DNA of 64,000 bases from Ilumatobacteraceae bacterium. Its GTDB lineage: Bacteria > Actinomycetota > Acidimicrobiia > Acidimicrobiales > Ilumatobacteraceae. How positions within the stretch are numbered: the first letter of the stretch is position 1; every line of letters starts with the position of its first letter. The stretch lies in assembly GCA_022425725.1 (NCBI GenBank), contig JAKMEY010000043.1, forward strand, positions 1 through 64,000, given 5' to 3'. Shown here piece by piece: positions 1 to 64,000 of the stretch. The notes below the pieces were generated by a model. It was given only the letters and a program-made list of their open reading frames with translations, searched no databases and had not been told where the DNA came from. Both the position numbers and the translations under genes were made by a program.

Positions 1-531
1 GCAAACGCTGTCAACAACGACGAGCAAGACGCTTCAGAGTTGTATGTCATCGCCTGCTTCGCCGATGAAGGTTCGACCTTGCGTCGGTTCCGTCCCCGTG
101 CTCGTGGTCGTGCAACCCGCATTCGCAAGCGCACCTGTCATATCACCGTGATCGTTGCTCGCATGAGCGATGAGCGTCTCGCAGTGATTCAGGCACGTGC
201 CGAAGGTGCATCAGCGTCGGCACAAGCAAGTCGTCGTGCACGTGTTGAGCGGAGCCGCCAGCGTGCCGAAGAGGCCAAGGGCGAAATCGACGCTGTCGAC
301 GAAGCCGAAGATGAGGTCATCGACGAAAGCGCTGACGTCGAGGCTGCTGACGACGCAGAAGCAACTGACGTTGCCGAGGACGCGGTCGAAGAGGTAGTTG
401 AAGAGACCGAAGATGCTGCTGAAGCAGAGGCTGAGTCAGATGACGAAGCAGAGGCCGAAGCCGCCGAAGCAGAAGTTGAAACTGAATCCGAGACCGACGA
501 TGACGCAAGCACCGAAGAGGAGCAGAACTAA
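1..531 (+). CDS. rplV: 50S ribosomal protein L22, C-terminal part, with long acidic tail
   Basis: The frame is open from the first base (starting A-N-A-V-N-N-D-E), so the 5' end lies outside the window. The conserved L22 end is clear: a [11 protein letters not shown] stretch, the [15 protein letters not shown] loop that lines the peptide exit tunnel, and the HITVIV strand. After the conserved domain there is an extension of roughly 90 residues made almost wholly of E, D, A and V, which bacterial L22 normally lacks. The TAA stop overlaps the ATG of rpsC (TAATG), so the two are probably translationally coupled. The identity is secure; the role of the acidic tail is unknown. Confidence 0.95.
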
Positions 532-1412
532 TGGGTCAGAAGATTAACCCTTATGGCTTCCGCCTCGGCGTGAGCACCGACTGGAAGAGCCGCTGGTTTA
601 GCGATCGTGAGTACAAGCAGTACCTCACCGAAGACTGGCAGATTCGTGACTCAGTCATGGAGCGTCTCGAGACCGCAGCCATCAGCCGCATCGAGATCGA
701 GCGCACCCGTGACAAGCTCCGAGTCGATATTCACACCGCCCGTCCGGGCATCGTGATTGGTCGTAAAGGTGCTCAAGCAGACGAACTTCGTCAGATGATC
801 ACCAAGATCACCGGCAATCCTCGTATCCAGCTCAACATCGTTGAGATCAAGACCCCCGAGCTCGACGCAGCGCTCGTGGCACAGGGCGTGGCAGACCAGC
901 TCGCAAATCGCATCGCGTTCCGCCGTGCGATGAAGCGTGCAGTGCAGAATGCTCAGCGCGCCGGCGCACTCGGAATTCGCGTGCAGTGCTCGGGCCGTCT
1001 TGGTGGCGCAGAAATGAGCCGCACCGAGTGGTACCGCGAAGGCCAGGTGCCGTTGCACACCCTTCGAGCAGACATCGACTACGGCTTCCGTGAAGCAAAG
1101 ACCGCAAACGGTCGCGTTGGTGTCAAAGTCTGGCTCTATAAGGGCGAGATCCTTCCGTACCGTTCATCAAACGATGAAAAGATTGCCCGCGAGGCAGCAA
1201 TGGCCGTTGGTGAAACATCTGGCCAGGCCGCAGACACCAGCCGCAAGGTCGTGTCATCAGCAGGTCCTCGCGCTGCCGCCGAAGAAACTGAGCCAGCTCC
1301 GCTCGTCCGTGAGGCCGATCCTGAGCTTGAGAAGTTGCTCGATGAAGAAGAGACCATTACCCGTCAGACGCGCGAAGCAAACGAAACCCCGCACTTCCGC
1401 GGTGACGACTGA
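531..1412 (+). CDS. rpsC: 30S ribosomal protein S3
   Basis: S3 is a head protein of the small subunit at the mRNA entry site. The start [13 protein letters not shown] is canonical. The type II KH domain is seen with its GxxG loop (IGRKG, residues 76-80). The C-terminal S3 domain follows, with the RTEWYREG stretch typical of the family. At 293 residues it is longer than the usual 210-240. The extra part after about residue 225 is low-complexity and rich in A, E and D. The start overlaps the rplV stop by one base. It lies in the S10 operon ahead of rplP. Confidence 0.97.
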
Positions 1413-1430
1413 GGGGAGTAGGAGTTCATC

Positions 1431-1847
1431 ATGTTGATGCCTCGAAAGGTTGCACACCGTAAACACCACCGTGGCCGTACCCGTGGTATGGCAAAGGGCG
1501 GTACCGAGTTGGCATTTGGCGACTACGGAATTCAAGCACTCGAACCATGCTGGCTCACCGCCCGCCAGATTGAGGCTGCCCGTGTTGCGATGACCCGTTC
1601 GATCAAGCGTGGCGGCAAGGTCTGGATCAACGTGTTCCCAGACAAGCCCGTGACGAAGAAGCCAGCCGAGACCCGCATGGGTTCGGGCAAGGGCAACCCA
1701 GAGTTCTGGGTCGCTGTCGTTCGCCCCGGTCGAGTGCTCTTCGAACTTTCCTTCCCAAATGAGGAGCAGGCAAAGATCGCCCTCAACAAGGCGATTCAGA
1801 AGCTCCCGATCAAAGCTCGCATCCTCACCCGCAACGAGCAGATCTGA
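1431..1847 (+). CDS. rplP: 50S ribosomal protein L16
   Basis: L16 organises the A-site region of the 23S rRNA. The start [15 protein letters not shown] and the internal GMAKGG and [12 protein letters not shown] stretches are family signatures, and the length (138 residues) is normal. The start at 1431 follows a strong GGGGAGTAGGAG ribosome binding site. A second ATG two codons downstream is less likely because L16 proteins usually begin with M-L-x-P-R-K. It is the last gene but one of the S10 operon. Confidence 0.97.
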
Positions 1848-1855
1848 GGACTGTC

Positions 1856-2068
1856 ATGGCACGTAAGAACGAATTCGATGACATGGACTTGGCCGGGCTC
1901 GCAGATGAACTCCGCGCCAGTAAGCACGAGGCTCTCAACCTCCGGTTTCGTAACGCAACCGGTCAGCTTGAGAAGACCTCCGAAATTCGCGCCGTCCGCC
2001 GGCGTATTGCTCGTATCAACACCGTGATCCGTCAGCGTGAAATCGCTGCGGCAGAGGCAGAGAGCTGA
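1856..2068 (+). CDS. rpmC: 50S ribosomal protein L29
   Basis: A 70-residue, highly charged, two-helix protein. The [21 protein letters not shown] core is typical of L29, which sits beside the peptide exit tunnel and docks trigger factor and SRP. It begins 9 nt after the rplP stop and is followed closely by rpsQ, the conserved order L16-L29-S17. The N terminus is somewhat extended with acidic residues (NEFDDMD), as in other actinobacteria. Confidence 0.95.
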
Positions 2069-2072
2069 ACCA

Positions 2073-2342
2073 ATGAGTGAGACCAGCACCACAAGGGCTG
2101 CCCGCAAGGTACGCGAAGGCATCGTCACATCGAATGCGATGGATAAGACGGTTGTCGTCACAGTGACCGACCGCGTTCGCCACGCCCGCTACAACAAGTT
2201 CGTCATGCGTACCAAGAAGTTGCACGCACACGACGAAGCCAACGACGCCGGCATTGGCGACAAAGTTCGAGTCATGGAGACCCGTCCGCTGAGCAAGAAC
2301 AAGCGCTGGCGTCTCGTAGAGATCGTGGAGCGTGCACGATGA
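2073..2342 (+). CDS. rpsQ: 30S ribosomal protein S17
   Basis: An OB-fold 16S rRNA-binding protein of 89 residues. The [20 protein letters not shown] and [10 protein letters not shown] stretches and the [21 protein letters not shown] end are diagnostic. A longer reading frame opens upstream inside rpmC, but the start ATG at 2073, 5 nt after the rpmC stop, gives the normal N terminus. The stop overlaps the rplN start (ATGA), pointing to coupled translation. Confidence 0.95.
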
Positions 2343-2707
2343 TTCAGCAGGAAAGCCGCCTTCGCGTGGCTGATAACAGCGGGGCAAAGGAAGTGCTTTG
2401 CATCAAGGTGCTCGGTGGCACCCGTCGCCGTTACGCCTCGATTGGTGACATCTTCGTTGCAACCGTGAAAGACGCCATCCCTGGCGCCGGCGTGAAGAAG
2501 GGTGACGTCGTGAAGTGCGTCGTCGTTCGCACGAAGAAAGAGAAGCGTCGTGCCGACGGCAGTTACATCCGTTTCGACGAGAATGCAGCCGTCATCATCA
2601 AAGACGACCTCACGCCGCGCGGTACCCGCATTTTCGGACCAGTCGGCCGTGAACTTCGCGACCGTCGCTTCATGCGTATCGTCTCGCTCGCACCGGAGGT
2701 GATCTGA
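2339..2707 (+). CDS. rplN: 50S ribosomal protein L14
   Basis: L14 forms an intersubunit bridge and is highly conserved. The start [18 protein letters not shown] and the later [17 protein letters not shown] stretch are canonical, and 122 residues is the exact usual length. The ATG overlaps the rpsQ stop by four bases. It heads the L14-L24-L5 section of the spc operon. Confidence 0.98.
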
Positions 2708-2708
2708 C

Positions 2709-3014
2709 ATGAAGATCCGTAAAGGTGACACCGTTCTTGTCATCGCCGGCAAGGACAAAGGCAAGGAAGGCACCGTCGACCGTGTGCTTCCAAGGGAAAA
2801 CAAAGTCGTGGTGACAGGTATCAATACCGCCGTTCGCCACCAGCGTCCGCTCCGAGCGAATGAGCAGGGTGGTCGCATCGATAAAGACATGCCGATCGAT
2901 GTTTCGAACGTCATGCTCGTTCACAAGGGCAAGCCAGTGCGCGTCGGATATCGCACAGAGTCTGATGGCAGCAAAGTGCGTATTGCCCGTCCAAGCGGTG
3001 AGGTAATCAAGTGA
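2709..3014 (+). CDS. rplX: 50S ribosomal protein L24
   Basis: L24 is an early assembly initiator of the large subunit. It starts with the KOW motif ([19 protein letters not shown]), followed by [12 protein letters not shown] and the [11 protein letters not shown] end, all family hallmarks. At 101 residues it has the normal length. It lies one base after the rplN stop, and its own stop overlaps the GTG start of rplE (GTGA). Confidence 0.97.
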
Positions 3015-3637
3015 GCACATTGACTCAGCCCCGCCTGAAGGCGAAGTACAACAATCAGATCAAGAGTGATCTGCAAGCGTCGCTGTCGATTGACAACGTC
3101 ATGCAGATCCCGAAGATTGACAAGATCGTGATCAACATGGGTGTTGGGCGTGCTGCTCAGCAAGCGTCGTTGCTCGAAGCGGCAGTGTCTGACCTCTCGC
3201 TGATCTCAGGTCAGAAGCCGGCCGTGACGATCGCAAACAAGTCGATCGCCGGGTTCAAGCTCCGTGAAGGTCAAGCCATCGGCTGCAAGGTGACCCTCCG
3301 TGGCGATCGCATGTGGGAATTCCTCGACCGCCTCATCGCTGTCGCAATTCCTCGAATCCGTGACTTCCGCGGGCTCCCTGCACACTCATGGGATGGCCGA
3401 GGAAATTACACGTTCGGTCTCTCTGACCAGACCGTGTTCCCAGAAATCAACCCAGACAAGGTCGACAACCCCCGTGGTATGGACATCACCATCGTGACGA
3501 CCGCAACCACCGATGCCGAAGGCCATGCGCTGCTCGACGCATTCGGGTTCCCGTTCAAGCGGGGTGCCGATGCCGACAACGCACCACGCCGCAAGAAGAA
3601 TCGCCACCCGCAGTTCCGCGGTGGCAAGAAGAAGTGA
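3011..3637 (+). CDS. rplE: 50S ribosomal protein L5
   Basis: L5 binds 5S rRNA in the central protuberance. The [36 protein letters not shown] and FPEINPDKV stretches are diagnostic. Initiation at GTG 3011 overlaps the rplX stop. At 208 residues it is about 25 longer than the E. coli protein; the excess is a basic C-terminal tail ([16 protein letters not shown]), as seen in some actinobacteria. Confidence 0.97.
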
Positions 3638-3673
3638 CCTGAGCGACGAATCGAAGAGGACGAAGAAGATCTC

Positions 3674-3859
3674 ATGGCCAAGAAAGCCCTAATCAACAAA
3701 TCGAACGGGACGCCAAAGTACAAAGTGCGTGCATATACCCGCTGCCGCCGTTGCGGCCGCCCCCGTTCGGTGTACCGCAAGTTTGGACTCTGTCGTGTGT
3801 GCCTTCGCGAGATGGCGCACGCAGGAGAGATCCCCGGCCTGACCAAGTCGAGCTGGTGA
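3674..3859 (+). CDS. rpsZ: 30S ribosomal protein S14, type Z
   Basis: A 61-residue zinc-binding S14. Two CxxC pairs (CRRCGRP and CRVCLRE) hold the zinc ion. The short length and zinc ribbon distinguish it from the longer cysteine-free S14 that many bacteria induce under zinc limitation. The order L5-S14-S8 is that of a standard spc operon. The start ATG at 3674 follows a purine-rich GAAGAGGACGAAGAAG stretch. Confidence 0.96.
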
Positions 3860-3872
3860 GAGGAGCGTAACG

Positions 3873-4274
3873 ATGTTGACAGATCCCATCGCTGACATGC
3901 TCACCCGTGTTCGTAACGCGAATACGGCGATGCATGACACCGTGATAATGCCGTCATCGAAGCAGAAGGTCGCATTGGCCAAGTTGCTCGAGTCCGAGGG
4001 TTATATCTCGGGCTTTGCCGTGGCGCCCTCAACAAAGGGTCCGGGCGAGGTGTTGACCATCACGATGAAGTACTCGATCGAGCGTGACCGGACGATCTCC
4101 GGGCTTCGCCGAATTTCTACCCCAGGCCTTCGCGTGTACCGCAAGGCCGACTCGGTGCCACGCGTTCTCGGTGGACTCGGGGTGGCTGTCCTGTCCACGA
4201 GTCGCGGACTCATGACCGACCGCGAGGCGCGTCGCCAAAAAGTTGGCGGCGAGGTCCTTTGCTACGTCTGGTAA
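3873..4274 (+). CDS. rpsH: 30S ribosomal protein S8
   Basis: S8 binds the central domain of 16S rRNA, and in E. coli it also represses the spc operon. The [17 protein letters not shown] start and the [28 protein letters not shown] end are canonical. At 133 residues it has the usual length. The start follows GAGAGGAGCG. It sits between S14 and L6, as expected. Confidence 0.97.
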
Positions 4275-4298
4275 TAGGCGAGCGGAAGGAGAGACGTC

Positions 4299-4841
4299 AT
4301 GTCACGAATTGGTAACGCACCGGTCGAAGTACCGAGCGGAGTTGAAGTGTCTGTGAGTGGCCGCACCATTACGGTGAAGGGCCCCAAGGGGACGCTGAGC
4401 CGAGATATTCCAGGCCTGATCGAGATTGCACAGGAAGAGGGAACGCTGACGTTCTCTCGTCCGAATGACGAGCGGCAGAACCGCGCAATGCATGGTCTCG
4501 TGCGCAGCCTTGTCAACAACATGGTCACCGGAGTCACTGAAGGTTTTAAGAAGGAACTCGAGATCGTCGGTGTCGGTTACCGTGCAGAAGCTCAAGGTGC
4601 GAACGGTCTTCGTTTAAACCTCGGGTTCAGCCATCCGGTCAGCGTGTCTGCACCGGAGGGGATCTCGTTCGAAGTTCCAGCCCCGACCCAGGTGATTATT
4701 TCTGGAATTGATAAGGAAGTTGTTGGCCAGGTGGCCGCAGATATTCGCAGCATTCGCAAGCCAGAGCCCTACAAGGGTAAGGGTGTCCGCTATGCCGGTG
4801 AGCGTGTCATGCGCAAGGCCGGTAAGGCCGGCAAGAAGTAA
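4299..4841 (+). CDS. rplF: 50S ribosomal protein L6
   Basis: L6 stabilises the factor-binding stalk base next to the sarcin-ricin loop. The start [17 protein letters not shown] and the end [25 protein letters not shown] are typical, and 180 residues is normal. A GGAAGGAGAG binding site precedes the ATG. It is part of the spc operon, followed 27 nt later by rplR. Confidence 0.97.
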
Positions 4842-4868
4842 GCCGGAACGTAAAGGAACACATCGATC

Positions 4869-5234
4869 ATGAGTGATATCGCAAAGGCTCGACGTAAGGG
4901 TCGCATCACCCGCCACCGTCGAGTGCGTAAAAAGATCAGTGGTAACGCTGCTCGGCCTCGCTTGGCTGTCCACCGCTCAAACCGTCACATCACCGCTCAG
5001 GTGATTGACGATGAGTCCGGTCGCACCATTGCCGCAGCATCATCGGTTGAGCCTGCACTTCGTTCAAATTCGTCAGGATCAGTTGAAGCCGCAACAAAGA
5101 TTGGCGCTCTCGTCGCTGAACGAGCCCGCGCCGCAGGGGTTACCGCAGTGGTCTTTGACCGGGGTGGAAACCTCTATCACGGCCGTGTCGCAGCGGTCGC
5201 TACCGCCGCCCGCGAAGCAGGTTTGGAGTTCTGA
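4869..5234 (+). CDS. rplR: 50S ribosomal protein L18
   Basis: L18 binds 5S rRNA together with L5. The [20 protein letters not shown] stretch and the [28 protein letters not shown] end are diagnostic; the length of 121 is standard. The TGA stop shares its last base with the rpsE start (TGATG), a common coupling arrangement in this operon. Confidence 0.96.
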
Positions 5235-5830
5235 TGGCAGCACAACAAAACGACAAAAACAATCAGGCAGAAAATGACGGTGGCCTCCGCGAGTCTCGCG
5301 TGATCACGATCAACCGTGTCGCCAAGGTCGTGAAGGGCGGACGTCGTTTCGCATTCACTGCTCTCGTCGTCGTCGGAGATGGCAATGGTCGTGTTGGCCT
5401 CGGCTACGGGAAAGCGAAAGAAGTGCCGTTGGCCATCCAAAAGGGCACTGAAGAAGCGAAGCGAAATCTGTTCGAGGTTCCGCTTGCCGGCTCAACCATT
5501 ATCCACACGGTCACCGGCATCACTGGTGGCGGCAAGGTGCTCATGAAGCCTGCTGCTCCCGGTACCGGCGTTATCGCTGGTGGAGCTGCCCGCATCATTC
5601 TCGAAGAGGCTGGCATTCACGACATCTTGTGTAAGTCGCTCGGGTCGGCGAACCACATCAACGTTGCGCGAGCAACCATTGCCGGTTTGAAGTCGCTGCA
5701 GCGTCCAGATGAAGTTGCAAGGCGCCGTGGAATTCCTGCCGACACCTTTGTCCCGAAGGGTCTGTTGAGGGCATACGAAGAGCGGCAGAAGCAGAATTCT
5801 TCTCCGGCTGCCACCGGAGGTGACCAGTGA
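5234..5830 (+). CDS. rpsE: 30S ribosomal protein S5
   Basis: S5 lies at the mRNA entry channel and affects decoding fidelity. The double-stranded-RNA-binding domain ([22 protein letters not shown]) and the C-terminal S5 domain ([19 protein letters not shown]) are both clear. At 198 residues it is longer than the E. coli protein (167), with hydrophilic extensions at both ends. Its stop overlaps the rpmD GTG start (GTGA). Confidence 0.97.
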
Positions 5831-6018
5831 GCGAGAAGCAGATCAGCGTGACTCAGGTCCGCTCGGCAATTGGTCAGAAGCCAAAGGCCCGAGGAACACT
5901 TCGGGCGCTCGGTCTCGGCCGTATTGGTAAAACAAACACTCTTCCCGATCGACCAGAGGTCCGTGGCATGTTGAACCGCGTCCCACACCTGATCGAGATC
6001 TCAGAAAGTGGTGAATGA
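5827..6018 (+). CDS. rpmD: 50S ribosomal protein L30
   Basis: A 63-residue small large-subunit protein. The [28 protein letters not shown] stretch is the L30 signature. Translation begins at GTG 5827, overlapping the rpsE stop. Its own stop overlaps the ATG of rplO (ATGA). L30 is missing from some bacteria, but the S5-L30-L15 order is standard where it is present. Confidence 0.95.
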
Positions 6019-6521
6019 TTATGCGCGTCGATGAACTCGCACCAGCACCAGGATCAAACAAACGTGCACAGCGTGTTGGCCGCGGTACTGGCGGCAAAGG
6101 CGGTAAGACGGCAGGCCGTGGTACCAAGGGACAGCGTGCCCGCAACACAGTTCGGCGTGGCTTTGAGGGTGGTCAGATGCCACTCAAGCAGCGTGTGCCG
6201 AAGTTGAAAGGGTTCAATAACCCGTTCCGTGTCGAGTACAGCCCGGTCAACTTGCATCAGCTTGAGAAGTTGGGTGCAAGCACCGTTGATGTTGATGCTC
6301 TGGTGGCAGCAGGTCTCGTCCGGAAGGGCGTATTCGTGAAGGTCCTCGGTTACGGCGATCTTTCCATCAAGGTTTCGCTCTCCGTACATGCGATTTCTGC
6401 TGCTGCGCGCTCAGCGGTTGAAGCCGCTGGTGGCGACGTCACCATCGTTCCCCTCCCGCATGAGGGCGAGGGTAAGGCCGGTCGCCCTGCGGTGAAGGGC
6501 AACCAATTCGCTAACCGCTGA
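6015..6521 (+). CDS. rplO: 50S ribosomal protein L15
   Basis: An early assembly protein of the large subunit. The Gly-rich basic N terminus (RVGRGTGGKGGKTAGRGTKGQ) and the FEGGQMPLKQRVPKLKGF segment are unmistakable. At 168 residues it is slightly longer than the E. coli protein. The ATG at 6015 overlaps the rpmD stop; a second ATG at 6021 is also possible. secY follows after 28 nt. Confidence 0.96.
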   Translation: MIMRVDELAPAPGSNKRAQRVGRGTGGKGGKTAGRGTKGQRARNTVRRGFEGGQMPLKQRVPKLKGFNNPFRVEYSPVNLHQLEKLGASTVDVDALVAAGLVRKGVFVKVLGYGDLSIKVSLSVHAISAAARSAVEAAGGDVTIVPLPHEGEGKAGRPAVKGNQFANR

Positions 6522-6549
6522 TTACTAATCTGGAGGCAGCGATTCCATC

Positions 6550-7872
6550 ATGATCGCCAACATCAAGAACATTCTGAAGATTGAGGATCTTCGTAATAAG
6601 ATCCTGTTCACGCTGATGATCGTCGGTTTGTACCGAGTCGGAGCAGCTATTCGTGTACCGGGCGTTGACCCACTCGCGATCGAACAGCTTCGCGCCGGTG
6701 CTCAAGATGGTGCACTCGGCCTCTTCAACTTGTTCTCCGGAGGAGCCTTCGAAAGCTTCTCAGTATTCGCGCTGGGAATCATGCCGTACATCACGGCGAG
6801 CATCATTATGCAGATTCTCGGTGTGGTGATTCCAAAGCTCGAAGAATTGCAGCAACAGGGTGCAGTCGGTCAACGAAAGATCACGCAGTACACCCGCTAC
6901 GTGACGGTGACACTCGCTCTTCTGCAAGCGACCGTGCTCGTGTTCTTGTTTGGAAATGGTGGCGGGGGAGCGTTCTATTCCGCCGTTCAAGCACCGTCTG
7001 TTCCGCTGCTTCCCGATGGCATCTGGCCCCGCGGCTATCTCATCATCCCGACGCTGGTCGTCGGTACCGCAGTTCTCATGTGGTTTGGCGAATTGATCAG
7101 CCAGCGTGGAATCGGCAACGGCATGTCGATGGTGATCTTTGCATCTGTTGTTGCTGGCATTCCGTCAGGTTTCTATTCGATCTTGCTGCAAAACAAAGTG
7201 TTCTGGTTCGTAATGATGGTGCTGTTGTCAGTTGGAATCATCGCTGCGGTTGTGTACGTCGAACTTGGTCAGCGTCGCATCCCGGTGCAGTTCGCAAAGC
7301 GGGTCGTTGGCCGTCGAATGATGGGTGGCCAAAACACCTACATCCCGTTGAAGGTCAATCAATCGGGTGTGATCCCAATCATCTTCGCTTCCTCACTGCT
7401 GTTGCTCCCTGCAATTCTCGTCAGTTTCTTAGGCAATGCATCTGCTGACAGTTGGCGGGGACGCATTCAGGGATATGTCGACCAGTACATCTTGAACAGC
7501 CAGAACGCCGTCTACATCTCGCTGTTCGCGGTGCTTATCATTGCGTTCGCCTATTTCTATAACTCAATCGCATTCGACCCGGTTCGACAGGCCGATCAGA
7601 TTCGCCGTCAGGGCGGATTTATCCCGGGTATCCGCCCAGGTGCGCAGACTGAGGAATATCTCGCAAAAGCGGTGAACCGCATTACTTTGCCGGGCGCAGT
7701 GTTCATTGCTTGTATCGCAATCCTTCCGTACATCTTGTTGTGGGCCGCTGATGTGAGCACCTTCGGATTCGCAGGAACCAGCATCTTGATTTCTGTTGGT
7801 GTGGCTCTTGAGCTCATGCGTCAGATCGACTCGCAATTGATGCTGCGAAACTACGAAGGCTTTCTCAAGTAA
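6550..7872 (+). CDS. secY: Protein translocase subunit SecY
   Basis: SecY is the channel of the Sec translocon in the cytoplasmic membrane. The 440-residue protein has about ten hydrophobic spans. Family hallmarks include RVPGVD, the GIMPYITASIIMQ plug/TM2 region, the GIGNGMS loop and the FKVN-like cytosolic loop PLKVNQSGVIPIIFASS. The start ATG follows a TCTGGAGGCAGC binding site. It is the usual gene at the end of the spc operon, followed by adk. Confidence 0.97.
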   Translation: MIANIKNILKIEDLRNKILFTLMIVGLYRVGAAIRVPGVDPLAIEQLRAGAQDGALGLFNLFSGGAFESFSVFALGIMPYITASIIMQILGVVIPKLEELQQQGAVGQRKITQYTRYVTVTLALLQATVLVFLFGNGGGGAFYSAVQAPSVPLLPDGIWPRGYLIIPTLVVGTAVLMWFGELISQRGIGNGMSMVIFASVVAGIPSGFYSILLQNKVFWFVMMVLLSVGIIAAVVYVELGQRRIPVQFAKRVVGRRMMGGQNTYIPLKVNQSGVIPIIFASSLLLLPAILVSFLGNASADSWRGRIQGYVDQYILNSQNAVYISLFAVLIIAFAYFYNSIAFDPVRQADQIRRQGGFIPGIRPGAQTEEYLAKAVNRITLPGAVFIACIAILPYILLWAADVSTFGFAGTSILISVGVALELMRQIDSQLMLRNYEGFLK

Positions 7873-7885
7873 GCGGTCCCGATTC

Positions 7886-8539
7886 ATGCCGGGAGCTCGT
7901 CTCATCATCCTTGGTCGTCAAGGCGCTGGTAAGGGCACGCAATGTGTGCGCTTATCTCGGCACTTTGTCGTGCCCCACATTTCGACTGGAGACATGTTGC
8001 GTTCTGCGGTTCGTGAGCGCACGCCGCTTGGCATCGTTGCAGGCGAAATCATGGACGCTGGAGGTCTTGTCGATGACGAGACCATGGTTGGCATCGTAAA
8101 AGAGCGTTTAGCTAAGCCAGATGCGATGAGCCGTGGCTACATCCTCGACGGGTTCCCGCGGACGGTTGGCCAAGCTGAGGCGCTCGCCGGCATAACTGAA
8201 GACCTTCCCATTCATGTGGTGATCGATCTCGACGTGCCCCGCGAGATCGTGGTCGATCGCATTTCATCGCGGCGAGTGTGCCAAGACTGTGGAACGAACT
8301 ACACAAGTTCAGGTGATGACCCGTCACCATGGATTTGCGATGTGTGCGGCGGTGACGTCACGCAACGTGGCGACGATACTCCCGAAGCAGTGAATCGCCG
8401 TTTAGATCTCTACGAATCACAGACCGCTCCTCTCATCGAGTTTTACGGAGGGCGCGGGCAGTTAGCGGTGGTGAACGGAGTCGGGCATCCAGATCACGTG
8501 TTCAAGCGCCTCACCGATGTCGTAGAAAGTCGGCGGTGA
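7886..8539 (+). CDS. adk: Adenylate kinase
   Basis: Adk catalyses ATP + AMP to 2 ADP in the cytosol. The P-loop is GRQGAGKGTQ near the start, and STGDMLR and GYILDGFPRT are the AMP-binding and core motifs. The long-form LID holds four zinc-ligand cysteines (CQDCGTNY and CDVCGGD), as in Gram-positive enzymes. The 217 residues match the family. It lies 13 nt after secY, presumably in the same operon. The map gene that often follows adk is missing here. Confidence 0.97.
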   Translation: MPGARLIILGRQGAGKGTQCVRLSRHFVVPHISTGDMLRSAVRERTPLGIVAGEIMDAGGLVDDETMVGIVKERLAKPDAMSRGYILDGFPRTVGQAEALAGITEDLPIHVVIDLDVPREIVVDRISSRRVCQDCGTNYTSSGDDPSPWICDVCGGDVTQRGDDTPEAVNRRLDLYESQTAPLIEFYGGRGQLAVVNGVGHPDHVFKRLTDVVESRR

Positions 8540-8630
8540 ACAAGATGCAATCACCATTGGTGTTGCCGTCTCACGCCGATAGCATTGCCCGTCGGCCCGT
8601 GTCCGTGCACTCGGAGCGCAGGCCGAAACG

Positions 8631-8657
8631 TTGACCAGACCGGCCAACACGTACAGT
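8631..8657 (+). promoter_or_regulatory. Candidate promoter for infA-rpmJ-rpsM
   Basis: TTGACC (8631-8636) and TACAGT (8652-8657) resemble a -35 and -10 pair with a somewhat short 15-bp spacer. They lie in the 161-bp gap between adk and infA, which suggests the IF-1/L36/alpha-operon genes have their own promoter as well as read-through from spc. This is based on pattern only. Confidence 0.5.
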
Positions 8658-8666
8658 AGTCCGCCC

Positions 8667-8682
8667 CGCGGTCAAGACCGCG
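8667..8682 (+). promoter_or_regulatory. Perfect hairpin in the infA leader
   Basis: CGCGGTC-AA-GACCGCG is a perfect 7-bp stem with a two-base loop as written (effectively a four-base loop once sterically open). It ends seven bases before the AAGGAG ribosome binding site of infA. There is no U-tract, so it is not a normal intrinsic terminator. It may mask or space the binding site of a weak-start gene, or be a protein-binding site; both are inference. Confidence 0.5.
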
Positions 8683-8700
8683 ACAATTAAGGAGAATCCA

Positions 8701-8925
8701 CTGGCTTCACCGAAAGAAGATGCAATCGTCCTTGAAGGAACGATTCTTGAGTCGCTGCCCAACGCGATGTTCCGCGTTGAGTTAGAAAATGGCCACAAAG
8801 TGTTGGCTCATATCTCAGGAAAGATGCGGATGCACTACATCCGAATTCTTCCTGGCGACAAGGTGCAAGTGGAACTCACCCCGTACGACCTCACCCGAGG
8901 CCGTATCACGTATCGCTACAAGTGA
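8701..8925 (+). CDS. infA: Translation initiation factor IF-1, apparent CTG start
   Basis: IF-1 is the OB-fold factor that occupies the 30S A site during initiation. The frame encodes [20 protein letters not shown], then [20 protein letters not shown] and ends in [11 protein letters not shown]: a complete 74-residue IF-1. The family N terminus aligns at codon 8701, which is CTG. A strong AAGGAG (8689-8694) lies six bases before it, and no ATG, GTG or TTG exists at a suitable position. An upstream in-frame ATT (8686) would place the binding site inside the gene. The CTG start is therefore the best reading, and it is the kind of start gene finders miss. Confidence 0.93.
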
Positions 8926-8937
8926 GAGAAGAACGCA

Positions 8938-9051
8938 GTGAAGGTCCGACCCAGCGTCAAAAAGATGTGTGAGAAGTGTCGTGTGATTCGTCGTCACGGC
9001 CGGATTCGAGTGATCTGTGAAAACCCGCGCCATAAGCAGCGCCAAGGCTGA
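8938..9051 (+). CDS. rpmJ: 50S ribosomal protein L36
   Basis: A 37-residue zinc-ribbon protein that reads [19 protein letters not shown] and ends [10 protein letters not shown]. The C-x2-C pair is followed by a further Cys and His (VICENPRHK), giving the zinc site of the C+ form of L36. It starts at GTG 8938, 12 nt after infA. The infA-rpmJ-rpsM order is the standard one. It is too short for most automatic ORF cut-offs. Confidence 0.95.
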
Positions 9052-9075
9052 AAGATAAACGGAGAGCAGTAAACG

Positions 9076-9453
9076 ATGGCACGTATCGCCGGTATCGATA
9101 TTCCCCGCGACAAGCGGTTGGAAGTTTCGCTGACCTACATCTACGGAATCGGACGCACCACAGCGATCCGCATTTGCGAAGATAACGGTCTTGATCTCAA
9201 CGCTCGAGTGTCCTCTCTCACCGAAGATGAGGTCAACAAGATTCGTTCATGGGTTGATGCCAACCTGACGATTGAGGGTGACCTCCGTCGTGACGTTCAA
9301 AATGACATCAAGCGCAAAATTGAAATTGGTTGTCACCAAGGTATTCGCCACCGCAAGGGGCTTCCTGTCCGTGGGCAGCGCACCCACACCAACGCCCGTA
9401 CCCGCAAGGGCCCGAAGCGCACTGTCGCCAACAAGAAGAAGGCTGTGAGGTAG
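9076..9453 (+). CDS. rpsM: 30S ribosomal protein S13
   Basis: S13 forms intersubunit bridges and contacts the P-site tRNA. The [26 protein letters not shown] start, the [23 protein letters not shown] stretch and the basic KKKA tail are diagnostic; 125 residues is typical. It is preceded by GGAGAGCAG and followed two bases after its stop by rpsK. Confidence 0.97.
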
Positions 9454-9455
9454 TA

Positions 9456-9854
9456 ATGGCTAAGACAAAGCCAGGTGGCCGTCGGCCCCGCAAACGCGAT
9501 CGCAAGAACGTTTCTGTGGGCGTTGCTCACGTAAAGAGCTCGTTTAACAACACCATTGTTTCCATCACAGACGTTGATGGAAATGTCATCTCTTGGGCAT
9601 CATCGGGTGCCGTTGGATTCAAAGGTTCTCGTAAGAGCACCCCATTCGCCGCTCAACTCGCAGCGGAGCGCGCCGCGAAGGCAGCGCAGGAGCACGGCGT
9701 TCGTCGCGTCGACGTTGAAGTCAAAGGCCCAGGTTCTGGCCGCGACACTGCGGTTCGCTCATTGCAAAACTCAGGCATTGAGGTGACGACGATTAAAGAC
9801 GTCACCCCGATTCCGCACAACGGATGTCGTCCACCGAAGCGTCGGAGGAACTGA
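9456..9854 (+). CDS. rpsK: 30S ribosomal protein S11
   Basis: S11 is a platform protein near the E site. The [20 protein letters not shown] and [17 protein letters not shown] stretches, with the [11 protein letters not shown] end, are typical. The open frame extends upstream into rpsM, but the ATG at 9456 (two bases after the rpsM stop) gives the normal 132-residue protein. Confidence 0.97.
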
Positions 9855-9855
9855 G

Positions 9856-10473
9856 ATGGCTCGTTACACAGGCCCCAAAGTCCGCACCTCTCGTCGCCTT
9901 GGCGTCAACGTCTTCGAAAACGAGAAAGGTCGTCGCGCAATGGAGCGTCGGCCATTCCCACCCGGTGTTCACGGCCGTACTCGTCGTCGCAATGCAGGTT
10001 CTGAGTACCTCGCCCAGATGCAGGAGAAGCAAAAGGCGAAGTACATCTACGGTGTGCTCGAAAAGCAGTTCAAGAAGACCTACAACGAGGCAAGTCGCCT
10101 TCAGGGTCCAACCGGTGAGAACCTTCTCATCCTTCTTGAGTCACGTCTCGACAATGTCACTTTTCGTGCTGGCTGGGGATCAACTCGTCCTCAGGCCCGT
10201 CAGTTTGTGAATCACGGTCTGATTCAGGTCAACGGCCGTCGAGTTGATATTCCGTCGTATCGGGTGCGAAAGGGTGACGTCGTCACGCTGTCGCCAAAGG
10301 CTGCTCAGATGATCGTGATCCAGCACAACATGGACACCAACGACCGCTCATTGGTCGGCTGGCTAGAAGCCGGTGATGGTGGCAAGGAAGTTACCGTCCG
10401 TGATCTGCCACAGCGCGATCACATTGACGTCCCCGTCCGCGAATCGCTCATCGTTGAGCTTTACTCGAAGTAA
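9856..10473 (+). CDS. rpsD: 30S ribosomal protein S4
   Basis: S4 initiates 16S assembly and is an autoregulator in many bacteria. The ARYTGPKVRTSRRLG start, the KQKAKYIYGVLEKQF segment and the S4 RNA-binding domain (ESRLDNVTFRAGWG, then VNGRRVDIPSYRV) are present, and 205 residues is normal. It lacks the four N-terminal zinc cysteines, so it is a C-minus form. It starts one base after rpsK. Confidence 0.97.
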   Translation: MARYTGPKVRTSRRLGVNVFENEKGRRAMERRPFPPGVHGRTRRRNAGSEYLAQMQEKQKAKYIYGVLEKQFKKTYNEASRLQGPTGENLLILLESRLDNVTFRAGWGSTRPQARQFVNHGLIQVNGRRVDIPSYRVRKGDVVTLSPKAAQMIVIQHNMDTNDRSLVGWLEAGDGGKEVTVRDLPQRDHIDVPVRESLIVELYSK

Positions 10474-10499
10474 TCGTTCTAGGAAAGGAACCGGCAGAC

Positions 10500-11444
10500 A
10501 TGCTTGTCATGCAACGTCCCTCAGTGGAAGCACTCGGCGAGGTCGTCTCCGACGGCAACGGCGAACGCCAGCAGTTCGTTATCGAGCCACTTGAGCCTGG
10601 CTTTGGCCACACACTCGGAAACTCGCTCCGTCGTACCCTCCTGTCCTCGGTACCGGGCGCAGCGATCACCATGGTTCGTTTTGATGATGCGCTCCACGAG
10701 TTCGACACCATCAGCGGCGTCATTGAAGATATCACCGACATCATCCTCAATCTCAAAGACATCGTGATTCGTTCCGACGCAGAAGAGGCAGTCACACTCC
10801 GTCTCGACGCGAAGGGCCCCGGCTCGGTGACCGCCGGCGATATTGATTGTCCCGCCGACGTATCAATCTTGAACGGTGATCTCCATCTCGCGACCCTCAA
10901 CGGCAAAGCCCGTCTTGCGATCGACCTCACCGTTGAGAGCGGTAACGGTTATGCAAGCAGCCAGCGCGAGGTCGAAACCCCGGTGATCGGCAATATGCCG
11001 ATCGATTCCATCTTCTCACCCGTTCGTCGAGTGAGCTTCGCTGTTGAACCAACCCGTGTTGGCCAGTCAACCGATCACGACCGTTTGGTGCTTGACGTCA
11101 CCACCGACGGATCAACATCGCCGAGCGAGGCAATGGCATCTGCTGGAGAGACCCTCCGCACGATTGTCGCTCTCGTCGCCGAACTCAGCGATGAGCCAAA
11201 GGGTCTTGCGCTTACCGAAGAGCCTGACACCGCGAGTTCATCGCCTGATCTTGATCTTCCAATCGAAGACCTTGATCTTTCAGAGCGCCCGCGCAACTGC
11301 TTGAAGCGGGCTCAGGTCAACACCGTTGGCGAACTTCTCATGAAGAGCCACGACGACCTTCTCAACATCACCAACTTTGGCCAGAAGAGCCTTGACGAAG
11401 TCATCGAAAAGCTCGATGAGCGTGGGCTTTCTCTTCGCCCGTGA
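10500..11444 (+). CDS. rpoA: RNA polymerase subunit alpha
   Basis: The alpha dimer is the platform for RNA polymerase assembly. The N-terminal domain (about 1-230) carries LEPGFGHTLGNSLRRTLLSSVPG and the DITDIILNLK stretch. The C-terminal domain (about 245-314) contains LDLSERPRNCLKRAQVNTVGELL, used for contact with UP elements and activators. The 314 residues are normal. The ATG at 10500 follows TAGGAAAGGAAC; a second ATG at 10509 is an alternative start. Confidence 0.97.
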   Translation: MLVMQRPSVEALGEVVSDGNGERQQFVIEPLEPGFGHTLGNSLRRTLLSSVPGAAITMVRFDDALHEFDTISGVIEDITDIILNLKDIVIRSDAEEAVTLRLDAKGPGSVTAGDIDCPADVSILNGDLHLATLNGKARLAIDLTVESGNGYASSQREVETPVIGNMPIDSIFSPVRRVSFAVEPTRVGQSTDHDRLVLDVTTDGSTSPSEAMASAGETLRTIVALVAELSDEPKGLALTEEPDTASSSPDLDLPIEDLDLSERPRNCLKRAQVNTVGELLMKSHDDLLNITNFGQKSLDEVIEKLDERGLSLRP

Positions 11445-11471
11445 GATTTTTGACAACAACGGAGAACTGAC

Positions 11472-11843
11472 ATGCCTGGAACACCACGACGTGCTCGCCG
11501 GTTTGGTGGCGACGCGGCCCATCAGCGTTTGATGATGGCCAACCTTGCAGCATCGCTGTTTGCTGCTGAGGGCATCACCACCACTGAGGCGAAGGCGAAA
11601 GCTCTGCGTCCAATCGCAGAGAAACTCATCACGAAGGCTAAGAAGGCTCAAGATGACAGCCCAATGCGCGTGCACCGCATTCGTCAGATTCAGGGTTACC
11701 TCGGTGACCGTGAGATGACGCACAAACTCGTGAATGAGGTTGCGCCTCGCTACCTCGAGCGCAACGGTGGCTACACCCGCATTCTGAAGCTCGGCACCAG
11801 GTCTGGCGACAACGCCGACATGGCTCGTATCGAGCTCGTCTGA
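11472..11843 (+). CDS. rplQ: 50S ribosomal protein L17
   Basis: L17 lies near the peptide exit. The N terminus is slightly divergent (PGTPRRARRFGGDAAHQRLMMANL), but the LAASLFAAEGITTTEAKAKALRPIAEKLIT core and GGYTRILKLGTRSGDNADMARIELV end are diagnostic. At 123 residues it is standard. It follows rpoA by 27 nt, closing the alpha operon. Confidence 0.96.
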   Translation: MPGTPRRARRFGGDAAHQRLMMANLAASLFAAEGITTTEAKAKALRPIAEKLITKAKKAQDDSPMRVHRIRQIQGYLGDREMTHKLVNEVAPRYLERNGGYTRILKLGTRSGDNADMARIELV

Positions 11844-11857
11844 CCACCCCTAGAACG

Positions 11858-12661
11858 ATGACGACCGGGTCCGACATTCGTCGGGCCCGGTTTGTCGTTT
11901 CTTACCGAGGTACCGCCTTTCGAGGTGCTGCCGAAAGCCCGGGGGTTAGCACGGTGATCGGTGAGCTTCGCGCCGCGTGCGAGCAGATCCTTGGGCAACC
12001 GATCGAGTTCACTTTGGCCGGACGCACCGATGCCGGAGTTCATGCTCTCGGTCAAGTGATTTCGTGTGACTTGCCAGGTGCGGTTGACCCATCAGATCTT
12101 GCTCATCGACTTTCGCGCATGTGTGCCCCAGACATCGCCGTTCGGTCAGGCGACTGGGCACCTAACGATTTCAATGCACGGTTCTCTGCATCTTCTCGTT
12201 CATACCGCTACCACGTGTGGAATGGGCCAGAGGGCAATCCGCTCCTACACGACCTCACATGGCATGTTGCCCAATCGCTCGACCTCGATCTCATGAACGA
12301 AGCCGCACAGGTCGTTGTGGGACAACACGATTTTTCGTCGTTCTGTCGAGCACCAGACCCCGCGCCAGATGGCACGCCACTGTCACTCGTGAGAACGGTG
12401 ATCTCTGCAAGCTGGACGAGAGGGGACCCATCTCATTTGGTGATGTTTGACATCGTCGGTATGGCGTTCTGCCATCAGATGGTTCGATCGTTAGCGGGCA
12501 CGTTGGTTGATATCGGCTCAGGGCGTCGTTCATCACATGAAATGAGCACAATTTTGGACGGGAAAGATCGCCAACTCGCAGGACGAGTCGCCCCACCACA
12601 AGGCCTTGTCCTCATGAAGGTTGGTTATGAGAGAGATCGCGGTGGAGGCGCCGCGCAGTGA
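11858..12661 (+). CDS. truA: tRNA pseudouridine synthase A
   Basis: TruA makes pseudouridine at positions 38-40 of the tRNA anticodon arm. The catalytic Asp lies in GRTDAGVHALGQ, and YRYHVWN and FCHQMVRSLAGTLVDIG are further family motifs. At 267 residues it has the usual length. The truA-after-rplQ position is common in Gram-positives. The N-terminal YRGTAFRGAAESP replaces the more usual YDGTxFxGWQ-type motif, so it is slightly divergent there. The ATG at 11858 is 14 nt after rplQ. Confidence 0.93.
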   Translation: MTTGSDIRRARFVVSYRGTAFRGAAESPGVSTVIGELRAACEQILGQPIEFTLAGRTDAGVHALGQVISCDLPGAVDPSDLAHRLSRMCAPDIAVRSGDWAPNDFNARFSASSRSYRYHVWNGPEGNPLLHDLTWHVAQSLDLDLMNEAAQVVVGQHDFSSFCRAPDPAPDGTPLSLVRTVISASWTRGDPSHLVMFDIVGMAFCHQMVRSLAGTLVDIGSGRRSSHEMSTILDGKDRQLAGRVAPPQGLVLMKVGYERDRGGGAAQ

Positions 12662-12711
12662 GTGTTGGGGAACTACCCGCTACACCCGTATCCTCATAGG
12701 GTTCAGTGGAC

Positions 12712-12739
12712 CTGACCTCCACCGGAAAATCGCTAAAAT
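12712..12739 (+). promoter_or_regulatory. Candidate promoter for rplM-rpsI
   Basis: CTGACC (12712-12717), a 16-bp spacer and TAAAAT (12734-12739) form a plausible -35/-10 pair. They lie in the 95-bp gap between truA and rplM and would give a short leader of about ten bases. The -35 box is a weak match. Confidence 0.4.
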
Positions 12740-12756
12740 GACTGGAAATTGACGTA

Positions 12757-13203
12757 ATGAAGACCTATACACCTAAGGCGAGTGAGATCACCCGAGAGTG
12801 GCACATCGTCGACGCTGAGGGAATGATCCTCGGTCGCCTCTGCACCGAAGTCGCCCGTTTGCTCCGCGGCAAGCACAAGCCAATCTTTGCACCACACATC
12901 GACACCGGTGATCACGTCATCATCGTGAACGCCGACAAAGTCGTGATGACCTCCGGAAAAGAGAGCCGTCAGATGATCTACCGCCACTCGGGATATCCGG
13001 GTGGGTTGAAGAGCGAGTCGTTCGCGGAACTTCTCGATCGCAAGCCAGCTGACGCAGTGCGTCGAAGCGTCCGCGGCATGTTGCCAAAGGGCCGTCTTGG
13101 TCGTCAGCAGATGACGAAACTCAAGGTCTACGCCGGACCAGATCATCCGCACCAAGCACAGTCCCCAACCCCGCTCGCGGTGCCTGGTGCCGCAGCCCGC
13201 TGA
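12757..13203 (+). CDS. rplM: 50S ribosomal protein L13
   Basis: L13 is an early 23S rRNA-binding protein. The KTYTPKASEITREWHIVDAEG start, HIDTGDHVIIVNADKV, and the VRGMLPKGRLGRQQMTKLKVYAGPDHPH end of the domain are canonical. At 148 residues it is usual. It is followed 19 nt later by rpsI, the universal L13-S9 pair. Confidence 0.97.
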   Translation: MKTYTPKASEITREWHIVDAEGMILGRLCTEVARLLRGKHKPIFAPHIDTGDHVIIVNADKVVMTSGKESRQMIYRHSGYPGGLKSESFAELLDRKPADAVRRSVRGMLPKGRLGRQQMTKLKVYAGPDHPHQAQSPTPLAVPGAAAR

Positions 13204-13222
13204 TTGATTCGAGGCAATTGAT

Positions 13223-13615
13223 ATGAGCACTCCTCTCACGCAAACAACCGGCCGCCGTAAAGAGGCCGTCGCCCGAGCTCGGCTTCGTGAAGGCTCAGGT
13301 GTCGTGACCATTAACGGTCGTGCATTTGATGCTTACTTCCCAACCGCGGCACAGCGCATGGTCGTTTCAGAAGCTCTCCGGGTTGCCGATGTCGAAGATC
13401 GCTTTGACATTGACGCATCGATTCACGGTGGCGGCGTTTCTGGTCAGGCAGATGCGCTTCGCATGGCGATCGCTCGTTCACTTGTCGATCTTGATCCCGA
13501 AACTCGTCCAGCGTTGAAGCGGGCTGGTCTCCTCTCTCGAGACTCACGAAAGAAAGAGTCGAAGAAGTACGGCCTCAAGAAGGCCCGCAAGGCTCCTCAG
13601 TACACGAAGCGCTGA
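13223..13615 (+). CDS. rpsI: 30S ribosomal protein S9
   Basis: S9 reaches the P-site tRNA with its C-terminal tail. The GRRKEAVARARLREGSG stretch, GGGVSGQADALRMAIARSL, and the terminal basic tail ending in YTKR are hallmarks. At 130 residues it is normal. It is co-oriented with rplM and followed 12 nt later by glmM. Confidence 0.97.
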   Translation: MSTPLTQTTGRRKEAVARARLREGSGVVTINGRAFDAYFPTAAQRMVVSEALRVADVEDRFDIDASIHGGGVSGQADALRMAIARSLVDLDPETRPALKRAGLLSRDSRKKESKKYGLKKARKAPQYTKR

Positions 13616-13627
13616 TCAGGCAGCCCG

Positions 13628-14977
13628 ATGCGTTTTGGCACCGACGGTGTCCGCGGGAGGGCGCATAGCGAACTCACCGAAGCGATGGCATCCGACCTTG
13701 GTCGGGCCATCGCTCGTGTGTTTTCCGGAACCCCTGTGGTCATCGGAGGCGACAGCCGCGAGTCGACCCCTGCATTCATCACTGCGGTATCACAAGGGTT
13801 GATCAATGGTGGGGCGGAAGTCGAGTCGCTCGGAATGGTGCCCACTCCGGTCGTCGCCGCTGAATCGGCGAGAAGAAACGCAGTCGGTGTTGTCATCTCG
13901 GCGTCTCACAACCCGTTCTTCGATAACGGCATCAAGGTGTTCGGCCCCGGCGGGGCCAAACTCTCAACCGAGACAGAGGCACAGATTGAAGCTGAGTGGA
14001 ATCGGCAGGATGCCCCCGACGTGGTTGCTAAGCCTTCGGGAAACATGACCACCGGAGAGATGGCTGTCGTACAGGTTCGCTATCTCGAGCGCATCACCAG
14101 TGCGATCGAACAACGATCGCTGCAAGGGATCCGTGTGGTTGTCGACGCAGCAAATGGCGCCGCCTCTGAACTTGCTGGCGAGGTTTTTGCTTCGGTCGGT
14201 GCCGATGTCATCGTCATTCACGCTGACCCGAATGGCACCAATATCAACGACGGCTGTGGAGCGACTCACACGCAAAGCCTGCAAGAGGCGGTACTTGCCT
14301 ATGGTGCTGATGTCGGGCTTGCACTCGATGGTGATGCCGATCGGCTCATTGCTGTTGACCATCTCGGCAATGTCGTCGACGGCGATCGGGTCATCGCCAT
14401 TCTCGCAAGCGACATGCGCTCGCGAGGCATGCTCACCGGTAACACCGTTGTGGTGACGGTCATGGCGAACCTTGGTTTTCGTCGAGCAATGAACACCGCG
14501 GGCATCGAGGTGGTCGAAACACCAGTGGGGGATCGCCATGTTCTTGAGGCATTGATCGAGGGCGGGTTTTCTCTGGGTGGTGAACAGTCAGGCCACATCA
14601 TCATTCCGGCTCACGCAACGACCGGTGACGGCATGCTGACAGGAGTCGTGTTGCTCGATGCAGTTGTCCGCTCTGGCAAGTCACTTGCCGAACTGTCATT
14701 TGCATCGATGAACTCGTATCCGCAGGTACTCATCAACGTTTCGGTTCCGGTACGTGGTGAAGTTCCAGATGAGGCCATTCGCGAGGTTCGGCGAGAGCTC
14801 GAGGGCGAACTCGGCGAAGATGGCAGAATTCTCATCAGGCCAAGCGGTACTGAACCTCTCGTTCGTGTGATGGTCGAAGCTGCCCTCCAGGCGGACGCCG
14901 AACGAATCGCTACGACGCTCGCCGATGCCATTGAACGGTCATATGAGCCGATGAATGACGACGACGGCGACGAGTAG
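13628..14977 (+). CDS. glmM: Phosphoglucosamine mutase
   Basis: GlmM interconverts glucosamine-6-phosphate and glucosamine-1-phosphate on the way to UDP-GlcNAc. The phosphoserine loop is VISASHNPFFDNG (catalytic Ser about residue 93). The metal loop is LDGDADR, the sugar-binding loop is GGEQSGHIII and the phosphate loop is RPSGTEPLVRVM. At 449 residues it is full length. It sits 12 nt after rpsI and is followed by glmS, so two steps of one pathway are adjacent. Confidence 0.97.
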   Translation: MRFGTDGVRGRAHSELTEAMASDLGRAIARVFSGTPVVIGGDSRESTPAFITAVSQGLINGGAEVESLGMVPTPVVAAESARRNAVGVVISASHNPFFDNGIKVFGPGGAKLSTETEAQIEAEWNRQDAPDVVAKPSGNMTTGEMAVVQVRYLERITSAIEQRSLQGIRVVVDAANGAASELAGEVFASVGADVIVIHADPNGTNINDGCGATHTQSLQEAVLAYGADVGLALDGDADRLIAVDHLGNVVDGDRVIAILASDMRSRGMLTGNTVVVTVMANLGFRRAMNTAGIEVVETPVGDRHVLEALIEGGFSLGGEQSGHIIIPAHATTGDGMLTGVVLLDAVVRSGKSLAELSFASMNSYPQVLINVSVPVRGEVPDEAIREVRRELEGELGEDGRILIRPSGTEPLVRVMVEAALQADAERIATTLADAIERSYEPMNDDDGDE

Positions 14978-14986
14978 GCTGATCAA

Positions 14987-17900
14987 ATGTGCGGGATTAT
15001 TGCGGTACTCAGTCGTCGTGACGGTCGCACACCGCCGACAGCCGCTGAGTTGTCGACATTGCTCGCAACGGCACTTGATTCTGTCGCAACCGACCCTGCT
15101 GGAGCCGCCAGTGTGCTGACTGCAGTCGACAAAGCGTTGCGCGGCGTCCCTGGGGTGATCGCGCTGACAAACGAAGCAGAACTTGTCGATTCGATCATCG
15201 CGGCACTTGCCGACATCGAGGGCAAGGTTGCTGAACTCGAGGCGGAAGTCGAATCTGGGACACGCGACGATGATGCAGCCGTGATCGCTCTTCGTGACGC
15301 GTCATGGGCAATTGGTCGCGACCGCATTCGAACCGCTCAAGAAATTCACGCGCTCGCGGGCGGCGCTTCAGAAGATTCCTTCAATGGTTATCTTTCGATA
15401 CAGCGTGCGCTCTCTGCCCTTGATCGGCTTGAAGTTCGGGGTCGTGACTCGGCGGGAATTCATGTCATGGTTAGTGACCACGGGCTTGCTGTCGACGACC
15501 CTTTTGTCGCTCAGCAACTTTCCGAGCGGTCGAATGACGCCCTCTTTCGCTCACGTTCGGTTCGATGGGTCGATACGACGAGTGGACCGGTGTTGTCGTT
15601 TGTCTACAAAGCAGCGGCTGAGATCGGTGAGCTTGGCGATAACACAGCCTCGATTCGACAGGAGGTTCGCTCCGATGGGTTGTTGCGAGCCGTACTGTCA
15701 TCACCAACCGCAGTGACTGCGGTGCTGGGTCATACGAGGTGGGCGAGTATTGGGGTGATCTCGGAAGCAAACGCACACCCGTTGAACAGCGAAGAACACG
15801 AGGCGATTACTGGCCCGTACGTGGTCGGGGTGTTGAACGGTGACGTCGATAATTACGCAGATCTCAGCCGACGTTTCGGGCTACAGATTCATCATCAGAT
15901 CACGACCGATGCGAAGGTGATTCCAACAATGACCTCCCGCCGTATTGGCGAGGGCCTTGACCCGGTCGAAGCGTTTAGACGTTCGGTGAATGAATTCGAA
16001 GGCTCGGTTGCTATCGGAGCGATTGCCGCTGATCGCCCACAGCATCTCATGCTGGCGCTTCGCGGAAGTGGCCAGGGGGTGTATGTGGGTATCACCGATG
16101 ACGGGTACATCATCGCAAGCGAGCCGTATGGCGTTGTCGAAGAGACCGACCGATACATGCGCCTCGATGGGGAAGCCGGTGGAGAAATTCTCGTCGTCGA
16201 CCTCAATCGTGCGGGCCTCGATGGGCTGCACCGCCGTGCGTATTCCGGTGCCGAGATGCCGATTCAAGATGATGACGTTCTGAGCGCAGAGGTCACGACA
16301 CGTGATATCGACCGCGGAGACTCACCTCACTATCTGCTGAAAGAAATTCAAGAATCGCCCCGATCATTTCGGCGAACCCTTCGAGGTCGAATCGACGAGC
16401 ATGATGGAACTCCTGTCATCAAGCTCCCCGAGAGCTCGGTGCCAACAGCGGTGCGTGAGCGGCTCGCAGCGGGACATATCTCCCATGTTCGGGTGATTGG
16501 TCAAGGTACGGCCGCCGTTGCCGGTCAGGGTGTTGCTGCAATTCTTCGAGAGCTATGTGAAGGAGATCTTGACGTCGATGCCGTGACAGCGACGGAAATC
16601 TCAGGTTTCCAACTTCGAGCCGACATGTCAGACACGCTGATCGTTGCTGTCAGCCAAAGTGGGACGACAACCGACACCAACAGGACGGTCGACTTGTTGC
16701 GGTCTCGGGGAGCGCCAGTTATTGCAATCGTGAACCGGCGCGGAAGTGATCTTGCGGTTAAAGCAGATGGAGTGGTGTACACATCTGACGGCCGAGATGT
16801 CGAAATGAGTGTTGCATCAACGAAGGCGTTCTACGCACAAGTTGCAGCTGGAGCGCTCCTCGCATGCGTGATCGCTACGTCGGCTGGAATCGGAAGCGAA
16901 CGGCGACGTGAGCGGTTGATCCGCTCACTACAAGAGATGCCTTCAGCGATGGAGAAGGTGCTGAGCCTTCGATCATCGATCGCCGAAATTGCCGCCGCGA
17001 GTGGCCCTTCGAAGCGTTACTGGGCCGTTGTTGGTAACGGCCCCAACCTTGTCGCTGCTCACGAGGTTCGCATCAAACTGAGTGAGCTCTGTTATAAGTC
17101 GATCGCTGCAGATGTCACCGAAGATAAAAAACACATCGATCTCTCGAGCGAGCCCCTGATCTTTGTGTGCGCGGCCGGCCTTCAGGGTTCAACCGCAGAC
17201 GATGTCGCCAAGGAAACTGCGATCTTTAACGCTCATAAGGCAACCCCGATCGTGGTCTGCGATGAGGGTCAAACCCGGTTCTCAGTAGGCATGGTGATCG
17301 AGGTGCCTGTTGTTGACGCAGCGCTTGGATTCATTTTGTCGGCCATGGTTGGCCACCTCTTCGGCTATGAAGCGGCACGAGCGATCGACCGGTCGGCGCT
17401 TCCTTTGCGTGCAGCTCGAGATGTCATCGAACGATCGATCGAGTCTGATGAAACAGCTGACGATCTGATTGTTCACCTTGCAGAAGATATTCAGGTGCAC
17501 ATCCGTGACTTTGAAGAGGGTATGCGAGCAAGGATCTATGACGGGCACCTCGATGCCTCAACTGCAGTCCGGGTGAGTTCTGCAATCGGCTTTGTGCGGT
17601 CGCGTCGACCCGTTGAAGATTTCACGATTGCAACAGGCAATATCGGAACTCCTGAACTTGTCATCGCTGAAGTCGTCGATGCACTCTCTGCTGCGATCGA
17701 CGAACTCACTCGCCCGATTGATGCCATTAAGCACCAAGCGAAGACGGTTACCGTCGGAATTTCTCGCAGTGATTCTGACCTCGTTGACAACGCTCTTGTG
17801 CAAGCGGTGATGTCACGTGGGGCTGGACGAGATGTTGTGTCGTATCGGTCGCTCAAGGTGCTTGCTGCACTTGATGCAGCAGTCGCTGAAGTGACGGGTG

Positions 17901-18322
17901 CAACGCGTTATGGCATCGTTGGTGAATCGATTTCAGTCGTAGATCGCGACGGTGTTGCGACAACCCTCTCGAGTCGTGTTGATGGCGACCCAGCGTTGAC
18001 CGGTACAAAGCGGTACGTCGCTGAACAGCGAGACGTGCTGGTGGCCCGCGGTCGACGTGATGACCGAACGGTCATTCTGGTGCCCGAGACGAAAGCGGGT
18101 GTGTGCACCGGTCTCATGCTGTTGCACGTGAATTTCCACGATCACGTGCCGGTTGACGATGCCCGAATCTTCTTGCAGGGCTACGACAACCGCTACGAAC
18201 GTCTCGTCGACTGGGTGACGGAAACCGAAGGCACGTTCGACGAGGCAAAGCTCGCCGAAGTGTCGGTTGCCGACCTCCTCATTCTGCCGATTTCAGAGAC
18301 CGCGAATTACTGGATGTCGTGA
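14987..18322 (+). CDS. glmS: Very long GlmS-like glutamine-fructose-6-phosphate aminotransferase
   Basis: GlmS makes glucosamine-6-phosphate from fructose-6-phosphate and glutamine; normal enzymes have about 600 residues, this one 1111. Cys2 of MCGIIAV is the glutaminase nucleophile. The next motif, LEVRGRDSAG (148-157), is displaced by an insertion of about 120 residues with a coiled-coil-like stretch. GHTRWA (248-253), NAHP and LNGDVDN follow. SIS1 spans about 500-640 (SQSGTTTDT, SVASTKAF) and SIS2 about 678-800 (KLSELCY and EDKKH in place of the usual GELKHGP). About 280 residues after SIS2 match nothing I recognise, and the usual LAKSVTVE end is missing. The frame is open throughout. It lies between glmM and acpS, where glmS is expected. 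Confidence 0.85.
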   Translation: MCGIIAVLSRRDGRTPPTAAELSTLLATALDSVATDPAGAASVLTAVDKALRGVPGVIALTNEAELVDSIIAALADIEGKVAELEAEVESGTRDDDAAVIALRDASWAIGRDRIRTAQEIHALAGGASEDSFNGYLSIQRALSALDRLEVRGRDSAGIHVMVSDHGLAVDDPFVAQQLSERSNDALFRSRSVRWVDTTSGPVLSFVYKAAAEIGELGDNTASIRQEVRSDGLLRAVLSSPTAVTAVLGHTRWASIGVISEANAHPLNSEEHEAITGPYVVGVLNGDVDNYADLSRRFGLQIHHQITTDAKVIPTMTSRRIGEGLDPVEAFRRSVNEFEGSVAIGAIAADRPQHLMLALRGSGQGVYVGITDDGYIIASEPYGVVEETDRYMRLDGEAGGEILVVDLNRAGLDGLHRRAYSGAEMPIQDDDVLSAEVTTRDIDRGDSPHYLLKEIQESPRSFRRTLRGRIDEHDGTPVIKLPESSVPTAVRERLAAGHISHVRVIGQGTAAVAGQGVAAILRELCEGDLDVDAVTATEISGFQLRADMSDTLIVAVSQSGTTTDTNRTVDLLRSRGAPVIAIVNRRGSDLAVKADGVVYTSDGRDVEMSVASTKAFYAQVAAGALLACVIATSAGIGSERRRERLIRSLQEMPSAMEKVLSLRSSIAEIAAASGPSKRYWAVVGNGPNLVAAHEVRIKLSELCYKSIAADVTEDKKHIDLSSEPLIFVCAAGLQGSTADDVAKETAIFNAHKATPIVVCDEGQTRFSVGMVIEVPVVDAALGFILSAMVGHLFGYEAARAIDRSALPLRAARDVIERSIESDETADDLIVHLAEDIQVHIRDFEEGMRARIYDGHLDASTAVRVSSAIGFVRSRRPVEDFTIATGNIGTPELVIAEVVDALSAAIDELTRPIDAIKHQAKTVTVGISRSDSDLVDNALVQAVMSRGAGRDVVSYRSLKVLAALDAAVAEVTGATRYGIVGESISVVDRDGVATTLSSRVDGDPALTGTKRYVAEQRDVLVARGRRDDRTVILVPETKAGVCTGLMLLHVNFHDHVPVDDARIFLQGYDNRYERLVDWVTETEGTFDEAKLAEVSVADLLILPISETANYWMS

Positions 18323-18687
18323 TGATCGGTGTCGGCGTTGACGTTGTCGACATCGAGCGATTTCGTCGTTCGCTGGCTCGAACACCGTCGATGCGAACCC
18401 GGCTGTTTACCGACGCCGAACTCGACTCGCTGTCAGGCCGTGTCGATGACGTGCCTGGGCTTGCCGCTCGTTTTGCTGCCCGAGAAGCATCGATGAAGGC
18501 CCTTGGTCTTGGGCTTGGAGCGTTCGGATTTCACGACGTGTCGGTGACGAAAGCCGAAAGTGGTGCTCCATCGTTGCTTGTTGTCGGAAGAGCGTTTGAA
18601 CTCGCAACTGAAGCAGGGGTCGAGCGTTGGCATCTCAGCCTGTCCCACGGTGACAGCGTGGCGATCGCGCAGGTGGTTGCTGAGTGA
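18322..18687 (+). CDS. acpS: Holo-[acyl-carrier-protein] synthase
   Basis: AcpS transfers 4'-phosphopantetheine from CoA to acyl carrier protein. The IGVGVDVVDIERF start with the metal-binding Asp, the AARFAAREASMKALG motif and the HLSLSHGDSVAIAQV end are typical. At 121 residues it is normal. The ATG shares its first base with the glmS stop (TGATG); GTG three bases earlier is an alternative. The downstream alr start overlaps its own stop. Confidence 0.94.
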   Translation: MIGVGVDVVDIERFRRSLARTPSMRTRLFTDAELDSLSGRVDDVPGLAARFAAREASMKALGLGLGAFGFHDVSVTKAESGAPSLLVVGRAFELATEAGVERWHLSLSHGDSVAIAQVVAE

Positions 18688-19838
18688 TGAAGGAAGATCT
18701 CTCGTTGCAGCGATGGTCGGGGGTGGATGTCGACACCAACGCCATCGAGAGCAATATGCGTCACCTTGTGGAGCGATGTGCACCAAGTTCTGTGTGGGCA
18801 GTGGTGAAGGCGAATGGCTACGGGCACGGTGCGATAACGGTGAGTCGGTCAGCTGTTGCGGGTGGCGCCAGTGGCCTCGCCGTTGCGCTCGTGCAAGAGG
18901 CTGCTGAGTTACGTCACGCCGGCATTGAGTCGCGGATATTGGTGTTGAGCGATCAGCCTCACGAGCAATATGAGGCGCTTCTCAATGCAAACGCCGAAGT
19001 GATGGTGTATCGGTCGGAGTCGATCGACGCTCTTGGAGCGGTCGCACAGCAACGCGGCGTGATTGCGAGAGTTCACCTCAAAGTCGATACCGGAATGCGC
19101 CGAGTTGGTGCAGAACCTTCGTCTGCCGAGGCGCTGCTGGCAAGCATTCAGCAGCACCCCAATCTTCAACTTGTCGGTGTGGCGACCCATTTCGCGACAG
19201 CTGACATACCTGGTCATCCCGGAATTGCTCAGCAGAGTGACGAGTTTGCGTCGGTGACCTCACTTGTTGAATCCGACACCGAAATTCACATGGCAAACTC
19301 TGCGGCGGCGTTGTCGGTGCCTGATAGTCGGTACACCTACGTACGAGCGGGCATTGCGCTGTATGGCATTGACCCGTCCACTGATCTCACACTCGATCGA
19401 GATGTGTTTTCGGCTGCGCTGCGCTGGTGGGCTCGGGTGTCGTACGTGAAAGTGGTTGAAGCGGGGGAGCACGTGTCGTATGGATGGCGATATCAAACGG
19501 CTCAACGCACGCGGCTCGCAACTATTCCCGTCGGGTATGCCGATGGAGTCCCTCGTCGATGGTCTGAAGTTGGTGGCGTGGTGCTCATTGGTGGTCGCCG
19601 GCGACCTGTCGTCGGCGTGGTGACCATGGATCAACTCGTGGTCGATCTTGGTCCCGAAGATGAGAATGACCCGATTGATATCGGAGATGAGGTCGTAATC
19701 ATCGGCCGCCAAGGTAACGAGCAGCTCATGGTCGAAGAGTGGGCAGAACGACTGGGCACGATCGGTTACGAGATCGTCTGCCAGATCAGCGGGCGCGTTC
19801 CGCGACGAGCAGTGGGGTTGCCGACTGAGCAGTCGTAG
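18687..19838 (+). CDS. alr: Alanine racemase
   Basis: A PLP enzyme that makes D-alanine for peptidoglycan. The PLP lysine lies in WAVVKANGYGHGA near the N terminus. VDTGMRRVG, the catalytic-region YVRAGIALYGIDP and the C-terminal VTMDQLVVDLG and GDEVVIIG stretches are family signatures. The length of about 383 is normal. The start at 18687 shares a base with the acpS stop (TGATG); GTG 18684 is an alternative. Its place between acpS and tsaE is typical of actinobacteria. Confidence 0.96.
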   Translation: MKEDLSLQRWSGVDVDTNAIESNMRHLVERCAPSSVWAVVKANGYGHGAITVSRSAVAGGASGLAVALVQEAAELRHAGIESRILVLSDQPHEQYEALLNANAEVMVYRSESIDALGAVAQQRGVIARVHLKVDTGMRRVGAEPSSAEALLASIQQHPNLQLVGVATHFATADIPGHPGIAQQSDEFASVTSLVESDTEIHMANSAAALSVPDSRYTYVRAGIALYGIDPSTDLTLDRDVFSAALRWWARVSYVKVVEAGEHVSYGWRYQTAQRTRLATIPVGYADGVPRRWSEVGGVVLIGGRRRPVVGVVTMDQLVVDLGPEDENDPIDIGDEVVIIGRQGNEQLMVEEWAERLGTIGYEIVCQISGRVPRRAVGLPTEQS

Positions 19839-19851
19839 CATCGTTACCAAT

Positions 19852-20334
19852 ATGTGGTTTCGAACGACATCCCCGAGTGACACGCGCGACTTTGCGGCTG
19901 CTCTTGCGCGGGTCGTTCGAAGTGGCGACACAGTCGTGTTGACCGGCGAAATGGGTTCTGGAAAAACGGTGTTTGCCCAAGGCATTGGTGCCGCCCTTGG
20001 TGTTACCGAACCGATGACCTCTCCCACGTTCACGCTGGTGAACACCTACGACTGTGGCAATCTCACCGTGCACCACGCTGACCTCTATCGGCTTGATCGA
20101 ACGGTAGAGGTCGCTGACCTTGCGTTGAGTGAACTGGCGGAATTCAGCGGTGTCGTGCTCATCGAATGGGGAGAGGCCGCAATCGATGAGATTGTCGACT
20201 ATTTAGAAGTCCACATCGACGTCGACATCGATGATGACGCAGGTGAACTCCGAGAATTCATTTTTGACACGGTGGGGCCAAGTTGGGACCGTCGTCGCGA
20301 CATGCTGTCAACCGCTCTGGAGGCATGGTCGTGA
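19852..20334 (+). CDS. tsaE: tRNA t6A biosynthesis ATPase TsaE
   Basis: TsaE is the ATPase that works with TsaB and TsaD in making N6-threonylcarbamoyladenosine in tRNAs. The Walker A is GEMGSGKT. MTSPTFTLVN and the HHADLYRLD motif are diagnostic, and LIEWGE follows. At 160 residues it is normal. Its stop overlaps the GTG start of tsaB. tsaE, tsaB and tsaD are all within this operon; the fourth gene, tsaC/sua5, is not in the window. Confidence 0.95.
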   Translation: MWFRTTSPSDTRDFAAALARVVRSGDTVVLTGEMGSGKTVFAQGIGAALGVTEPMTSPTFTLVNTYDCGNLTVHHADLYRLDRTVEVADLALSELAEFSGVVLIEWGEAAIDEIVDYLEVHIDVDIDDDAGELREFIFDTVGPSWDRRRDMLSTALEAWS

Positions 20335-21026
20335 TCGTTCTCGGTATTGAAAGTGCAACCGAATCGGTTGGCGTCGCCCTTGCAGCGTCAGACGGGGTGT
20401 TAGCCAATGTCGAAGTTGCTCGAGGCCGTCGTCATGCAGAGTCGATCGTTCCTTGCGTTCAGTTCGTCTGCGAACGAGCTGATCTCGAACTTTCTGAAGT
20501 GGGAGCTATTGCAGTTGATGTCGGCCCTGGATTGTTTACTGGCATGCGGGTCGGAATCGCAACCGCAAAATCGTTGGCGATGGCACTCAACATTCCGATG
20601 GTGCCGATGACATCACTTGAGGTTTTGGCTGCAGCGGAGGCGACCACCGACGACATCATCGTGCCTGTTGTTGATGCGCGAAAGTCTGAAGTCTTCTGGG
20701 CCATGTACCGGCGCACTCGCCAAGGGCTTGAACTCTTGCATCAACCAACCGTCGGGTCAGTCGACGATTTGGTCTCAGATTTGATGGCGCGAGACCAGTC
20801 GAGCGTGTGTGTCGGCGATGGGGCCCACCGCTACGGCGATGACATCACGGCCGGATTTAGTTGCTCGATTGGTGCTGCGGTTCACCCATCGGCATCGGTG
20901 CTGGCAAGTGAGGCAGTTCTCCGGGCGATTCGTGATGAGACGGTTGTAGAGCAGATGGTTGAGCCGGTGTACCTTCGCCAGCCCGATGCTCAGATCAATT
21001 GGAGCACGCGCGAGGTGAGGTCATGA
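20331..21026 (+). CDS. tsaB: tRNA t6A biosynthesis protein TsaB
   Basis: TsaB is a non-catalytic ASKHA-fold paralogue of TsaD that activates it by dimerisation. VLGIESATESVGVAL, VDVGPGLFTGMRVGIATAKSLA and PVVDARKSEVFWAMY are family motifs. I chose GTG 20331 because GGAGG (20319-20323) is seven bases upstream, whereas the in-frame ATG 20325 is only one base from it. The GTGA overlap with tsaE suggests coupling. The protein is 231 residues long. Confidence 0.93.
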   Translation: MIVLGIESATESVGVALAASDGVLANVEVARGRRHAESIVPCVQFVCERADLELSEVGAIAVDVGPGLFTGMRVGIATAKSLAMALNIPMVPMTSLEVLAAAEATTDDIIVPVVDARKSEVFWAMYRRTRQGLELLHQPTVGSVDDLVSDLMARDQSSVCVGDGAHRYGDDITAGFSCSIGAAVHPSASVLASEAVLRAIRDETVVEQMVEPVYLRQPDAQINWSTREVRS

Positions 21027-21547
21027 TGCGGCGAGGAATCGTGATCGAAGCGATGAAGCGCCGCCATCTGAGACAAGTGCTTGTGATCGAAGCCGCAACC
21101 TACGACCGCCACTGGTCGCGTCAGGTATTTCTTGACGAACTTACCGAGGTTGGTCGGGGAGGACGTCACTACCTCATCGCTCGCCGTGGCCGGACGATCG
21201 TGGGATACGCCGGGTTATGGGTTGTCGAAGCCGCAGGTGACCGAGAGGCGCACGTGACGAACATTGTGGTGAGTGAGTCAGTGCGCCGTGAGGGCATTGG
21301 TGCTGCACTCATGATGAAACTTGCGGAACATGCGCGGGCACAACGAGCGACGGCGTGGACTCTCGAGGTTCGCGCGTCGGCTGAGCCGGCGCAGGCCATG
21401 TATCAGCGGTTTGGCTTCGCACCTGCCGGTTACCGAAAGGCCTATTACGAGCACGGCGAGGACGCCGTAGTGATGTGGTGTCATCGACTCGGCGATGGTG
21501 ACTATCTTGACCGTTGCGCAGACCGGCTGACAGGGAGGTGTGCGTGA
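21023..21547 (+). CDS. rimI: Ribosomal-protein-alanine N-acetyltransferase RimI-like
   Basis: A GNAT-fold acetyltransferase; RimI acetylates the N terminus of S18 in E. coli. The acetyl-CoA loop is SVRREGIGAALM, in the expected V/RxxGxG/A form. LEVRASAEPAQAMYQRFGFAPAGYRKAYY is the RimI-type C-terminal half. The length is 174 residues. The start at 21023 overlaps the tsaB stop (ATGA) behind a GAGGTGAGG binding site. The tsaB-rimI-tsaD order is widespread. Its substrate is inferred from context. Confidence 0.9.
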   Translation: MMRRGIVIEAMKRRHLRQVLVIEAATYDRHWSRQVFLDELTEVGRGGRHYLIARRGRTIVGYAGLWVVEAAGDREAHVTNIVVSESVRREGIGAALMMKLAEHARAQRATAWTLEVRASAEPAQAMYQRFGFAPAGYRKAYYEHGEDAVVMWCHRLGDGDYLDRCADRLTGRCA

Positions 21548-22590
21548 TGTCGCTACCAGAGGTTGTCGTTGGGCCAGATACGGTCATCCTCGGAATCGAG
21601 ACGAGTTGTGACGAGACTGCTGCAGCCGTGGTGATGGGCGGTGATGACGTGGTGTCATCGGTGGTGTCGAGCCAAATTGATGTACATGCCGAGTTCGGTG
21701 GCGTCGTTCCTGAGGTGGCGAGCCGCGCCCACCTTGAATCGATCAACCCGGTCGTGCGTCGGGCGATCGATGACGCGGGTATCGACGAGCACCGCATCGA
21801 TGCAATTGCGTGCACTGTCGGCCCCGGTCTCATCGGAGCGTTGCTTGTCGGAGTGTCGTCGGCGAAGGCTCTTGCGTTGGCCTGGAACACACCGTTTGTC
21901 GGAGTCAACCACCTTGAAGCCCATCTCTACGCGAGCTTTCTTGAAGATCCGACCTTGGAGTTTCCGCTAGTTGTGTTGCTCGTCTCGGGGGGCCACACCA
22001 TGCTCGTCGAGATGAAAGGGCATGGCGACTACCGGCTGCTCGGTCGCACGATTGATGATGCGGCTGGGGAAGCGTTCGACAAAGTCGCCCGTTATCTTGA
22101 TCTCGGCTACCCGGGTGGCCCGGCGATTGATCGTGCGGCCACCGAAGGTGATCCGGGAGCAGTGAATTTTCCAAGGGCGATGATGGACGACGGTCTCAAT
22201 TTCAGTTTCAGCGGACTGAAGACTTCGGTGGTGAACTTTGTTCGCAAGCATCCGGAAGTGTCATCTGTTGACATCGCAGCATCGTTCCAGCAAGCAGTGA
22301 GTGATGTGTTGGTCCACAAAGCGATGAAGGCAGCTCGCAACGTGGGAGCAACCGGGGTTGTTCTTGGAGGCGGTGTTGCGGCGAACACCCAACTGCGGTC
22401 TGATCTTCAAGCAGCCTGCGCAGACGACGGTATTGGAGCATTTCTCCCTGGACGCGAGATGTGCACTGACAATGCTGCGATGATTGCGGCTGCGGGCTGG
22501 CATCGGCTGCGGGCCCTTGGCCCAAGCCGTCTCGATATCGGAGCGTTTCCGTCGATGCCTCTCGTAGAAGCGGGGATCGCCGATGGCTGA
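21547..22590 (+). CDS. tsaD: tRNA N6-adenosine threonylcarbamoyltransferase TsaD
   Basis: TsaD transfers the threonylcarbamoyl group to A37 of ANN-decoding tRNAs. ILGIETSCDETAAAVV at the start, the metal site HLEAH, VSGGHTMLVE and the LGGGVAANTQLR stretch are diagnostic. With the start at ATG 21547 (TGATG with rimI, GGGAGG eight bases upstream) it has 347 residues, the normal length. An upstream frame extension into rimI is unlikely to be used. Confidence 0.96.
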   Translation: MSLPEVVVGPDTVILGIETSCDETAAAVVMGGDDVVSSVVSSQIDVHAEFGGVVPEVASRAHLESINPVVRRAIDDAGIDEHRIDAIACTVGPGLIGALLVGVSSAKALALAWNTPFVGVNHLEAHLYASFLEDPTLEFPLVVLLVSGGHTMLVEMKGHGDYRLLGRTIDDAAGEAFDKVARYLDLGYPGGPAIDRAATEGDPGAVNFPRAMMDDGLNFSFSGLKTSVVNFVRKHPEVSSVDIAASFQQAVSDVLVHKAMKAARNVGATGVVLGGGVAANTQLRSDLQAACADDGIGAFLPGREMCTDNAAMIAAAGWHRLRALGPSRLDIGAFPSMPLVEAGIADG

Positions 22591-23782
22591 GCGAATCCCA
22601 ATGAAGATCGGTGATCACACGCTGGCTGCGCCGGTGGTGTTGGCGCCGATGGCGGGCGTGACTAACGCCGCTTTTCGATCAATTTGTCGTCAACACGCTC
22701 CCGGATTGGTGTACGTCAATGAGATGGTGATGGCGGCAGCCATCGTTCATCGAAACGACAAAACGATGCGAATGATGTCATTCGCTCCCGATGAGAACCC
22801 GCGAAGTCTGCAGATCTATGGCAGTGATCCAGCCCAGTTGGGGCATGCCGTATCGATCGTGTGCGAAGAAGGGCTCGTCGATCATGTCGACCTCAACTTC
22901 GGTTGCCCGGCGGCAAAGGTGACGCGAAAAGGTGGTGGAGCTGCTGTTCCCGCCCGCCCGGCGTTACTTCGAACAATTTTCCGTGCTGCGGTGAAAGCCG
23001 CTGAACCGTTTGGCATTCCGGTGACGGCAAAGTTCAGGATGGGCCTCGACGACGCCTTTCGAACCGATCGAGACGCTGCGCTGATTTGTGCCGACGAGGG
23101 AGCCGCATGGGTAGCAATGCATGCGCGAACCGTTGAGCAGCACTATTCAGGTGATGCAAGGTGGGGCGCGATCACGCAACTCAAACAGCTTGTTGTCGAC
23201 GCCGGCCACAACATTCCAGTGTTGGGCAATGGCGACATTTGGGAAGCTCAAGATGCGCTCAACATGATGAATCAGACCGGATGCGATGGAGTCGTAATCG
23301 GTCGTGGATGCCTCGGTCGGCCGTGGCTGTTCTCTGATTTGGTCGATGCATTTGCAGGCCGAGAGGTTCCAGCGCCTCGCGCACTCGGTGAGGTTGCGGA
23401 TGGGATGCTGTCGCATGCCCGAGCCCTTGTTGATCATTATTCGGCCGATGTGGTGATGAAGAAGGGCAAGCGGCTCGATGGTGAGAATTTCGCGATGCGA
23501 GATTTTCGCAAGCATGCCTCGTGGTATCTCACCGGGTATCCGGTTGGCCCTGAAGTGCGGCGTCGCTTTTCGATGGTGGCGACCGTTGCTGAGCTCGAGC
23601 AGTTGCTCGCCGAACTCGACCGGTCAGCCCAGATCGTCGAGGGAGGGGCGCGCATTCGACGCGGTCACACGAATGGCCCTATCAAGGTTGCGTTGCCAGA
23701 GGGCTTTCTCACCGCTGACGATGCAGATAGCGATATGACGATTCCTGATGACGCCCGAGAGATGGCGATTTCGGGTGGCTGA
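22583..23782 (+). CDS. dusB: tRNA-dihydrouridine synthase, DusB-like
   Basis: An FMN enzyme that reduces uridines in the tRNA D-loop. The (beta/alpha)8 motifs are in order: APMAGVTNAAFR at the flavin site, LNFGCPAAKVTRKGGG with the catalytic Cys, KFRMG, MHARTVEQHYSG and the C-terminal phosphate-binding VIGRGCLGRPWLF. After the core of about 320 residues it has an unassigned tail rich in charge, giving 399 residues. The start overlaps the tsaD stop by eight bases. The subclass is inferred from the motif set. Confidence 0.92.
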   Translation: MAERIPMKIGDHTLAAPVVLAPMAGVTNAAFRSICRQHAPGLVYVNEMVMAAAIVHRNDKTMRMMSFAPDENPRSLQIYGSDPAQLGHAVSIVCEEGLVDHVDLNFGCPAAKVTRKGGGAAVPARPALLRTIFRAAVKAAEPFGIPVTAKFRMGLDDAFRTDRDAALICADEGAAWVAMHARTVEQHYSGDARWGAITQLKQLVVDAGHNIPVLGNGDIWEAQDALNMMNQTGCDGVVIGRGCLGRPWLFSDLVDAFAGREVPAPRALGEVADGMLSHARALVDHYSADVVMKKGKRLDGENFAMRDFRKHASWYLTGYPVGPEVRRRFSMVATVAELEQLLAELDRSAQIVEGGARIRRGHTNGPIKVALPEGFLTADDADSDMTIPDDAREMAISGG

Positions 23783-24365
23783 ACTTGTTCTTGCGTCGGG
23801 TTCACCGCGCCGGAAATCACTGTTGAGCGATCTTGATGTTGACTTCATAGTGGTGCCAGCTGACGTTGACGAATCGTCGCTGGTCGGTGAGGACGCCAAA
23901 ACTTATGTCGCTCGTGTTGCCACGTTGAAGGCACAGACGGTGCGCGAGTCGTACCCGAATGTGGTCGTTCTCGCCGCCGATACGACAGTTGATCGCGATG
24001 GAGAGATTCTTGCGAAACCGGTTGACGCCGCCGCAGCAGCCTCGATGCTGCGGTCGCTATCAGGTCGGGAGCACTTCACCCATACTGCGGTCTGTGTGGC
24101 CCATGGTGACCTTGTCGACACGGTGGTCGTGTCAACTGCGGTGACGTTTAGGTCTCTCGCTACTGAAGAAATCGACTGGTATGTCCGCACCGGCGAACCC
24201 CTCGATAAGGCGGGGGCGTACGGTATTCAAGGCCGGGCCGCAGCATTTGTCTCATCGATTTCGGGCAGTGTGTCAAACGTGGTTGGGCTTCCTCTTGCGG
24301 AAACCATCGAGTTGCTTCGAAAAGCTGGTGTGAACGCTGCAGGAACCGCTCGCTCAAGCGGTTAG
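23775..24365 (+). CDS. maf: Maf-like nucleotide pyrophosphatase
   Basis: Maf proteins hydrolyse non-canonical or pyrimidine nucleoside triphosphates and are linked to cell-division arrest. LVLASGSPRRKSLL, the VLAADTTVD metal-site motif, and DKAGAYGIQGRAAAFV are diagnostic. The GTG at 23775 is chosen because it places the conserved ASGSPRR at the usual distance from the start; an ATG at 23748 would add nine unconserved residues. It overlaps the end of the Dus gene by eight bases. Its own stop lies within the first CIRCE-like element. The length is 196 residues. Confidence 0.93.
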   Translation: MAELVLASGSPRRKSLLSDLDVDFIVVPADVDESSLVGEDAKTYVARVATLKAQTVRESYPNVVVLAADTTVDRDGEILAKPVDAAAAASMLRSLSGREHFTHTAVCVAHGDLVDTVVVSTAVTFRSLATEEIDWYVRTGEPLDKAGAYGIQGRAAAFVSSISGSVSNVVGLPLAETIELLRKAGVNAAGTARSSG

Positions 24366-24388
24366 CACTCCCTACTGCCGGTTGCTAA
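24362..24388 (+). promoter_or_regulatory. CIRCE-like element, upstream copy
   Basis: TTAGCACTC, nine bases, then GGTTGCTAA. The left arm is a perfect CIRCE half-site; the right arm matches GAGTGCTAA at seven of nine positions. It overlaps the maf stop codon and lies about 100 bases before groES. It may be a second, weaker HrcA site. Confidence 0.6.
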
Positions 24389-24409
24389 TCAGTCACCTGC
24401 ACCGTAGCC

Positions 24410-24436
24410 TTGGCACTCGTCAATTATGAGTGCTAA
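24410..24436 (+). promoter_or_regulatory. CIRCE element, HrcA operator of groESL
   Basis: TTGGCACTC, nine bases (GTCAATTAT), then GAGTGCTAA: one mismatch from the consensus TTAGCACTC-N9-GAGTGCTAA. It sits 55 bases before the groES start. The known role of this element is binding the HrcA repressor, which releases groE under heat stress. An hrcA gene is not in the window. Confidence 0.9.
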
Positions 24437-24491
24437 TGAAGTGATTGGCGTTATTACATCAACCCCTGTTCACGCCATGGAGGCTTGCAAC

Positions 24492-24785
24492 ATGAATTTA
24501 CAGCCGCTCGATGACCGCATTGTCGTCCAGCCGAATGAGGCCGAGACGCAGACTGCGTCAGGACTCGTGATTCCCGATACGGCAAAGGAAAAGCCACAGC
24601 AGGGCACCGTTCTCGCTGTAGGCCCTGGAAAGCGCGCCGAGGCCAGCGGAGAATTGATACCGCTCGGCATCAACGTTGGTGACGTTGTCCTGTACTCAAA
24701 GTACGGCGGAACTGAAGTCGCCGTCGATGGTGATGATTTGCTCGTTCTTTCGGGCCGCGACGTACTTGCAATTGTGGAGAAGTGA
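24492..24785 (+). CDS. groES: Co-chaperonin GroES
   Basis: The heptameric lid of the GroEL folding chamber. [18 protein letters not shown], the mobile loop [20 protein letters not shown] and the KYGGTEV stretch are typical. The start ATG 24492 is eight bases after GGAGG (24479-24483); the frame extends upstream but without family similarity. The 97-residue length is normal. It is followed nine bases later by groEL, under two CIRCE-like elements. Confidence 0.97.
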
Positions 24786-26429
<1,644 letters not shown>

Positions 26430-26454
26430 CGCCCATACGACCCCGAGTCGTTTG

Positions 26455-26491
26455 ATGGAGCCCGGGCACATGCCCGGGCTCCATTGTTTTT
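26455..26491 (+). terminator. Rho-independent terminator after groEL
   Basis: A perfect stem, ATGGAGCCCGGGCA / TGCCCGGGCTCCAT, with a two-base centre (CA), followed by TGTTTTT. It ends the groESL unit 25 bases after the groEL stop. Confidence 0.93.
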
Positions 26492-26541
26492 CGGTTCCTG
26501 TTGAAAGCGACGCTCAATCAATCCGTCCGTAGAATGTGTGC

Positions 26542-26721
26542 ATGGCATTTGAACGTCCAGCCCCTGATCTCAACAAGTTGCAGACCGCGTGGGACGAGTG
26601 GGAGCGCGGCGAGCAGCTCCCTGGCAAGGTGCTTGCAAACCTGAAGACTGCTGGCATGGCTGAAGTGCTCAACGAACTTGTTCAATCCGGATGGGTGCCA
26701 GGAACCTCAACGAGTGAGTGA
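26542..26721 (+). CDS. Small conserved-looking hypothetical protein
   Basis: A 59-residue hydrophilic protein rich in W, E and L (for example LQTAWDEWERGEQLPGKVL), with no signal peptide or membrane span. I do not recognise it. The ATG at 26542 is preceded by TAGAAT six bases upstream and no ribosome binding site, as expected for a leaderless message. Its end overlaps the GTG start of the Nudix gene by eight bases, so the two probably form one transcription unit. The compact size, overlap and codon use support a real gene. Confidence 0.65.
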   Translation: MAFERPAPDLNKLQTAWDEWERGEQLPGKVLANLKTAGMAEVLNELVQSGWVPGTSTSE

Positions 26722-27385
26722 ACCAGCGCCTCGGGGCGGACAGCAGGTCGTTCCGCGTCCGACGGTGTGGAATCGGGTGATGAGCCCGCCCTGGAACGTT
26801 GATGCTGAAGCGATCATCTCCACACAACAGATAACCGAGGTTGTCGATACCGAGGGTTTACCAATTCAGCCAGCATTCGACGGCGCTCGTCACGCTGCTG
26901 TTCTTGTCGCACTCGCTCCTGGTTCGCAAGGGGTTGAAGTCTTGTTGACACGGCGCTCTCAGCAGCTCCGCCAACACAAAGGTGAGATCTCGTTTCCGGG
27001 TGGTCGGATGGACCCAGGAGAAACCGCCACGCAGACCGCCTTACGGGAAGCTCATGAAGAAGTAGGTCTCCACCCATCGTTGGTGACGATCGTCGGTGAA
27101 CTTTCCCATGTGAACACGGTGGTGAGTATGAGCTACATCATTCCAAAGGTCGGCTTACTCGATGCTCCGGTGCCGCTCACTCCACAGACAATGGAAGCCG
27201 ACAAGGTGATGTGGGTACCGCTCGCTGAACTCACGGCGACTGGCACCTATCACGGCGAGTTATGGGGGAGTTCGCCCACCGATCGACTCCTGCACTTCTT
27301 TGAGTTGGCTGATGAAACGGTGTGGGGTGCAACCGGCCGAATGTTGGTCGACTTACTCGTTCGGCTTTATTCGCCGTCGGTCTGA
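26714..27385 (+). CDS. Nudix hydrolase, CoA pyrophosphatase-like
   Basis: The Nudix box is complete: GGRMDPGETATQTALREAHEEVG. The preceding QLRQHKGEISFPGG segment is typical of the subfamily that splits coenzyme A or its esters (NUDT7/YeaB type), which is the likely but unproven substrate. The GTG at 26714 overlaps the upstream small gene; with it the protein has 223 residues. The first 40 residues are Pro/Gln-rich and not conserved, so a later start is possible. The 3' end overlaps the convergent gene on the minus strand by 19 bases. Confidence 0.85.
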   Translation: MSEPAPRGGQQVVPRPTVWNRVMSPPWNVDAEAIISTQQITEVVDTEGLPIQPAFDGARHAAVLVALAPGSQGVEVLLTRRSQQLRQHKGEISFPGGRMDPGETATQTALREAHEEVGLHPSLVTIVGELSHVNTVVSMSYIIPKVGLLDAPVPLTPQTMEADKVMWVPLAELTATGTYHGELWGSSPTDRLLHFFELADETVWGATGRMLVDLLVRLYSPSV

Positions 27386-27744
27386 AGCGACGAGACCGGT
27401 TGATTCTTTCGCGCTCCAGCAACGATTCGCCAGCCGATGAAACCAACGCCGCTGATCACGAGACCGAAGACGAGCATTTGGCGCCAGCCGCCTTTCGCTT
27501 CACTTCCGCAGCCTGGTTTTGGAATCGCGCTGATGCAGTCGCTGAGGTCACGTTCTTCAGGAATGAAGTCGTTGTAGGTCACCGTTGGTGTGTTGGCGTC
27601 ACCGATGCCGGTGCCTTCTTCAGCTGAGACCGACCCGGTACCCATTGCGATAAAGGTGATCGCGGCAATAGCAGTAGCGGCAGCGAGGGCGAGGCGTCGA
27701 GAAATTTCTCGACGATGATCGTGTGCGGAGCGTTGAATGACCAC
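27367..27744 (-). CDS. Putative membrane or exported small protein
   Basis: A 125-residue protein that I cannot assign. A hydrophobic segment (about 19-35) ends in SVSAEE, like a signal peptide with an AxA-type site. A middle section with two Cys (DCISAIPKPGCG) follows. A second membrane span lies near the C terminus (LVFGLVISGVGFIGWRIVAGA), then a basic, cytosolic tail. This suggests a type I membrane protein with a short extracellular domain. It starts at GTG 27744, five bases from the divergent guaA start, and its end overlaps the Nudix gene. Confidence 0.7.
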   Translation of the reverse strand: MVIQRSAHDHRREISRRLALAAATAIAAITFIAMGTGSVSAEEGTGIGDANTPTVTYNDFIPEERDLSDCISAIPKPGCGSEAKGGWRQMLVFGLVISGVGFIGWRIVAGARKNQPVSSLQTDGE

Positions 27745-27749
27745 ATTGA

Positions 27750-29339
27750 ATGTCTACCATCGGTTGGGTGACGCCCGCCCTTCCGTCAAACGACTCGTCG
27801 ACTCGTCAAGAAGTTCTCGTCGTCGACTTCGGGGCTCAGTACGCACAACTCATCGCTCGCCGCGTTCGAGAATTGCAGGTGTATTCGCGAATCGTTCCAC
27901 ATCGCATTTCTGCAGACGAGGTCGCTGCTGCACAGCCGGCAGGAATCATTCTTTCTGGTGGACCGAAGAGCGTGCACGTTGATGGCGCTCCCACTCTTGA
28001 CCCTGCGATATATGACCTTGGGATTCCCATTCTCGGTATTTGTTATGGCGCACAACTCATCGCCTCGCAGCTCGGTGGTTCAGTGGGCCGAGGTATGCGA
28101 GGTGAGTACGGTCGCGCGGAGATGACCTGCACTGGGGCATCTGATCTCCTTACCGATGACATGCCGACCGTTCATGACGTGTGGATGAGTCACTTTGATG
28201 CCATCACAGAAGTCCCGGACGGTTTCGTTGCAACCGCAAGCACCCCTGACGCTCCGGTTGCAGTGCTTGAAAGCACCCCTCGAAAGATCTGGGGTGTGCA
28301 GTTCCACCCCGAGGTGGTGCACTCGCCTCACGGCATGGCAGTTCTCAGCCAGTTTCTACATCATCTTGCTGGCTGTGACCCTGAATGGAAGATGTCATCT
28401 GTTGTTGATGAGCAGGTGGGGCTCATCAAAGAACAAGTCGGTGACGCTCGGGTCATTTGCGGGCTTTCTGGAGGCGTTGACTCGTCGGTCGCGGCTGCAC
28501 TTGTCCATCGAGCGATTGGTGCTCAATTGACCTGCGTCTACGTCGACACCGGTCTCATGCGCAAAGGCGAGAGCGAACAGGTGGTCGAGACATTCCGGCG
28601 CAACATGGGTATCGAACTCATTCATGTTGACGCAGGGCAACGGTTTTTTGAACGCCTCGAAGGGATATCTGAGCCCGAGGCAAAACGTAAAGCGATTGGC
28701 GAGCTCTTCATCCGTATTTTTGAAGAGCACACCGGAGGCTTGTCGGAAGCAAAGTTCCTAGTTCAAGGAACCTTGTATCCAGATCTCATCGAAAGCGGCG
28801 GAGTTGACGGCACCGCAGAGGTCATCAAGAGCCATCACAATGTTGGCGGTCTTCCAGAAGATATGACCCTTGAACTTGTCGAGCCGTTGCGAGAACTCTT
28901 CAAAGACGAAGTTCGGGCACTCGGAACCGAACTCGGTCTTCCCGATGAAATGGTGTGGCGGCAGCCATTCCCGGGCCCGGGGCTTGGCGTGCGCATTATT
29001 GGCGAGGTCACCCCTGAGCGGGTGGCGGTGTTGCAGGAGGCTGACGCCATCGTGCGCGAAGAGATCGCTCTCGCTGGCCTCGAGCGCGAAATTTGGCAGG
29101 CGTTTGCTGTTCTTCCTGACATCCGATCGGTTGGTGTGATGGGTGATGAGCGCACCTACGGACACCCGATCATCATTCGGGCGGTCACCAGTGACGATGC
29201 GATGACCGCAGATTGGGCGCGCCTTCCATATGACCTTCTGGAGCGGATGTCACAGCGGATCATTAATGAGGTGCCGGGCATTAACCGGGTGGCGTATGAC
29301 ATCACGTCAAAGCCTCCAGGCACCATCGAATGGGAGTGA
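27750..29339 (+). CDS. guaA: GMP synthase (glutamine-hydrolysing)
   Basis: GuaA aminates XMP to GMP using glutamine and ATP. The N-terminal class I amidotransferase carries GICYGAQL (nucleophile Cys near 98) and FHPEVVHS. The ATP pyrophosphatase domain has the P-loop [12 protein letters not shown] near 237. The dimerisation domain ends in the conserved KPPGTIEWE. At 529 residues it is full length. ATG 27750 is taken as the start. GTG 27768 is a good alternative, because TACCAT lies seven bases before it and would fit a leaderless message. Confidence 0.97.
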
Positions 29340-29398
29340 CGGCCAGGCCGTCGACCCGACCGACATCATTTCGTAACATACGGTACGCTTGAGATTTC

Positions 29399-30532
29399 AT
29401 GGTTTCCGCTCGCGATGTTCGCCCCCCACGTCGCCGATCTGCAATCGGCCTTGCGGCTTTCGTGCTGACAGTGGTCCCCGTATTGCCGCATGCCGCTCAT
29501 GCTCAAACGGTCGACCAACAGGAGCAAGAAGTTCGACGAATTGTTGATGAACTTGAACGCCTTCACGAACGGGCTGACATTCTGACCGAGGATTACGCAG
29601 TTGCAATGGATGAACAACGGCTGCTCGGTGACGACATCGAACTTGCGAAAGGTCGAGTTGCCCTCCGACAAGCCGAACTTGGCGAATTGCAGAGTGATCT
29701 CTCGACCGTTGCGGTTCGTGCATTTACTCGCTCGGGTTCTGATGTGCTGGGCCCATTGCTGTCGAATGCTGCGGCATACAGTGACGTATTAACGCGTGAT
29801 CAGTTGTCTCGAGTTGCGCTTCGCGTCGGTGCCGGTACGACCGATGACCTTCAGGCGGCAATTCGCGAACTTGAACTCGAACAGATTGAACTCAACCGGC
29901 TTCGCAAAGAATCAGAAGATCTCGCTGCTCGGATTACCGGCATGTTGGATGAAGTTGAGTCGTCGACTACTCAATACGAATCGGCGCGAAAGTCTGCTGA
30001 ACAAAAACTGGGAGCATTGATTCGCGCCGAAGAAGAGCGAAGAGCAGCGGCTGCGCTCGCTGAATACCAGCGTTTACAGGCGGAAGCGAATGCTGGGAAC
30101 TCTGGAGGATCAGGGTCTTCATCGGGAGGTGGGTCGAGCTCTGCCACCGATGATCTCATTGCGAACTATCCGGCTCCCTCAGGGATGGCAGGGGTCGCAG
30201 TAAAGGCTGCTCTCAGTCAGATCGGTGTGCCATATCGGTATGCGACGTCGATTCCCGGAGTTTCATTCGACTGTTCGGGCCTGACCCATTACGCATGGGC
30301 CCAGGCAGGTGTGGTGTTGCCGAGAAACTCTCGTCTGCAGTCGAATGCGCTGCCATCGGTACCCACGACCGAGGCTAAGGCCGGCGACCTGATCTTCTAT
30401 TACAACCCGATCAGCCATGTTGGCGTTTACCTTGGTGACGGTCAGATGGTTCACGCCCCCGCCCTCGGAAAAAACGTCAGCATCACCAGTGTGAACTGGA
30501 GCAAAGTCGTTGACGTTGGCCGGCCCGGCTAA
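29399..30532 (+). CDS. RipA-like NlpC/P60 peptidoglycan endopeptidase
   Basis: An exported enzyme that probably cuts the peptide stems of peptidoglycan during division. A signal peptide (about 14-36) ends in AHAQT. A long coiled coil follows (about 37-220), then a Gly/Ser linker, then the NlpC/P60 domain. The catalytic Cys lies in FDCSGLTHYAWAQ (about 292) and His in ISHVGVYLG (about 340), with a third residue His in MVHAP. The coiled-coil plus NlpC layout resembles actinobacterial RipA and Cgp-type hydrolases, in which the coiled coil is self-inhibitory or FtsEX-responsive; that regulation is inference. Confidence 0.92.
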   Translation: MVSARDVRPPRRRSAIGLAAFVLTVVPVLPHAAHAQTVDQQEQEVRRIVDELERLHERADILTEDYAVAMDEQRLLGDDIELAKGRVALRQAELGELQSDLSTVAVRAFTRSGSDVLGPLLSNAAAYSDVLTRDQLSRVALRVGAGTTDDLQAAIRELELEQIELNRLRKESEDLAARITGMLDEVESSTTQYESARKSAEQKLGALIRAEEERRAAAALAEYQRLQAEANAGNSGGSGSSSGGGSSSATDDLIANYPAPSGMAGVAVKAALSQIGVPYRYATSIPGVSFDCSGLTHYAWAQAGVVLPRNSRLQSNALPSVPTTEAKAGDLIFYYNPISHVGVYLGDGQMVHAPALGKNVSITSVNWSKVVDVGRPG

Positions 30533-30567
30533 CCGAGCACATCGGTGCCGAAGTAGTTTCATGCGGT

Positions 30568-31599
30568 ATGTCGACCCCAGGGATAGATAGCGAGCCGGTA
30601 ACCGCTTGGCTCGATGTGCACATCGAGGGAATTGACGGGCCGTACGACTTCTCGCTCATCGAAGGCGGTCGTTCAAATCTCACCTACATGGTGACCGATC
30701 GGCACGGGCGCCGGTTTGTGCTTCGCCGTCCACCTCTCGGTCATGTCCTTGCGACCGCTCACGATATGGCCCGCGAGCACAAGATCATTTCAGCCGTCGG
30801 AACAACCGATGTGCCAGTGCCGAAAACCTTGGGATTGTGCTCAGACGATTCAGTAAATCAGGCTCCGTTTTATGTGATGGATTTCGTTGAGGGCATCGTG
30901 CTCGACAGTCCTGAGAAAGGAGCCGAGCTTTCGATCGAGCAGCGCAAGGCGGTTGCATTTGACCTTGTCGATGTGCTCGCTGACCTGCATGCGGTTGATG
31001 TCGACGCTGTTGGGCTTGGGGATCTTGCTCGTCGTGAGGGCTATGTCGAGCGACAAGTGAAACGTTGGACGCGTCAGTGGGCTGATTCTCGAACCCGAGA
31101 TCTTCTCGCAATCGATGAGGTTGCCCATCTGTTGGCCGCATCAATTCCTCAGCAGCATTCGGTTTCAATCGCTCACGGCGATTACCGACTTGGAAACTGC
31201 CTCACCAACCTCGATAGCAACCGTATTGCCGCAGTGCTCGACTGGGAGCTATGCACCCTCGGTGACCCGCTGGCTGACCTTGGATACCTCGGCGTGTATT
31301 GGGCAGATCCCGACGGCAATGGTCAACGCTCGAACGACCCAACAGGTGCTGGAGGATTTCCCTCGTATCAGCAGTTGGTTGAGCGATACGCGGCCCGAAC
31401 CGGTCGCGATGTGAGCAATATTCCCTATTACGTCGCCTTTTCGGCGTTCAGGCTGGCGGTCATTTCTGAAGGTGTGTACGCCAGGTACCTCCATGGAGCG
31501 ATGGGAGACGACGTCGACGAAGAGATTCTCAACGGTTTCCGTGATGCGGTTGAAGAGCTTGCAGTCGGCGCACTTACGACCCTGCGAAGCGGTATCTGA
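30568..31599 (+). CDS. Phosphotransferase family protein (ACAD10-like APH fold)
   Basis: A 343-residue aminoglycoside-phosphotransferase-fold protein. The N-lobe (SNLTYMVTD, FVLRRPP) binds ATP. The catalytic loop is HGDYRLGNC (about 204) and the metal-binding motif is LDWELCTLGDPLADLGYL. This subfamily is usually found beside acyl-CoA dehydrogenases and is related to the kinase domain of ACAD10, which phosphorylates 4-hydroxy acyl-CoAs; the substrate here is unknown. TAGTTT eight bases before the ATG and no binding site suggest a leaderless message. A 404-residue acyl-CoA dehydrogenase lies 14 kb downstream. Confidence 0.85.
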   Translation: MSTPGIDSEPVTAWLDVHIEGIDGPYDFSLIEGGRSNLTYMVTDRHGRRFVLRRPPLGHVLATAHDMAREHKIISAVGTTDVPVPKTLGLCSDDSVNQAPFYVMDFVEGIVLDSPEKGAELSIEQRKAVAFDLVDVLADLHAVDVDAVGLGDLARREGYVERQVKRWTRQWADSRTRDLLAIDEVAHLLAASIPQQHSVSIAHGDYRLGNCLTNLDSNRIAAVLDWELCTLGDPLADLGYLGVYWADPDGNGQRSNDPTGAGGFPSYQQLVERYAARTGRDVSNIPYYVAFSAFRLAVISEGVYARYLHGAMGDDVDEEILNGFRDAVEELAVGALTTLRSGI

Positions 31600-31665
31600 G
31601 CCACATGGTTACGCCCTCGATACCTCCGGTGGTGCATCGCTGAGCAATGACATAACGTATGAGCC

Positions 31666-31872
31666 GTGGGTAGTAGTCAACTTGAACTCTCTGTTCCTGA
31701 AATGACGTGCGGCCATTGTGAGGCCGCAATCCAAAAAGAGGTATCAGCGGTTGCCGGTGTGTTGTCGGTAGTTGTTGACCTTGAAACGAAGTTGGTCACG
31801 GTCACCGGTTCAGGGGTTGATCACGGAGCAGTTGTCGCAGCGATTGATGAAGCTGGATTCGACGTCGCCTGA
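31666..31872 (+). CDS. copZ: Copper chaperone CopZ-like HMA protein
   Basis: A 68-residue heavy-metal-associated domain. The metal site MTCGHCEAAIQKEV has the GMTCxxC-type CxxC, here with His between the cysteines, as in CopZ-like copper chaperones. It starts at GTG 31666, seven bases after TAACGT, with no ribosome binding site. It overlaps the copA start by 26 bases, consistent with a chaperone handing copper to the exporter. Confidence 0.9.
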   Translation: MGSSQLELSVPEMTCGHCEAAIQKEVSAVAGVLSVVVDLETKLVTVTGSGVDHGAVVAAIDEAGFDVA

Positions 31873-34012
31873 AGTTACTGTCGAACTCGTCATCGGTGGA
31901 ATGACGTGCGCGGCCTGCGCATCTCGCATCGAGCGGCGACTCAACCGAATTGATGGCGTCGAAGCATCAGTGAATTATGCCGCTGAGCGAGCATGGGTAA
32001 CTGCAACCGACACGATCGATGTTGCGTCGCTTATCTCGACAATCGAACACACCGGCTATGAGGCGAGGACGCCTGAGGAAGTTGGCCGTGAACAGCGTGA
32101 ACGTTCTGTCGATCTCGAACGCCGACTTGTTGTCGCGATAGCGCTCGGTATCCCCGTGCTGTTGATGTCGATGGTGAGTGCCCTGCAGTTTGATGGCTGG
32201 CAATGGTTCACCCTAGGGCTGACGCTCCCGGTCGCGCTCTGGTCGGGCTTCCCATTTCACCGTTCGATGGTGCTGAATCTTCGTCACGGCGAAACCACCA
32301 TGGACACACTCATTTCCATTGGCGTGCTTGCCTCGCTGGCATGGTCGGTGTGGGCATTGCTTGCAACATCTGCCGGCGACATCGGGATGTCGATGACGAT
32401 GTCGTTTACGGGCAGGGGAGACCACCTGTACTTCGAGGTGGCGTCAACAACAGTTGCGATCGTGCTTGCGGGCAGGTGGTTCGAGCACCGGTCAAAACGA
32501 CGTGTTGGTGATGCGGTGAATGCTCTGCTGGAAACGGCAGGGGACACTGTCGAGGTTCGCCGAGCAGATGGGACAACAAGCATTGTTGAGGTTGACGCAC
32601 TGCAGGTGGATGACCTATTTGTCGTCGCTCCTGGCAATCGAATCGCCACTGACGGAGTCGTCATTGAGGGATCATCTTCGGTCGATATGTCGATGCTCAC
32701 CGGTGAGAGCGTGCCTGTCGAAGTCGAACCGGGTTCCGATGTTGTTGGAACGGCGATAAACGGTGACGGTGTCCTCGTCGTGCGGGCGACGAAGATTGGA
32801 CGAGACACCCAAGTCGCTGCAATCGCACGACTCGTCATGAATGCCCAGTCAGGTACTGCACCCGTTCAACGAATTGCTGACCAGGTGTCGGCGGTATTTG
32901 TTCCGGTAATTGTGGCGTTATCGGTGATGACGACGATCGCATGGCTGCTGTTTGGCTCATTGACTGAAGATGCGTTTTCGACCGGTGTTGCGGTGCTGAT
33001 CATTGCGTGCCCGTGCGCCCTTGGACTCGCAACTCCAATGGCGTTGCTCGTGGGGACCAGTCGAGGAGCGCGAACAGGCATCTTGATCAGCGGACCTCAC
33101 ATTCTTGAGCAAACGCGGGCGGTCGAGACATTGGTTCTCGATAAGACTGGCACGATCACGACCGGGCAGATGTGGGTCACGTCGGTCACCGGCGTTGATG
33201 GCTGGTCACGTCACGACGTGCTTCACCATGCTGCGGCCGTCGAAGCATCGCATCAACATCCGATCGCCCGAGCAATCGTTGATGCGGCTCTGGACGAGAT
33301 CGAAGAGGAACTCCCGCTGGCGATTGATGCCGTCAACATTCCCGGGTTTGGCGTGCGAGGTGCAGTAGAAGGCGTCGTTGTTGAGGTATGCACCTCGGCA
33401 GATCCATCGAGACGCGCAGAGACCGGCGTTGACGTCGTCGTCGACGGGACACGGGTGGGAACAATCTTCGTTGCCGATCGAGCGAAACCATCGAGCGCAG
33501 AGGCGATCGCAGAAATGAAAGCCCTTGGAATTCGACCTCTGATGGCAACGGGCGACCGTCGTGCGGTTGCAGAAGCCATTGCCCACGAGGTCGGTATCGA
33601 TTCCGAAGACGTGTACGCAGACCTCAGCCCATCAGAGAAGTTGTCGCTCATTAGCGACCTGCAGGCAGAGGGTCGACAAGTCGCGATGGTGGGAGATGGC
33701 GTGAATGATGCAGCCGCCCTTGCTGCGGCTGATCTTGGAATCTCGATGGGAGCGGGTTCAGACATCGCCGTTCACGCCAGCGACCTCACACTTATGCGCA
33801 ACGATCTCACATCGGTGGTTGACGCGATTGAACTGTCTCGTCGCACACTTCAAACGATCAAGGTGAATTTGTTGTGGGCGTTCGGTTACAACGTCGCCGC
33901 CGTCCCCCTTGCCATGTCAGGACAACTGTCCCCGCTTGTCGCTGGTCTGGCGATGGTCTTATCTAGTGTCTTTGTTGTGTCAAACAGTCTTCGCCTCAGG
34001 ACGGCAACGTGA
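31847..34012 (+). CDS. copA: Copper-exporting P1B-type ATPase
   Basis: A 721-residue cytoplasmic-membrane pump that expels Cu(I). In order: one HMA domain (GGMTCAACASRIE), membrane spans, the A-domain with TGES (about 285), the ion site CPC (ACPCALGLATP, about 387), the phosphorylation site DKTGT (about 432), the HP motif (SHQHPIARA) and GDGVNDAAAL. The CPC and spacing point to a Cu/Ag transporter. The frame is open further upstream, but ATG 31847, inside the end of copZ, gives the usual short start. The stop overlaps the next gene. Confidence 0.95.
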   Translation: MKLDSTSPEVTVELVIGGMTCAACASRIERRLNRIDGVEASVNYAAERAWVTATDTIDVASLISTIEHTGYEARTPEEVGREQRERSVDLERRLVVAIALGIPVLLMSMVSALQFDGWQWFTLGLTLPVALWSGFPFHRSMVLNLRHGETTMDTLISIGVLASLAWSVWALLATSAGDIGMSMTMSFTGRGDHLYFEVASTTVAIVLAGRWFEHRSKRRVGDAVNALLETAGDTVEVRRADGTTSIVEVDALQVDDLFVVAPGNRIATDGVVIEGSSSVDMSMLTGESVPVEVEPGSDVVGTAINGDGVLVVRATKIGRDTQVAAIARLVMNAQSGTAPVQRIADQVSAVFVPVIVALSVMTTIAWLLFGSLTEDAFSTGVAVLIIACPCALGLATPMALLVGTSRGARTGILISGPHILEQTRAVETLVLDKTGTITTGQMWVTSVTGVDGWSRHDVLHHAAAVEASHQHPIARAIVDAALDEIEEELPLAIDAVNIPGFGVRGAVEGVVVEVCTSADPSRRAETGVDVVVDGTRVGTIFVADRAKPSSAEAIAEMKALGIRPLMATGDRRAVAEAIAHEVGIDSEDVYADLSPSEKLSLISDLQAEGRQVAMVGDGVNDAAALAAADLGISMGAGSDIAVHASDLTLMRNDLTSVVDAIELSRRTLQTIKVNLLWAFGYNVAAVPLAMSGQLSPLVAGLAMVLSSVFVVSNSLRLRTAT

Positions 34013-35073
34013 CTGTCGATATTTCCGACGAGCGGCATCGCCAGTCGGTTTCGCAGGCGTGGAGCGAGTATGGCGATGGTCGCAAGATCATCGACCTTGG
34101 TGAATTGTCGGCGATGGTGTCAACAAACCGTGTGTACCGGCTGCAGCTCGATGATGGCGGAACAATCATTGCAAAATCCTCAAATTATGGGTCGTTCTTC
34201 CTTTTTGCCGAAGATCACGATCGCCTGCATCGAACGTCTCGGCTGCTCGACGGGGGGCCATATGAGCAGTTCATGGCCAGCACACTCACCGCCGACGGAC
34301 GACCCTACGTGTGGTACGACGGCGATGTGTGGGTCGCCTTTTACCGTGAGGTCGAAGTGCGGGATCACCTGCCAGCGATTCTTGCTCCCGAACAGGTCAC
34401 CAACTTTGGCGAAGAGGTGGCAAGGTTCCATCGGGCGACCGCTGGCGTTGCTCGCCTCGTGCCACCCACATCAAAAACTGTCACATCCGATGCGATTGCG
34501 TTATACGACCTGACTGCCAGCAGGCGAGCGGCAGACGAACTCAGTCTTGACCCCTCGAGGATCGATCTTGTTCGTCGACACACGCATCGATTTCTGATGG
34601 CAGTACATGAGTCGGGTTACGACTACTGGGCAAAACAACCGGTGCTCATCGACTGGAACCTCGGAAACTTCTCTGTTGACTTCTCTGATTCTGGTCGGTT
34701 TCGTTTGTTTAGTCGATGGGACTACGACTGGTTCCGCTACGAAACGCGGCTCCTCGATTTCTATTTCCTCTCACGCGTGTCATCTCGAACCGGAGACCGT
34801 TCAACATTTACTTATGGTGCCCACACCATGTTCGAACCTCGGTTCCGACAATTCCTTCGGGCATACCACTCGGTGTTCCCGTTGAGCCCAGAAGAAGTCT
34901 TGTTCTTAAAAGAGGCGTACCGATTCTTCTTGTTGAACTATGTCGTGCGCGAGGGTCGCTTCTTTTTCCGACATGACATATGGCAACAACTGCTCCACGA
35001 TGTCGTCGATCGCCATTTGCCGAGTCTCGATAGTTACGACTTCTCTGAGCTCCTTCGAGAACTTCAGCTGTAG
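34009..35073 (+). CDS. Atypical kinase-fold (APH/choline-kinase-like) protein
   Basis: A 354-residue protein starting at GTG 34009 on the copA stop. The architecture follows the APH/choline kinase fold: VYRLQLDDGGTIIAKSSN as ATP-binding strands with a Lys, FGEEVARFHRAT as the linker, and IDWNLGNFSVD where the catalytic loop HGDxxxxN should be. The metal site appears as RWDYDWFRYE (DxD present). The His and Gly of the loop are changed, but Asp and Asn remain, so it may still be active. Aromatic and Arg residues are unusually frequent. It may be co-transcribed with copZ-copA. Its substrate is unknown. Confidence 0.6.
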   Translation: MTVDISDERHRQSVSQAWSEYGDGRKIIDLGELSAMVSTNRVYRLQLDDGGTIIAKSSNYGSFFLFAEDHDRLHRTSRLLDGGPYEQFMASTLTADGRPYVWYDGDVWVAFYREVEVRDHLPAILAPEQVTNFGEEVARFHRATAGVARLVPPTSKTVTSDAIALYDLTASRRAADELSLDPSRIDLVRRHTHRFLMAVHESGYDYWAKQPVLIDWNLGNFSVDFSDSGRFRLFSRWDYDWFRYETRLLDFYFLSRVSSRTGDRSTFTYGAHTMFEPRFRQFLRAYHSVFPLSPEEVLFLKEAYRFFLLNYVVREGRFFFRHDIWQQLLHDVVDRHLPSLDSYDFSELLRELQL

Positions 35074-35077
35074 TCGA

Positions 35078-35650
35078 TCAAAGGCTGAGTTCAGCGCCGC
35101 TTCGCATCCGCCGAATATTGCTTGCGTGACGAAGAGCGATAACGAGGGCGATACCGATCGAGGCCGGTACCTCCCAGAGCTCGCGGCCTGTCACCCAGAC
35201 TGCAACCGGAATTGCGCACAGCACGATCAGCGAAGCGAGAGCGGCTGTTTTTGTTGCCTTTGATATGACGACCCACGTCGGCACGAGTATCACGAACACC
35301 AGCGGGGTTAGCACTGCAAATGCGCCACCACCAGTTGCGACACCTTTTCCGCCGTTGAAGCCTCGAGTAGCCGGATAGCAATGTCCGAGAATTGCCGCCG
35401 CGCCTGCAAGATAGGCGAGTGGCCGACCATCGATTGCGAGGCTGGCTCCCACTGCGGCTGCACCTTTTGCCGCGTCGAGCACAAAGACCCAGACACCACG
35501 TTTCCAGCCGAGGTTCCGAGTGATGTTCGCTGCGCCTGGGTTTCCAGAGCCAACCAACGTGATGTCGACACCGGCGGCTCGAGCAATGAGGATCGCGCTC
35601 GGGAACATGCCGACGACATATGCCGCGACAACGATGAGTACCCAAGTCAT
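35078..35650 (-). CDS. plsY: Acyl-phosphate:glycerol-3-phosphate acyltransferase PlsY
   Basis: PlsY is a membrane enzyme that makes lysophosphatidic acid from acyl phosphate and glycerol-3-phosphate. The three conserved loops are present: GSGNPGAANITRNLG, GHCYPATRGFNGGKGVATGGG, and a C-terminal LRHASNIRRM stretch. There are about five hydrophobic spans; 190 residues is normal. Its ATG overlaps the mftC stop (ATGA), so it appears to be the last gene of the mycofactocin operon, which is an unusual link. It ends four bases from the convergent upstream gene. Confidence 0.93.
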   Translation of the reverse strand: MTWVLIVVAAYVVGMFPSAILIARAAGVDITLVGSGNPGAANITRNLGWKRGVWVFVLDAAKGAAAVGASLAIDGRPLAYLAGAAAILGHCYPATRGFNGGKGVATGGGAFAVLTPLVFVILVPTWVVISKATKTAALASLIVLCAIPVAVWVTGRELWEVPASIGIALVIALRHASNIRRMRSGAELSL

Positions 35651-36762
35651 GCGTTGCTACGACGACCAAGCTGAACCGCGATCGGTTTCGAGTGGTCACC
35701 GCTCGGTCGAGGGATCGCACCCGCAGACGCAAGCGCGTACTCACCGTCACCACCAACGCATTCTGGGTCAGGGCCATCAAGAGGCAGACCCGTAAAGAAC
35801 TTTGCTGCCATGCATCCGCCTTGACAGGCATCCCACGAGCCACATGAGGCGCAGGCACCAGCCGATTGAGGTCCGCGCAATTCAGTGAAGCAGTTGCTCG
35901 TTCGCCAGACCGCTGCGAACCCACCGTCATTGCGGACGTTGCCTGCAAGGAATTCATCATGGATAACGAACGGGCACGCGTAGACATCACCAATCGGATC
36001 GATCAAGCACACAACGCGGCCGGCCCCACAGAGATTGAGGCCCGGCAGACTCTCGCCGAGGGCGTTGAGGTGGAAGAACGAGTCACCGGTCAACACATTC
36101 TCACCGTGACCGAGCAGCCACTGGTGCAAGGTGCGCTGCTGGTCAAGGGTTGGGTGAAGCTCTTCCCAGGTATCGACAGCGCGACCTGAAGGCCGAAGCC
36201 GGGTAATCCGAAGTTGGGCACCAAACTCGTCAGCGATCGCTTTGAACTCATCGAGCTGTGCAATGTTGTGTCGGGTGATGACGACAGAGATTTTGAATTC
36301 ACCAAAACCTGCATCTTTGAGGTGACGCATTGCGGTCATTGCAGTGTCGTAGGAGCCCTCGCCTCGAATCGCATCATTTGTCGCTGCGTCGGCACCATCG
36401 AGGCTGATCTGAATGTCGAGATAATCCATCGCTGCGAGCCGTTGCGCCGTTGCTGCGTCAATGTATGTGCCGTTCGTTGAAAACTTCACACCAACGCCAC
36501 TTGAGGTTGCGTACTCGACGATGTCGAAGAAGTCTCGGCGGATCATTGGTTCACCGCCGCCGATATTGACGTAGAACACCTGCATTTCGCGCAGTTCGTC
36601 GACAACTCGGAAGGCTTCTTCGGTGGTGAGTTCTTTCGGGTCACGCCGGCCTGATGATGAAAGGCAGTGAACGCATGAGAGGTTGCAGGAATAGGTCAAT
36701 TCCCAAGTGATGCAGATCGGGGCGTCAAGCCCGTCTTTCATGCGCTCGGTCAGAGCGGTCAT
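35647..36762 (-). CDS. mftC: Mycofactocin radical SAM maturase MftC
   Basis: MftC decarboxylates the C-terminal Tyr of MftA and then cross-links it to Val, the core step of mycofactocin formation. The radical SAM cluster motif is CNLSCVHC (Cys 26, 30 and 33), followed by the GGEP motif (NIGGGEPMIRRDFFD). The C-terminal SPASM domain has Cys in LNLCGAG, DVYACPFV and CASCGSWDACQGGC. At 371 residues it is full length. ATG 36762 overlaps the mftB stop (ATGA). Upstream in-frame codons lie within mftB and are not conserved. Confidence 0.95.
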   Translation of the reverse strand: MTALTERMKDGLDAPICITWELTYSCNLSCVHCLSSSGRRDPKELTTEEAFRVVDELREMQVFYVNIGGGEPMIRRDFFDIVEYATSSGVGVKFSTNGTYIDAATAQRLAAMDYLDIQISLDGADAATNDAIRGEGSYDTAMTAMRHLKDAGFGEFKISVVITRHNIAQLDEFKAIADEFGAQLRITRLRPSGRAVDTWEELHPTLDQQRTLHQWLLGHGENVLTGDSFFHLNALGESLPGLNLCGAGRVVCLIDPIGDVYACPFVIHDEFLAGNVRNDGGFAAVWRTSNCFTELRGPQSAGACASCGSWDACQGGCMAAKFFTGLPLDGPDPECVGGDGEYALASAGAIPRPSGDHSKPIAVQLGRRSNA

Positions 36763-37016
36763 CGTGCCACCACAACGTCTGATTCGATCAGCGAGCAGAT
36801 GGCTTTGTCGTAGTTGTCCCACTGTTGCTCATCGATGCCGTGGGCTGAGAGGGTCGCTTGCAGATCGGGATGCTGCTCAAGGTCTTTTACGACATCAACG
36901 ATCGTCGGGTGTTTCAAGAAGATCAGTCGTCGGTTGTCGTAGTGATATGCCAGTGCACCAAACGGCTCGGGACGCAAGGCGACCGAGGGGTGCAACTTGA
37001 GAGGCGAATCGAGCAC
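36759..37016 (-). CDS. mftB: Mycofactocin peptide chaperone MftB
   Basis: An 85-residue protein of the PqqD-like RiPP recognition element (RRE) family, which binds the leader of MftA and delivers it to MftC. It reads LHPSVALRPEPFGALAYHYDNRRLIFL with the beta-strand layout of MftB. The GTG at 37016 is 13 nt after the mftA stop. No other start lies nearby. The stop overlaps mftC. Assignment rests on the motif and the exact mftA-mftB-mftC order. Confidence 0.93.
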   Translation of the reverse strand: MLDSPLKLHPSVALRPEPFGALAYHYDNRRLIFLKHPTIVDVVKDLEQHPDLQATLSAHGIDEQQWDNYDKAICSLIESDVVVAR

Positions 37017-37029
37017 GGCGAGGTGAATT

Positions 37030-37155
37030 TCAGTAGACGCCGCACATGCCGTCGATGGAAATTTCCTCGACGAGTTCGAGCTCTTCGGCGACAGCTTCGG
37101 CGTCTGAAACGTCTTCTGAACGTTCTTCGGTGATCTGAGGCTGAGTTGTGTCCAT
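37030..37155 (-). CDS. mftA: Mycofactocin precursor peptide MftA
   Basis: A 41-residue RiPP precursor that most gene finders would skip. The leader is acidic (EERSEDVSDAEAVAEELELV) and the C terminus is the invariant core IDGMCGVY; the terminal Val-Tyr becomes the redox-active cofactor. ATG 37155 has TACCAT six bases before it and no ribosome binding site, so it is probably leaderless; an ATG five codons upstream (37170) is less likely. It is first in an operon with mftB, mftC and plsY. Confidence 0.96.
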   Translation of the reverse strand: MDTTQPQITEERSEDVSDAEAVAEELELVEEISIDGMCGVY

Positions 37156-37238
37156 ACCGAGATGGTACATCGTCGTGACCCGGCTATGGCTCTCGGCGCA
37201 ATTGACCACTACTCTTCAGGAACGGAAGGTGCCATGTC

Positions 37239-37248
37239 GTGGCGCCAC
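37239..37248. promoter_or_regulatory. Palindrome between mftA and the alcohol dehydrogenase
   Basis: GTGGCGCCAC is a perfect 10-bp inverted repeat in the 111-bp divergent intergenic region, about 18 bases upstream of the alcohol dehydrogenase start and overlapping the region before its GAGGGGG binding site. It could be an operator for a TetR-type regulator such as MftR. Short palindromes also occur by chance. Confidence 0.4.
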
Positions 37249-37266
37249 ATCGAGGGGGTAATCAAA

Positions 37267-38394
37267 ATGAGGACACGAGCAGCGGTCTTGCACGAGCTTC
37301 ACGCACCATGGAGCATTGAAGAGATTGAACTAGACCCACCGAAAGCCGGCGAGATTCTCGTGAAGCTTGCCGCCTCAGGAATGTGCCATTCCGATGAACA
37401 CCTTGTGACCGGCGATCTGGCTGGGGCAACTGCCGGAATGCCGATCATCGGTGGCCACGAAGGCGCCGGAGTCGTTGTTGAAGTTGGCGAAGGCGTGACG
37501 TGGCTTGAACCGGGCGACCATGTCGTCTTCGGGTTTATCCCTGCATGTGGACGATGTGGGCCATGCTCTGAAGGAAACTCAAATCTGTGTGATATCGGCG
37601 GCACCGAGTTCGCGCGAGGCATGCAGATTTCCGATGGCACCGCGCGACACCACACGCTCGACGGAAAAGATCTCACGCTGATGTGCTTGCTCGGCACCTT
37701 TGCGGAGCACACGGTGGTCAACGAGGCGAGCTGCGTGAAGATTGAAAAAGATTGGCCGCTCGACAAGGCATGTTTGCTCGGATGTGGCGTGGTGACCGGT
37801 TGGGGATCAGCCGTGTACGCGGCTGACATCAAGCCGGGTGACTTTGTTGCGGTTGTTGGTTGTGGCGGAATTGGCTCTAACGCGATTCAGGGTGCGAAGC
37901 TCGCAGGAGCTCGTTCGATTACTGCGATTGATCCGGTGGAATTCAAACGTGAGATGGCAATGGAGTTCGGTGCGAACCACACCTATGCGTCGGTCGCAGA
38001 AGCCCTCGAGAACCTCGGTGAGTCAACGTGGGGACGCGGCTTCGACAAGGTCATCATGACGATGGGCGTTGGTGATGGAAGCGTTCTCGGGGAAGCGTTC
38101 TGGTTGAGTGCGAAGAAGTCACGAACCGTCGTCACCAACATTCATCCGACCCACGAGCAATCAATCTCGATTCCTGGAGCGTTCCTCACCCTTTTTGAAA
38201 AAGAGATCGTCGGGTCGCTCTTTGGTTCAGCCAACATCAGGACCGACATTCCAAAGCTCATGGAGTTGTACACGCAGGGTCAGTTGAAACTTGATGAGCT
38301 CGTCACGCAGACGTACACCCTCGATCAGATCAATGAGGGATATGAGGCAATGCGTAATGGCGAGAATATCCGTGGCGTCATCCTCTACGACTGA
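37267..38394 (+). CDS. NDMA-dependent-type zinc alcohol dehydrogenase (mycofactocin-associated)
   Basis: A medium-chain zinc alcohol dehydrogenase of 375 residues. Catalytic zinc ligands are in SGMCHSDEHLV and GHEGAGVV; the structural zinc site is CGRCGPCSEGNSNLC. The cofactor-binding Rossmann motif is VGCGGIGSNAIQ. The LLGCGVVTGWGSAVYAADIKPGD stretch is that of the NDMA-dependent family, whose tightly bound nicotinamide is reoxidised by mycofactocin rather than exchanged. ATG 37267 is preceded by GAGGGGG; the frame upstream is not conserved. It is divergent from mftA and heads an operon with moxR and a VWA gene. Confidence 0.88.
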   Translation: MRTRAAVLHELHAPWSIEEIELDPPKAGEILVKLAASGMCHSDEHLVTGDLAGATAGMPIIGGHEGAGVVVEVGEGVTWLEPGDHVVFGFIPACGRCGPCSEGNSNLCDIGGTEFARGMQISDGTARHHTLDGKDLTLMCLLGTFAEHTVVNEASCVKIEKDWPLDKACLLGCGVVTGWGSAVYAADIKPGDFVAVVGCGGIGSNAIQGAKLAGARSITAIDPVEFKREMAMEFGANHTYASVAEALENLGESTWGRGFDKVIMTMGVGDGSVLGEAFWLSAKKSRTVVTNIHPTHEQSISIPGAFLTLFEKEIVGSLFGSANIRTDIPKLMELYTQGQLKLDELVTQTYTLDQINEGYEAMRNGENIRGVILYD

Positions 38395-38408
38395 AAACAA
38401 CCTGTGAC

Positions 38409-39338
38409 ATGGTGACTACTCGACTGGTCGTCGACCAGCTCTCTGCTGAGGTGGTCGGACGCCGTCGCGAAGCTGAATTGGTAGTCGCTGCGCTTGCGGC
38501 TCACCGGCACGTGTTGCTGGAAGGGCCGCCAGGAACCGGCAAGTCGACGCTCCTTCGAGGGGTTGCGTCTGCGGTGGGCTTGGGCTTTGAGTTTGTCGAG
38601 GGAACAGCCGAACTTACGCCTGCCCGCTTAATCGGTCATTTCGACCCGGCGTTAGTGCTGGCTGAGGGGTATTCACCCGACATTTTCGTCGACGGCCCGC
38701 TGGTGCGAGCCCTTCGGAATGGCTCACTGCTCTACGTCGAAGAGATCAATCGCGTGCCAGAGGAAACTCTGAATGCTCTTGTCACCGTGATGAGCGAACG
38801 GGAGGTTCACGTGCCACGGCTCGGGCGGATTGAAGCACAAGAGGGCTTTCGTCTGGTTGCGGCGATGAACCCATTTGATGCGGTCGGAACCGCCCGCATT
38901 GCGGGTGCGGTGTACGACCGTGTCTGCAGGGTCGCCATGGGTTATCAGTCGGCAGAAGATGAACGGTCGATTGTCGAGTCTCAGCATGATGACGTTCCTA
39001 CCCGTGTGCAATCAGCAGCGGTTGAGATCGTTCGTGCCACCCGTGAGCACCCTGATCTTCGAACAGGTTCGTCGATTAGAGGTGCGATCGACCTGTGTGC
39101 CGTCGCTCGAGAGCTGGCTGAATTGCGATCGCTTTCGGTCGACGATGACGGGGTCACTCTCGACGCTGCTCTTGTCGCGCTTTCGGGACGGGTTCGAGTG
39201 CGAGAAGGCGTGTCTCGCACATCTGAAGAGATCGTCACCGATCTGTGGAGATCTATTTTTTGCCGACTGAGCGATGAGGAGCCCGCGCCTTCGGAGGGAA
39301 AAGTGGCGAGCCCGGCCACGACGAGTCGGGCCATCTAG
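38409..39338 (+). CDS. MoxR-family AAA+ ATPase
   Basis: A 309-residue AAA+ protein of the MoxR type. Walker A is GPPGTGKS (39-46), Walker B is LYVEEINRVP, and VVAAMNPFDAVGTARI is sensor 1. MoxR proteins act as chaperones that insert cofactors or metals and assemble complexes, usually with a VWA partner. Here the partner gene follows 44 bases after its stop, and the alcohol dehydrogenase lies 14 bases upstream. Its start ATG 38409 has no clear binding site. The link to the dehydrogenase is inferred from gene order. Confidence 0.9.
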   Translation: MVTTRLVVDQLSAEVVGRRREAELVVAALAAHRHVLLEGPPGTGKSTLLRGVASAVGLGFEFVEGTAELTPARLIGHFDPALVLAEGYSPDIFVDGPLVRALRNGSLLYVEEINRVPEETLNALVTVMSEREVHVPRLGRIEAQEGFRLVAAMNPFDAVGTARIAGAVYDRVCRVAMGYQSAEDERSIVESQHDDVPTRVQSAAVEIVRATREHPDLRTGSSIRGAIDLCAVARELAELRSLSVDDDGVTLDAALVALSGRVRVREGVSRTSEEIVTDLWRSIFCRLSDEEPAPSEGKVASPATTSRAI

Positions 39339-39382
39339 CCCCTCCGCCGTCTGGCTCTCCGGGAGGAGTCGCTCCCCGCACA

Positions 39383-40255
39383 ATGGTCTCTCGGCAACAG
39401 ATGACAGCAATCGAACATTTCGATGAGCTCTCACCTGAGGTTGGCGAACTTGACGAGCACGTGATGGATCGGTTGCTGGCCGACAGTCCTGATGAAGCCG
39501 TATCCCTTCTCGTCACACTCGGTGACGCAGTCGATCCTGAACTCCGGGCAAAAGCCCGACGTGTCGCTGAGCGAATCGTTATTGATATTGCGCGACGTGG
39601 CCGCGCAGCGCAAGGAAAGGTTGGCCGTCTCCGTTCGCTTCCACTTCGAGATGGAGGTGATCTCGATGTTGATGCTGCAGTTGAGTCGCTGGCTGAATCT
39701 GGCGGCTCGTTCGTCGACGCTGACACATTACGCGTCATCGATTGGGAGCGACCCGATACGGCGGTGTGTTTGGTGATCGATCGTTCGGGATCGATGAAGG
39801 GAGAGGCGTTGGCCTCGGCGGCTCTTGCAGCGGCCGCAGTCGCTCTTCGGGCTCCTGCATTTCACGCGGTCATCGCGTTTTCAGGAACGGCAGAGGTGGT
39901 GAGATCAATGGAGACATCTGCCCACGCTTCAACCGATGGCGTTGTCGACGCGGTGCTCTCTCTCAAGGGTCACGGAACTACGAATGTGTCTGATGGTCTC
40001 CGAGCAGCAATCACCGAACACGAAGCGGCTCGATGTGGTCGTCATCTCACGGTGTTGCTGTCTGACTGCCGCGATCGGGCAATCGATGAGGCGGTCCCGT
40101 TCGCACAGTCTCTTGAGGAATTAGTCATCGTGTCACCGGCAGATGACATCGCCGATGCTCAGCGGTTTGCAGATGTCACCGGAGCCGCTCTGGTGGGCGT
40201 TGAAGGCCCTCACGATGTTGCGAGAGCACTCGACGAAGTTCTCAGTCGCAACTAA
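39383..40255 (+). CDS. VWA-domain protein, partner of MoxR
   Basis: A 290-residue protein with a von Willebrand factor A domain in its second half. The metal-ion-dependent adhesion site is DRSGSMKGE (about 133), with supporting residues GTTNVSDGL and LSDCRDR, giving a complete MIDAS. The first 120 residues are charged, helical, and unassigned. MoxR-VWA pairs such as CoxD/CoxE insert metal into enzymes. The start ATG 39383 has GGGAGGAG 15 bases upstream; ATG 39401 is also possible. It overlaps the convergent LCP gene by 14 bases. Confidence 0.85.
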   Translation: MVSRQQMTAIEHFDELSPEVGELDEHVMDRLLADSPDEAVSLLVTLGDAVDPELRAKARRVAERIVIDIARRGRAAQGKVGRLRSLPLRDGGDLDVDAAVESLAESGGSFVDADTLRVIDWERPDTAVCLVIDRSGSMKGEALASAALAAAAVALRAPAFHAVIAFSGTAEVVRSMETSAHASTDGVVDAVLSLKGHGTTNVSDGLRAAITEHEAARCGRHLTVLLSDCRDRAIDEAVPFAQSLEELVIVSPADDIADAQRFADVTGAALVGVEGPHDVARALDEVLSRN

Positions 40256-41549
40256 TGTTCGGGTCGGGTGCCCATCCCAAGGTGTTGTCGTCGGGTGTGT
40301 CTTGCTGCACGAGACCGACGATGAGGGGTGTCGACTGACCGGCGGCACCGACCACAGACGCTTGCTCCTCGTCAGCGCTCACGGTTGTGGTCGTGGTTGC
40401 AATGTCATCGAGAGTGATCGGCGTTCCCTCGATCAGAGAATCTCCCTGAAAGATGTCGAGAATCGCGCGCATTTCGCTATTTCGAAGCGTCGGAATGAGT
40501 ACGGATTTTCCGCTGACAATTCGGCCGGCGGCGGCAATTTGATAGGAGCGTGCGCTTGCAGTGTCGATCGAGCGCAGGATATTTGCGAAGCCAAGCATCG
40601 TCGACACTGAAAGTTCGCTGTCGGTCACAACCTGATCAGCATTTGTTTCGATGAGGGCGCTCGCAACCGATGGAGAGGTGAGTCCAGAATTGACCACCTT
40701 GGCAAGTGTCCGCTTAATGAAATCTTGCTGACGAGCGATGCGACCCCAGTCACTCGAAGGGTCAATGACCCAGTTATCACTCCCCGCGGGACGCTCAAAT
40801 TCAAGTTTCCGGGAGCGCACATAGGCAAGCGCATCGTCACCATTGAGCGTGCTGCACCCTGCTGATGAGATTGCGAGACCGGTGCCACGGTCGCGCACTG
40901 GCGACTCAAACGGGATCCCAACGCCATCGACAGAGTCGACGAGATTTTTGAATGCGCAGAAGTCGATCTGAACGTAGTGGTCGGTCTCGATTCCAAAGTT
41001 TGATCGGATCGTCGAAATCAAGCCGTTCGGGTTATCGGTATCGAATGCGTTGTTGATTCGGCCACGGCGCCCTCCGTCGAGGCGAACATAAAGATCGCGG
41101 GGAAATGACAGTGCGGCAATGGCCCCGGTTTCGGTATTTACTCTCCACATCTGAATGACATCGGCTCGCTCACCGAAGTCGGCGCGCCCGAGCAGAAAGG
41201 GGGCGTATCTTGAGTCGGGGTCGATGCAGGCGTTGTTGTCGGTGCCGACGAGAAGGAAGTTTCGAGCACCGGGTTCGATATCGCCGACGGTGACCTCAAT
41301 AACTTCTTCGACCGTGATGCTCTCTTCGTCGTCACTACCGACTTCGATCAGGCGTTCGACGGGGCCGGCGGCCGCTGTTAGTGGTGCGTCAGACGCGGGT
41401 TCGATGACCACGAGTTGACGTTGACCGAGCACGAGACGTCCACCGATGAGCGCTACCGCACTGATGACGCACACCACGGAAACAACTACTGCCGCGACGA
41501 TGGTGAGGCGCTGAGGCCATGTGCGGGGCGCAGTAGTCGATTGGGTCAT
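40242..41549 (-). CDS. LytR-CpsA-Psr family cell-wall ligase
   Basis: LCP enzymes transfer polymers such as teichoic acid or arabinogalactan from lipid carriers to peptidoglycan. A single membrane anchor (about 15-37) is followed by the extracellular LCP domain: NFLLVGTDNN, ERADVIQMWRVN, the conserved SFPRDLYV motif, RINNAFD, and AYVRSRKLEF with its conserved Arg. The length is 435 residues, with a long acidic stretch before the domain and a disordered C terminus. It lies eight bases after valS on the same strand and overlaps the VWA gene end. Confidence 0.88.
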   Translation of the reverse strand: MTQSTTAPRTWPQRLTIVAAVVVSVVCVISAVALIGGRLVLGQRQLVVIEPASDAPLTAAAGPVERLIEVGSDDEESITVEEVIEVTVGDIEPGARNFLLVGTDNNACIDPDSRYAPFLLGRADFGERADVIQMWRVNTETGAIAALSFPRDLYVRLDGGRRGRINNAFDTDNPNGLISTIRSNFGIETDHYVQIDFCAFKNLVDSVDGVGIPFESPVRDRGTGLAISSAGCSTLNGDDALAYVRSRKLEFERPAGSDNWVIDPSSDWGRIARQQDFIKRTLAKVVNSGLTSPSVASALIETNADQVVTDSELSVSTMLGFANILRSIDTASARSYQIAAAGRIVSGKSVLIPTLRNSEMRAILDIFQGDSLIEGTPITLDDIATTTTTVSADEEQASVVGAAGQSTPLIVGLVQQDTPDDNTLGWAPDPNISCD

Positions 41550-41556
41550 CTAGCGA

Positions 41557-44091
41557 TCATTCTTTTGGTGCGAGGGTGACGTCACATGTCAGGGCATCAC
41601 TGCCGGTGTCATTGACGGTGATCGTCTCTATTGATCCTGCCCGACAGAGGTCGTCGATACCGGCATCGAGTGCGGCTCGTTGACCAGATGGCACCGAGAT
41701 GGTGACCGATTCAACGACGGCACGTTGACTCACCTTGGCTTCAGTCTTGGCCCTGCGAACCTTGGCGAGTGCATCGAGAATCGGGCTGAGAAGTTCTGAG
41801 TCTCCGTTGATGTTCGTGGTGGTCGGCCACGATGAGATGTGGATGCTGCTCTCGTTATCCCACCGCCATGCTTCTTCTGTCGCAAACGGAATGAGTGGGG
41901 CGAACAGTCGTTGCAAGGTGGTGACAGCGGTGTGTAGCGCCGAGAGTGCAGAACGTTGGTGCTCATGCTCGGTGTCGTAGGCGCGTGACTTCACAAGTTC
42001 GACGTAGTCATCGCAGAACCACCAGAAGAATGATTCGGTTCGCTCAAGTGCTCGGGCATAGTCAAATTCTTCGAACGCTGCTGTCGCTTCGGCAATGACG
42101 GCGTCAAGACGGTGAAGCATCGAGGCATCGACGGCGTTCAGTGCGACATCGTTGGTCGGGGCGCTTCCGAATCCGTGGACGAACCTTGTGATGTTCAACA
42201 GTTTGTTCGCAAGCTTGCGGCCCACCTTCATTTGATCTTCGCTGAATGCGGTATCAACACCGGGTCGAGCTGATGCGGCCCAGTAGCGAACGGCATCGGT
42301 GCCATACGACTCGAATAGCGCCATCGGCGTGACGACATTGCCTTTCGACTTCGACATTTTCTTGCGGTCTGGGTCGAGAATCCACCCGGAGAGCGCTGCA
42401 TGCTGCCAAGGAATTTCTTGGTGCTCGTGATGTGAACGAACCATTGAAGAGAACAGCCAGGTGCGGATGATGTCATGGCCCTGGGGCCGCATGTCCATCG
42501 GAAAGACCTGGCTGAAGAGAGTGTCGCTCTCTTCCCACTTCGAGGCAATATGTGGGCTCAACGAGCTCGTCGCCCAGGTATCGAGAACGTCGGGATCGCC
42601 CGTAAACCCACCGGGCACATCGCGTTGATCTGCTGAGTAGCCGGCGGGTACATCGGTAGAGGGGTCGATGGGCAGGTCTGACTCGTTCGGGAGTATCGGA
42701 CTGTCATGGTCTGGCTCTCCATCGGCGTCGAGCGGATACCAGATTGGCAGTGGTACACCAAAGAACCGTTGACGGCTGACAAGCCAGTCACCATTCAGTC
42801 CTTCAACCCAATTTTCGTACCGGTGACGCATGTGGTCGGGGTGCCAGGTGAGCTCGTGACCCCGATTGACGAGCGCATGCCGGGTGTCGCTATCACGTCC
42901 TCCGTTAGAGATGTACCACTGGCGGCTGGTGACAATTTCAAGAGGGCGTTCCCCGCGTTCATAGAATTTCACTGGGTGTTCGAGAGGTCGAGGCTCGCCG
43001 ATGAGTTCTTGAGATTCGGTCAGCATCTCGACAACTTTGCGTTGAGCTTGCTTGACGTTGAGGCCCGCTATTTCTGCGTAGGCATCAGTGTTCACCTCTG
43101 ATGGTGGTTCGGCGATGATGCGGCCGTTACGGCCAATGATGGCTCGTGTGGGCAGTTGCAGTTCGCGCCACCAAATGACGTCGGTGAGGTCACCGAAGGT
43201 ACAGATCATTGCGATACCGGTGCCTTTATCGGGTTGGGCAAGCGGGTGGGCAACTACGGGAACTTCGACGCCGTAGAGCGGCGTTGAGACCGTAGATCCG
43301 AAGATCGGCTGATAGCGCTCGTCGTCTGGGTGAGCGACGAGGGCAACGCACGCAGCGAGAAGTTCTGGGCGCGTCGTGTCGATAAGGATGTCGCCCGAAC
43401 CGTCAGTTCGATGGAATGCAAGTTTGTGGTACGCCCCGGGGCGGTCGCGATCTTCCATTTCTGCCTGAGCGACGGCGGTCTGGAAGTCAACATCCCACAG
43501 TGTTGGTGCCTCGGCGCTGTAGGCCTCGCCTCGAGCAAGGTTGCGGAGAAACGCTCGTTGGCTGACGCGACGCGAACGTTCATCGATCGTTGCGTAGAGA
43601 AGTGACCAGTCGACGGATAGACCCAGGCGCCGGAAGAGGTCTTCGAAGACTTGCTCATCGAGAGCAACGAGTTCGTCGCAGAGTTCGAGGAAGTTGGGTC
43701 GAGAGATGGGGATTGCCCGATGGTCTTTGGGTGGGTCACCGCGGAAGGGGGGTTCGAAATCGCTCTCGTAGGGCTGTGAGGGGTCGCATCGGACGCCAAA
43801 GTAATTTTGTACTCGTCGCTCGGTGGGAAGACCGTTGTCATCCCATCCCATTGGGTAGAACACCGATTTCCCGTTCATTCGGTGGAATCGTGCGATTGCG
43901 TCCGTGTGGGTGTAGGAAAATACGTGACCCATATGAAGTGACCCTGAAACCGTTGGCGGCGGAGTATCAATCGAGAAGACATCGGCTCGAGATGCTGTTC
44001 GGTCGAAGGAGTAAATGCCTTCTTTGTCCCATGCCGCAGACCACTGCTGTTCAATTCCGTCGAGGGTTGGTTTCTCCGGGACGTTTGCCAT
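41557..44091 (-). CDS. valS: Valine--tRNA ligase
   Basis: A class I synthetase charging tRNA-Val. The HIGH-type motif is HMGHVFSYTHTD and the KMSKS motif is MSKSKGNVV; between them the editing domain and WDVDFQTAVAQAE are seen. The GWDDNGLPTERRVQNYFG stretch is that of the alternate bacterial ValS class, related to archaeal forms, and no C-terminal coiled-coil arm is evident. ATG 44091 gives 844 residues; the 53 upstream codons are not conserved. TAGCCT lies eight bases before it, as in leaderless genes. It is divergent from cysS. Confidence 0.95.
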   Translation of the reverse strand: MANVPEKPTLDGIEQQWSAAWDKEGIYSFDRTASRADVFSIDTPPPTVSGSLHMGHVFSYTHTDAIARFHRMNGKSVFYPMGWDDNGLPTERRVQNYFGVRCDPSQPYESDFEPPFRGDPPKDHRAIPISRPNFLELCDELVALDEQVFEDLFRRLGLSVDWSLLYATIDERSRRVSQRAFLRNLARGEAYSAEAPTLWDVDFQTAVAQAEMEDRDRPGAYHKLAFHRTDGSGDILIDTTRPELLAACVALVAHPDDERYQPIFGSTVSTPLYGVEVPVVAHPLAQPDKGTGIAMICTFGDLTDVIWWRELQLPTRAIIGRNGRIIAEPPSEVNTDAYAEIAGLNVKQAQRKVVEMLTESQELIGEPRPLEHPVKFYERGERPLEIVTSRQWYISNGGRDSDTRHALVNRGHELTWHPDHMRHRYENWVEGLNGDWLVSRQRFFGVPLPIWYPLDADGEPDHDSPILPNESDLPIDPSTDVPAGYSADQRDVPGGFTGDPDVLDTWATSSLSPHIASKWEESDTLFSQVFPMDMRPQGHDIIRTWLFSSMVRSHHEHQEIPWQHAALSGWILDPDRKKMSKSKGNVVTPMALFESYGTDAVRYWAASARPGVDTAFSEDQMKVGRKLANKLLNITRFVHGFGSAPTNDVALNAVDASMLHRLDAVIAEATAAFEEFDYARALERTESFFWWFCDDYVELVKSRAYDTEHEHQRSALSALHTAVTTLQRLFAPLIPFATEEAWRWDNESSIHISSWPTTTNINGDSELLSPILDALAKVRRAKTEAKVSQRAVVESVTISVPSGQRAALDAGIDDLCRAGSIETITVNDTGSDALTCDVTLAPKE

Positions 44092-44130
44092 GAGTATCAA
44101 GGCTAGGCCGTCGGCAATAGCCTCGGACTG

Positions 44131-45489
44131 GTGCTGCACCTTTATGACACGGCGACAAGGCAGGTTCGAGAGCTCGCAATGCGCGAACCAGGGCGGATCA
44201 GTATCTATCTGTGTGGACCGACGGTCTACGGGCCGCCGCATCTTGGACACGGTCGAGCCACGCTTGTCTATGACATTTTGCGCCGTTACCTCGAGTGGTC
44301 AGGTATCGAGGTGCGTTTGGTGTCGAACATCACCGATATCGATGACAAGATCATCGACCGGGCTGAACGCGAGGGTCGAGAGTGGTCTGATATCACCACG
44401 AAATGCGAGAACATTTGGTTTCGCGCAATGGAGGGCATCGACGTTCTTCGACCAACCGATGTGCCCCATGCGACCGAGTGGGTCGACGAGATGGTCGAGA
44501 TGATTTCGACGCTAGTTTCGTCGGGAGCCGCGTATGCGACCTCTGATGGGGTGTATCTCTCGGTCGAATCAGTTGAGGGTTACGGACTGCTTGCCCATCA
44601 GTCGCTCGACGACATGATGGCTGGTGGGGGTGCGCGTGAGGTGTTCGGCGCCGGGGAAAAGCGCCACCCTGCAGATTTCGCTCTATGGAAACTCGCAAAG
44701 CCTGGTGAACCCGCTTGGGAGTCGCCGTGGGGGGCCGGCCGTCCAGGCTGGCATAGCGAGTGTGTGGTGATGAGTCTCGGGCTGCTCGGCGATGGATTTG
44801 ACCTGCATTGCGGTGGCCAAGATCTTCGCTTTCCGCATCACGAAAATGAGCGAGCGCAGGCAGTGGCACTTGGCCGGGAATTCGCTCGCCATTGGATGCA
44901 TAACGGATTCGTTGTCGATGCAGAGGGCGAGAAAATGTCAAAGTCTCTCGGCAATGTGTCGAATCTGCTCGACCTCATCGAGGTGTACGACCCGCGCGCC
45001 TATCGAATGGTGTTGCTGCAATCGCATTACCGAAGCCCGGTTGGTATCTCTGCCGATGGCTTGGAGGCGGCTGGTCGTTCGCTTGCAGGTCTCGACAGTT
45101 TTGTGGCGCGCACGGCGTCACTTGGTCAGGCAGAGGCTGATGCTGAGACGGTTGCTGGGTTTAGGGCCGCGATGGATGACGATCTCGATACACCCAAAGC
45201 GATGGCACTGTTGTTTGACGCGGTGCGCCACGCAAACTCAGCGCTCGACAGCGGCGACGAGTCATATGCGGCTGGTTTGACGAGCGCGGTTCGCGAGATG
45301 TGCGGTGCGGTTGGGTTGCGGCTTGTCGAACAAGTTGCGGTGCCGGCTGATGTGCTCGCTCAGGCAGCTGCTCTTGATGCTGCACGGGCGGCGAAAGACT
45401 ACGACACCGCTGATGCAATTCGTGCCGACTTGCAAGCGGCCGGTTGGCAGGTGGAGACCACACGCGACGGTACGACGGTTCGTCGCTGA
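44131..45489 (+). CDS. cysS: Cysteine--tRNA ligase
   Basis: A class I synthetase of 452 residues. The N terminus [14 protein letters not shown] and [15 protein letters not shown] form the HIGH motif; the zinc site has [12 protein letters not shown] and the [15 protein letters not shown] stretch; and KMSKSLGN is the activation loop. The C-terminal anticodon-binding domain is complete ([12 protein letters not shown]), so it is CysS rather than the related mycothiol ligase MshC, which lacks this arrangement. The GTG at 44131 is preceded by TAGCCT seven bases upstream, suggesting a leaderless message. The divergent gene is valS. Confidence 0.93.
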
Positions 45490-45578
45490 TCGTTATTCGT
45501 TGTCGGTCGATGAAGATTCCGGACCGTCGGGTGTGATGGCCGCAGCACGTTCATCGTTACCATCGCCGTGCATATTGG

Positions 45579-45594
45579 GTTACCCACGGGTAAC
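45579..45594. promoter_or_regulatory. 16-bp perfect palindrome over the acyl-CoA dehydrogenase promoter
   Basis: GTTACCC-AC-GGGTAAC is a perfect inverted repeat of seven bases per arm. Its right arm overlaps TAACTT (45591-45596), a -10-like box six bases before the ATG at 45603. The overlap of operator and promoter, and no ribosome binding site, suggest a repressor site controlling a leaderless gene; a TetR-type fatty-acid regulator is a plausible guess. Confidence 0.6.
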
Positions 45595-45602
45595 TTTTAG
45601 AC

Positions 45603-46817
45603 ATGAGTGAATTTTCGATGGCCCTCAACGACGACCAGCAACAGATAAAAGACTGGACACACGGATTTGCCGAAGACGTCATGCGTCCAGCTGGCGCCGA
45701 ATGGGACGAACGCGAAGAGTTCCCGTATCCGGTAGTGCAGGAGGCGGCAAAGATTGGGCTCTACGGCTGGGAGTTCTTGATGAATGCTGGGCAAGATCGC
45801 ACCGGTCTTACGTTGCCAGTTGCGGTTGAAGAACTGTTCTGGGGTGATGCTGGCCTTGGCATGGCGATCATGGGAAGTGGCCTTGCCGCAGCAGGCATCG
45901 CAGGTAATGGCACGCCCGAGCAGACGATGGAGTGGGTACCGCAGTGTTACGGCGATGCGAATGACGTGAAGCTTGGAGCATTTTGTGTGAGTGAGCCAGA
46001 CGCCGGCAGTGACGTGTCGAACCTACGCACACGTGCTGTGTACGACGAGGCGAATGACGAATGGGTGCTCAATGGTACGAAAGCATGGATCACGAACGGT
46101 GGTATCGCCGATGTGCACGTCGTCGTCGCTGCAGTCGACCCAGAGTTGAAGGGACGTGGCCAAGCGTCGTTTGTGATTCCTCCGAACACGAAGGGCCTCT
46201 CGCAGGGTCAGAAGTACATGAAGCATGGCATCCGTGCATCGCACACCGCAGAAGTAGTGCTTGATGATGTACGTGTTCCGGGGTCATGTTTGCTCGGCGG
46301 GAAAGAAAAACTCGATGCCAAACTGGCCCGGGCTCGAGAGGCCGGCACATCTGGTGCACCGCAGCCGGCAATGAAGACGTTTGAAGCAACGCGCCCGACG
46401 GTGGGGGCGCAGGCACTTGGTATTGCTCGAGCCGCGTATGAGTATTCACTCGAGTACGCAAAAGAACGCCACGCCTTCGGCAAGCCGATCATCATGAACC
46501 AGGCGATTGCATTCAAGTTGGCAAACATGATCACCGAGATCGATGCGAGTCGTCTGCTGATTTGGCGCGCGGCGTGGCTTGCTCGCAATGGTGGATTCAC
46601 CAATGCCGAAGGCTCGATGAGCAAGTGGAAGGCCTCAGAGGTCGCAGTCCGAGTAACTGAAGAAGCCATTCAGATTCTCGGTGGCTATGGCTACACCCGG
46701 GAGTACCCGGTGGAGCGTTGGCATCGAGACGCAAAGATTCACACCATCTTTGAGGGAACGAGTGAGATTCAGCAACTCGTTATCGCTCGGGCGATTTCAG
46801 GTCTGCGCGTCGAATAA
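45603..46817 (+). CDS. Acyl-CoA dehydrogenase
   Basis: An FAD enzyme that makes the alpha-beta double bond of acyl-CoA, 404 residues long. LGAFCVSEPDAGSDVSNLRTRA is the FAD-binding region and HAFGKPIIMNQAIAFKLA the C-terminal signature. The base region ends in the conserved EYPVERWHRDAKIHTIFEGTSEIQQLVIAR. A Glu in YEGT-like position is present (FEGTSE). The substrate chain is unknown. The start is leaderless under the palindrome described above. The EthD-like gene follows 103 bases downstream. Confidence 0.93.
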   Translation: MSEFSMALNDDQQQIKDWTHGFAEDVMRPAGAEWDEREEFPYPVVQEAAKIGLYGWEFLMNAGQDRTGLTLPVAVEELFWGDAGLGMAIMGSGLAAAGIAGNGTPEQTMEWVPQCYGDANDVKLGAFCVSEPDAGSDVSNLRTRAVYDEANDEWVLNGTKAWITNGGIADVHVVVAAVDPELKGRGQASFVIPPNTKGLSQGQKYMKHGIRASHTAEVVLDDVRVPGSCLLGGKEKLDAKLARAREAGTSGAPQPAMKTFEATRPTVGAQALGIARAAYEYSLEYAKERHAFGKPIIMNQAIAFKLANMITEIDASRLLIWRAAWLARNGGFTNAEGSMSKWKASEVAVRVTEEAIQILGGYGYTREYPVERWHRDAKIHTIFEGTSEIQQLVIARAISGLRVE

Positions 46818-46885
46818 ATCAGAGGGTGTCTGACTTTCTTGACCCAAGGTTCGGCAGGTCATGTGCTGCACCGGCTGCTCCGCCA

Positions 46886-46914
46886 TTGACCATGGCATCG
46901 TTGATGGCTACGGT
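46886..46914 (+). promoter_or_regulatory. Promoter of the EthD-like gene, leaderless
   Basis: TTGACC (46886-46891), a 17-bp spacer and TACGGT (46909-46914), with the ATG at 46921 only six bases later. This is close to an ideal sigma-70-type promoter for a message that starts at or near the initiation codon. It also decides the start of the downstream gene. Confidence 0.7.
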
Positions 46915-46920
46915 CAAGGA

Positions 46921-47208
46921 ATGATCAAACTCACCGTGTCCTACCCAAAGGGTGACGACGTCACCTTCGACCACGATTACTACAAGAACTCACACGTGCC
47001 GATGTGCGTCGATGCATTTTCACCAGCCAAGGTTGAACTTGAGCGTGGAGTTGATGGCCCTTCGGTTGCGAGCGTGTCGTTTTACTTCGAGTCGAGTGAT
47101 GCGATGAAGGCGGCAATGTCAAGCCCAAAGATGGGTGACATCATGGGTGACGTTGCGAACTACACGAACGCAGCGCCATCAATGCAAGTCTCAGAAATCG
47201 TCGACTGA
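46921..47208 (+). CDS. EthD-like ferredoxin-fold protein
   Basis: A 95-residue protein. MIKLTVSYPKG, FDHDYYKNSHVPMCVDAF and the VSFYFESSDAMKAAMSSP stretch are typical of the EthD family, small dimeric alpha/beta-barrel proteins found beside oxidoreductases; EthD was first found with the ether-degrading P450 EthB. The exact role is unknown. The frame reads upstream to 46861 but the promoter and family N terminus support ATG 46921. It overlaps the convergent rmuC by 18 bases. Confidence 0.82.
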   Translation: MIKLTVSYPKGDDVTFDHDYYKNSHVPMCVDAFSPAKVELERGVDGPSVASVSFYFESSDAMKAAMSSPKMGDIMGDVANYTNAAPSMQVSEIVD

Positions 47209-48393
47209 TTCGTTGAGAACATCGTCGGTCGCGGCATCAAGTTCACCGATGCCCTGACGCTTGCGTAACTTTTCAATATCTCGAATCGGGACAGAGAGTT
47301 TCCGGAAGCGGGTGCCATCGGTCGCAATCGCTCCGAGTTCGTTATCGAGTTTGTTGAACGTTGCGCGCACTTTGTCAACTGCGGCTGAGTAATTGTCGAA
47401 CTCTTTTGAGAACTTGTTGATCTGCTGGGTGATCTCGGCTGCCGTCTGCTCGGTGTGGAAACTTTCTGTTGCCTGTCGAATGACGACGAGGAAGGCATAC
47501 AAGGTGAGCGGGGAGCAGAGCACCACTTTTCGCTCAAGGGCCCAGTCGATGAGATGTGGGTCAGCTTCGTGCACAAACCCCGAGATGCTTTCGTTGGGAA
47601 CGAACATCAGCACGTAGTCGAGGGCATCTTCAGTGGTCTGGTCGATGTAGTCGCGTTTCGCTAACGCGTCAACATGGCTACGAACTGCTTTTACGAAGTC
47701 TGCTTTAGTGGTCGCTCGGGTGGCGTCATCATCGGCATCGAGGTGGGCGACATAACGATCGAGAGGAAATTTGACGTCCATAAATAAGACACGGTCGGGT
47801 GGCATGGTGAAGGTGAAATCGGGTCTGCCGCCGGCTGCGGTGGTGTCTTGTTTCGAGTAGTTCACTCCTTCGACGAGTCCGGCTGCACGAATCATGTCTT
47901 CAGCAAGTCGCTCACCCCATTGGCCTCGCTTTTGAGAGCTTGAGAGCACCTCGTTGAGATTTGCGGTTCGTTGTGCGAGCAATGTGACCGCTTCGCTGAC
48001 CGATGAGAATTGGCCAGCATTGAGTTGGCGGAGTTGATCGAGTTCGTGGTTGAGTTCGGCAAGTCGTTTGCTGACGTCATCATGGACACCTTTCAGCGTG
48101 GTGCTGATGACCTCTGCTCGTTTGCCGAGCGCCTCGCCACTTTGTTGGGTGACCATTTGTGTCACCGTGCGGATTGTTTCTTCTCGATGGGCTTCCGCCC
48201 GTTGATTGAGTTCTGCGATGGCGCCGTTGAGTGCTTGTTCGTTGACCAGTTTGATCTGGCTGGTTAATTCTTCGGTCGAGGGGAACGCAGGTGGAGGAGC
48301 CGTTGGTTCAGGGGCAGGTTTACGAGAGGTTGCAATCACCCCTGCGAGGGCGATGAGCACCGCCACCAGCAGGACAACAATAAGAATTTCCAT
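47191..48393 (-). CDS. rmuC: DNA recombination protein RmuC
   Basis: RmuC is a membrane-anchored, nuclease-fold protein that limits recombination at inverted repeats. An N-terminal membrane anchor (about 3-23) is followed by a coiled coil (45-150), then the RmuC core: KRGQWGERLAEDMIRAAGLVEGVNY, GGRPDFTFTMPPDRVLFMDVKFPLDRY and MFVPNESI. At 400 residues it is typical. TAGGTT is six bases before the ATG. Its 3' end overlaps the EthD-like gene. Confidence 0.93.
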   Translation of the reverse strand: MEILIVVLLVAVLIALAGVIATSRKPAPEPTAPPPAFPSTEELTSQIKLVNEQALNGAIAELNQRAEAHREETIRTVTQMVTQQSGEALGKRAEVISTTLKGVHDDVSKRLAELNHELDQLRQLNAGQFSSVSEAVTLLAQRTANLNEVLSSSQKRGQWGERLAEDMIRAAGLVEGVNYSKQDTTAAGGRPDFTFTMPPDRVLFMDVKFPLDRYVAHLDADDDATRATTKADFVKAVRSHVDALAKRDYIDQTTEDALDYVLMFVPNESISGFVHEADPHLIDWALERKVVLCSPLTLYAFLVVIRQATESFHTEQTAAEITQQINKFSKEFDNYSAAVDKVRATFNKLDNELGAIATDGTRFRKLSVPIRDIEKLRKRQGIGELDAATDDVLNESVDDF

Positions 48394-48454
48394 GTTCTGA
48401 ACCTAAACGGCGGGTGTGACGTTGACGGTGATTACTGAGATGAGATCGAAGCTC

Positions 48455-48634
48455 TTAGGGGCAGCCAAGTCCGTGGAGAGTTGCACATTGTTGGCAGAGT
48501 ACGGCCACACCTTCAGGTGTGCTCCATCGTTGGGCGAGATGGGAGCCGCAACTCATGCACGAGGCAATGTCGCTGTCGCTCTCTGACCGCTGCTTGGCAA
48601 ACAACGCGTTCCCATCGACGATTCGCTCCTCCAT
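48455..48634 (-). CDS. Small zinc-ribbon hypothetical protein
   Basis: A 59-residue protein with two CxxC pairs: CMSCGSH (26-29) and CQQCATL (47-50), a compact zinc ribbon; a fifth Cys is near the end. I do not know the family. ATG 48634 has TACCTT seven bases before it, as in other leaderless genes here; longer reading frames upstream lack such a signal. The MFS gene begins on the other strand 58 bases away. It may be a regulator or a zinc-binding accessory. Confidence 0.6.
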   Translation of the reverse strand: MEERIVDGNALFAKQRSESDSDIASCMSCGSHLAQRWSTPEGVAVLCQQCATLHGLGCP

Positions 48635-48692
48635 GACTGCGAAGGTACCAGGGCGCATGAGTAGGAGGTCACCTCTGAAAGACTCAACCGCG

Positions 48693-49910
48693 ATGACGTA
48701 CACATCACCATCGGCACGGCGATATCAGCCCGATTGGCCAGTTGATGTGCTGGGGATTCTCACGATTGCGGTGTACGGCTCGTGGTACTACGGGTTTGGT
48801 GTGCTCATCAATGACATCGGTGCCGGCCTCGGGGCAGGCTCGGCACAACTCGGTTTGGCCTTTGGCTTAGCCCAGGTGTTGCTCGGCGCGCTCTCCCTTG
48901 CAACGGGGCGGCTCCTCGATCGATTCGGCCCTCAACTCCTCCTCGGTGTCATCGGACCAATTGGAGCAATCTTGGTGGGCTTCAGCGGACGCTCAGCAGA
49001 GGTATGGCAATTCGTTCTTCTTTTCGGCGTAGGAGGTGGTGTGTCGGCGGCCGCTGGCTTTTACGGAATGACCCAAGCGATGTTGGTGAGGATGGATCCC
49101 GCTGTGTCAACGCAGCGAATTATTCGCCTCACCATTTGGGGAGCGTTTGCTTCTCCGATTGCCATTCCGGCAACCGAATTTCTTCGTGGCACGTTTGGTT
49201 GGCGGGTCGCCATTGAAGTTCCTGCCGGTGTTGCCTGTTGTGTGTTCTTGCTCGCTGCCCGCGTTGTGCGGCGGGTTCCACGGCACGGTGAGTTTGAGCG
49301 GTCGTCAACATGGAGGATTGCGGTCACAACCGCAGCCCGATCGGGGGCAGTTCGCTGGCACGCAATCGGGGTGTTCTGCGCATATATGTCGATGTCGACG
49401 TTGTTGGTATTCCAGCTTTCAATCATGAGATGGGCGGGGCTTTCGGCTGCTGCCGCTGCCGGTTTTGGTGGAGCGAGGGGTCTACTCCAACTCCTCGGCA
49501 GGTTGCCGTTACAACGGGCGCTCCGACGTTACGGGCATTGGTTTCTTCTTGCGGGTGCACGATTGTGTGTCGCAGTTGCGTGTGGGCTCGTGCTCATCAG
49601 CGGGAATGCGGTCATTGCGTCGCTGTATGTAGTGATCGCCGGCGTCGGCATTGGTGCCATCAGCGCGCTCGATGGGATCGTCGCCCGAACAGTGATTCCG
49701 ACCGGCGACTTTGGGGCGATTAGCGGGGTCGTCACGTTCCTCGGCGCAATCGGTGGGGGAGTGGCACCGGTGCTTGCTGGACGTCTCACCGATGTAAGCG
49801 GTGCACCGACGATGGCATCGGCGGTCGCCGCATTTGCTGCAGTGATTGCAGTTGTTTCGCTAAACCGGACCAGATGGCATTTCACTCGGGCGAGTGAGAG
49901 CGCCACCTAG
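48693..49910 (+). CDS. Major facilitator superfamily transporter
   Basis: A 12-span transporter of about 405 residues. The first spans are VDVLGILTIAVYGSWYYGFGVLI and LGLAFGLAQVLLGALSLATG. The motif A-like loop is GRLLDRFGPQLLLG. The C-terminal half contains GVVTFLGAIGGGVAPVLAGRLTD, of the oxalate/formate and monocarboxylate type. The substrate is unknown. The start is uncertain: ATG 48693 gives a normal cytosolic N terminus, while ATG 48657 would add 12 residues, and neither has a clear signal. Confidence 0.8.
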   Translation: MTYTSPSARRYQPDWPVDVLGILTIAVYGSWYYGFGVLINDIGAGLGAGSAQLGLAFGLAQVLLGALSLATGRLLDRFGPQLLLGVIGPIGAILVGFSGRSAEVWQFVLLFGVGGGVSAAAGFYGMTQAMLVRMDPAVSTQRIIRLTIWGAFASPIAIPATEFLRGTFGWRVAIEVPAGVACCVFLLAARVVRRVPRHGEFERSSTWRIAVTTAARSGAVRWHAIGVFCAYMSMSTLLVFQLSIMRWAGLSAAAAAGFGGARGLLQLLGRLPLQRALRRYGHWFLLAGARLCVAVACGLVLISGNAVIASLYVVIAGVGIGAISALDGIVARTVIPTGDFGAISGVVTFLGAIGGGVAPVLAGRLTDVSGAPTMASAVAAFAAVIAVVSLNRTRWHFTRASESAT

Positions 49911-49920
49911 GCGGTTCGAA

Positions 49921-50349
49921 CTAAGTGGTGAGAACCGCCTGAGTCTGGGTGGTTCGAGAGACAACTTTCCCGTCTGGGTTAATGACATCGGTGGTGACGG
50001 TGATCGTCCGACGTCCAGCCATCACAAGGGTTGACACAATTGAATACACCGCTTGTGGAGCGGGGCGAAGAAAATTCGTTGACGATGAGATTGTCGAGGT
50101 TCCAGCTCCTTCCGGCAGGTGCTGTACCGAGAGGAACGCCCCAACCGCATCGGCAAGTGACATGAGGTATCCGCCATGCAGATTGCCATTCACCGTGCAG
50201 AATTGCTCTTTCCATGCGACGCGCCCGGTAACGCGTTCAGGGGTAAGTGAGTCGATGACGACCTCGCAGAGGTCGGTAAATGGCATGGATGTTTTGATCC
50301 ATTCGGTGTTTGCTGGATCGCCGGGAACGAGTGGTGTTTCAGTGCTCAC
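49921..50349 (-). CDS. PaaI-type hotdog thioesterase
   Basis: A 142-residue hotdog-fold protein. NGNLHGGYLMSLADAVGAF is the PaaI-family motif, in which Asn/His and Asp form the thioester site, and STNFLRPAPQAVYSIVSTLVMAGRRTITVTTDV is the second half of the fold. It probably hydrolyses aromatic or fatty acyl-CoAs; the substrate is unknown. GTG 50349 is the start, six bases after TACGCT. It lies convergent with the MFS gene and may serve the nearby acyl-CoA metabolism. Confidence 0.85.
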   Translation of the reverse strand: MSTETPLVPGDPANTEWIKTSMPFTDLCEVVIDSLTPERVTGRVAWKEQFCTVNGNLHGGYLMSLADAVGAFLSVQHLPEGAGTSTISSSTNFLRPAPQAVYSIVSTLVMAGRRTITVTTDVINPDGKVVSRTTQTQAVLTT

Positions 50350-50451
50350 GCGCCGAGCGTAGGCCGTGGGGCGACGTGGGTCGTGAGTGGGTGGCCACCA
50401 TTCTCGTTGGCGAGTGTGAGCGACCGTGTCTCAGGGTGAGCGGTCGGATCG

Positions 50452-51249
50452 TTAGGTATGTCGGGAGGTCATCCCGCCATCGACGGGCAGGATCACGCCG
50501 TTCATGTAACTCGATGCAGGAAGCACCAAGTTCAACATGCCGTGGGCGATTTCTTCTGGTTGTCCGTAGCGACGAACGGGCACACGACGTTTTGCGAAGA
50601 TCTCTTTGTGTTCTTCGGCGATGTTCGCCGTCATTCCGGTCACGATGGGTCCCGGGCAGACTGCGTTTGCGGTGATGCCGTGACGACCGAGCTCAACCGC
50701 AAGTGATCGAACGAGACCGATAACCGCGTGCTTTGAGGCGTTGTACGCAGGAATTCCGCCAGTTGCACCAAGACCTTCGGTTGACGCAGTGCATACGATC
50801 CTGCCGCCATCACTCTTCATGAGGTAGGGGAGCGCCGCTCGGGTGAGCCGTGCATATGAGGTGATATTGACGGCGAGAGTGGCATCCCATGCTTCGTCGA
50901 ATACGTCGGCGGTTGTTGTCATGTCAGCGTTAAACACGACCCCGGCGTTGTTGATGAGAATGTCGATGCCCCCGAACGCCTCGGCAACAGCATCTGGGAG
51001 GGCATCGAGTTCGGCGTTATCGGTGACGTCGACCGTCCAGCCCTTCACTCGGTCTGCTCCGTGCACGTCCGAGATCTCTCCAACCACTTGGGCGACGCCT
51101 TCACCGTTGCGGTCGACGACAGCAACGAGGGCACCTTCATCGGCGAAGAGGTGGGCGGTGGCGCGCCCGATACCTGATCCTGCGCCGCTTACGATGGCCA
51201 CACGACCGGCGATCGAACGGTTTCCTGAGGTCAAGCGAGTTGTGCTCAT
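50452..51249 (-). CDS. Short-chain dehydrogenase/reductase
   Basis: A classical SDR of 265 residues. The cofactor motif is SGAGSGIG, NNAG is present, and the active site is Ser in CTASTEG plus YNASK. AVDRN at the end of the second strand suggests NAD preference. The dimer-type C terminus (MNGVILPVDGGM) is standard. It lacks the extra insert after the first Rossmann strand that marks mycofactocin-coupled SDRs, so coupling is not shown by the sequence. TACCTT six bases before the ATG implies a leaderless message. It is divergent from mftD. Confidence 0.9.
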   Translation of the reverse strand: MSTTRLTSGNRSIAGRVAIVSGAGSGIGRATAHLFADEGALVAVVDRNGEGVAQVVGEISDVHGADRVKGWTVDVTDNAELDALPDAVAEAFGGIDILINNAGVVFNADMTTTADVFDEAWDATLAVNITSYARLTRAALPYLMKSDGGRIVCTASTEGLGATGGIPAYNASKHAVIGLVRSLAVELGRHGITANAVCPGPIVTGMTANIAEEHKEIFAKRRVPVRRYGQPEEIAHGMLNLVLPASSYMNGVILPVDGGMTSRHT

Positions 51250-51261
51250 GCACCGAAGGTA

Positions 51262-51318
51262 ATGACAGGAGATTGATAACTCATCACCGGAACTCGCGCT
51301 CGGAAGAGATGACAGGAG
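51262..51318. repeat. Direct repeats in the SDR-mftD divergent region
   Basis: ATGACAGGAG occurs at 51262-51271 and again at 51309-51318, 47 bases apart start to start. They lie in a 91-bp region holding the promoters of both genes. They may be regulator half-sites; this is inference. Confidence 0.45.
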
Positions 51319-51340
51319 TGTTCGCAGATACCCTCGCAGT

Positions 51341-52516
51341 ATGGGAAATCCGTGGTTTGAGTCGGTCGCAGTTGCTCAGCGGCGAGCCGAGCGTATTCTT
51401 CCGCGCCACGTGTATGACGCGCTTATCGCCGGTAGCGAGGCAGGACTCACACTCGACGACAACCGCGCCGCCTACCGTGAACTTGGGTTTCAGCCAGTGA
51501 TTGCCGATCGACCGTCAGAGCGTCATCTTGCAACGTCGGTGCTAGGTCTTGACCTCTCGATGCCGGTGATGATTTCACCAACCGGTGTGCAGGCGGTTCA
51601 TCCAGACGGTGAGCTCGCAGTGGCGCGGGCAGCAGCAGCTCGTGGTACCGCTGTTGGACTTTCATCGTTTGGCTCAAAGCCGATGGAAGATATCGCCACA
51701 GAAAATGAGAACTTTCTTTTCCAGATGTACTGGATCAACGGGCGTGACTGGGTGAGTGCTCAGATGGATAGGGCCCGTTCCGCTGGAGCGAAAGCCGTCA
51801 TTTTGACGCTCGACTGGTCGTACAGCCACAGCCGTGACTGGGGGAGCCCTGAACTTCCTGATGGCATTGATCTCAAGACGATGGTGAAGTACGCGCCGTC
51901 GGTGCTTGCCCGCCCGCGGTGGCTTGGCCGGTTCTTGAAGGCGGGACACCTTCCCGACCTGACGGCTCCAAATATGAGCATTGATGGCTCGCCCCCTCCA
52001 ACATTTTTTGGTGCCTACGGGCAATGGATGGGTTCGCCGCAGCCCACGTGGGATGACCTTGCGTGGTTCGTCAATGAGTGGGGTGGCCCTTGTGTGGTGA
52101 AAGGTGTGATGCGGGTTGACGATGCTCGTCGTGCGCGTGACGCTGGCTTCACTGGATTGTCGGTTTCTAATCACGGAGGTAACAACCTCGATGGAACGCC
52201 ATCGCCGCTTCGAGCATTGCCGGCGATCGCTGAGGCGGTTGGATCTGAGATCGACGTGCTACTCGACGGGGGTGTCCGGCGTGGCAGCGATGTCGTCAAG
52301 GCGGTCGCTCTGGGCGCCCGGGCGGTCATGATCGGGCGTGCTTACCTTTGGGGGCTTGCTGCAAACGGCCAGGCAGGTGTCGAGAATGTGCTCGATGTCT
52401 TGCGGATGGGAATTGACTCGGCTCTTCTTGGAATGGGCATCGAATCAGTGCATGATCTTCACCGGGAACACCTTGTGATTCCCGATGGTTTTGAGCGCCG
52501 CTTGGGCGCCCACTGA
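51341..52516 (+). CDS. mftD: Mycofactocin flavin oxidoreductase MftD
   Basis: MftD is an FMN enzyme of the lactate dehydrogenase/glycolate oxidase fold that oxidatively deaminates the intermediate AHDP to pre-mycofactocin, which carries the redox-active keto-amide. NPWFESVAVAQRRAERILPR and SPTGVQAVHPDGELAVARAAAARG match MftD. The active-site His is in VSNHGGNNLDGTPSP, and LLDGGVRRGSDVVKAVALGA binds the FMN phosphate. At 391 residues it is full length. TACCCT is six bases before the ATG, implying a leaderless message. It is about 14.6 kb from mftC, not in the mftA-C operon. Confidence 0.94.
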   Translation: MGNPWFESVAVAQRRAERILPRHVYDALIAGSEAGLTLDDNRAAYRELGFQPVIADRPSERHLATSVLGLDLSMPVMISPTGVQAVHPDGELAVARAAAARGTAVGLSSFGSKPMEDIATENENFLFQMYWINGRDWVSAQMDRARSAGAKAVILTLDWSYSHSRDWGSPELPDGIDLKTMVKYAPSVLARPRWLGRFLKAGHLPDLTAPNMSIDGSPPPTFFGAYGQWMGSPQPTWDDLAWFVNEWGGPCVVKGVMRVDDARRARDAGFTGLSVSNHGGNNLDGTPSPLRALPAIAEAVGSEIDVLLDGGVRRGSDVVKAVALGARAVMIGRAYLWGLAANGQAGVENVLDVLRMGIDSALLGMGIESVHDLHREHLVIPDGFERRLGAH

Positions 52517-52535
52517 TCGCAGTTACGAGTCTCGG

Positions 52536-53189
52536 TTACACCCACGTTGCCCAGGTGTCGAGCGGAAGTCGTTCGGCGACGAGGTCATTGACGGGAGCTT
52601 CGGTATTTCGGTAACCGATTGCCATTCCGCAGAACAACATTTCTTCTTCTGGTGCGCCGACGAACTCCATGACTGCGCCGTGGCGGCTTGACCAGTATTC
52701 CTGAGCACACGTATCGAGACCGGCCTCGACTGCTAGCAGCATGAACGTTTGAAGGAACATTCCGAGGTCTGACCATTGAGGCTCGTTGAAGCGACGGTCG
52801 ATGGTGATGAAAAACGCAGCGGGAGCATCGAAGAAGCGGGCATTGCGAGCGAATTGTTGAAGGCGGCCGGCTTTGTCTTCGCGGGGAATGTCGAGAAGGC
52901 CGTACATCTGCTCGCCTAGTTCAAACCGGGCGGTTCGGTGGGGCTCCCAAAGGTTTGCCGGGTACACGTCGTATTCGGACGGTTCAGTATCAGGTTGGGT
53001 GCTGAGGAAGTCGAGAAAATCGGTCAACCGTGAACCGTTGAGCATGTAGATACGCCACGGTTGAACATTGCCGCCTGATGGCGCGCGGGCGGCGCGTTCG
53101 AGAAGGTCACGAAGAAGTTCATCGTCGACTGGGTCGGCGAGGAAGTCTCGTATTGATCGGCGAGCTGCAACGGCTTCGGATACGTTCAT
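52536..53189 (-). CDS. Nitroreductase family FMN oxidoreductase
   Basis: A 217-residue flavin enzyme. RRSIRDFLADPVDDELL and RAPSGGNVQPWRIYML hold the FMN phosphate site, and DLGMFLQTFMLLAVEAGLDTCAQEYW is the helix of the family. The C terminus CGMAIGYRNTEAPVND is standard for nitroreductases using NAD(P)H. The natural substrate is unknown. It converges on mftD with 19 bases between stops. Confidence 0.9.
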   Translation of the reverse strand: MNVSEAVAARRSIRDFLADPVDDELLRDLLERAARAPSGGNVQPWRIYMLNGSRLTDFLDFLSTQPDTEPSEYDVYPANLWEPHRTARFELGEQMYGLLDIPREDKAGRLQQFARNARFFDAPAAFFITIDRRFNEPQWSDLGMFLQTFMLLAVEAGLDTCAQEYWSSRHGAVMEFVGAPEEEMLFCGMAIGYRNTEAPVNDLVAERLPLDTWATWV

Positions 53190-53226
53190 GAAACCAGTGT
53201 CGCAGTCAGAGGCTGGCGATTTCGCG

Positions 53227-53868
53227 TCAGAGATGCTGCGTCGACGATCGACGTTTACGCACCACTTCGATGATTACGTTGATGGCAAGTGCGGTGAGAA
53301 ACGCAATGAGAAACGCCGCTGTGTGGTTGTCTTGGAGTGCTTTTCCGAAGATCGCTCCGAGGACAGCTGCGTAGGTGGCCCAGATGCTGACGGCGAGCGC
53401 TACCCACTTCACGAACCACCGCTGCGGCTGTTGGGTGAGTCCACATGAGATAGTGAGCGCCGTTCGGCCACCGGGGATGAATCGTGCGGTAACAAGAAGA
53501 AGACCGCCGCGCTCGCGAACTTGCTTTTCTGCCCAGTCAAGTCGCCGTTGCGTCGAGGGTTTACGGGTTGCTCGACGGGAGATTGGTCCATGAAATGAGC
53601 GGCCGATGAGATACGCAAGGTTGTCGCCGATGAAGGCACCGATCGCTCCTGCAATGATGACCAAAATGAGGTTTTGATCTCCGGCGCCGGCGGCAACCCC
53701 ACCGATGATCACCGTGGTTTCGCTGGGTACGACCGGCACTACCGAGTCGAGCAGAGCAATCACAAAAATGACGGCGAGAAACCATCGTGCGCTCGATGTA
53801 TCAACCAGCCAATTGGTGAGTCGTGCAACGATGCCGTCTCCAGATGCGGCGAGGATGACACTGTGCAC
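53227..53868 (-). CDS. DedA-family membrane protein
   Basis: A 213-residue protein of the DedA/VTT family, thought to move lipids such as undecaprenyl phosphate across the membrane. There are about five hydrophobic spans, the conserved pair VPSETTVIIGG and FIGDNLAYLIGR, and the RFIPGGRT motif with its essential Arg. It starts at GTG 53868, seven bases after TACGAT, and has a basic C-terminal tail. It is divergent from the ferredoxin-P450 unit. Confidence 0.9.
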   Translation of the reverse strand: MHSVILAASGDGIVARLTNWLVDTSSARWFLAVIFVIALLDSVVPVVPSETTVIIGGVAAGAGDQNLILVIIAGAIGAFIGDNLAYLIGRSFHGPISRRATRKPSTQRRLDWAEKQVRERGGLLLVTARFIPGGRTALTISCGLTQQPQRWFVKWVALAVSIWATYAAVLGAIFGKALQDNHTAAFLIAFLTALAINVIIEVVRKRRSSTQHL

Positions 53869-53904
53869 GGCATTGATCGTATCTGGTGACCCAATCTGTG
53901 AAGA

Positions 53905-53926
53905 AAGTCACATACGAACGTGACTT
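53905..53926. promoter_or_regulatory. Inverted repeat upstream of the ferredoxin-P450 genes
   Basis: AAGTCAC, eight bases, then GTGACTT: a perfect seven-base inverted repeat spanning 22 bases. The right arm overlaps the expected -35 position (53920-53925). The shape resembles sites of CRP/FNR-type or GntR-type regulators. Control of the P450 operon is inferred from position. Confidence 0.6.
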
Positions 53927-53942
53927 GAGACATATTCGCCAG

Positions 53943-53948
53943 TAATGT
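53943..53948 (+). promoter_or_regulatory. -10-like box of the ferredoxin gene
   Basis: TAATGT lies exactly seven bases before the ferredoxin ATG, with no ribosome binding site between, fitting a leaderless promoter. Confidence 0.55.
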
Positions 53949-53955
53949 CCCACCT

Positions 53956-54150
53956 ATGCGTGTATTCGTTGATGAAGAAAAATGCCAGGGCCATAACCGT
54001 TGTTTTGCCATTGCCCCCGAGTTATTCGATGTCGATGACTACGGCACTGCGTTCGCGTTGAACGATGGCGTTGTTCCTGCTGAGCTTGAAGACAAAGCTC
54101 GACTTGCCGCAGCCAATTGCCCCGAATTTGCAATCACGATTGAAGACTGA
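53956..54150 (+). CDS. 3Fe-4S ferredoxin with CxxHxxC site
   Basis: A 64-residue ferredoxin that probably gives electrons to the adjacent P450. The cluster motif is CQGHNRC followed by NCPEFAI, with Cys 10, 16 and 55. The residue between, where a 4Fe-4S cluster would have its extra Cys, is His 13. Such His variants are known in P450-associated ferredoxins of actinobacteria. The P450 gene begins 18 bases after its stop. Confidence 0.92.
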   Translation: MRVFVDEEKCQGHNRCFAIAPELFDVDDYGTAFALNDGVVPAELEDKARLAAANCPEFAITIED

Positions 54151-54167
54151 GCGTCTCGGAGTATCTC

Positions 54168-55385
54168 ATGACTGGAATGTACGAAAAAGTTCTCGACTGG
54201 GTGAATGACTTTGATCATGCCGACCCCGAATACAACGAACGAGCGCACGAGATTTGGGAGGAGTTTCAAGGCTCCGAATGCCCGGTTGCTCACAGCGGAC
54301 GCTACGACGGGCTATGGGCACCGTTCACCTACGAGATGGTCCACGAGATCGCCTATGACACCGAGCACTTCACTTCGCAGGGCGTGGTCGTCAACACGGG
54401 CCGCCCGTTGATCGAGGCTCCTGTTGGGCCTGCGCCGCCCATCACGAGTGACCCGCCATTCCACAACATTGCCCGTCGTCTTCTGTTGCCCCCGTTTGCG
54501 CCAAAGGTGATTGCAGAGTGGGAGCCTGAAGTTCGACGACTCTGCAATGATCTCCTCGATCGCATGGGTGATATCACCGAAGGTGAGTCAATTGTCGATG
54601 GCGCGGTGCAATATGCGCAGAGCATTCCTGTCAACGTGATCGCCCGGATGCTGGGCTTCCCGCCAGAGGACGAAGCGCTCTTCAGAGACTTTGTACACAA
54701 CGTGCTTGAGCGCATTAACGAACCAGCGGAAGATCGCGAAGCGTTCATGCAGCCCTTGGCCGATTACCTCGATGCGCAAATTGAGGATCACCGGGCGAAC
54801 CCTCGAGATGATCTCACGAACTACCTTCTCAACGTTGAGATCGCAGGTAACAAACTTTCTGATGAACATGTCCGTGGGTCGATCCTCCTGCTCCTTGTCG
54901 CCGGAATCGACACGACGTGGTCAGCGATTGGGTCATCGCTCTGGCACCTCGGAACCCACCCAGATGATTTGCAGCGTCTCGTCGACGAGCCAGACGTCAT
55001 GATGTTTGCTCTTGAAGAGTTCCTTCGTGCGTACGCTCCAGTGACCATGGCTCGTCTCGTCAAGGACGACTACGACTTCCATGGGTGCCCGATGAAAGCC
55101 AACGATTGGGTGCTACTTCCCTTCCCTGCTGCGAACCGCGACCCCAAGCAGTTCGAGCACGCAACTCAGTTTGTGATCGATCGTCAAGAGAATCGCCATG
55201 GAGCATTTGGTCTTGGCATCCACCGCTGCTTGGGCTCGAACCTCGCGCGACTGGAACTTAAGGTGGCGGTCGAAGAGTTTGTGCGACGGTTCCCGTCGTT
55301 CACTGTCGACGGTGACACTCGTTGGAGTGTCGGTCAGATTCGAGGACCGCGCGAACTGCCGTTACGAGTGTTGAAGACCAGTTAA
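54168..55385 (+). CDS. Cytochrome P450
   Basis: A soluble bacterial P450 of 405 residues. The I-helix oxygen motif is AGIDTTWS, the ExxR motif is EEFLRA, and the heme-thiolate loop is FGLGIHRCLGSNLAR with Cys about 354. The substrate is unknown; the neighbouring acyl-CoA and alcohol genes suggest hydroxylation of a hydrophobic compound. It is in one unit with the ferredoxin, while no ferredoxin reductase is visible nearby. It overlaps the convergent CLC gene by 24 bases. Confidence 0.94.
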   Translation: MTGMYEKVLDWVNDFDHADPEYNERAHEIWEEFQGSECPVAHSGRYDGLWAPFTYEMVHEIAYDTEHFTSQGVVVNTGRPLIEAPVGPAPPITSDPPFHNIARRLLLPPFAPKVIAEWEPEVRRLCNDLLDRMGDITEGESIVDGAVQYAQSIPVNVIARMLGFPPEDEALFRDFVHNVLERINEPAEDREAFMQPLADYLDAQIEDHRANPRDDLTNYLLNVEIAGNKLSDEHVRGSILLLLVAGIDTTWSAIGSSLWHLGTHPDDLQRLVDEPDVMMFALEEFLRAYAPVTMARLVKDDYDFHGCPMKANDWVLLPFPAANRDPKQFEHATQFVIDRQENRHGAFGLGIHRCLGSNLARLELKVAVEEFVRRFPSFTVDGDTRWSVGQIRGPRELPLRVLKTS

Positions 55386-56663
55386 CGATCGACGTAGCGC
55401 GTGCCGCTGCGTTTCGTAGATCGTTCCGGAGCCTGAGGCAACCCACGCAACGAGACAGCCGATTGCCATCGGAGCAACGGCTGCAGTGCCGAATAACTCC
55501 AATCCCATCACGGTGCACGCAAGGGGCGTATTCGCAGCTGCGCCAAAGGTAGCGACCATGCCGATTGCGGCTGCGACGCCGAACGGCAGTCCCACAAGCT
55601 CACCAACCGATGCCCCGAGTGTGGCGCCAATGACGAACAGTGGGGTGACCTCGCCGCCGAGGAACCCTGTGCCAATAGTGATTGCGGTAAAGGCGATTTT
55701 GAGTGCGAAGACGGTGAGGGCGATTGAGGCGCCGGACAGCGCCGTGTCGAGGAGTGGGAGCGACAAGCCGAGATAGTCACGTCCGAACAGGGCCGACAGA
55801 CCGAGCACTGCTGCGCCGCCAATGACAGGGCGCAGCACCGTTGACGGAAGATACCGGCGGCCGAGGTTTCTAATGATCGATGTTGCCGAGATGAACATTC
55901 GAGAGGCAATCCCACACGACACGCCAACAACGATCAGAGCGCCCATCGTTGACACCGACAGCGACAGATCGACCGAAAGTCGAGTGACGTGGTCATGACC
56001 CAGCCACTCGACCATCGCGTCTCCGACAAATGACGCGGACACTGCGGGCACGAGCGCTCGGAGTCGCAGACGTCCGACGGTTGGTACTTCGAGTGCGAAG
56101 ACAACTCCTGCGAACGGAACGCCGAACACAGAACCAAAGCCTCCGGCTAGGGCAGCGGTGAGTAGGAGGGAGCGATCAGGGTGTTGAAGTTTGATGAGGC
56201 GGCCAAATGCATCGCTGAGGCTCCCTGACATTTGAAGAGCGGTTCCTTCTCGACCAGCCGATCCGCCGAACAAATGTGTCCACCATGTTCCGAGCAGAAC
56301 GAGCGGTGCCATTCGCCGGGGAACCCAGCGAGTTGGACTGTGGATCTCTTGTAGTAGGAGTGAATTTCCCGATGTGGAGCGACCGGCCAACCATTTGTTT
56401 GAGAGCCCGATGACAAGACCTGCGATGGGCAGAAGGTAGATCATCCATTGTTCATCGGTTCGGAATGCGGTCACCCGATCAAGACCCTCAAGGAACACGT
56501 ACGAAGCACACCCAGCGAGTAGTCCTGAGAACCCTCCGAGAGCGATCCAGCGGACGGTGCGCACAAGACAAAGCAGTGTGCGTTGTACCGGTGATGTAAG
56601 GGCGAGCTCAGAGATTTTTGATGACATTCTCACCAGATACTTACCGCATTCTGGTGTACTCAT
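55362..56663 (-). CDS. CLC-family anion transporter, possibly fluoride exporter type
   Basis: A membrane protein of about 433 residues with CLC-family motifs. The gating-Glu loop is FGGSAGREGTALQMSGS and the later loop is TGFLGGEVTPLFVIGATLGA. Instead of GREGP it has GREGT, and the first filter motif appears as GNSLLLQEIHSP; both remind me of the CLC-F fluoride/proton antiporters, which is a tentative idea. The start at 56663 abuts the divergent response-regulator gene; ATG 56627 is an alternative. It ends inside the P450 gene. Confidence 0.85.
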   Translation of the reverse strand: MSTPECGKYLVRMSSKISELALTSPVQRTLLCLVRTVRWIALGGFSGLLAGCASYVFLEGLDRVTAFRTDEQWMIYLLPIAGLVIGLSNKWLAGRSTSGNSLLLQEIHSPTRWVPRRMAPLVLLGTWWTHLFGGSAGREGTALQMSGSLSDAFGRLIKLQHPDRSLLLTAALAGGFGSVFGVPFAGVVFALEVPTVGRLRLRALVPAVSASFVGDAMVEWLGHDHVTRLSVDLSLSVSTMGALIVVGVSCGIASRMFISATSIIRNLGRRYLPSTVLRPVIGGAAVLGLSALFGRDYLGLSLPLLDTALSGASIALTVFALKIAFTAITIGTGFLGGEVTPLFVIGATLGASVGELVGLPFGVAAAIGMVATFGAAANTPLACTVMGLELFGTAAVAPMAIGCLVAWVASGSGTIYETQRHALRRSLTGLQHS

Positions 56664-56666
56664 GTG

Positions 56667-57383
56667 ATGACCGATGAGAGATTACGGGTGCTGCTGGCCG
56701 AGGATGACCGTGCGGTTCGAGAGTCTCTTGCCCGGGCGATGACGCTTGAGGGCTATGAAGTGAGTGCGGTAAACGATGGTGCTGCAGCTCTTCAACACTT
56801 GAGAGAAGACTCTGTAGATGCTCCTCCCGACATCATCATTCTTGACGTGTCGATGCCGGCTGTTGATGGGTTGACAGTGTGTCGTGTGCTTCGGTCTGAG
56901 GGAATTCGTATCCCAATTCTCATGTTGACGGCGCGAACAGAACCAAGTGATCGAATTGCCGGGCTTGACGCAGGAGCAGACGACTACGTACTGAAGCCAT
57001 TCGATTTAGGTGAACTTTTCGCGCGCCTTCGGGCGCTCGTGCGTCGCTTAGTGGTCGATGCCGACGAGCACTCAGGAGTTGAGCCACTCGTGCTCGACGA
57101 CTTGGTGATGGACCCTGCCGGGCGTCGGGTTCGGCGTGGTAGCCGCGAACTTGAATTATCAAAAACCGAATTCGACCTGCTCGAACTGCTGATTCGGAAC
57201 GCCGGCATAGTGCTCGACCATTCAATGATTTACGAGAGGATTTGGAAGTATGACTTTGGTCCAGACTCCAAGAACCTCGCTGTGTATATCGGCTACCTTC
57301 GTCGCAAAACCGAAGAGGGGGGCGGGTCGCGGTTGATCCATACCGTTCGTGGCGTGGGTTACTCGGCTCGGGTTGAACGATGA
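56667..57383 (+). CDS. OmpR-family response regulator, MprA-like
   Basis: A 238-residue two-component regulator. The receiver domain has the acidic pair EDD near the N terminus, the phospho-acceptor Asp in IIILDVSMP (about 60), the Thr in MLTART, and Lys in VLKPF. The DNA-binding winged helix follows (about 140-235; SKTEFDLLELLI, VRGVGYSARV). The nearest relatives I recognise are MprA-like regulators of envelope stress. ATG 56667 or GTG 56664 is the start. Its stop overlaps the kinase start (ATGA). Confidence 0.93.
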   Translation: MTDERLRVLLAEDDRAVRESLARAMTLEGYEVSAVNDGAAALQHLREDSVDAPPDIIILDVSMPAVDGLTVCRVLRSEGIRIPILMLTARTEPSDRIAGLDAGADDYVLKPFDLGELFARLRALVRRLVVDADEHSGVEPLVLDDLVMDPAGRRVRRGSRELELSKTEFDLLELLIRNAGIVLDHSMIYERIWKYDFGPDSKNLAVYIGYLRRKTEEGGGSRLIHTVRGVGYSARVER

Positions 57384-58708
57384 GCCTTCGACTCCGAATT
57401 GCTCTGTTGATGGCGACGCTTGCTGCGGTCGCGACCATTGCCGTTGGCGCTATCTCGTACCAGACAACGTCTTCGCGGCTGTTGAGAGCGGTCGACGATT
57501 CGTTGGTAGACGCCACTGCGGTGGCGACCGCACAACGGTTCGATGAACGTTTATTCGACTCCGGTCCTTTCGATGGGGTGGTCGTCCAGGCGATTCTCAA
57601 AGATGGTTCGGTTCTTCGCTCAAACTTTCCGAAGCAGATGAAGCCAAATCGGGAAGATCTCAAGTTGATTGGCCGCGCCGGGGTGACGAATTTTCGGTCA
57701 ACACAGCTTGGTCGGGCCGAGTATCGAATTCGTTCCATCGGTTTTGAAGACGGCATCATCCAAATCGGGCGACCTCTCGTTGAGATGAATGCCGTCTTGG
57801 AAAGTTTGAGGTTGCGAACACTGCTGTTGGTCACCGGTGTCACCCTTGCCGCCGGTGCGCTAGGAGCCGTCGTTGCTGGGCGGGTTACGCGACCGCTTCG
57901 CGTGCTGACCGATGCCGCTTCAGAAATTGAATCGACTGGACGTCTTGAGCTTGCAGATGGTGATCGACTTGAGGGCCGTGATGAAGTCGGCCGGCTTTCA
58001 ACTGCATTCCATCGCATGATCGGTGCCCTCGCTCGCTCTCGAGCCGACCAGCGCCGTCTTGTGGAGGACGCAGGTCACGAATTGCGAACTCCGGTGACCT
58101 CGATTCGAACAGGCCTCGATACGTTAAGCCGATACCCGGACTTGCCGGCTGATGAGCGCGCAGAGATCGTTGAATCGATGCGTGCCGAGGCGAGCGAATT
58201 GACGTCTCTTGTGAATGAGGTTGTGCAGGTTGCGAGCGGTGAGGTTGATGACTCCGCGCCCGAGCAGGTTCGAATCGGCGACGTTGTTGCTACCGCAGCC
58301 GAGCGATCTCAGCGTCGTTCCGGGCGACAGGTGCTCGTGCAGTCAGATGACTCCGAGGTCATTATTCGCCGGGGACAGCTCGAGCGAGCAGTTTCTAACC
58401 TGTTGGAGAACGCAGTGAAATTTGACCAGACCGATGGCGCGATTGAGGTCACGGTTGTCGACGGCCGAATTTCGGTGCTCGATCGGGGCCCGGGTATTCC
58501 GATCGCTGATCAACCATTGGTGTTTGAGCGTTTTCATCGGTCAGCGACTGCTCGCACACTCCCTGGGTCAGGTCTTGGCCTTTCGATGGTGGCGTCGACC
58601 GCACGTCAGCACGGTGGCGAGGTGTTTGTTGCAGATCGCGATGGGGGAGGAGCGGTCGTCGGCCTTACATTGCCGGTGGTTCGGTCGTGGGACCCTCCCT
58701 CGGTGTAG
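57380..58708 (+). CDS. Sensor histidine kinase, MprB-like
   Basis: A 442-residue membrane kinase. Span 1 (about 7-27), an extracellular sensor of about 115 residues, span 2 (about 145-170) and a HAMP domain (RVTRPLRVLTDAASEIESTGRLE) are followed by the phospho-acceptor His in DAGHELRTPVTS (about 234), the N box (NLLENAVKFD), DRGPGIP and GSGLGLSMV. The ATG overlaps the regulator stop. The small extracellular domain would sense an envelope signal; its ligand is unknown. Confidence 0.93.
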   Translation: MSLRLRIALLMATLAAVATIAVGAISYQTTSSRLLRAVDDSLVDATAVATAQRFDERLFDSGPFDGVVVQAILKDGSVLRSNFPKQMKPNREDLKLIGRAGVTNFRSTQLGRAEYRIRSIGFEDGIIQIGRPLVEMNAVLESLRLRTLLLVTGVTLAAGALGAVVAGRVTRPLRVLTDAASEIESTGRLELADGDRLEGRDEVGRLSTAFHRMIGALARSRADQRRLVEDAGHELRTPVTSIRTGLDTLSRYPDLPADERAEIVESMRAEASELTSLVNEVVQVASGEVDDSAPEQVRIGDVVATAAERSQRRSGRQVLVQSDDSEVIIRRGQLERAVSNLLENAVKFDQTDGAIEVTVVDGRISVLDRGPGIPIADQPLVFERFHRSATARTLPGSGLGLSMVASTARQHGGEVFVADRDGGGAVVGLTLPVVRSWDPPSV

Positions 58709-58828
58709 TGGAGAGAGTTCTCACGTTCTCCTTACCTAGATCACGCACACTTCTTGAAGACCCTCTCGATGATGGTGTCCAACGGAAGCAGGATCCCCCA
58801 ACTTCCAAAGGAAAGAAAGAAGTTATCC

Positions 58829-59686
58829 ATGAAGAAGAAAGCACTTTTTGTAGCAATGTCAGCGGGATTGCTCGCAGGAACTGGAGCGGGTTTCGTTCTC
58901 GGTGTGCCAGGGCTCACGAGCGCAGCGGGTGACGTCGAGACCGACTCGATCGACGAGCGCTCGTCAGACGGGGCCAAAGACGGGGCTGACGGTCGCCACG
59001 GCGGTGGAAAAGGTAAGGGCGGCAAGATGGGGTCTCCAGAGACGCTTGCAACGGCACTCGGTGTCGACACCGAGACACTTCGTTCAGAGTTCGCAGCCGG
59101 AAAGTCGATTGCCGACATCGCGGCCGAGCAAGGAATCGCAATCGACACGGTTGTTGCTGCTCTTGTTGCCGATCTGGAGGAGCATCTCAACGAGCACGTC
59201 GCGGATGGTTCTCTTACCGAAGATGAAGCCGCTGAGAAATTGGCTTCGGCTGAAGATCGAATTTCAGAAAAAGTGAATGAGGTGCCTCCGACTCGTGATC
59301 GCGACTCAGGTCCCCGCCGAGGTGGGCAATTGCCAGCGGCGGTGCTCGAGATGCTCGGTATTGATGGCCCAGCGTTGCGTGAAGCATTTTCGGAAGGGAA
59401 GTCAGTTGCCGACATTGCTGATGAGAACGGCGTCGAGATCGGTGACATCGTCGGTGCTCTCGTCGACGAGCGGTCGGTTCACCTTGCCGAGCATGTGGCA
59501 GATGGTTCGCTGACCGAAGATGAAGCCGCAGAAAAGCTAGAGGCGATGGAGGCAAAGATCACCGAGCGGTTGAACACTGTGCCTGAGGCTGGGGAAGGTC
59601 TCCGTGGTCCGAAGCACGATGGCGATGGCGAATTCCGTCGTGGGCATCACGACCACGCAAATGATGATGCGGTCGCTGAGGCCTGA
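58829..59686 (+). CDS. Exported protein with two tandem 81-residue repeats
   Basis: A 285-residue protein with a Lys-rich signal peptide (KKKALFVAMSAGLLAGTG). Two repeats of 81 residues follow, about 73-153 and 172-252, which align without gaps; both contain EHVADGSLTEDEAAEKL (17 identical residues). Each repeat has LG..., G-K-S-(I/V)-A-D-I-A, and a helical end, suggesting helix pairs. The ends are charged: GRHGGGKGKGGK before, and a His/Asp-rich tail (RRGHHDHANDD) that may bind metal. It is downstream of the two-component genes and may be their target. I know no assigned function. Confidence 0.75.
   Translation: MKKKALFVAMSAGLLAGTGAGFVLGVPGLTSAAGDVETDSIDERSSDGAKDGADGRHGGGKGKGGKMGSPETLATALGVDTETLRSEFAAGKSIADIAAEQGIAIDTVVAALVADLEEHLNEHVADGSLTEDEAAEKLASAEDRISEKVNEVPPTRDRDSGPRRGGQLPAAVLEMLGIDGPALREAFSEGKSVADIADENGVEIGDIVGALVDERSVHLAEHVADGSLTEDEAAEKLEAMEAKITERLNTVPEAGEGLRGPKHDGDGEFRRGHHDHANDDAVAEA
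59045..59287 (+). repeat. Internal repeat unit A of the exported protein
   Basis: Codes for 81 residues starting LATALGVDTE. It aligns without gaps to unit B; I count 45 identical residues by eye, about 56 per cent. The DNA copies differ at many positions, so the duplication is old rather than recent. Confidence 0.85.
59342..59584 (+). repeat. Internal repeat unit B of the exported protein
   Basis: Codes for 81 residues starting VLEMLGIDGP, the partner of unit A. The longest identical run covers EHVADGSLTEDEAAEKL. Confidence 0.85.
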
Positions 59687-59764
59687 GATCTCATCGCTTT
59701 GAGGGCTCTACGCCTGTCGGTGAGTTGACCTTCCACCCCCCGGGAGGTCAGTTCGTCAAAAGTT

Positions 59765-59805
59765 GTGGGTGCATCCGCAATGCGGGTGCACCCACCTTTT
59801 GCGTT
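59765..59805 (+). terminator. Rho-independent terminator before the helicase gene
   Basis: GTGGGTGCA pairs with TGCACCCAC, extended inside by CCGCA/TGCGG around a single T-G pair and a one-base centre. It is followed by CTTTTGCGTTTT. It ends the exported-protein gene 78 bases after its stop. Confidence 0.88.
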
Positions 59806-59878
59806 TTCCTGACGCCTCAGTAGGGCTTCGATGATGAGGTGCAGGGCGCGCAACACCCGACCCGTACACTGACGTCAG

Positions 59879-62173
59879 ATGTCTGACCCCTCGCTGTTTT
59901 CGACAAGCCCATTTCTCGATGGTCTCAACCCCGCGCAGTACGACGCTGTTATTCACCCGAGTGGGCCGTTGCTGGTGGTTGCCGGGGCTGGCTCGGGCAA
60001 AACGCGTGTGTTAACCCATCGGATCGCTCATCTCATTCACACCGGGGTGCACCCCTCACAGATTCTTGCGATCACGTTCACCAATAAGGCAGCACGTGAA
60101 ATGCGCGACCGGGTTGGTGATCTTGTGGGCCCGGTGGTGAAGAGCATGTGGGTGAGCACATTTCACTCCGCCTGTGTGCGAATTCTTCGTGTGCATGCCG
60201 AACGCGTTGGGTTGCCGCGAACGTTCTCGATTTACGACCAAAGTGACGCAGTTCGCCTCACGGGGTATGTGGTGCGCGATATGGGGCTCGACCCGAAGCG
60301 ATTTAACTCGAGGGCGGTACACGGCCACATTTCGTTGTTCAAGAACGAACTTGTCGACCCCGCAACTGCGATTGCGTCTGCTGATGACATTTTTGCTCGC
60401 CGTCATGCCGAGATCTATGCCGAGTATCAAACACGCCTCGAACGTGCTGGAGCGGCCGACTTCGATGATTTGCTCACCCTCACAGTGCGACTGCTGAACG
60501 AGTGCCCTGATGTTCTCGACGAATATCGGGGACGGTTCCGCCACCTTCTCGTCGACGAGTACCAAGACACCAACATGGCGCAAAACGAGATCGTGTTGGC
60601 TTTGGGTGGAGCGACTGACCCGACCGGGGTACATAACGTGTGCGTGGTTGGTGACAGCGACCAGAGCGTCTATCGCTTTCGCGGGGCCGATCTTCGCAAC
60701 ATCATCCAATTCGAAGATTCGTTTGCCGATGTGACCACCATCGTGCTCGATCAGAACTATCGATCAACGCAGACCATTCTCGATGCGGCCAACGCAGTGA
60801 TCGTGAACAATCCGGGACGTCAACCGAAACACCTGTGGACTGACGGAAACCCCGGCGACCGCATCGTTCGCTTTTACGCAAGTGACGAAGGCGATGAAGC
60901 CACGTTTGTTGCATCGTCTGCCCTTCAACTCACCCGTGAGACCGGCGCCATGTTCAGTGATACGGCGGTGCTATACCGAACAAATGCTCAGAGTCGTGTG
61001 ATCGAAGAGTCGTTCATGAGGCTCGGGGTGCCGTACCAGGTCGTCGGTGGCACCAAGTTTTACGACCGTCGCGAGGTGCGTGACGCGCTTGCGTACCTAA
61101 GGGTTGTGGCCAACCCTGCCGATGAGGTGAGTGTGAAGCGGGTGCTTAATGTGCCCAAGCGCGGTGTTGGCGACACGAGTGTTGCGAAAATTGACGAGTT
61201 CGCATCGCTCGAAGGTATTTCGTTCATCGAAGCAGCGCAACGTGCGAGTGAAGCGGGAGTGAGTGGTAGAGCGGCGCGAGGTGTTGAAAGTTTTTGTGAG
61301 GTCATCGACGGTGCCATCGAATTGCTTCGAAGTGAGGGTGATGACGGGCTTACGGTGGGAGAACTTCTTCAGCACGTGCTCGAGTCGTCGGGTTACCTCA
61401 CCGAGTTTGAAGAAGAAGACACTGTTGAGGCGCACGGGCGCATTGAGAACCTTGGCGAACTGGTCGGCTCAGCCCGAGAGTTCACGCGCCTCGAAGAATT
61501 CCTCGAGCAGGTTGCTCTCGTCGCCGATACCGACGACCTTGCTGATGACGACAGAGTCGTCCTCATGACACTGCATTCTGCAAAAGGTCTTGAATTTCCC
61601 AACGTGTTTCTTGTCGGGGTTGAAGAAGGTGTGTTTCCTCATCATCGGGCGCTCTCCGACCCAGATGAGATGGAAGAAGAACGCCGTCTTGCCTATGTCG
61701 GCATTACGAGAGCGATGCAGCGCCTATTCCTGTCGCACTCGTGGAGCAGGATGTTATTCGGTTCGACGCAATACAACCCGCCGTCGCGGTTCTTCGACGA
61801 GATCCCAGAATCGTTGCTCGATATTCAAGGCGACCGTCGCCCCTCGGCTGCACAGAGTTCGTATCGCTCGTCGTCATCATGGGACTCCCCACCGCCGTAC
61901 CGGCGACGAAGTATCGACCGAGAAGAAAGTGATGAACATCGTGACCGCATCGTTGAACGGGCGATGAGCACACGAACCGGACCTATCCAGTCGGGCGCTC
62001 ACGAGATCGGATTCCGTATCGGCGACGATGTGAGTCATCCTGCGTTTGGTGAGGGGGTCATCATTGAGATCACCGGTCAAGGTGACCGCGCAGAAGCGAC
62101 GGTCAACTTCGCAGGAGTCGGAACAAAACATCTTGCGCTTGCCTTTGCGCCGCTCACCCGCCGATCTGGTTGA
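59879..62173 (+). CDS. pcrA: ATP-dependent DNA helicase UvrD/PcrA
   Basis: A superfamily 1 helicase of 764 residues acting in repair and rolling-circle replication. Q-motif LNPAQYDAV, Walker A AGAGSGKT (35-42), motif Ia TFTNKAAREM, DEYQDTN, GDSDQSVYRFRGA (motif III), LDQNYRST and LMTLHSAKGLEF. A C-terminal Tudor-like domain (RIGDDVSHPAFGEGVIIEITG) binds RNA polymerase in PcrA/UvrD. The ATG at 59879 has TACACT eight bases upstream. A perfect CTGACGTCAG palindrome overlaps the start. Confidence 0.95.
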   Translation: MSDPSLFSTSPFLDGLNPAQYDAVIHPSGPLLVVAGAGSGKTRVLTHRIAHLIHTGVHPSQILAITFTNKAAREMRDRVGDLVGPVVKSMWVSTFHSACVRILRVHAERVGLPRTFSIYDQSDAVRLTGYVVRDMGLDPKRFNSRAVHGHISLFKNELVDPATAIASADDIFARRHAEIYAEYQTRLERAGAADFDDLLTLTVRLLNECPDVLDEYRGRFRHLLVDEYQDTNMAQNEIVLALGGATDPTGVHNVCVVGDSDQSVYRFRGADLRNIIQFEDSFADVTTIVLDQNYRSTQTILDAANAVIVNNPGRQPKHLWTDGNPGDRIVRFYASDEGDEATFVASSALQLTRETGAMFSDTAVLYRTNAQSRVIEESFMRLGVPYQVVGGTKFYDRREVRDALAYLRVVANPADEVSVKRVLNVPKRGVGDTSVAKIDEFASLEGISFIEAAQRASEAGVSGRAARGVESFCEVIDGAIELLRSEGDDGLTVGELLQHVLESSGYLTEFEEEDTVEAHGRIENLGELVGSAREFTRLEEFLEQVALVADTDDLADDDRVVLMTLHSAKGLEFPNVFLVGVEEGVFPHHRALSDPDEMEEERRLAYVGITRAMQRLFLSHSWSRMLFGSTQYNPPSRFFDEIPESLLDIQGDRRPSAAQSSYRSSSSWDSPPPYRRRSIDREESDEHRDRIVERAMSTRTGPIQSGAHEIGFRIGDDVSHPAFGEGVIIEITGQGDRAEATVNFAGVGTKHLALAFAPLTRRSG

Positions 62174-62183
62174 ATAGTTCGTG

Positions 62184-62612
62184 ATGAAGGCCTCACTACT
62201 CGTCGAAAGTCTCACCGGCAACACGTGGCGCGCTGCAGAGTTGATCGGTTCACATCTCCAGCAAGAAGGCTGGGAGATCACCGGTCTTTCTCGTGTTCGG
62301 CGTCCCGATCTTGCGAGTGTGCAAGCGGCAGACATTGTTCTCATCGGAACATGGACTCACGGCTTGTTCTTCGTCGGTCAGTCGCCGTGGGCTGCGGGCG
62401 ATATTGCCAACATGCCAGTGATGCGAGGCAAGAAAGCTGCCTGCTTTCTCACGTATGCCCTTGAAGCGGGGAAGAGCCTTGACCGACTTTCCACCGCTGT
62501 TGGACAGACCGGTGCAGAAGTTGTTGGCGGCCTACAAATCAAGCGGAATCATCTTGAACACCACTCGGAGGTCTTCGCTGATCGCCTGATTGGCGCGATG
62601 TCACAGCACTAG
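62184..62612 (+). CDS. Flavodoxin-like domain protein
   Basis: A small protein of 142 residues. LVESLTGNTWRAAELIGSHL is the FMN phosphate loop of flavodoxins (T/S-x-T-G-N-T), IVLIGTWTHGLFFVGQ the next strand-loop, and ACFLTYALEAGKSLDRL the last. It is about the size of a flavodoxin but the isoalloxazine-binding aromatics are not evident, so the cofactor binding is uncertain. GTG 62181 or ATG 62184 is the start. The end overlaps the next gene by four bases. Confidence 0.75.
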   Translation: MKASLLVESLTGNTWRAAELIGSHLQQEGWEITGLSRVRRPDLASVQAADIVLIGTWTHGLFFVGQSPWAAGDIANMPVMRGKKAACFLTYALEAGKSLDRLSTAVGQTGAEVVGGLQIKRNHLEHHSEVFADRLIGAMSQH

Positions 62613-63103
62613 TTGTTGCCGACACCTCGGAGATCAATTTCAAGCAACGCTCGGTCAACGACAACGGGTCGCACCCCCTCAGGAGGGATGGCGAGGTCGT
62701 CAACGGTGACTGTTCTTCCGTCGCAATCGGTGAACATGTCGGTGCCGATCTGTTGGGTGACGATGCAGTCTGAGTCTCGATCGGCTGGGTAGGCCCAGCG
62801 AACCCGCCACCCGTTGAGCGGATCAGTTCCTTGGTGATCAATGACGATTGAACGATCAGACACCGCGGTTCCGAGTTCGGCGAACAGTAAAGGGCCGTCG
62901 TTTGCGACAAGCTCTGAGAGATATTCGACGTTGCCGACGGGCCATGTGTCAGGAGCGAGACGGTTCGATGTCGATACCTCCCCTGAAGAGATGTACGCAG
63001 CCATTGCCCAGGTAAATAGACCGATCAGGGTGAGCACGATGAGGCCTCCCACAATGGGTATCACTGCCCGAGCAAGCGGAGATCTGAACTGCGGAAGTTG
63101 CAC
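62609..63103 (-). CDS. Membrane-anchored hypothetical with a Rieske-like C terminus
   Basis: A protein of about 164 residues from GTG 63103. A membrane span (about 13-38, VIPIVGGLIVLTLIGLFTWAMAAYIS) is followed by an extracellular part that resembles a Rieske fold in its ending: FTDCDGRTVTVDDLAIPPEGVRPVVVDRALLEIDL. The CxH and CxxH cluster ligands are not present, so it could be a Rieske-like domain that lost its iron-sulphur site; two Cys (DCIVT, DCDG) could form a disulphide. The upstream frame reaches 63238 and overlaps the divergent gene; the shorter form is preferred. Confidence 0.6.
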   Translation of the reverse strand: MQLPQFRSPLARAVIPIVGGLIVLTLIGLFTWAMAAYISSGEVSTSNRLAPDTWPVGNVEYLSELVANDGPLLFAELGTAVSDRSIVIDHQGTDPLNGWRVRWAYPADRDSDCIVTQQIGTDMFTDCDGRTVTVDDLAIPPEGVRPVVVDRALLEIDLRGVGNN

Positions 63104-63168
63104 CTCTCTAGTCTGCCTTGTCCGTGAGTTAGTGAGTCGGGTCGTTAGGAAAGTAGGGTTCGAATCTT

Positions 63169-63573
63169 GTGAAGCGTCCTTACCGAGTTGTCGTGGCGAA
63201 ACCTGGCCTTGATGGTCATGATCGTGGAGCGAAGACAATCACTCGCGCCCTGCGCGACCACGGGTTCGAAGTCATCTACACCGGGCTGCATCAAACTCCT
63301 GAGCAGATTGCCGAAACGGTGCTTCAAGAGGATGCCGACGCCATTGGGCTGTCGTTGCTATCAGGGGCTCACCTCACTCTGTTTCCACGGGTGATGGAAG
63401 AACTGGAGAACCGTGATCTTGGCGACGCTCTTGTCTTTGGTGGCGGGGTGATTCCCGACGCTGACGCTCGTGAGCTTCGCAATCAGGGCGTAGCCGAAAT
63501 CTTCCAACCGGGAGCATCGTTGAAAGCGATCAGTTCCTGGTTGGAGTCAACACTCGATCAACGAGAGGACTGA
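63169..63573 (+). CDS. B12-binding domain protein, methylmalonyl-CoA mutase C-terminal type
   Basis: A 134-residue cobalamin-binding protein. KPGLDGHDRGAKTITRAL carries the DxHxxG site whose His binds cobalt, followed by SLLSGAHLTLFPRVMEEL and VFGGGVIPDADAREL. It matches the small subunit or C-terminal domain of methylmalonyl-CoA mutase-like enzymes; the larger catalytic subunit is not in the window, so it acts with one encoded elsewhere. GTG 63169 is the start. sucC follows four bases after the stop, and succinyl-CoA is the product of the mutase. Confidence 0.9.
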   Translation: MKRPYRVVVAKPGLDGHDRGAKTITRALRDHGFEVIYTGLHQTPEQIAETVLQEDADAIGLSLLSGAHLTLFPRVMEELENRDLGDALVFGGGVIPDADARELRNQGVAEIFQPGASLKAISSWLESTLDQRED

Positions 63574-63577
63574 ACAA

Positions 63578-64000
63578 GTGGATCTGTTCGAATACCAAGG
63601 CAAGCAGTACTTTGCTCGCTTTGACATTCCGGTAAGCCCGGGTGACAAAGCGGACACCGTCGAAGAGGCGTTAGCGGCTGCAGAAGCCGCGGGGTATCCC
63701 GTCGTCGTCAAAGCCCAGGTGCAGGTTGGTGGTCGTGGCAAGGCCGGAGGTATCAAACTCGCCGACAACGCTGACGAGGTTCGCACCCACGCCGGAAACA
63801 TCCTTGGCTTGGACATCAAGGGTCACGTTGTGAAGCGCCTTTGGGTCGAGCATGCCTCTGATATCGAAGACGAGTACTACGCAAGCTTCACCCTCGACCG
63901 AGCGGCGAAGAAGCATTTGTTTATGTTGTCGGCTCAAGGCGGTGTCGAAATCGAGGCTGTCGCTGAGAGCGACCCTGACGCCATCGTGAAGCTTCATATC
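63578..64000 (+). CDS. sucC: Succinyl-CoA ligase subunit beta, N-terminal part
   Basis: The gene runs off the window after 141 codons. It starts at GTG 63578 with DLFEYQGKQYFARFDIP. YPVVVKAQVQVGGRGKAGGI is the nucleotide-binding ATP-grasp motif, followed by DEYYASFTLDRAAK. This is the TCA-cycle enzyme that makes succinate and ATP or GTP from succinyl-CoA. It is four bases after the B12-binding gene, probably in one operon. Confidence 0.95.
   Translation, partial: MDLFEYQGKQYFARFDIPVSPGDKADTVEEALAAAEAAGYPVVVKAQVQVGGRGKAGGIKLADNADEVRTHAGNILGLDIKGHVVKRLWVEHASDIEDEYYASFTLDRAAKKHLFMLSAQGGVEIEAVAESDPDAIVKLHI

Follow-up and report, generated by a model that had tools for sequence, protein, structure and literature searches.

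The palindrome GTTACCCACGGGTAAC in front of an acyl-CoA dehydrogenase (ACAD) gene is, judging from sequence comparison, most probably the operator of an acyl-CoA-responsive, FasR-related TetR repressor that would occlude the -10 box of leaderless promoters. Comparison of related genomes supports the conservation of the site, the sharing of it among targets and its link to one TetR family. The palindrome lies in the window, as we call the whole stretch of 64,000 nucleotides that was analysed. The features are as follows.

45579..45594, no strand assigned: operator palindrome GTTACCCACGGGTAAC, 7-bp arms, 2-bp spacer, 0 mismatches
45580-45593, inside the palindrome GTTACCCACGGGTAAC: operator core TTACC-N4-GGTAA
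45591..45596, + strand: predicted -10 element TAACTT (TANNNT), first T 12 bases before the ATG
45597..45602, + strand: six-base spacer TTAGAC between TAACTT and the ATG at 45603, no Shine-Dalgarno sequence
45603..46817, + strand: ACAD, 404 aa, short-chain-like (Pfam PF02771, PF02770, PF00441)
G000:C28:10500-11090, outside the window: TetR P0002, own copy

Palindrome and promoter

The preliminary description of this DNA had reported a perfect 16-bp palindrome (GTTACCC and GGGTAAC around AC) over TAACTT, with TAACTT six bases before a start codon that has no ribosome binding site. Both were confirmed, with the palindrome at 45579-45594, the hexamer at 45591-45596, and TTAGAC followed by the ATG at 45603. 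TAAC is the overlap of the right operator arm with TAACTT, and within the 20 bases upstream of the ACAD ATG no stretch matches AGGAGG at more than 3/6. The available text of PMC3160421 treats a TANNNT located about 12 bp ahead of the start codon as the mark of leaderless genes in Actinobacteria, and the available text of PMC3898074 gives TANNNT as the -10 element of M. tuberculosis. The ACAD gene has TANNNT about 12 bases before its start codon and no Shine-Dalgarno sequence, and its start is predicted to be leaderless. The downstream gene had been described as an acyl-CoA dehydrogenase, and the Pfam domains of the 404-aa ORF agree. Its nearest solved structures include short-chain acyl-CoA dehydrogenases; when it was compared with NCBIfam equivalogs, no cut-off was reached.

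Conservation of the site

The sequence of the palindrome alone proves little because the window has 13 perfect 7-2-7 palindromes versus a mean of 4.4 in mononucleotide shuffles. When up to three mismatches are allowed, the consensus matches the window once, with 0.96 matches expected, and so shows no enrichment there. The significance of the palindrome lies in its conservation and in which genes share the site. ACAD matches were found in 53 of 61 genomes. The genus comparison covered 16 genomes, with a site counted at 9/10 or more core matches; three genus genomes (69-78% complete) yielded no ACAD ortholog. All 13 genus orthologs found have the core TTACC-N4-GGTAA at this threshold, 10 of them perfectly, and the core starts 23 or 24 bases before the ATG in every one. 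Mean information at positions -24 to -7 of these 13 promoters is 1.37 bits per column versus 0.39 upstream, and with 10 family members added (n=23) it is 1.29 versus 0.21. Per-base conservation is 84-100% for the predicted -10 TAACTT across the 13 promoters of the genus; for the left arm TTACC, which lies beyond the -10, it is 69-100% when the family members are included (23 promoters). The ACAD site of many other relatives lies about 30-110 bases upstream. The element GGTAACTT is still found downstream of the displaced site in, for example, G038, G047, G048, G053, and G058, which suggests that the operator and the -10 box move as one unit. Upstream of ACAD, tandem palindromes with a distance of 16 bases (L041, L044) or 21 bases (L199) were seen and suggest two dimers side by side.

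That the palindrome arose by chance has a negligible probability: such palindromes are common in the window, but every genus ortholog found keeps this one and functionally related genes share it, and a chance origin is ruled out by conservation. Another explanation would be that GGTAACTT is merely an extended -10 promoter element and the palindrome has no binder. The right arm does overlap the -10 and, upstream of EtfB, is conserved better than the left, and GGTAACTT recurs at a constant distance from the ATG. We nevertheless regard this as very improbable, since the left arm is well conserved although it lies outside the -10, full palindromes stand in tandem in some larger genomes, and the sites track the TetR gene, as described below.

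Genes sharing the site

With no more than one mismatch allowed, a scan of the own genome found 23 sites versus 47 for the reversed control, and another loose scan was likewise not enriched over the reversed pattern (28 versus 59). Among the 23, only those of ACAD, Ccr, and EtfB end 11 or fewer bases before a start. The remaining sites are 17 inside ORFs, one in neither class, and two upstream at 82 and 104 bases, the former before a doubtful ORF and the latter before an ORF read as ribosomal protein S2. Position alone separates the likely own-genome sites from noise. The Ccr site ends 9 bases before the start, with TAGGTT-6-ATG there, again TANNNT; from the EtfB site there are 2 bases to the first ATG and 11 to the likely one. 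Ccr was recognized as crotonyl-CoA carboxylase/reductase (TIGR01751, 535.5 bits). Downstream of its gene (L407:3475-5259) comes a short gene, read as a glyoxalase-type epimerase; the ccr gene also overlaps, on the opposite strand, the 5' end of a long ORF with thiolase-like sequence.

A genome scan had been proposed earlier, with hits expected before acyl-CoA genes and a TetR-type regulator. The first expectation held for the three start-proximal sites, while most of the 23 are scattered. The second failed in the own genus, where the TetR gene has no site before it, but held in the order, where exact sites precede one TetR family. A scan of the own genome alone would miss the TetR gene because its promoter has no site in the window's genus.

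Within the genus, a site at 9/10 or more was found upstream of EtfB in 13 of 15 cases and of Ccr in 10 of 16 (13 of 16 at 8/10 or more). Of two hbd paralogs, the one found ahead of a mutase gene in several loci has the site in 5 of 6 cases, and the other in 0 of 12 (loci for 12 of 16 matches). The reversed motif never reached 9 at the genus EtfB, Ccr, and hbd loci. A search for TTACC-N4-GGTAACTT on both strands of 23 genomes, one mismatch being allowed, gave 40 matches versus 11 for its reverse.

The exact 16-mer occurs at 92 sites in 148 genomes of the order versus 6 for the reversed control. Seventy-one of these sites were examined, and three of the other 21 are known ACAD promoters. Acyl-CoA or lipid genes, or the one TetR family, follow 58 of the 71 sites; several target labels were obtained by taking the gene at the site as its own reference, with a name from Pfam. 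Of these sites, 21 belong to orthologs of the window ACAD and 11 to the TetR family. A thiolase follows five (two shared with Ccr) and a second thiolase four. Three sites each precede a 600-aa ACAD, another ACAD, and 3-hydroxybutyryl-CoA dehydrogenase; four precede further ACAD/enoyl-CoA hydratase or AMP-binding enzymes; two precede glycerol-3-phosphate dehydrogenase, and two are at a lipase or hydrolase. The other 13 of the 71 have no clear lipid target (one glycosyltransferase, two weak distant ACAD matches, and 10 unlabelled). An ethylmalonyl-only regulon was considered and dropped, as the order-wide scan gave a broader acyl-CoA regulon. The palindrome was also noted at glycerol-3-phosphate dehydrogenase and glycosyltransferase genes (L180, L181, L153, L096), and the regulon may thus extend to the use of glycerol and to a glycosylation step.

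Candidate regulator

On comparative grounds, the P0002-family TetR is most likely the binder of the site, as the best candidate. P0002 has a TetR_N domain (PF00440, 60.8 bits), and the gene end upstream of it looks alike by eye in the family relatives L155, L187, and L198. Of the 85 genomes that have a strong TetR match (>160 bits), 48 contain exact sites, versus 3 of 63 without one (p = 5e-12, a value that, like those below, overstates independence because the genomes are related). Twenty-six genomes could be scored for both the TetR and the ACAD promoter with upstream sequence, G041 being dropped because of a contig end. All 20 genomes whose TetR match is strong had an ACAD promoter site at 9/10 or more, versus 1 of 6 with a weak match or none (p = 9e-5). 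The partial match in G043 is a TetR that departs from the family in its C-terminal half; when it is counted as present, the figures are 20 of 21 versus 1 of 5 (p = 0.0016). In 5 of the 21 genomes with both genes (G041, G046, G048, G055, and G057), the TetR gene is at most 4 kb from ACAD.

TetR promoters were surveyed in the best 80 of 534 matching loci from named records, which overlap in part with the genomes bearing G numbers here. The best upstream 14-mer scored 9-10 in 33 loci, 7-8 in 4, and 5-6 in 43; thus 47 of the 80 promoters have no site at 9/10 or more. The reversed motif reached this threshold in 0 of 80 and never scored above 8. In the window's genus, none of the 12 TetR promoters scored has a site, and the own promoter was read by eye (G000:C28 L104, L406; L235-L247); autoregulation therefore appears lost there, while the targets keep their sites. 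Outside the order, 16 loci were tried, and 14 of the 15 TetR promoters scored have no site. The own genome has 11 TetR_N matches, and the loci of its other TetR genes score at best 8/10. A perfect palindrome CTACCAAATGGTAG, 8/10 to the consensus, lies at L108:1691-1704, where 22 bases separate it from the start of a different TetR gene of the own genome; it adjoins a reductase-like ORF on the opposite strand. The records L297 and L308 are MAGs titled Bifidobacterium breve that carry the same TetR as Acidimicrobiia, and their titles look wrong.

Comparison with known systems

FasR of M. tuberculosis (Rv3208, a TetR protein) is the best PDB sequence match of P0002 (6o6p, E 2e-24). It is also the best fold match of the modelled L249 ortholog (6o6o, TM 0.84, 32% identity). 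In the fold search with this model (mean pLDDT 89), FasR ranks 1-5 with TM 0.81-0.85, followed by a Rhodococcus TetR and Bacillus FadR. The model is consistent with a TetR fold bearing an acyl-CoA-binding domain as in FasR. The best NCBIfam model of P0002 is that of FasR (NF053731), and because its 118.9 bits are below the 330-bit cut-off, P0002 is filed as a FasR relative and not as FasR. According to the available text of PMC7382501, FasR is an acyl-CoA-binding regulator of lipid genes that is released from DNA by acyl-CoA of C16 or longer. It activates fas-acpS, as stated there and in the available text of PMC7652896, whereas P0002 is a predicted repressor of genes for acyl-CoA breakdown and assimilation. 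The 25-bp FasR oligonucleotide in the available text of PMC7382501 matches TTACC-N4-GGTAA at 5/10 in full windows, a score reached by 64% of shuffles. With this one 25-mer, a window overhanging the end by one base gives 7/10, reached by 4.8% of shuffles. A weak resemblance of the FasR oligonucleotide to TTACC-N4-GGTAA is possible.

Bacillus FadR controls a beta-oxidation regulon that includes ETF genes and is induced by acyl-CoA, and its operator sequence differs from the GTTACCCACGGGTAAC site. This TetR protein matches the L249 model in fold (3whb, 3whc) with about 20% identity, and the PDB title of 3whc names stearoyl-CoA as present in the entry. By analogy, Bacillus FadR is the closest functional parallel. 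CcrR of Methylobacterium extorquens is reportedly, in work of Hu and Lidstrom, a TetR activator of ccr in the ethylmalonyl-CoA pathway, and its site is said to be a 14-bp palindrome far upstream of the ccr promoter. As an activator, and in the place of its site, it would differ from the system here, in which the predicted acyl-CoA operator overlaps the predicted -10. The FadR of Thermus thermophilus is a TetR regulator of fatty acid genes. Its consensus TTRNACYNRGTNYAA, given in the available text of PMC5597230, is palindromic and has other spacing and another core than TTACC-N4-GGTAA.

Proposed mechanism

A dimer of the P0002-type TetR on TTACC-N4-GGTAA would cover part of TANNNT and block RNA polymerase. 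Accumulating acyl-CoA would bind the regulator, which would then leave the operator, and the leaderless ACAD mRNA could be made from the freed promoter. The same switch would control the ETF electron acceptor and Ccr in the own genome. In relatives it would also act on thiolases, 3-hydroxybutyryl-CoA dehydrogenase, other ACADs, and glycerol-3-phosphate dehydrogenase, and in many of them on the regulator's own gene. We infer binding, repression rather than activation, a leaderless mRNA, and an acyl-CoA effector. Repression is predicted since a dimer at the overlap of the right arm and the -10 should exclude the polymerase, and derepression by acyl-CoA since FasR is released by acyl-CoA of C16 or longer (available text of PMC7382501). 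As FasR is an activator, repression here would be a change of role. A palindromic site in the promoters of acyl-CoA genes, as found here, is what a TetR-type acyl-CoA-responsive regulator of fatty acid genes would be expected to have. The earlier proposal of a repressor operator over a leaderless promoter is thus supported by comparison, with the repression and the leaderless mRNA as its predicted parts.

The FasR-like TetR could instead bind the site and activate, as FasR, the nearest characterised relative, does at fas-acpS according to the available texts of PMC7382501 and PMC7652896. This is improbable, because the overlap with the predicted -10 and the distance of 9 bases to the ATG put the site where a bound dimer should block the polymerase, and because many relatives also have it at the beginning of their TetR gene, an arrangement that resembles autorepression. 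It is quite improbable that the binder is another regulator with which the TetR merely shares its distribution. Such a regulator would fit the own-genus TetR promoter without a site, the 3 of 51 site-bearing genomes without a strong TetR match, and G037 (84% complete, 510 contigs), which has an ACAD site and a weak TetR match only. It would also fit the CTACCAAATGGTAG palindrome before the second own-genome TetR (L108), and the evidence for the TetR is comparative only. Against it stand the 11 of 71 exact order sites that precede one TetR family and the co-occurrence of the ACAD site with this TetR. Repression by the P0002-family TetR is the reading preferred here.

Significance

The operator and the regulon appear to be new, and an acyl-CoA-responsive TetR regulon is known as a kind. 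No description of this operator or regulon in Acidimicrobiia was found among the top-ranked matches listed in a literature search that covered few subscription papers. A further proposal, which we put forward as speculative and rather doubtful, is that a FasR-type regulator was rewired in Acidimicrobiales from the activation of fatty acid synthesis to the joint repression of acyl-CoA oxidation and the ethylmalonyl-CoA pathway. Its operator would have been fused into a leaderless -10, it may sense short-chain acyl-CoA (for example crotonyl-CoA, not long-chain), and in the small-genome genus of the window it would have lost the link to its own promoter.

The site offers an example, as predicted, of a repressor site built into a leaderless -10 box. 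The analysis provides a predicted operator, a predicted regulator, and a list of predicted targets for the acyl-CoA metabolism of a little-studied bacterial class. A predicted site common to genes of fatty-acid breakdown and of acetyl-CoA assimilation would place beta-oxidation under common control with the ETF electron acceptor and the carboxylating enzyme Ccr.
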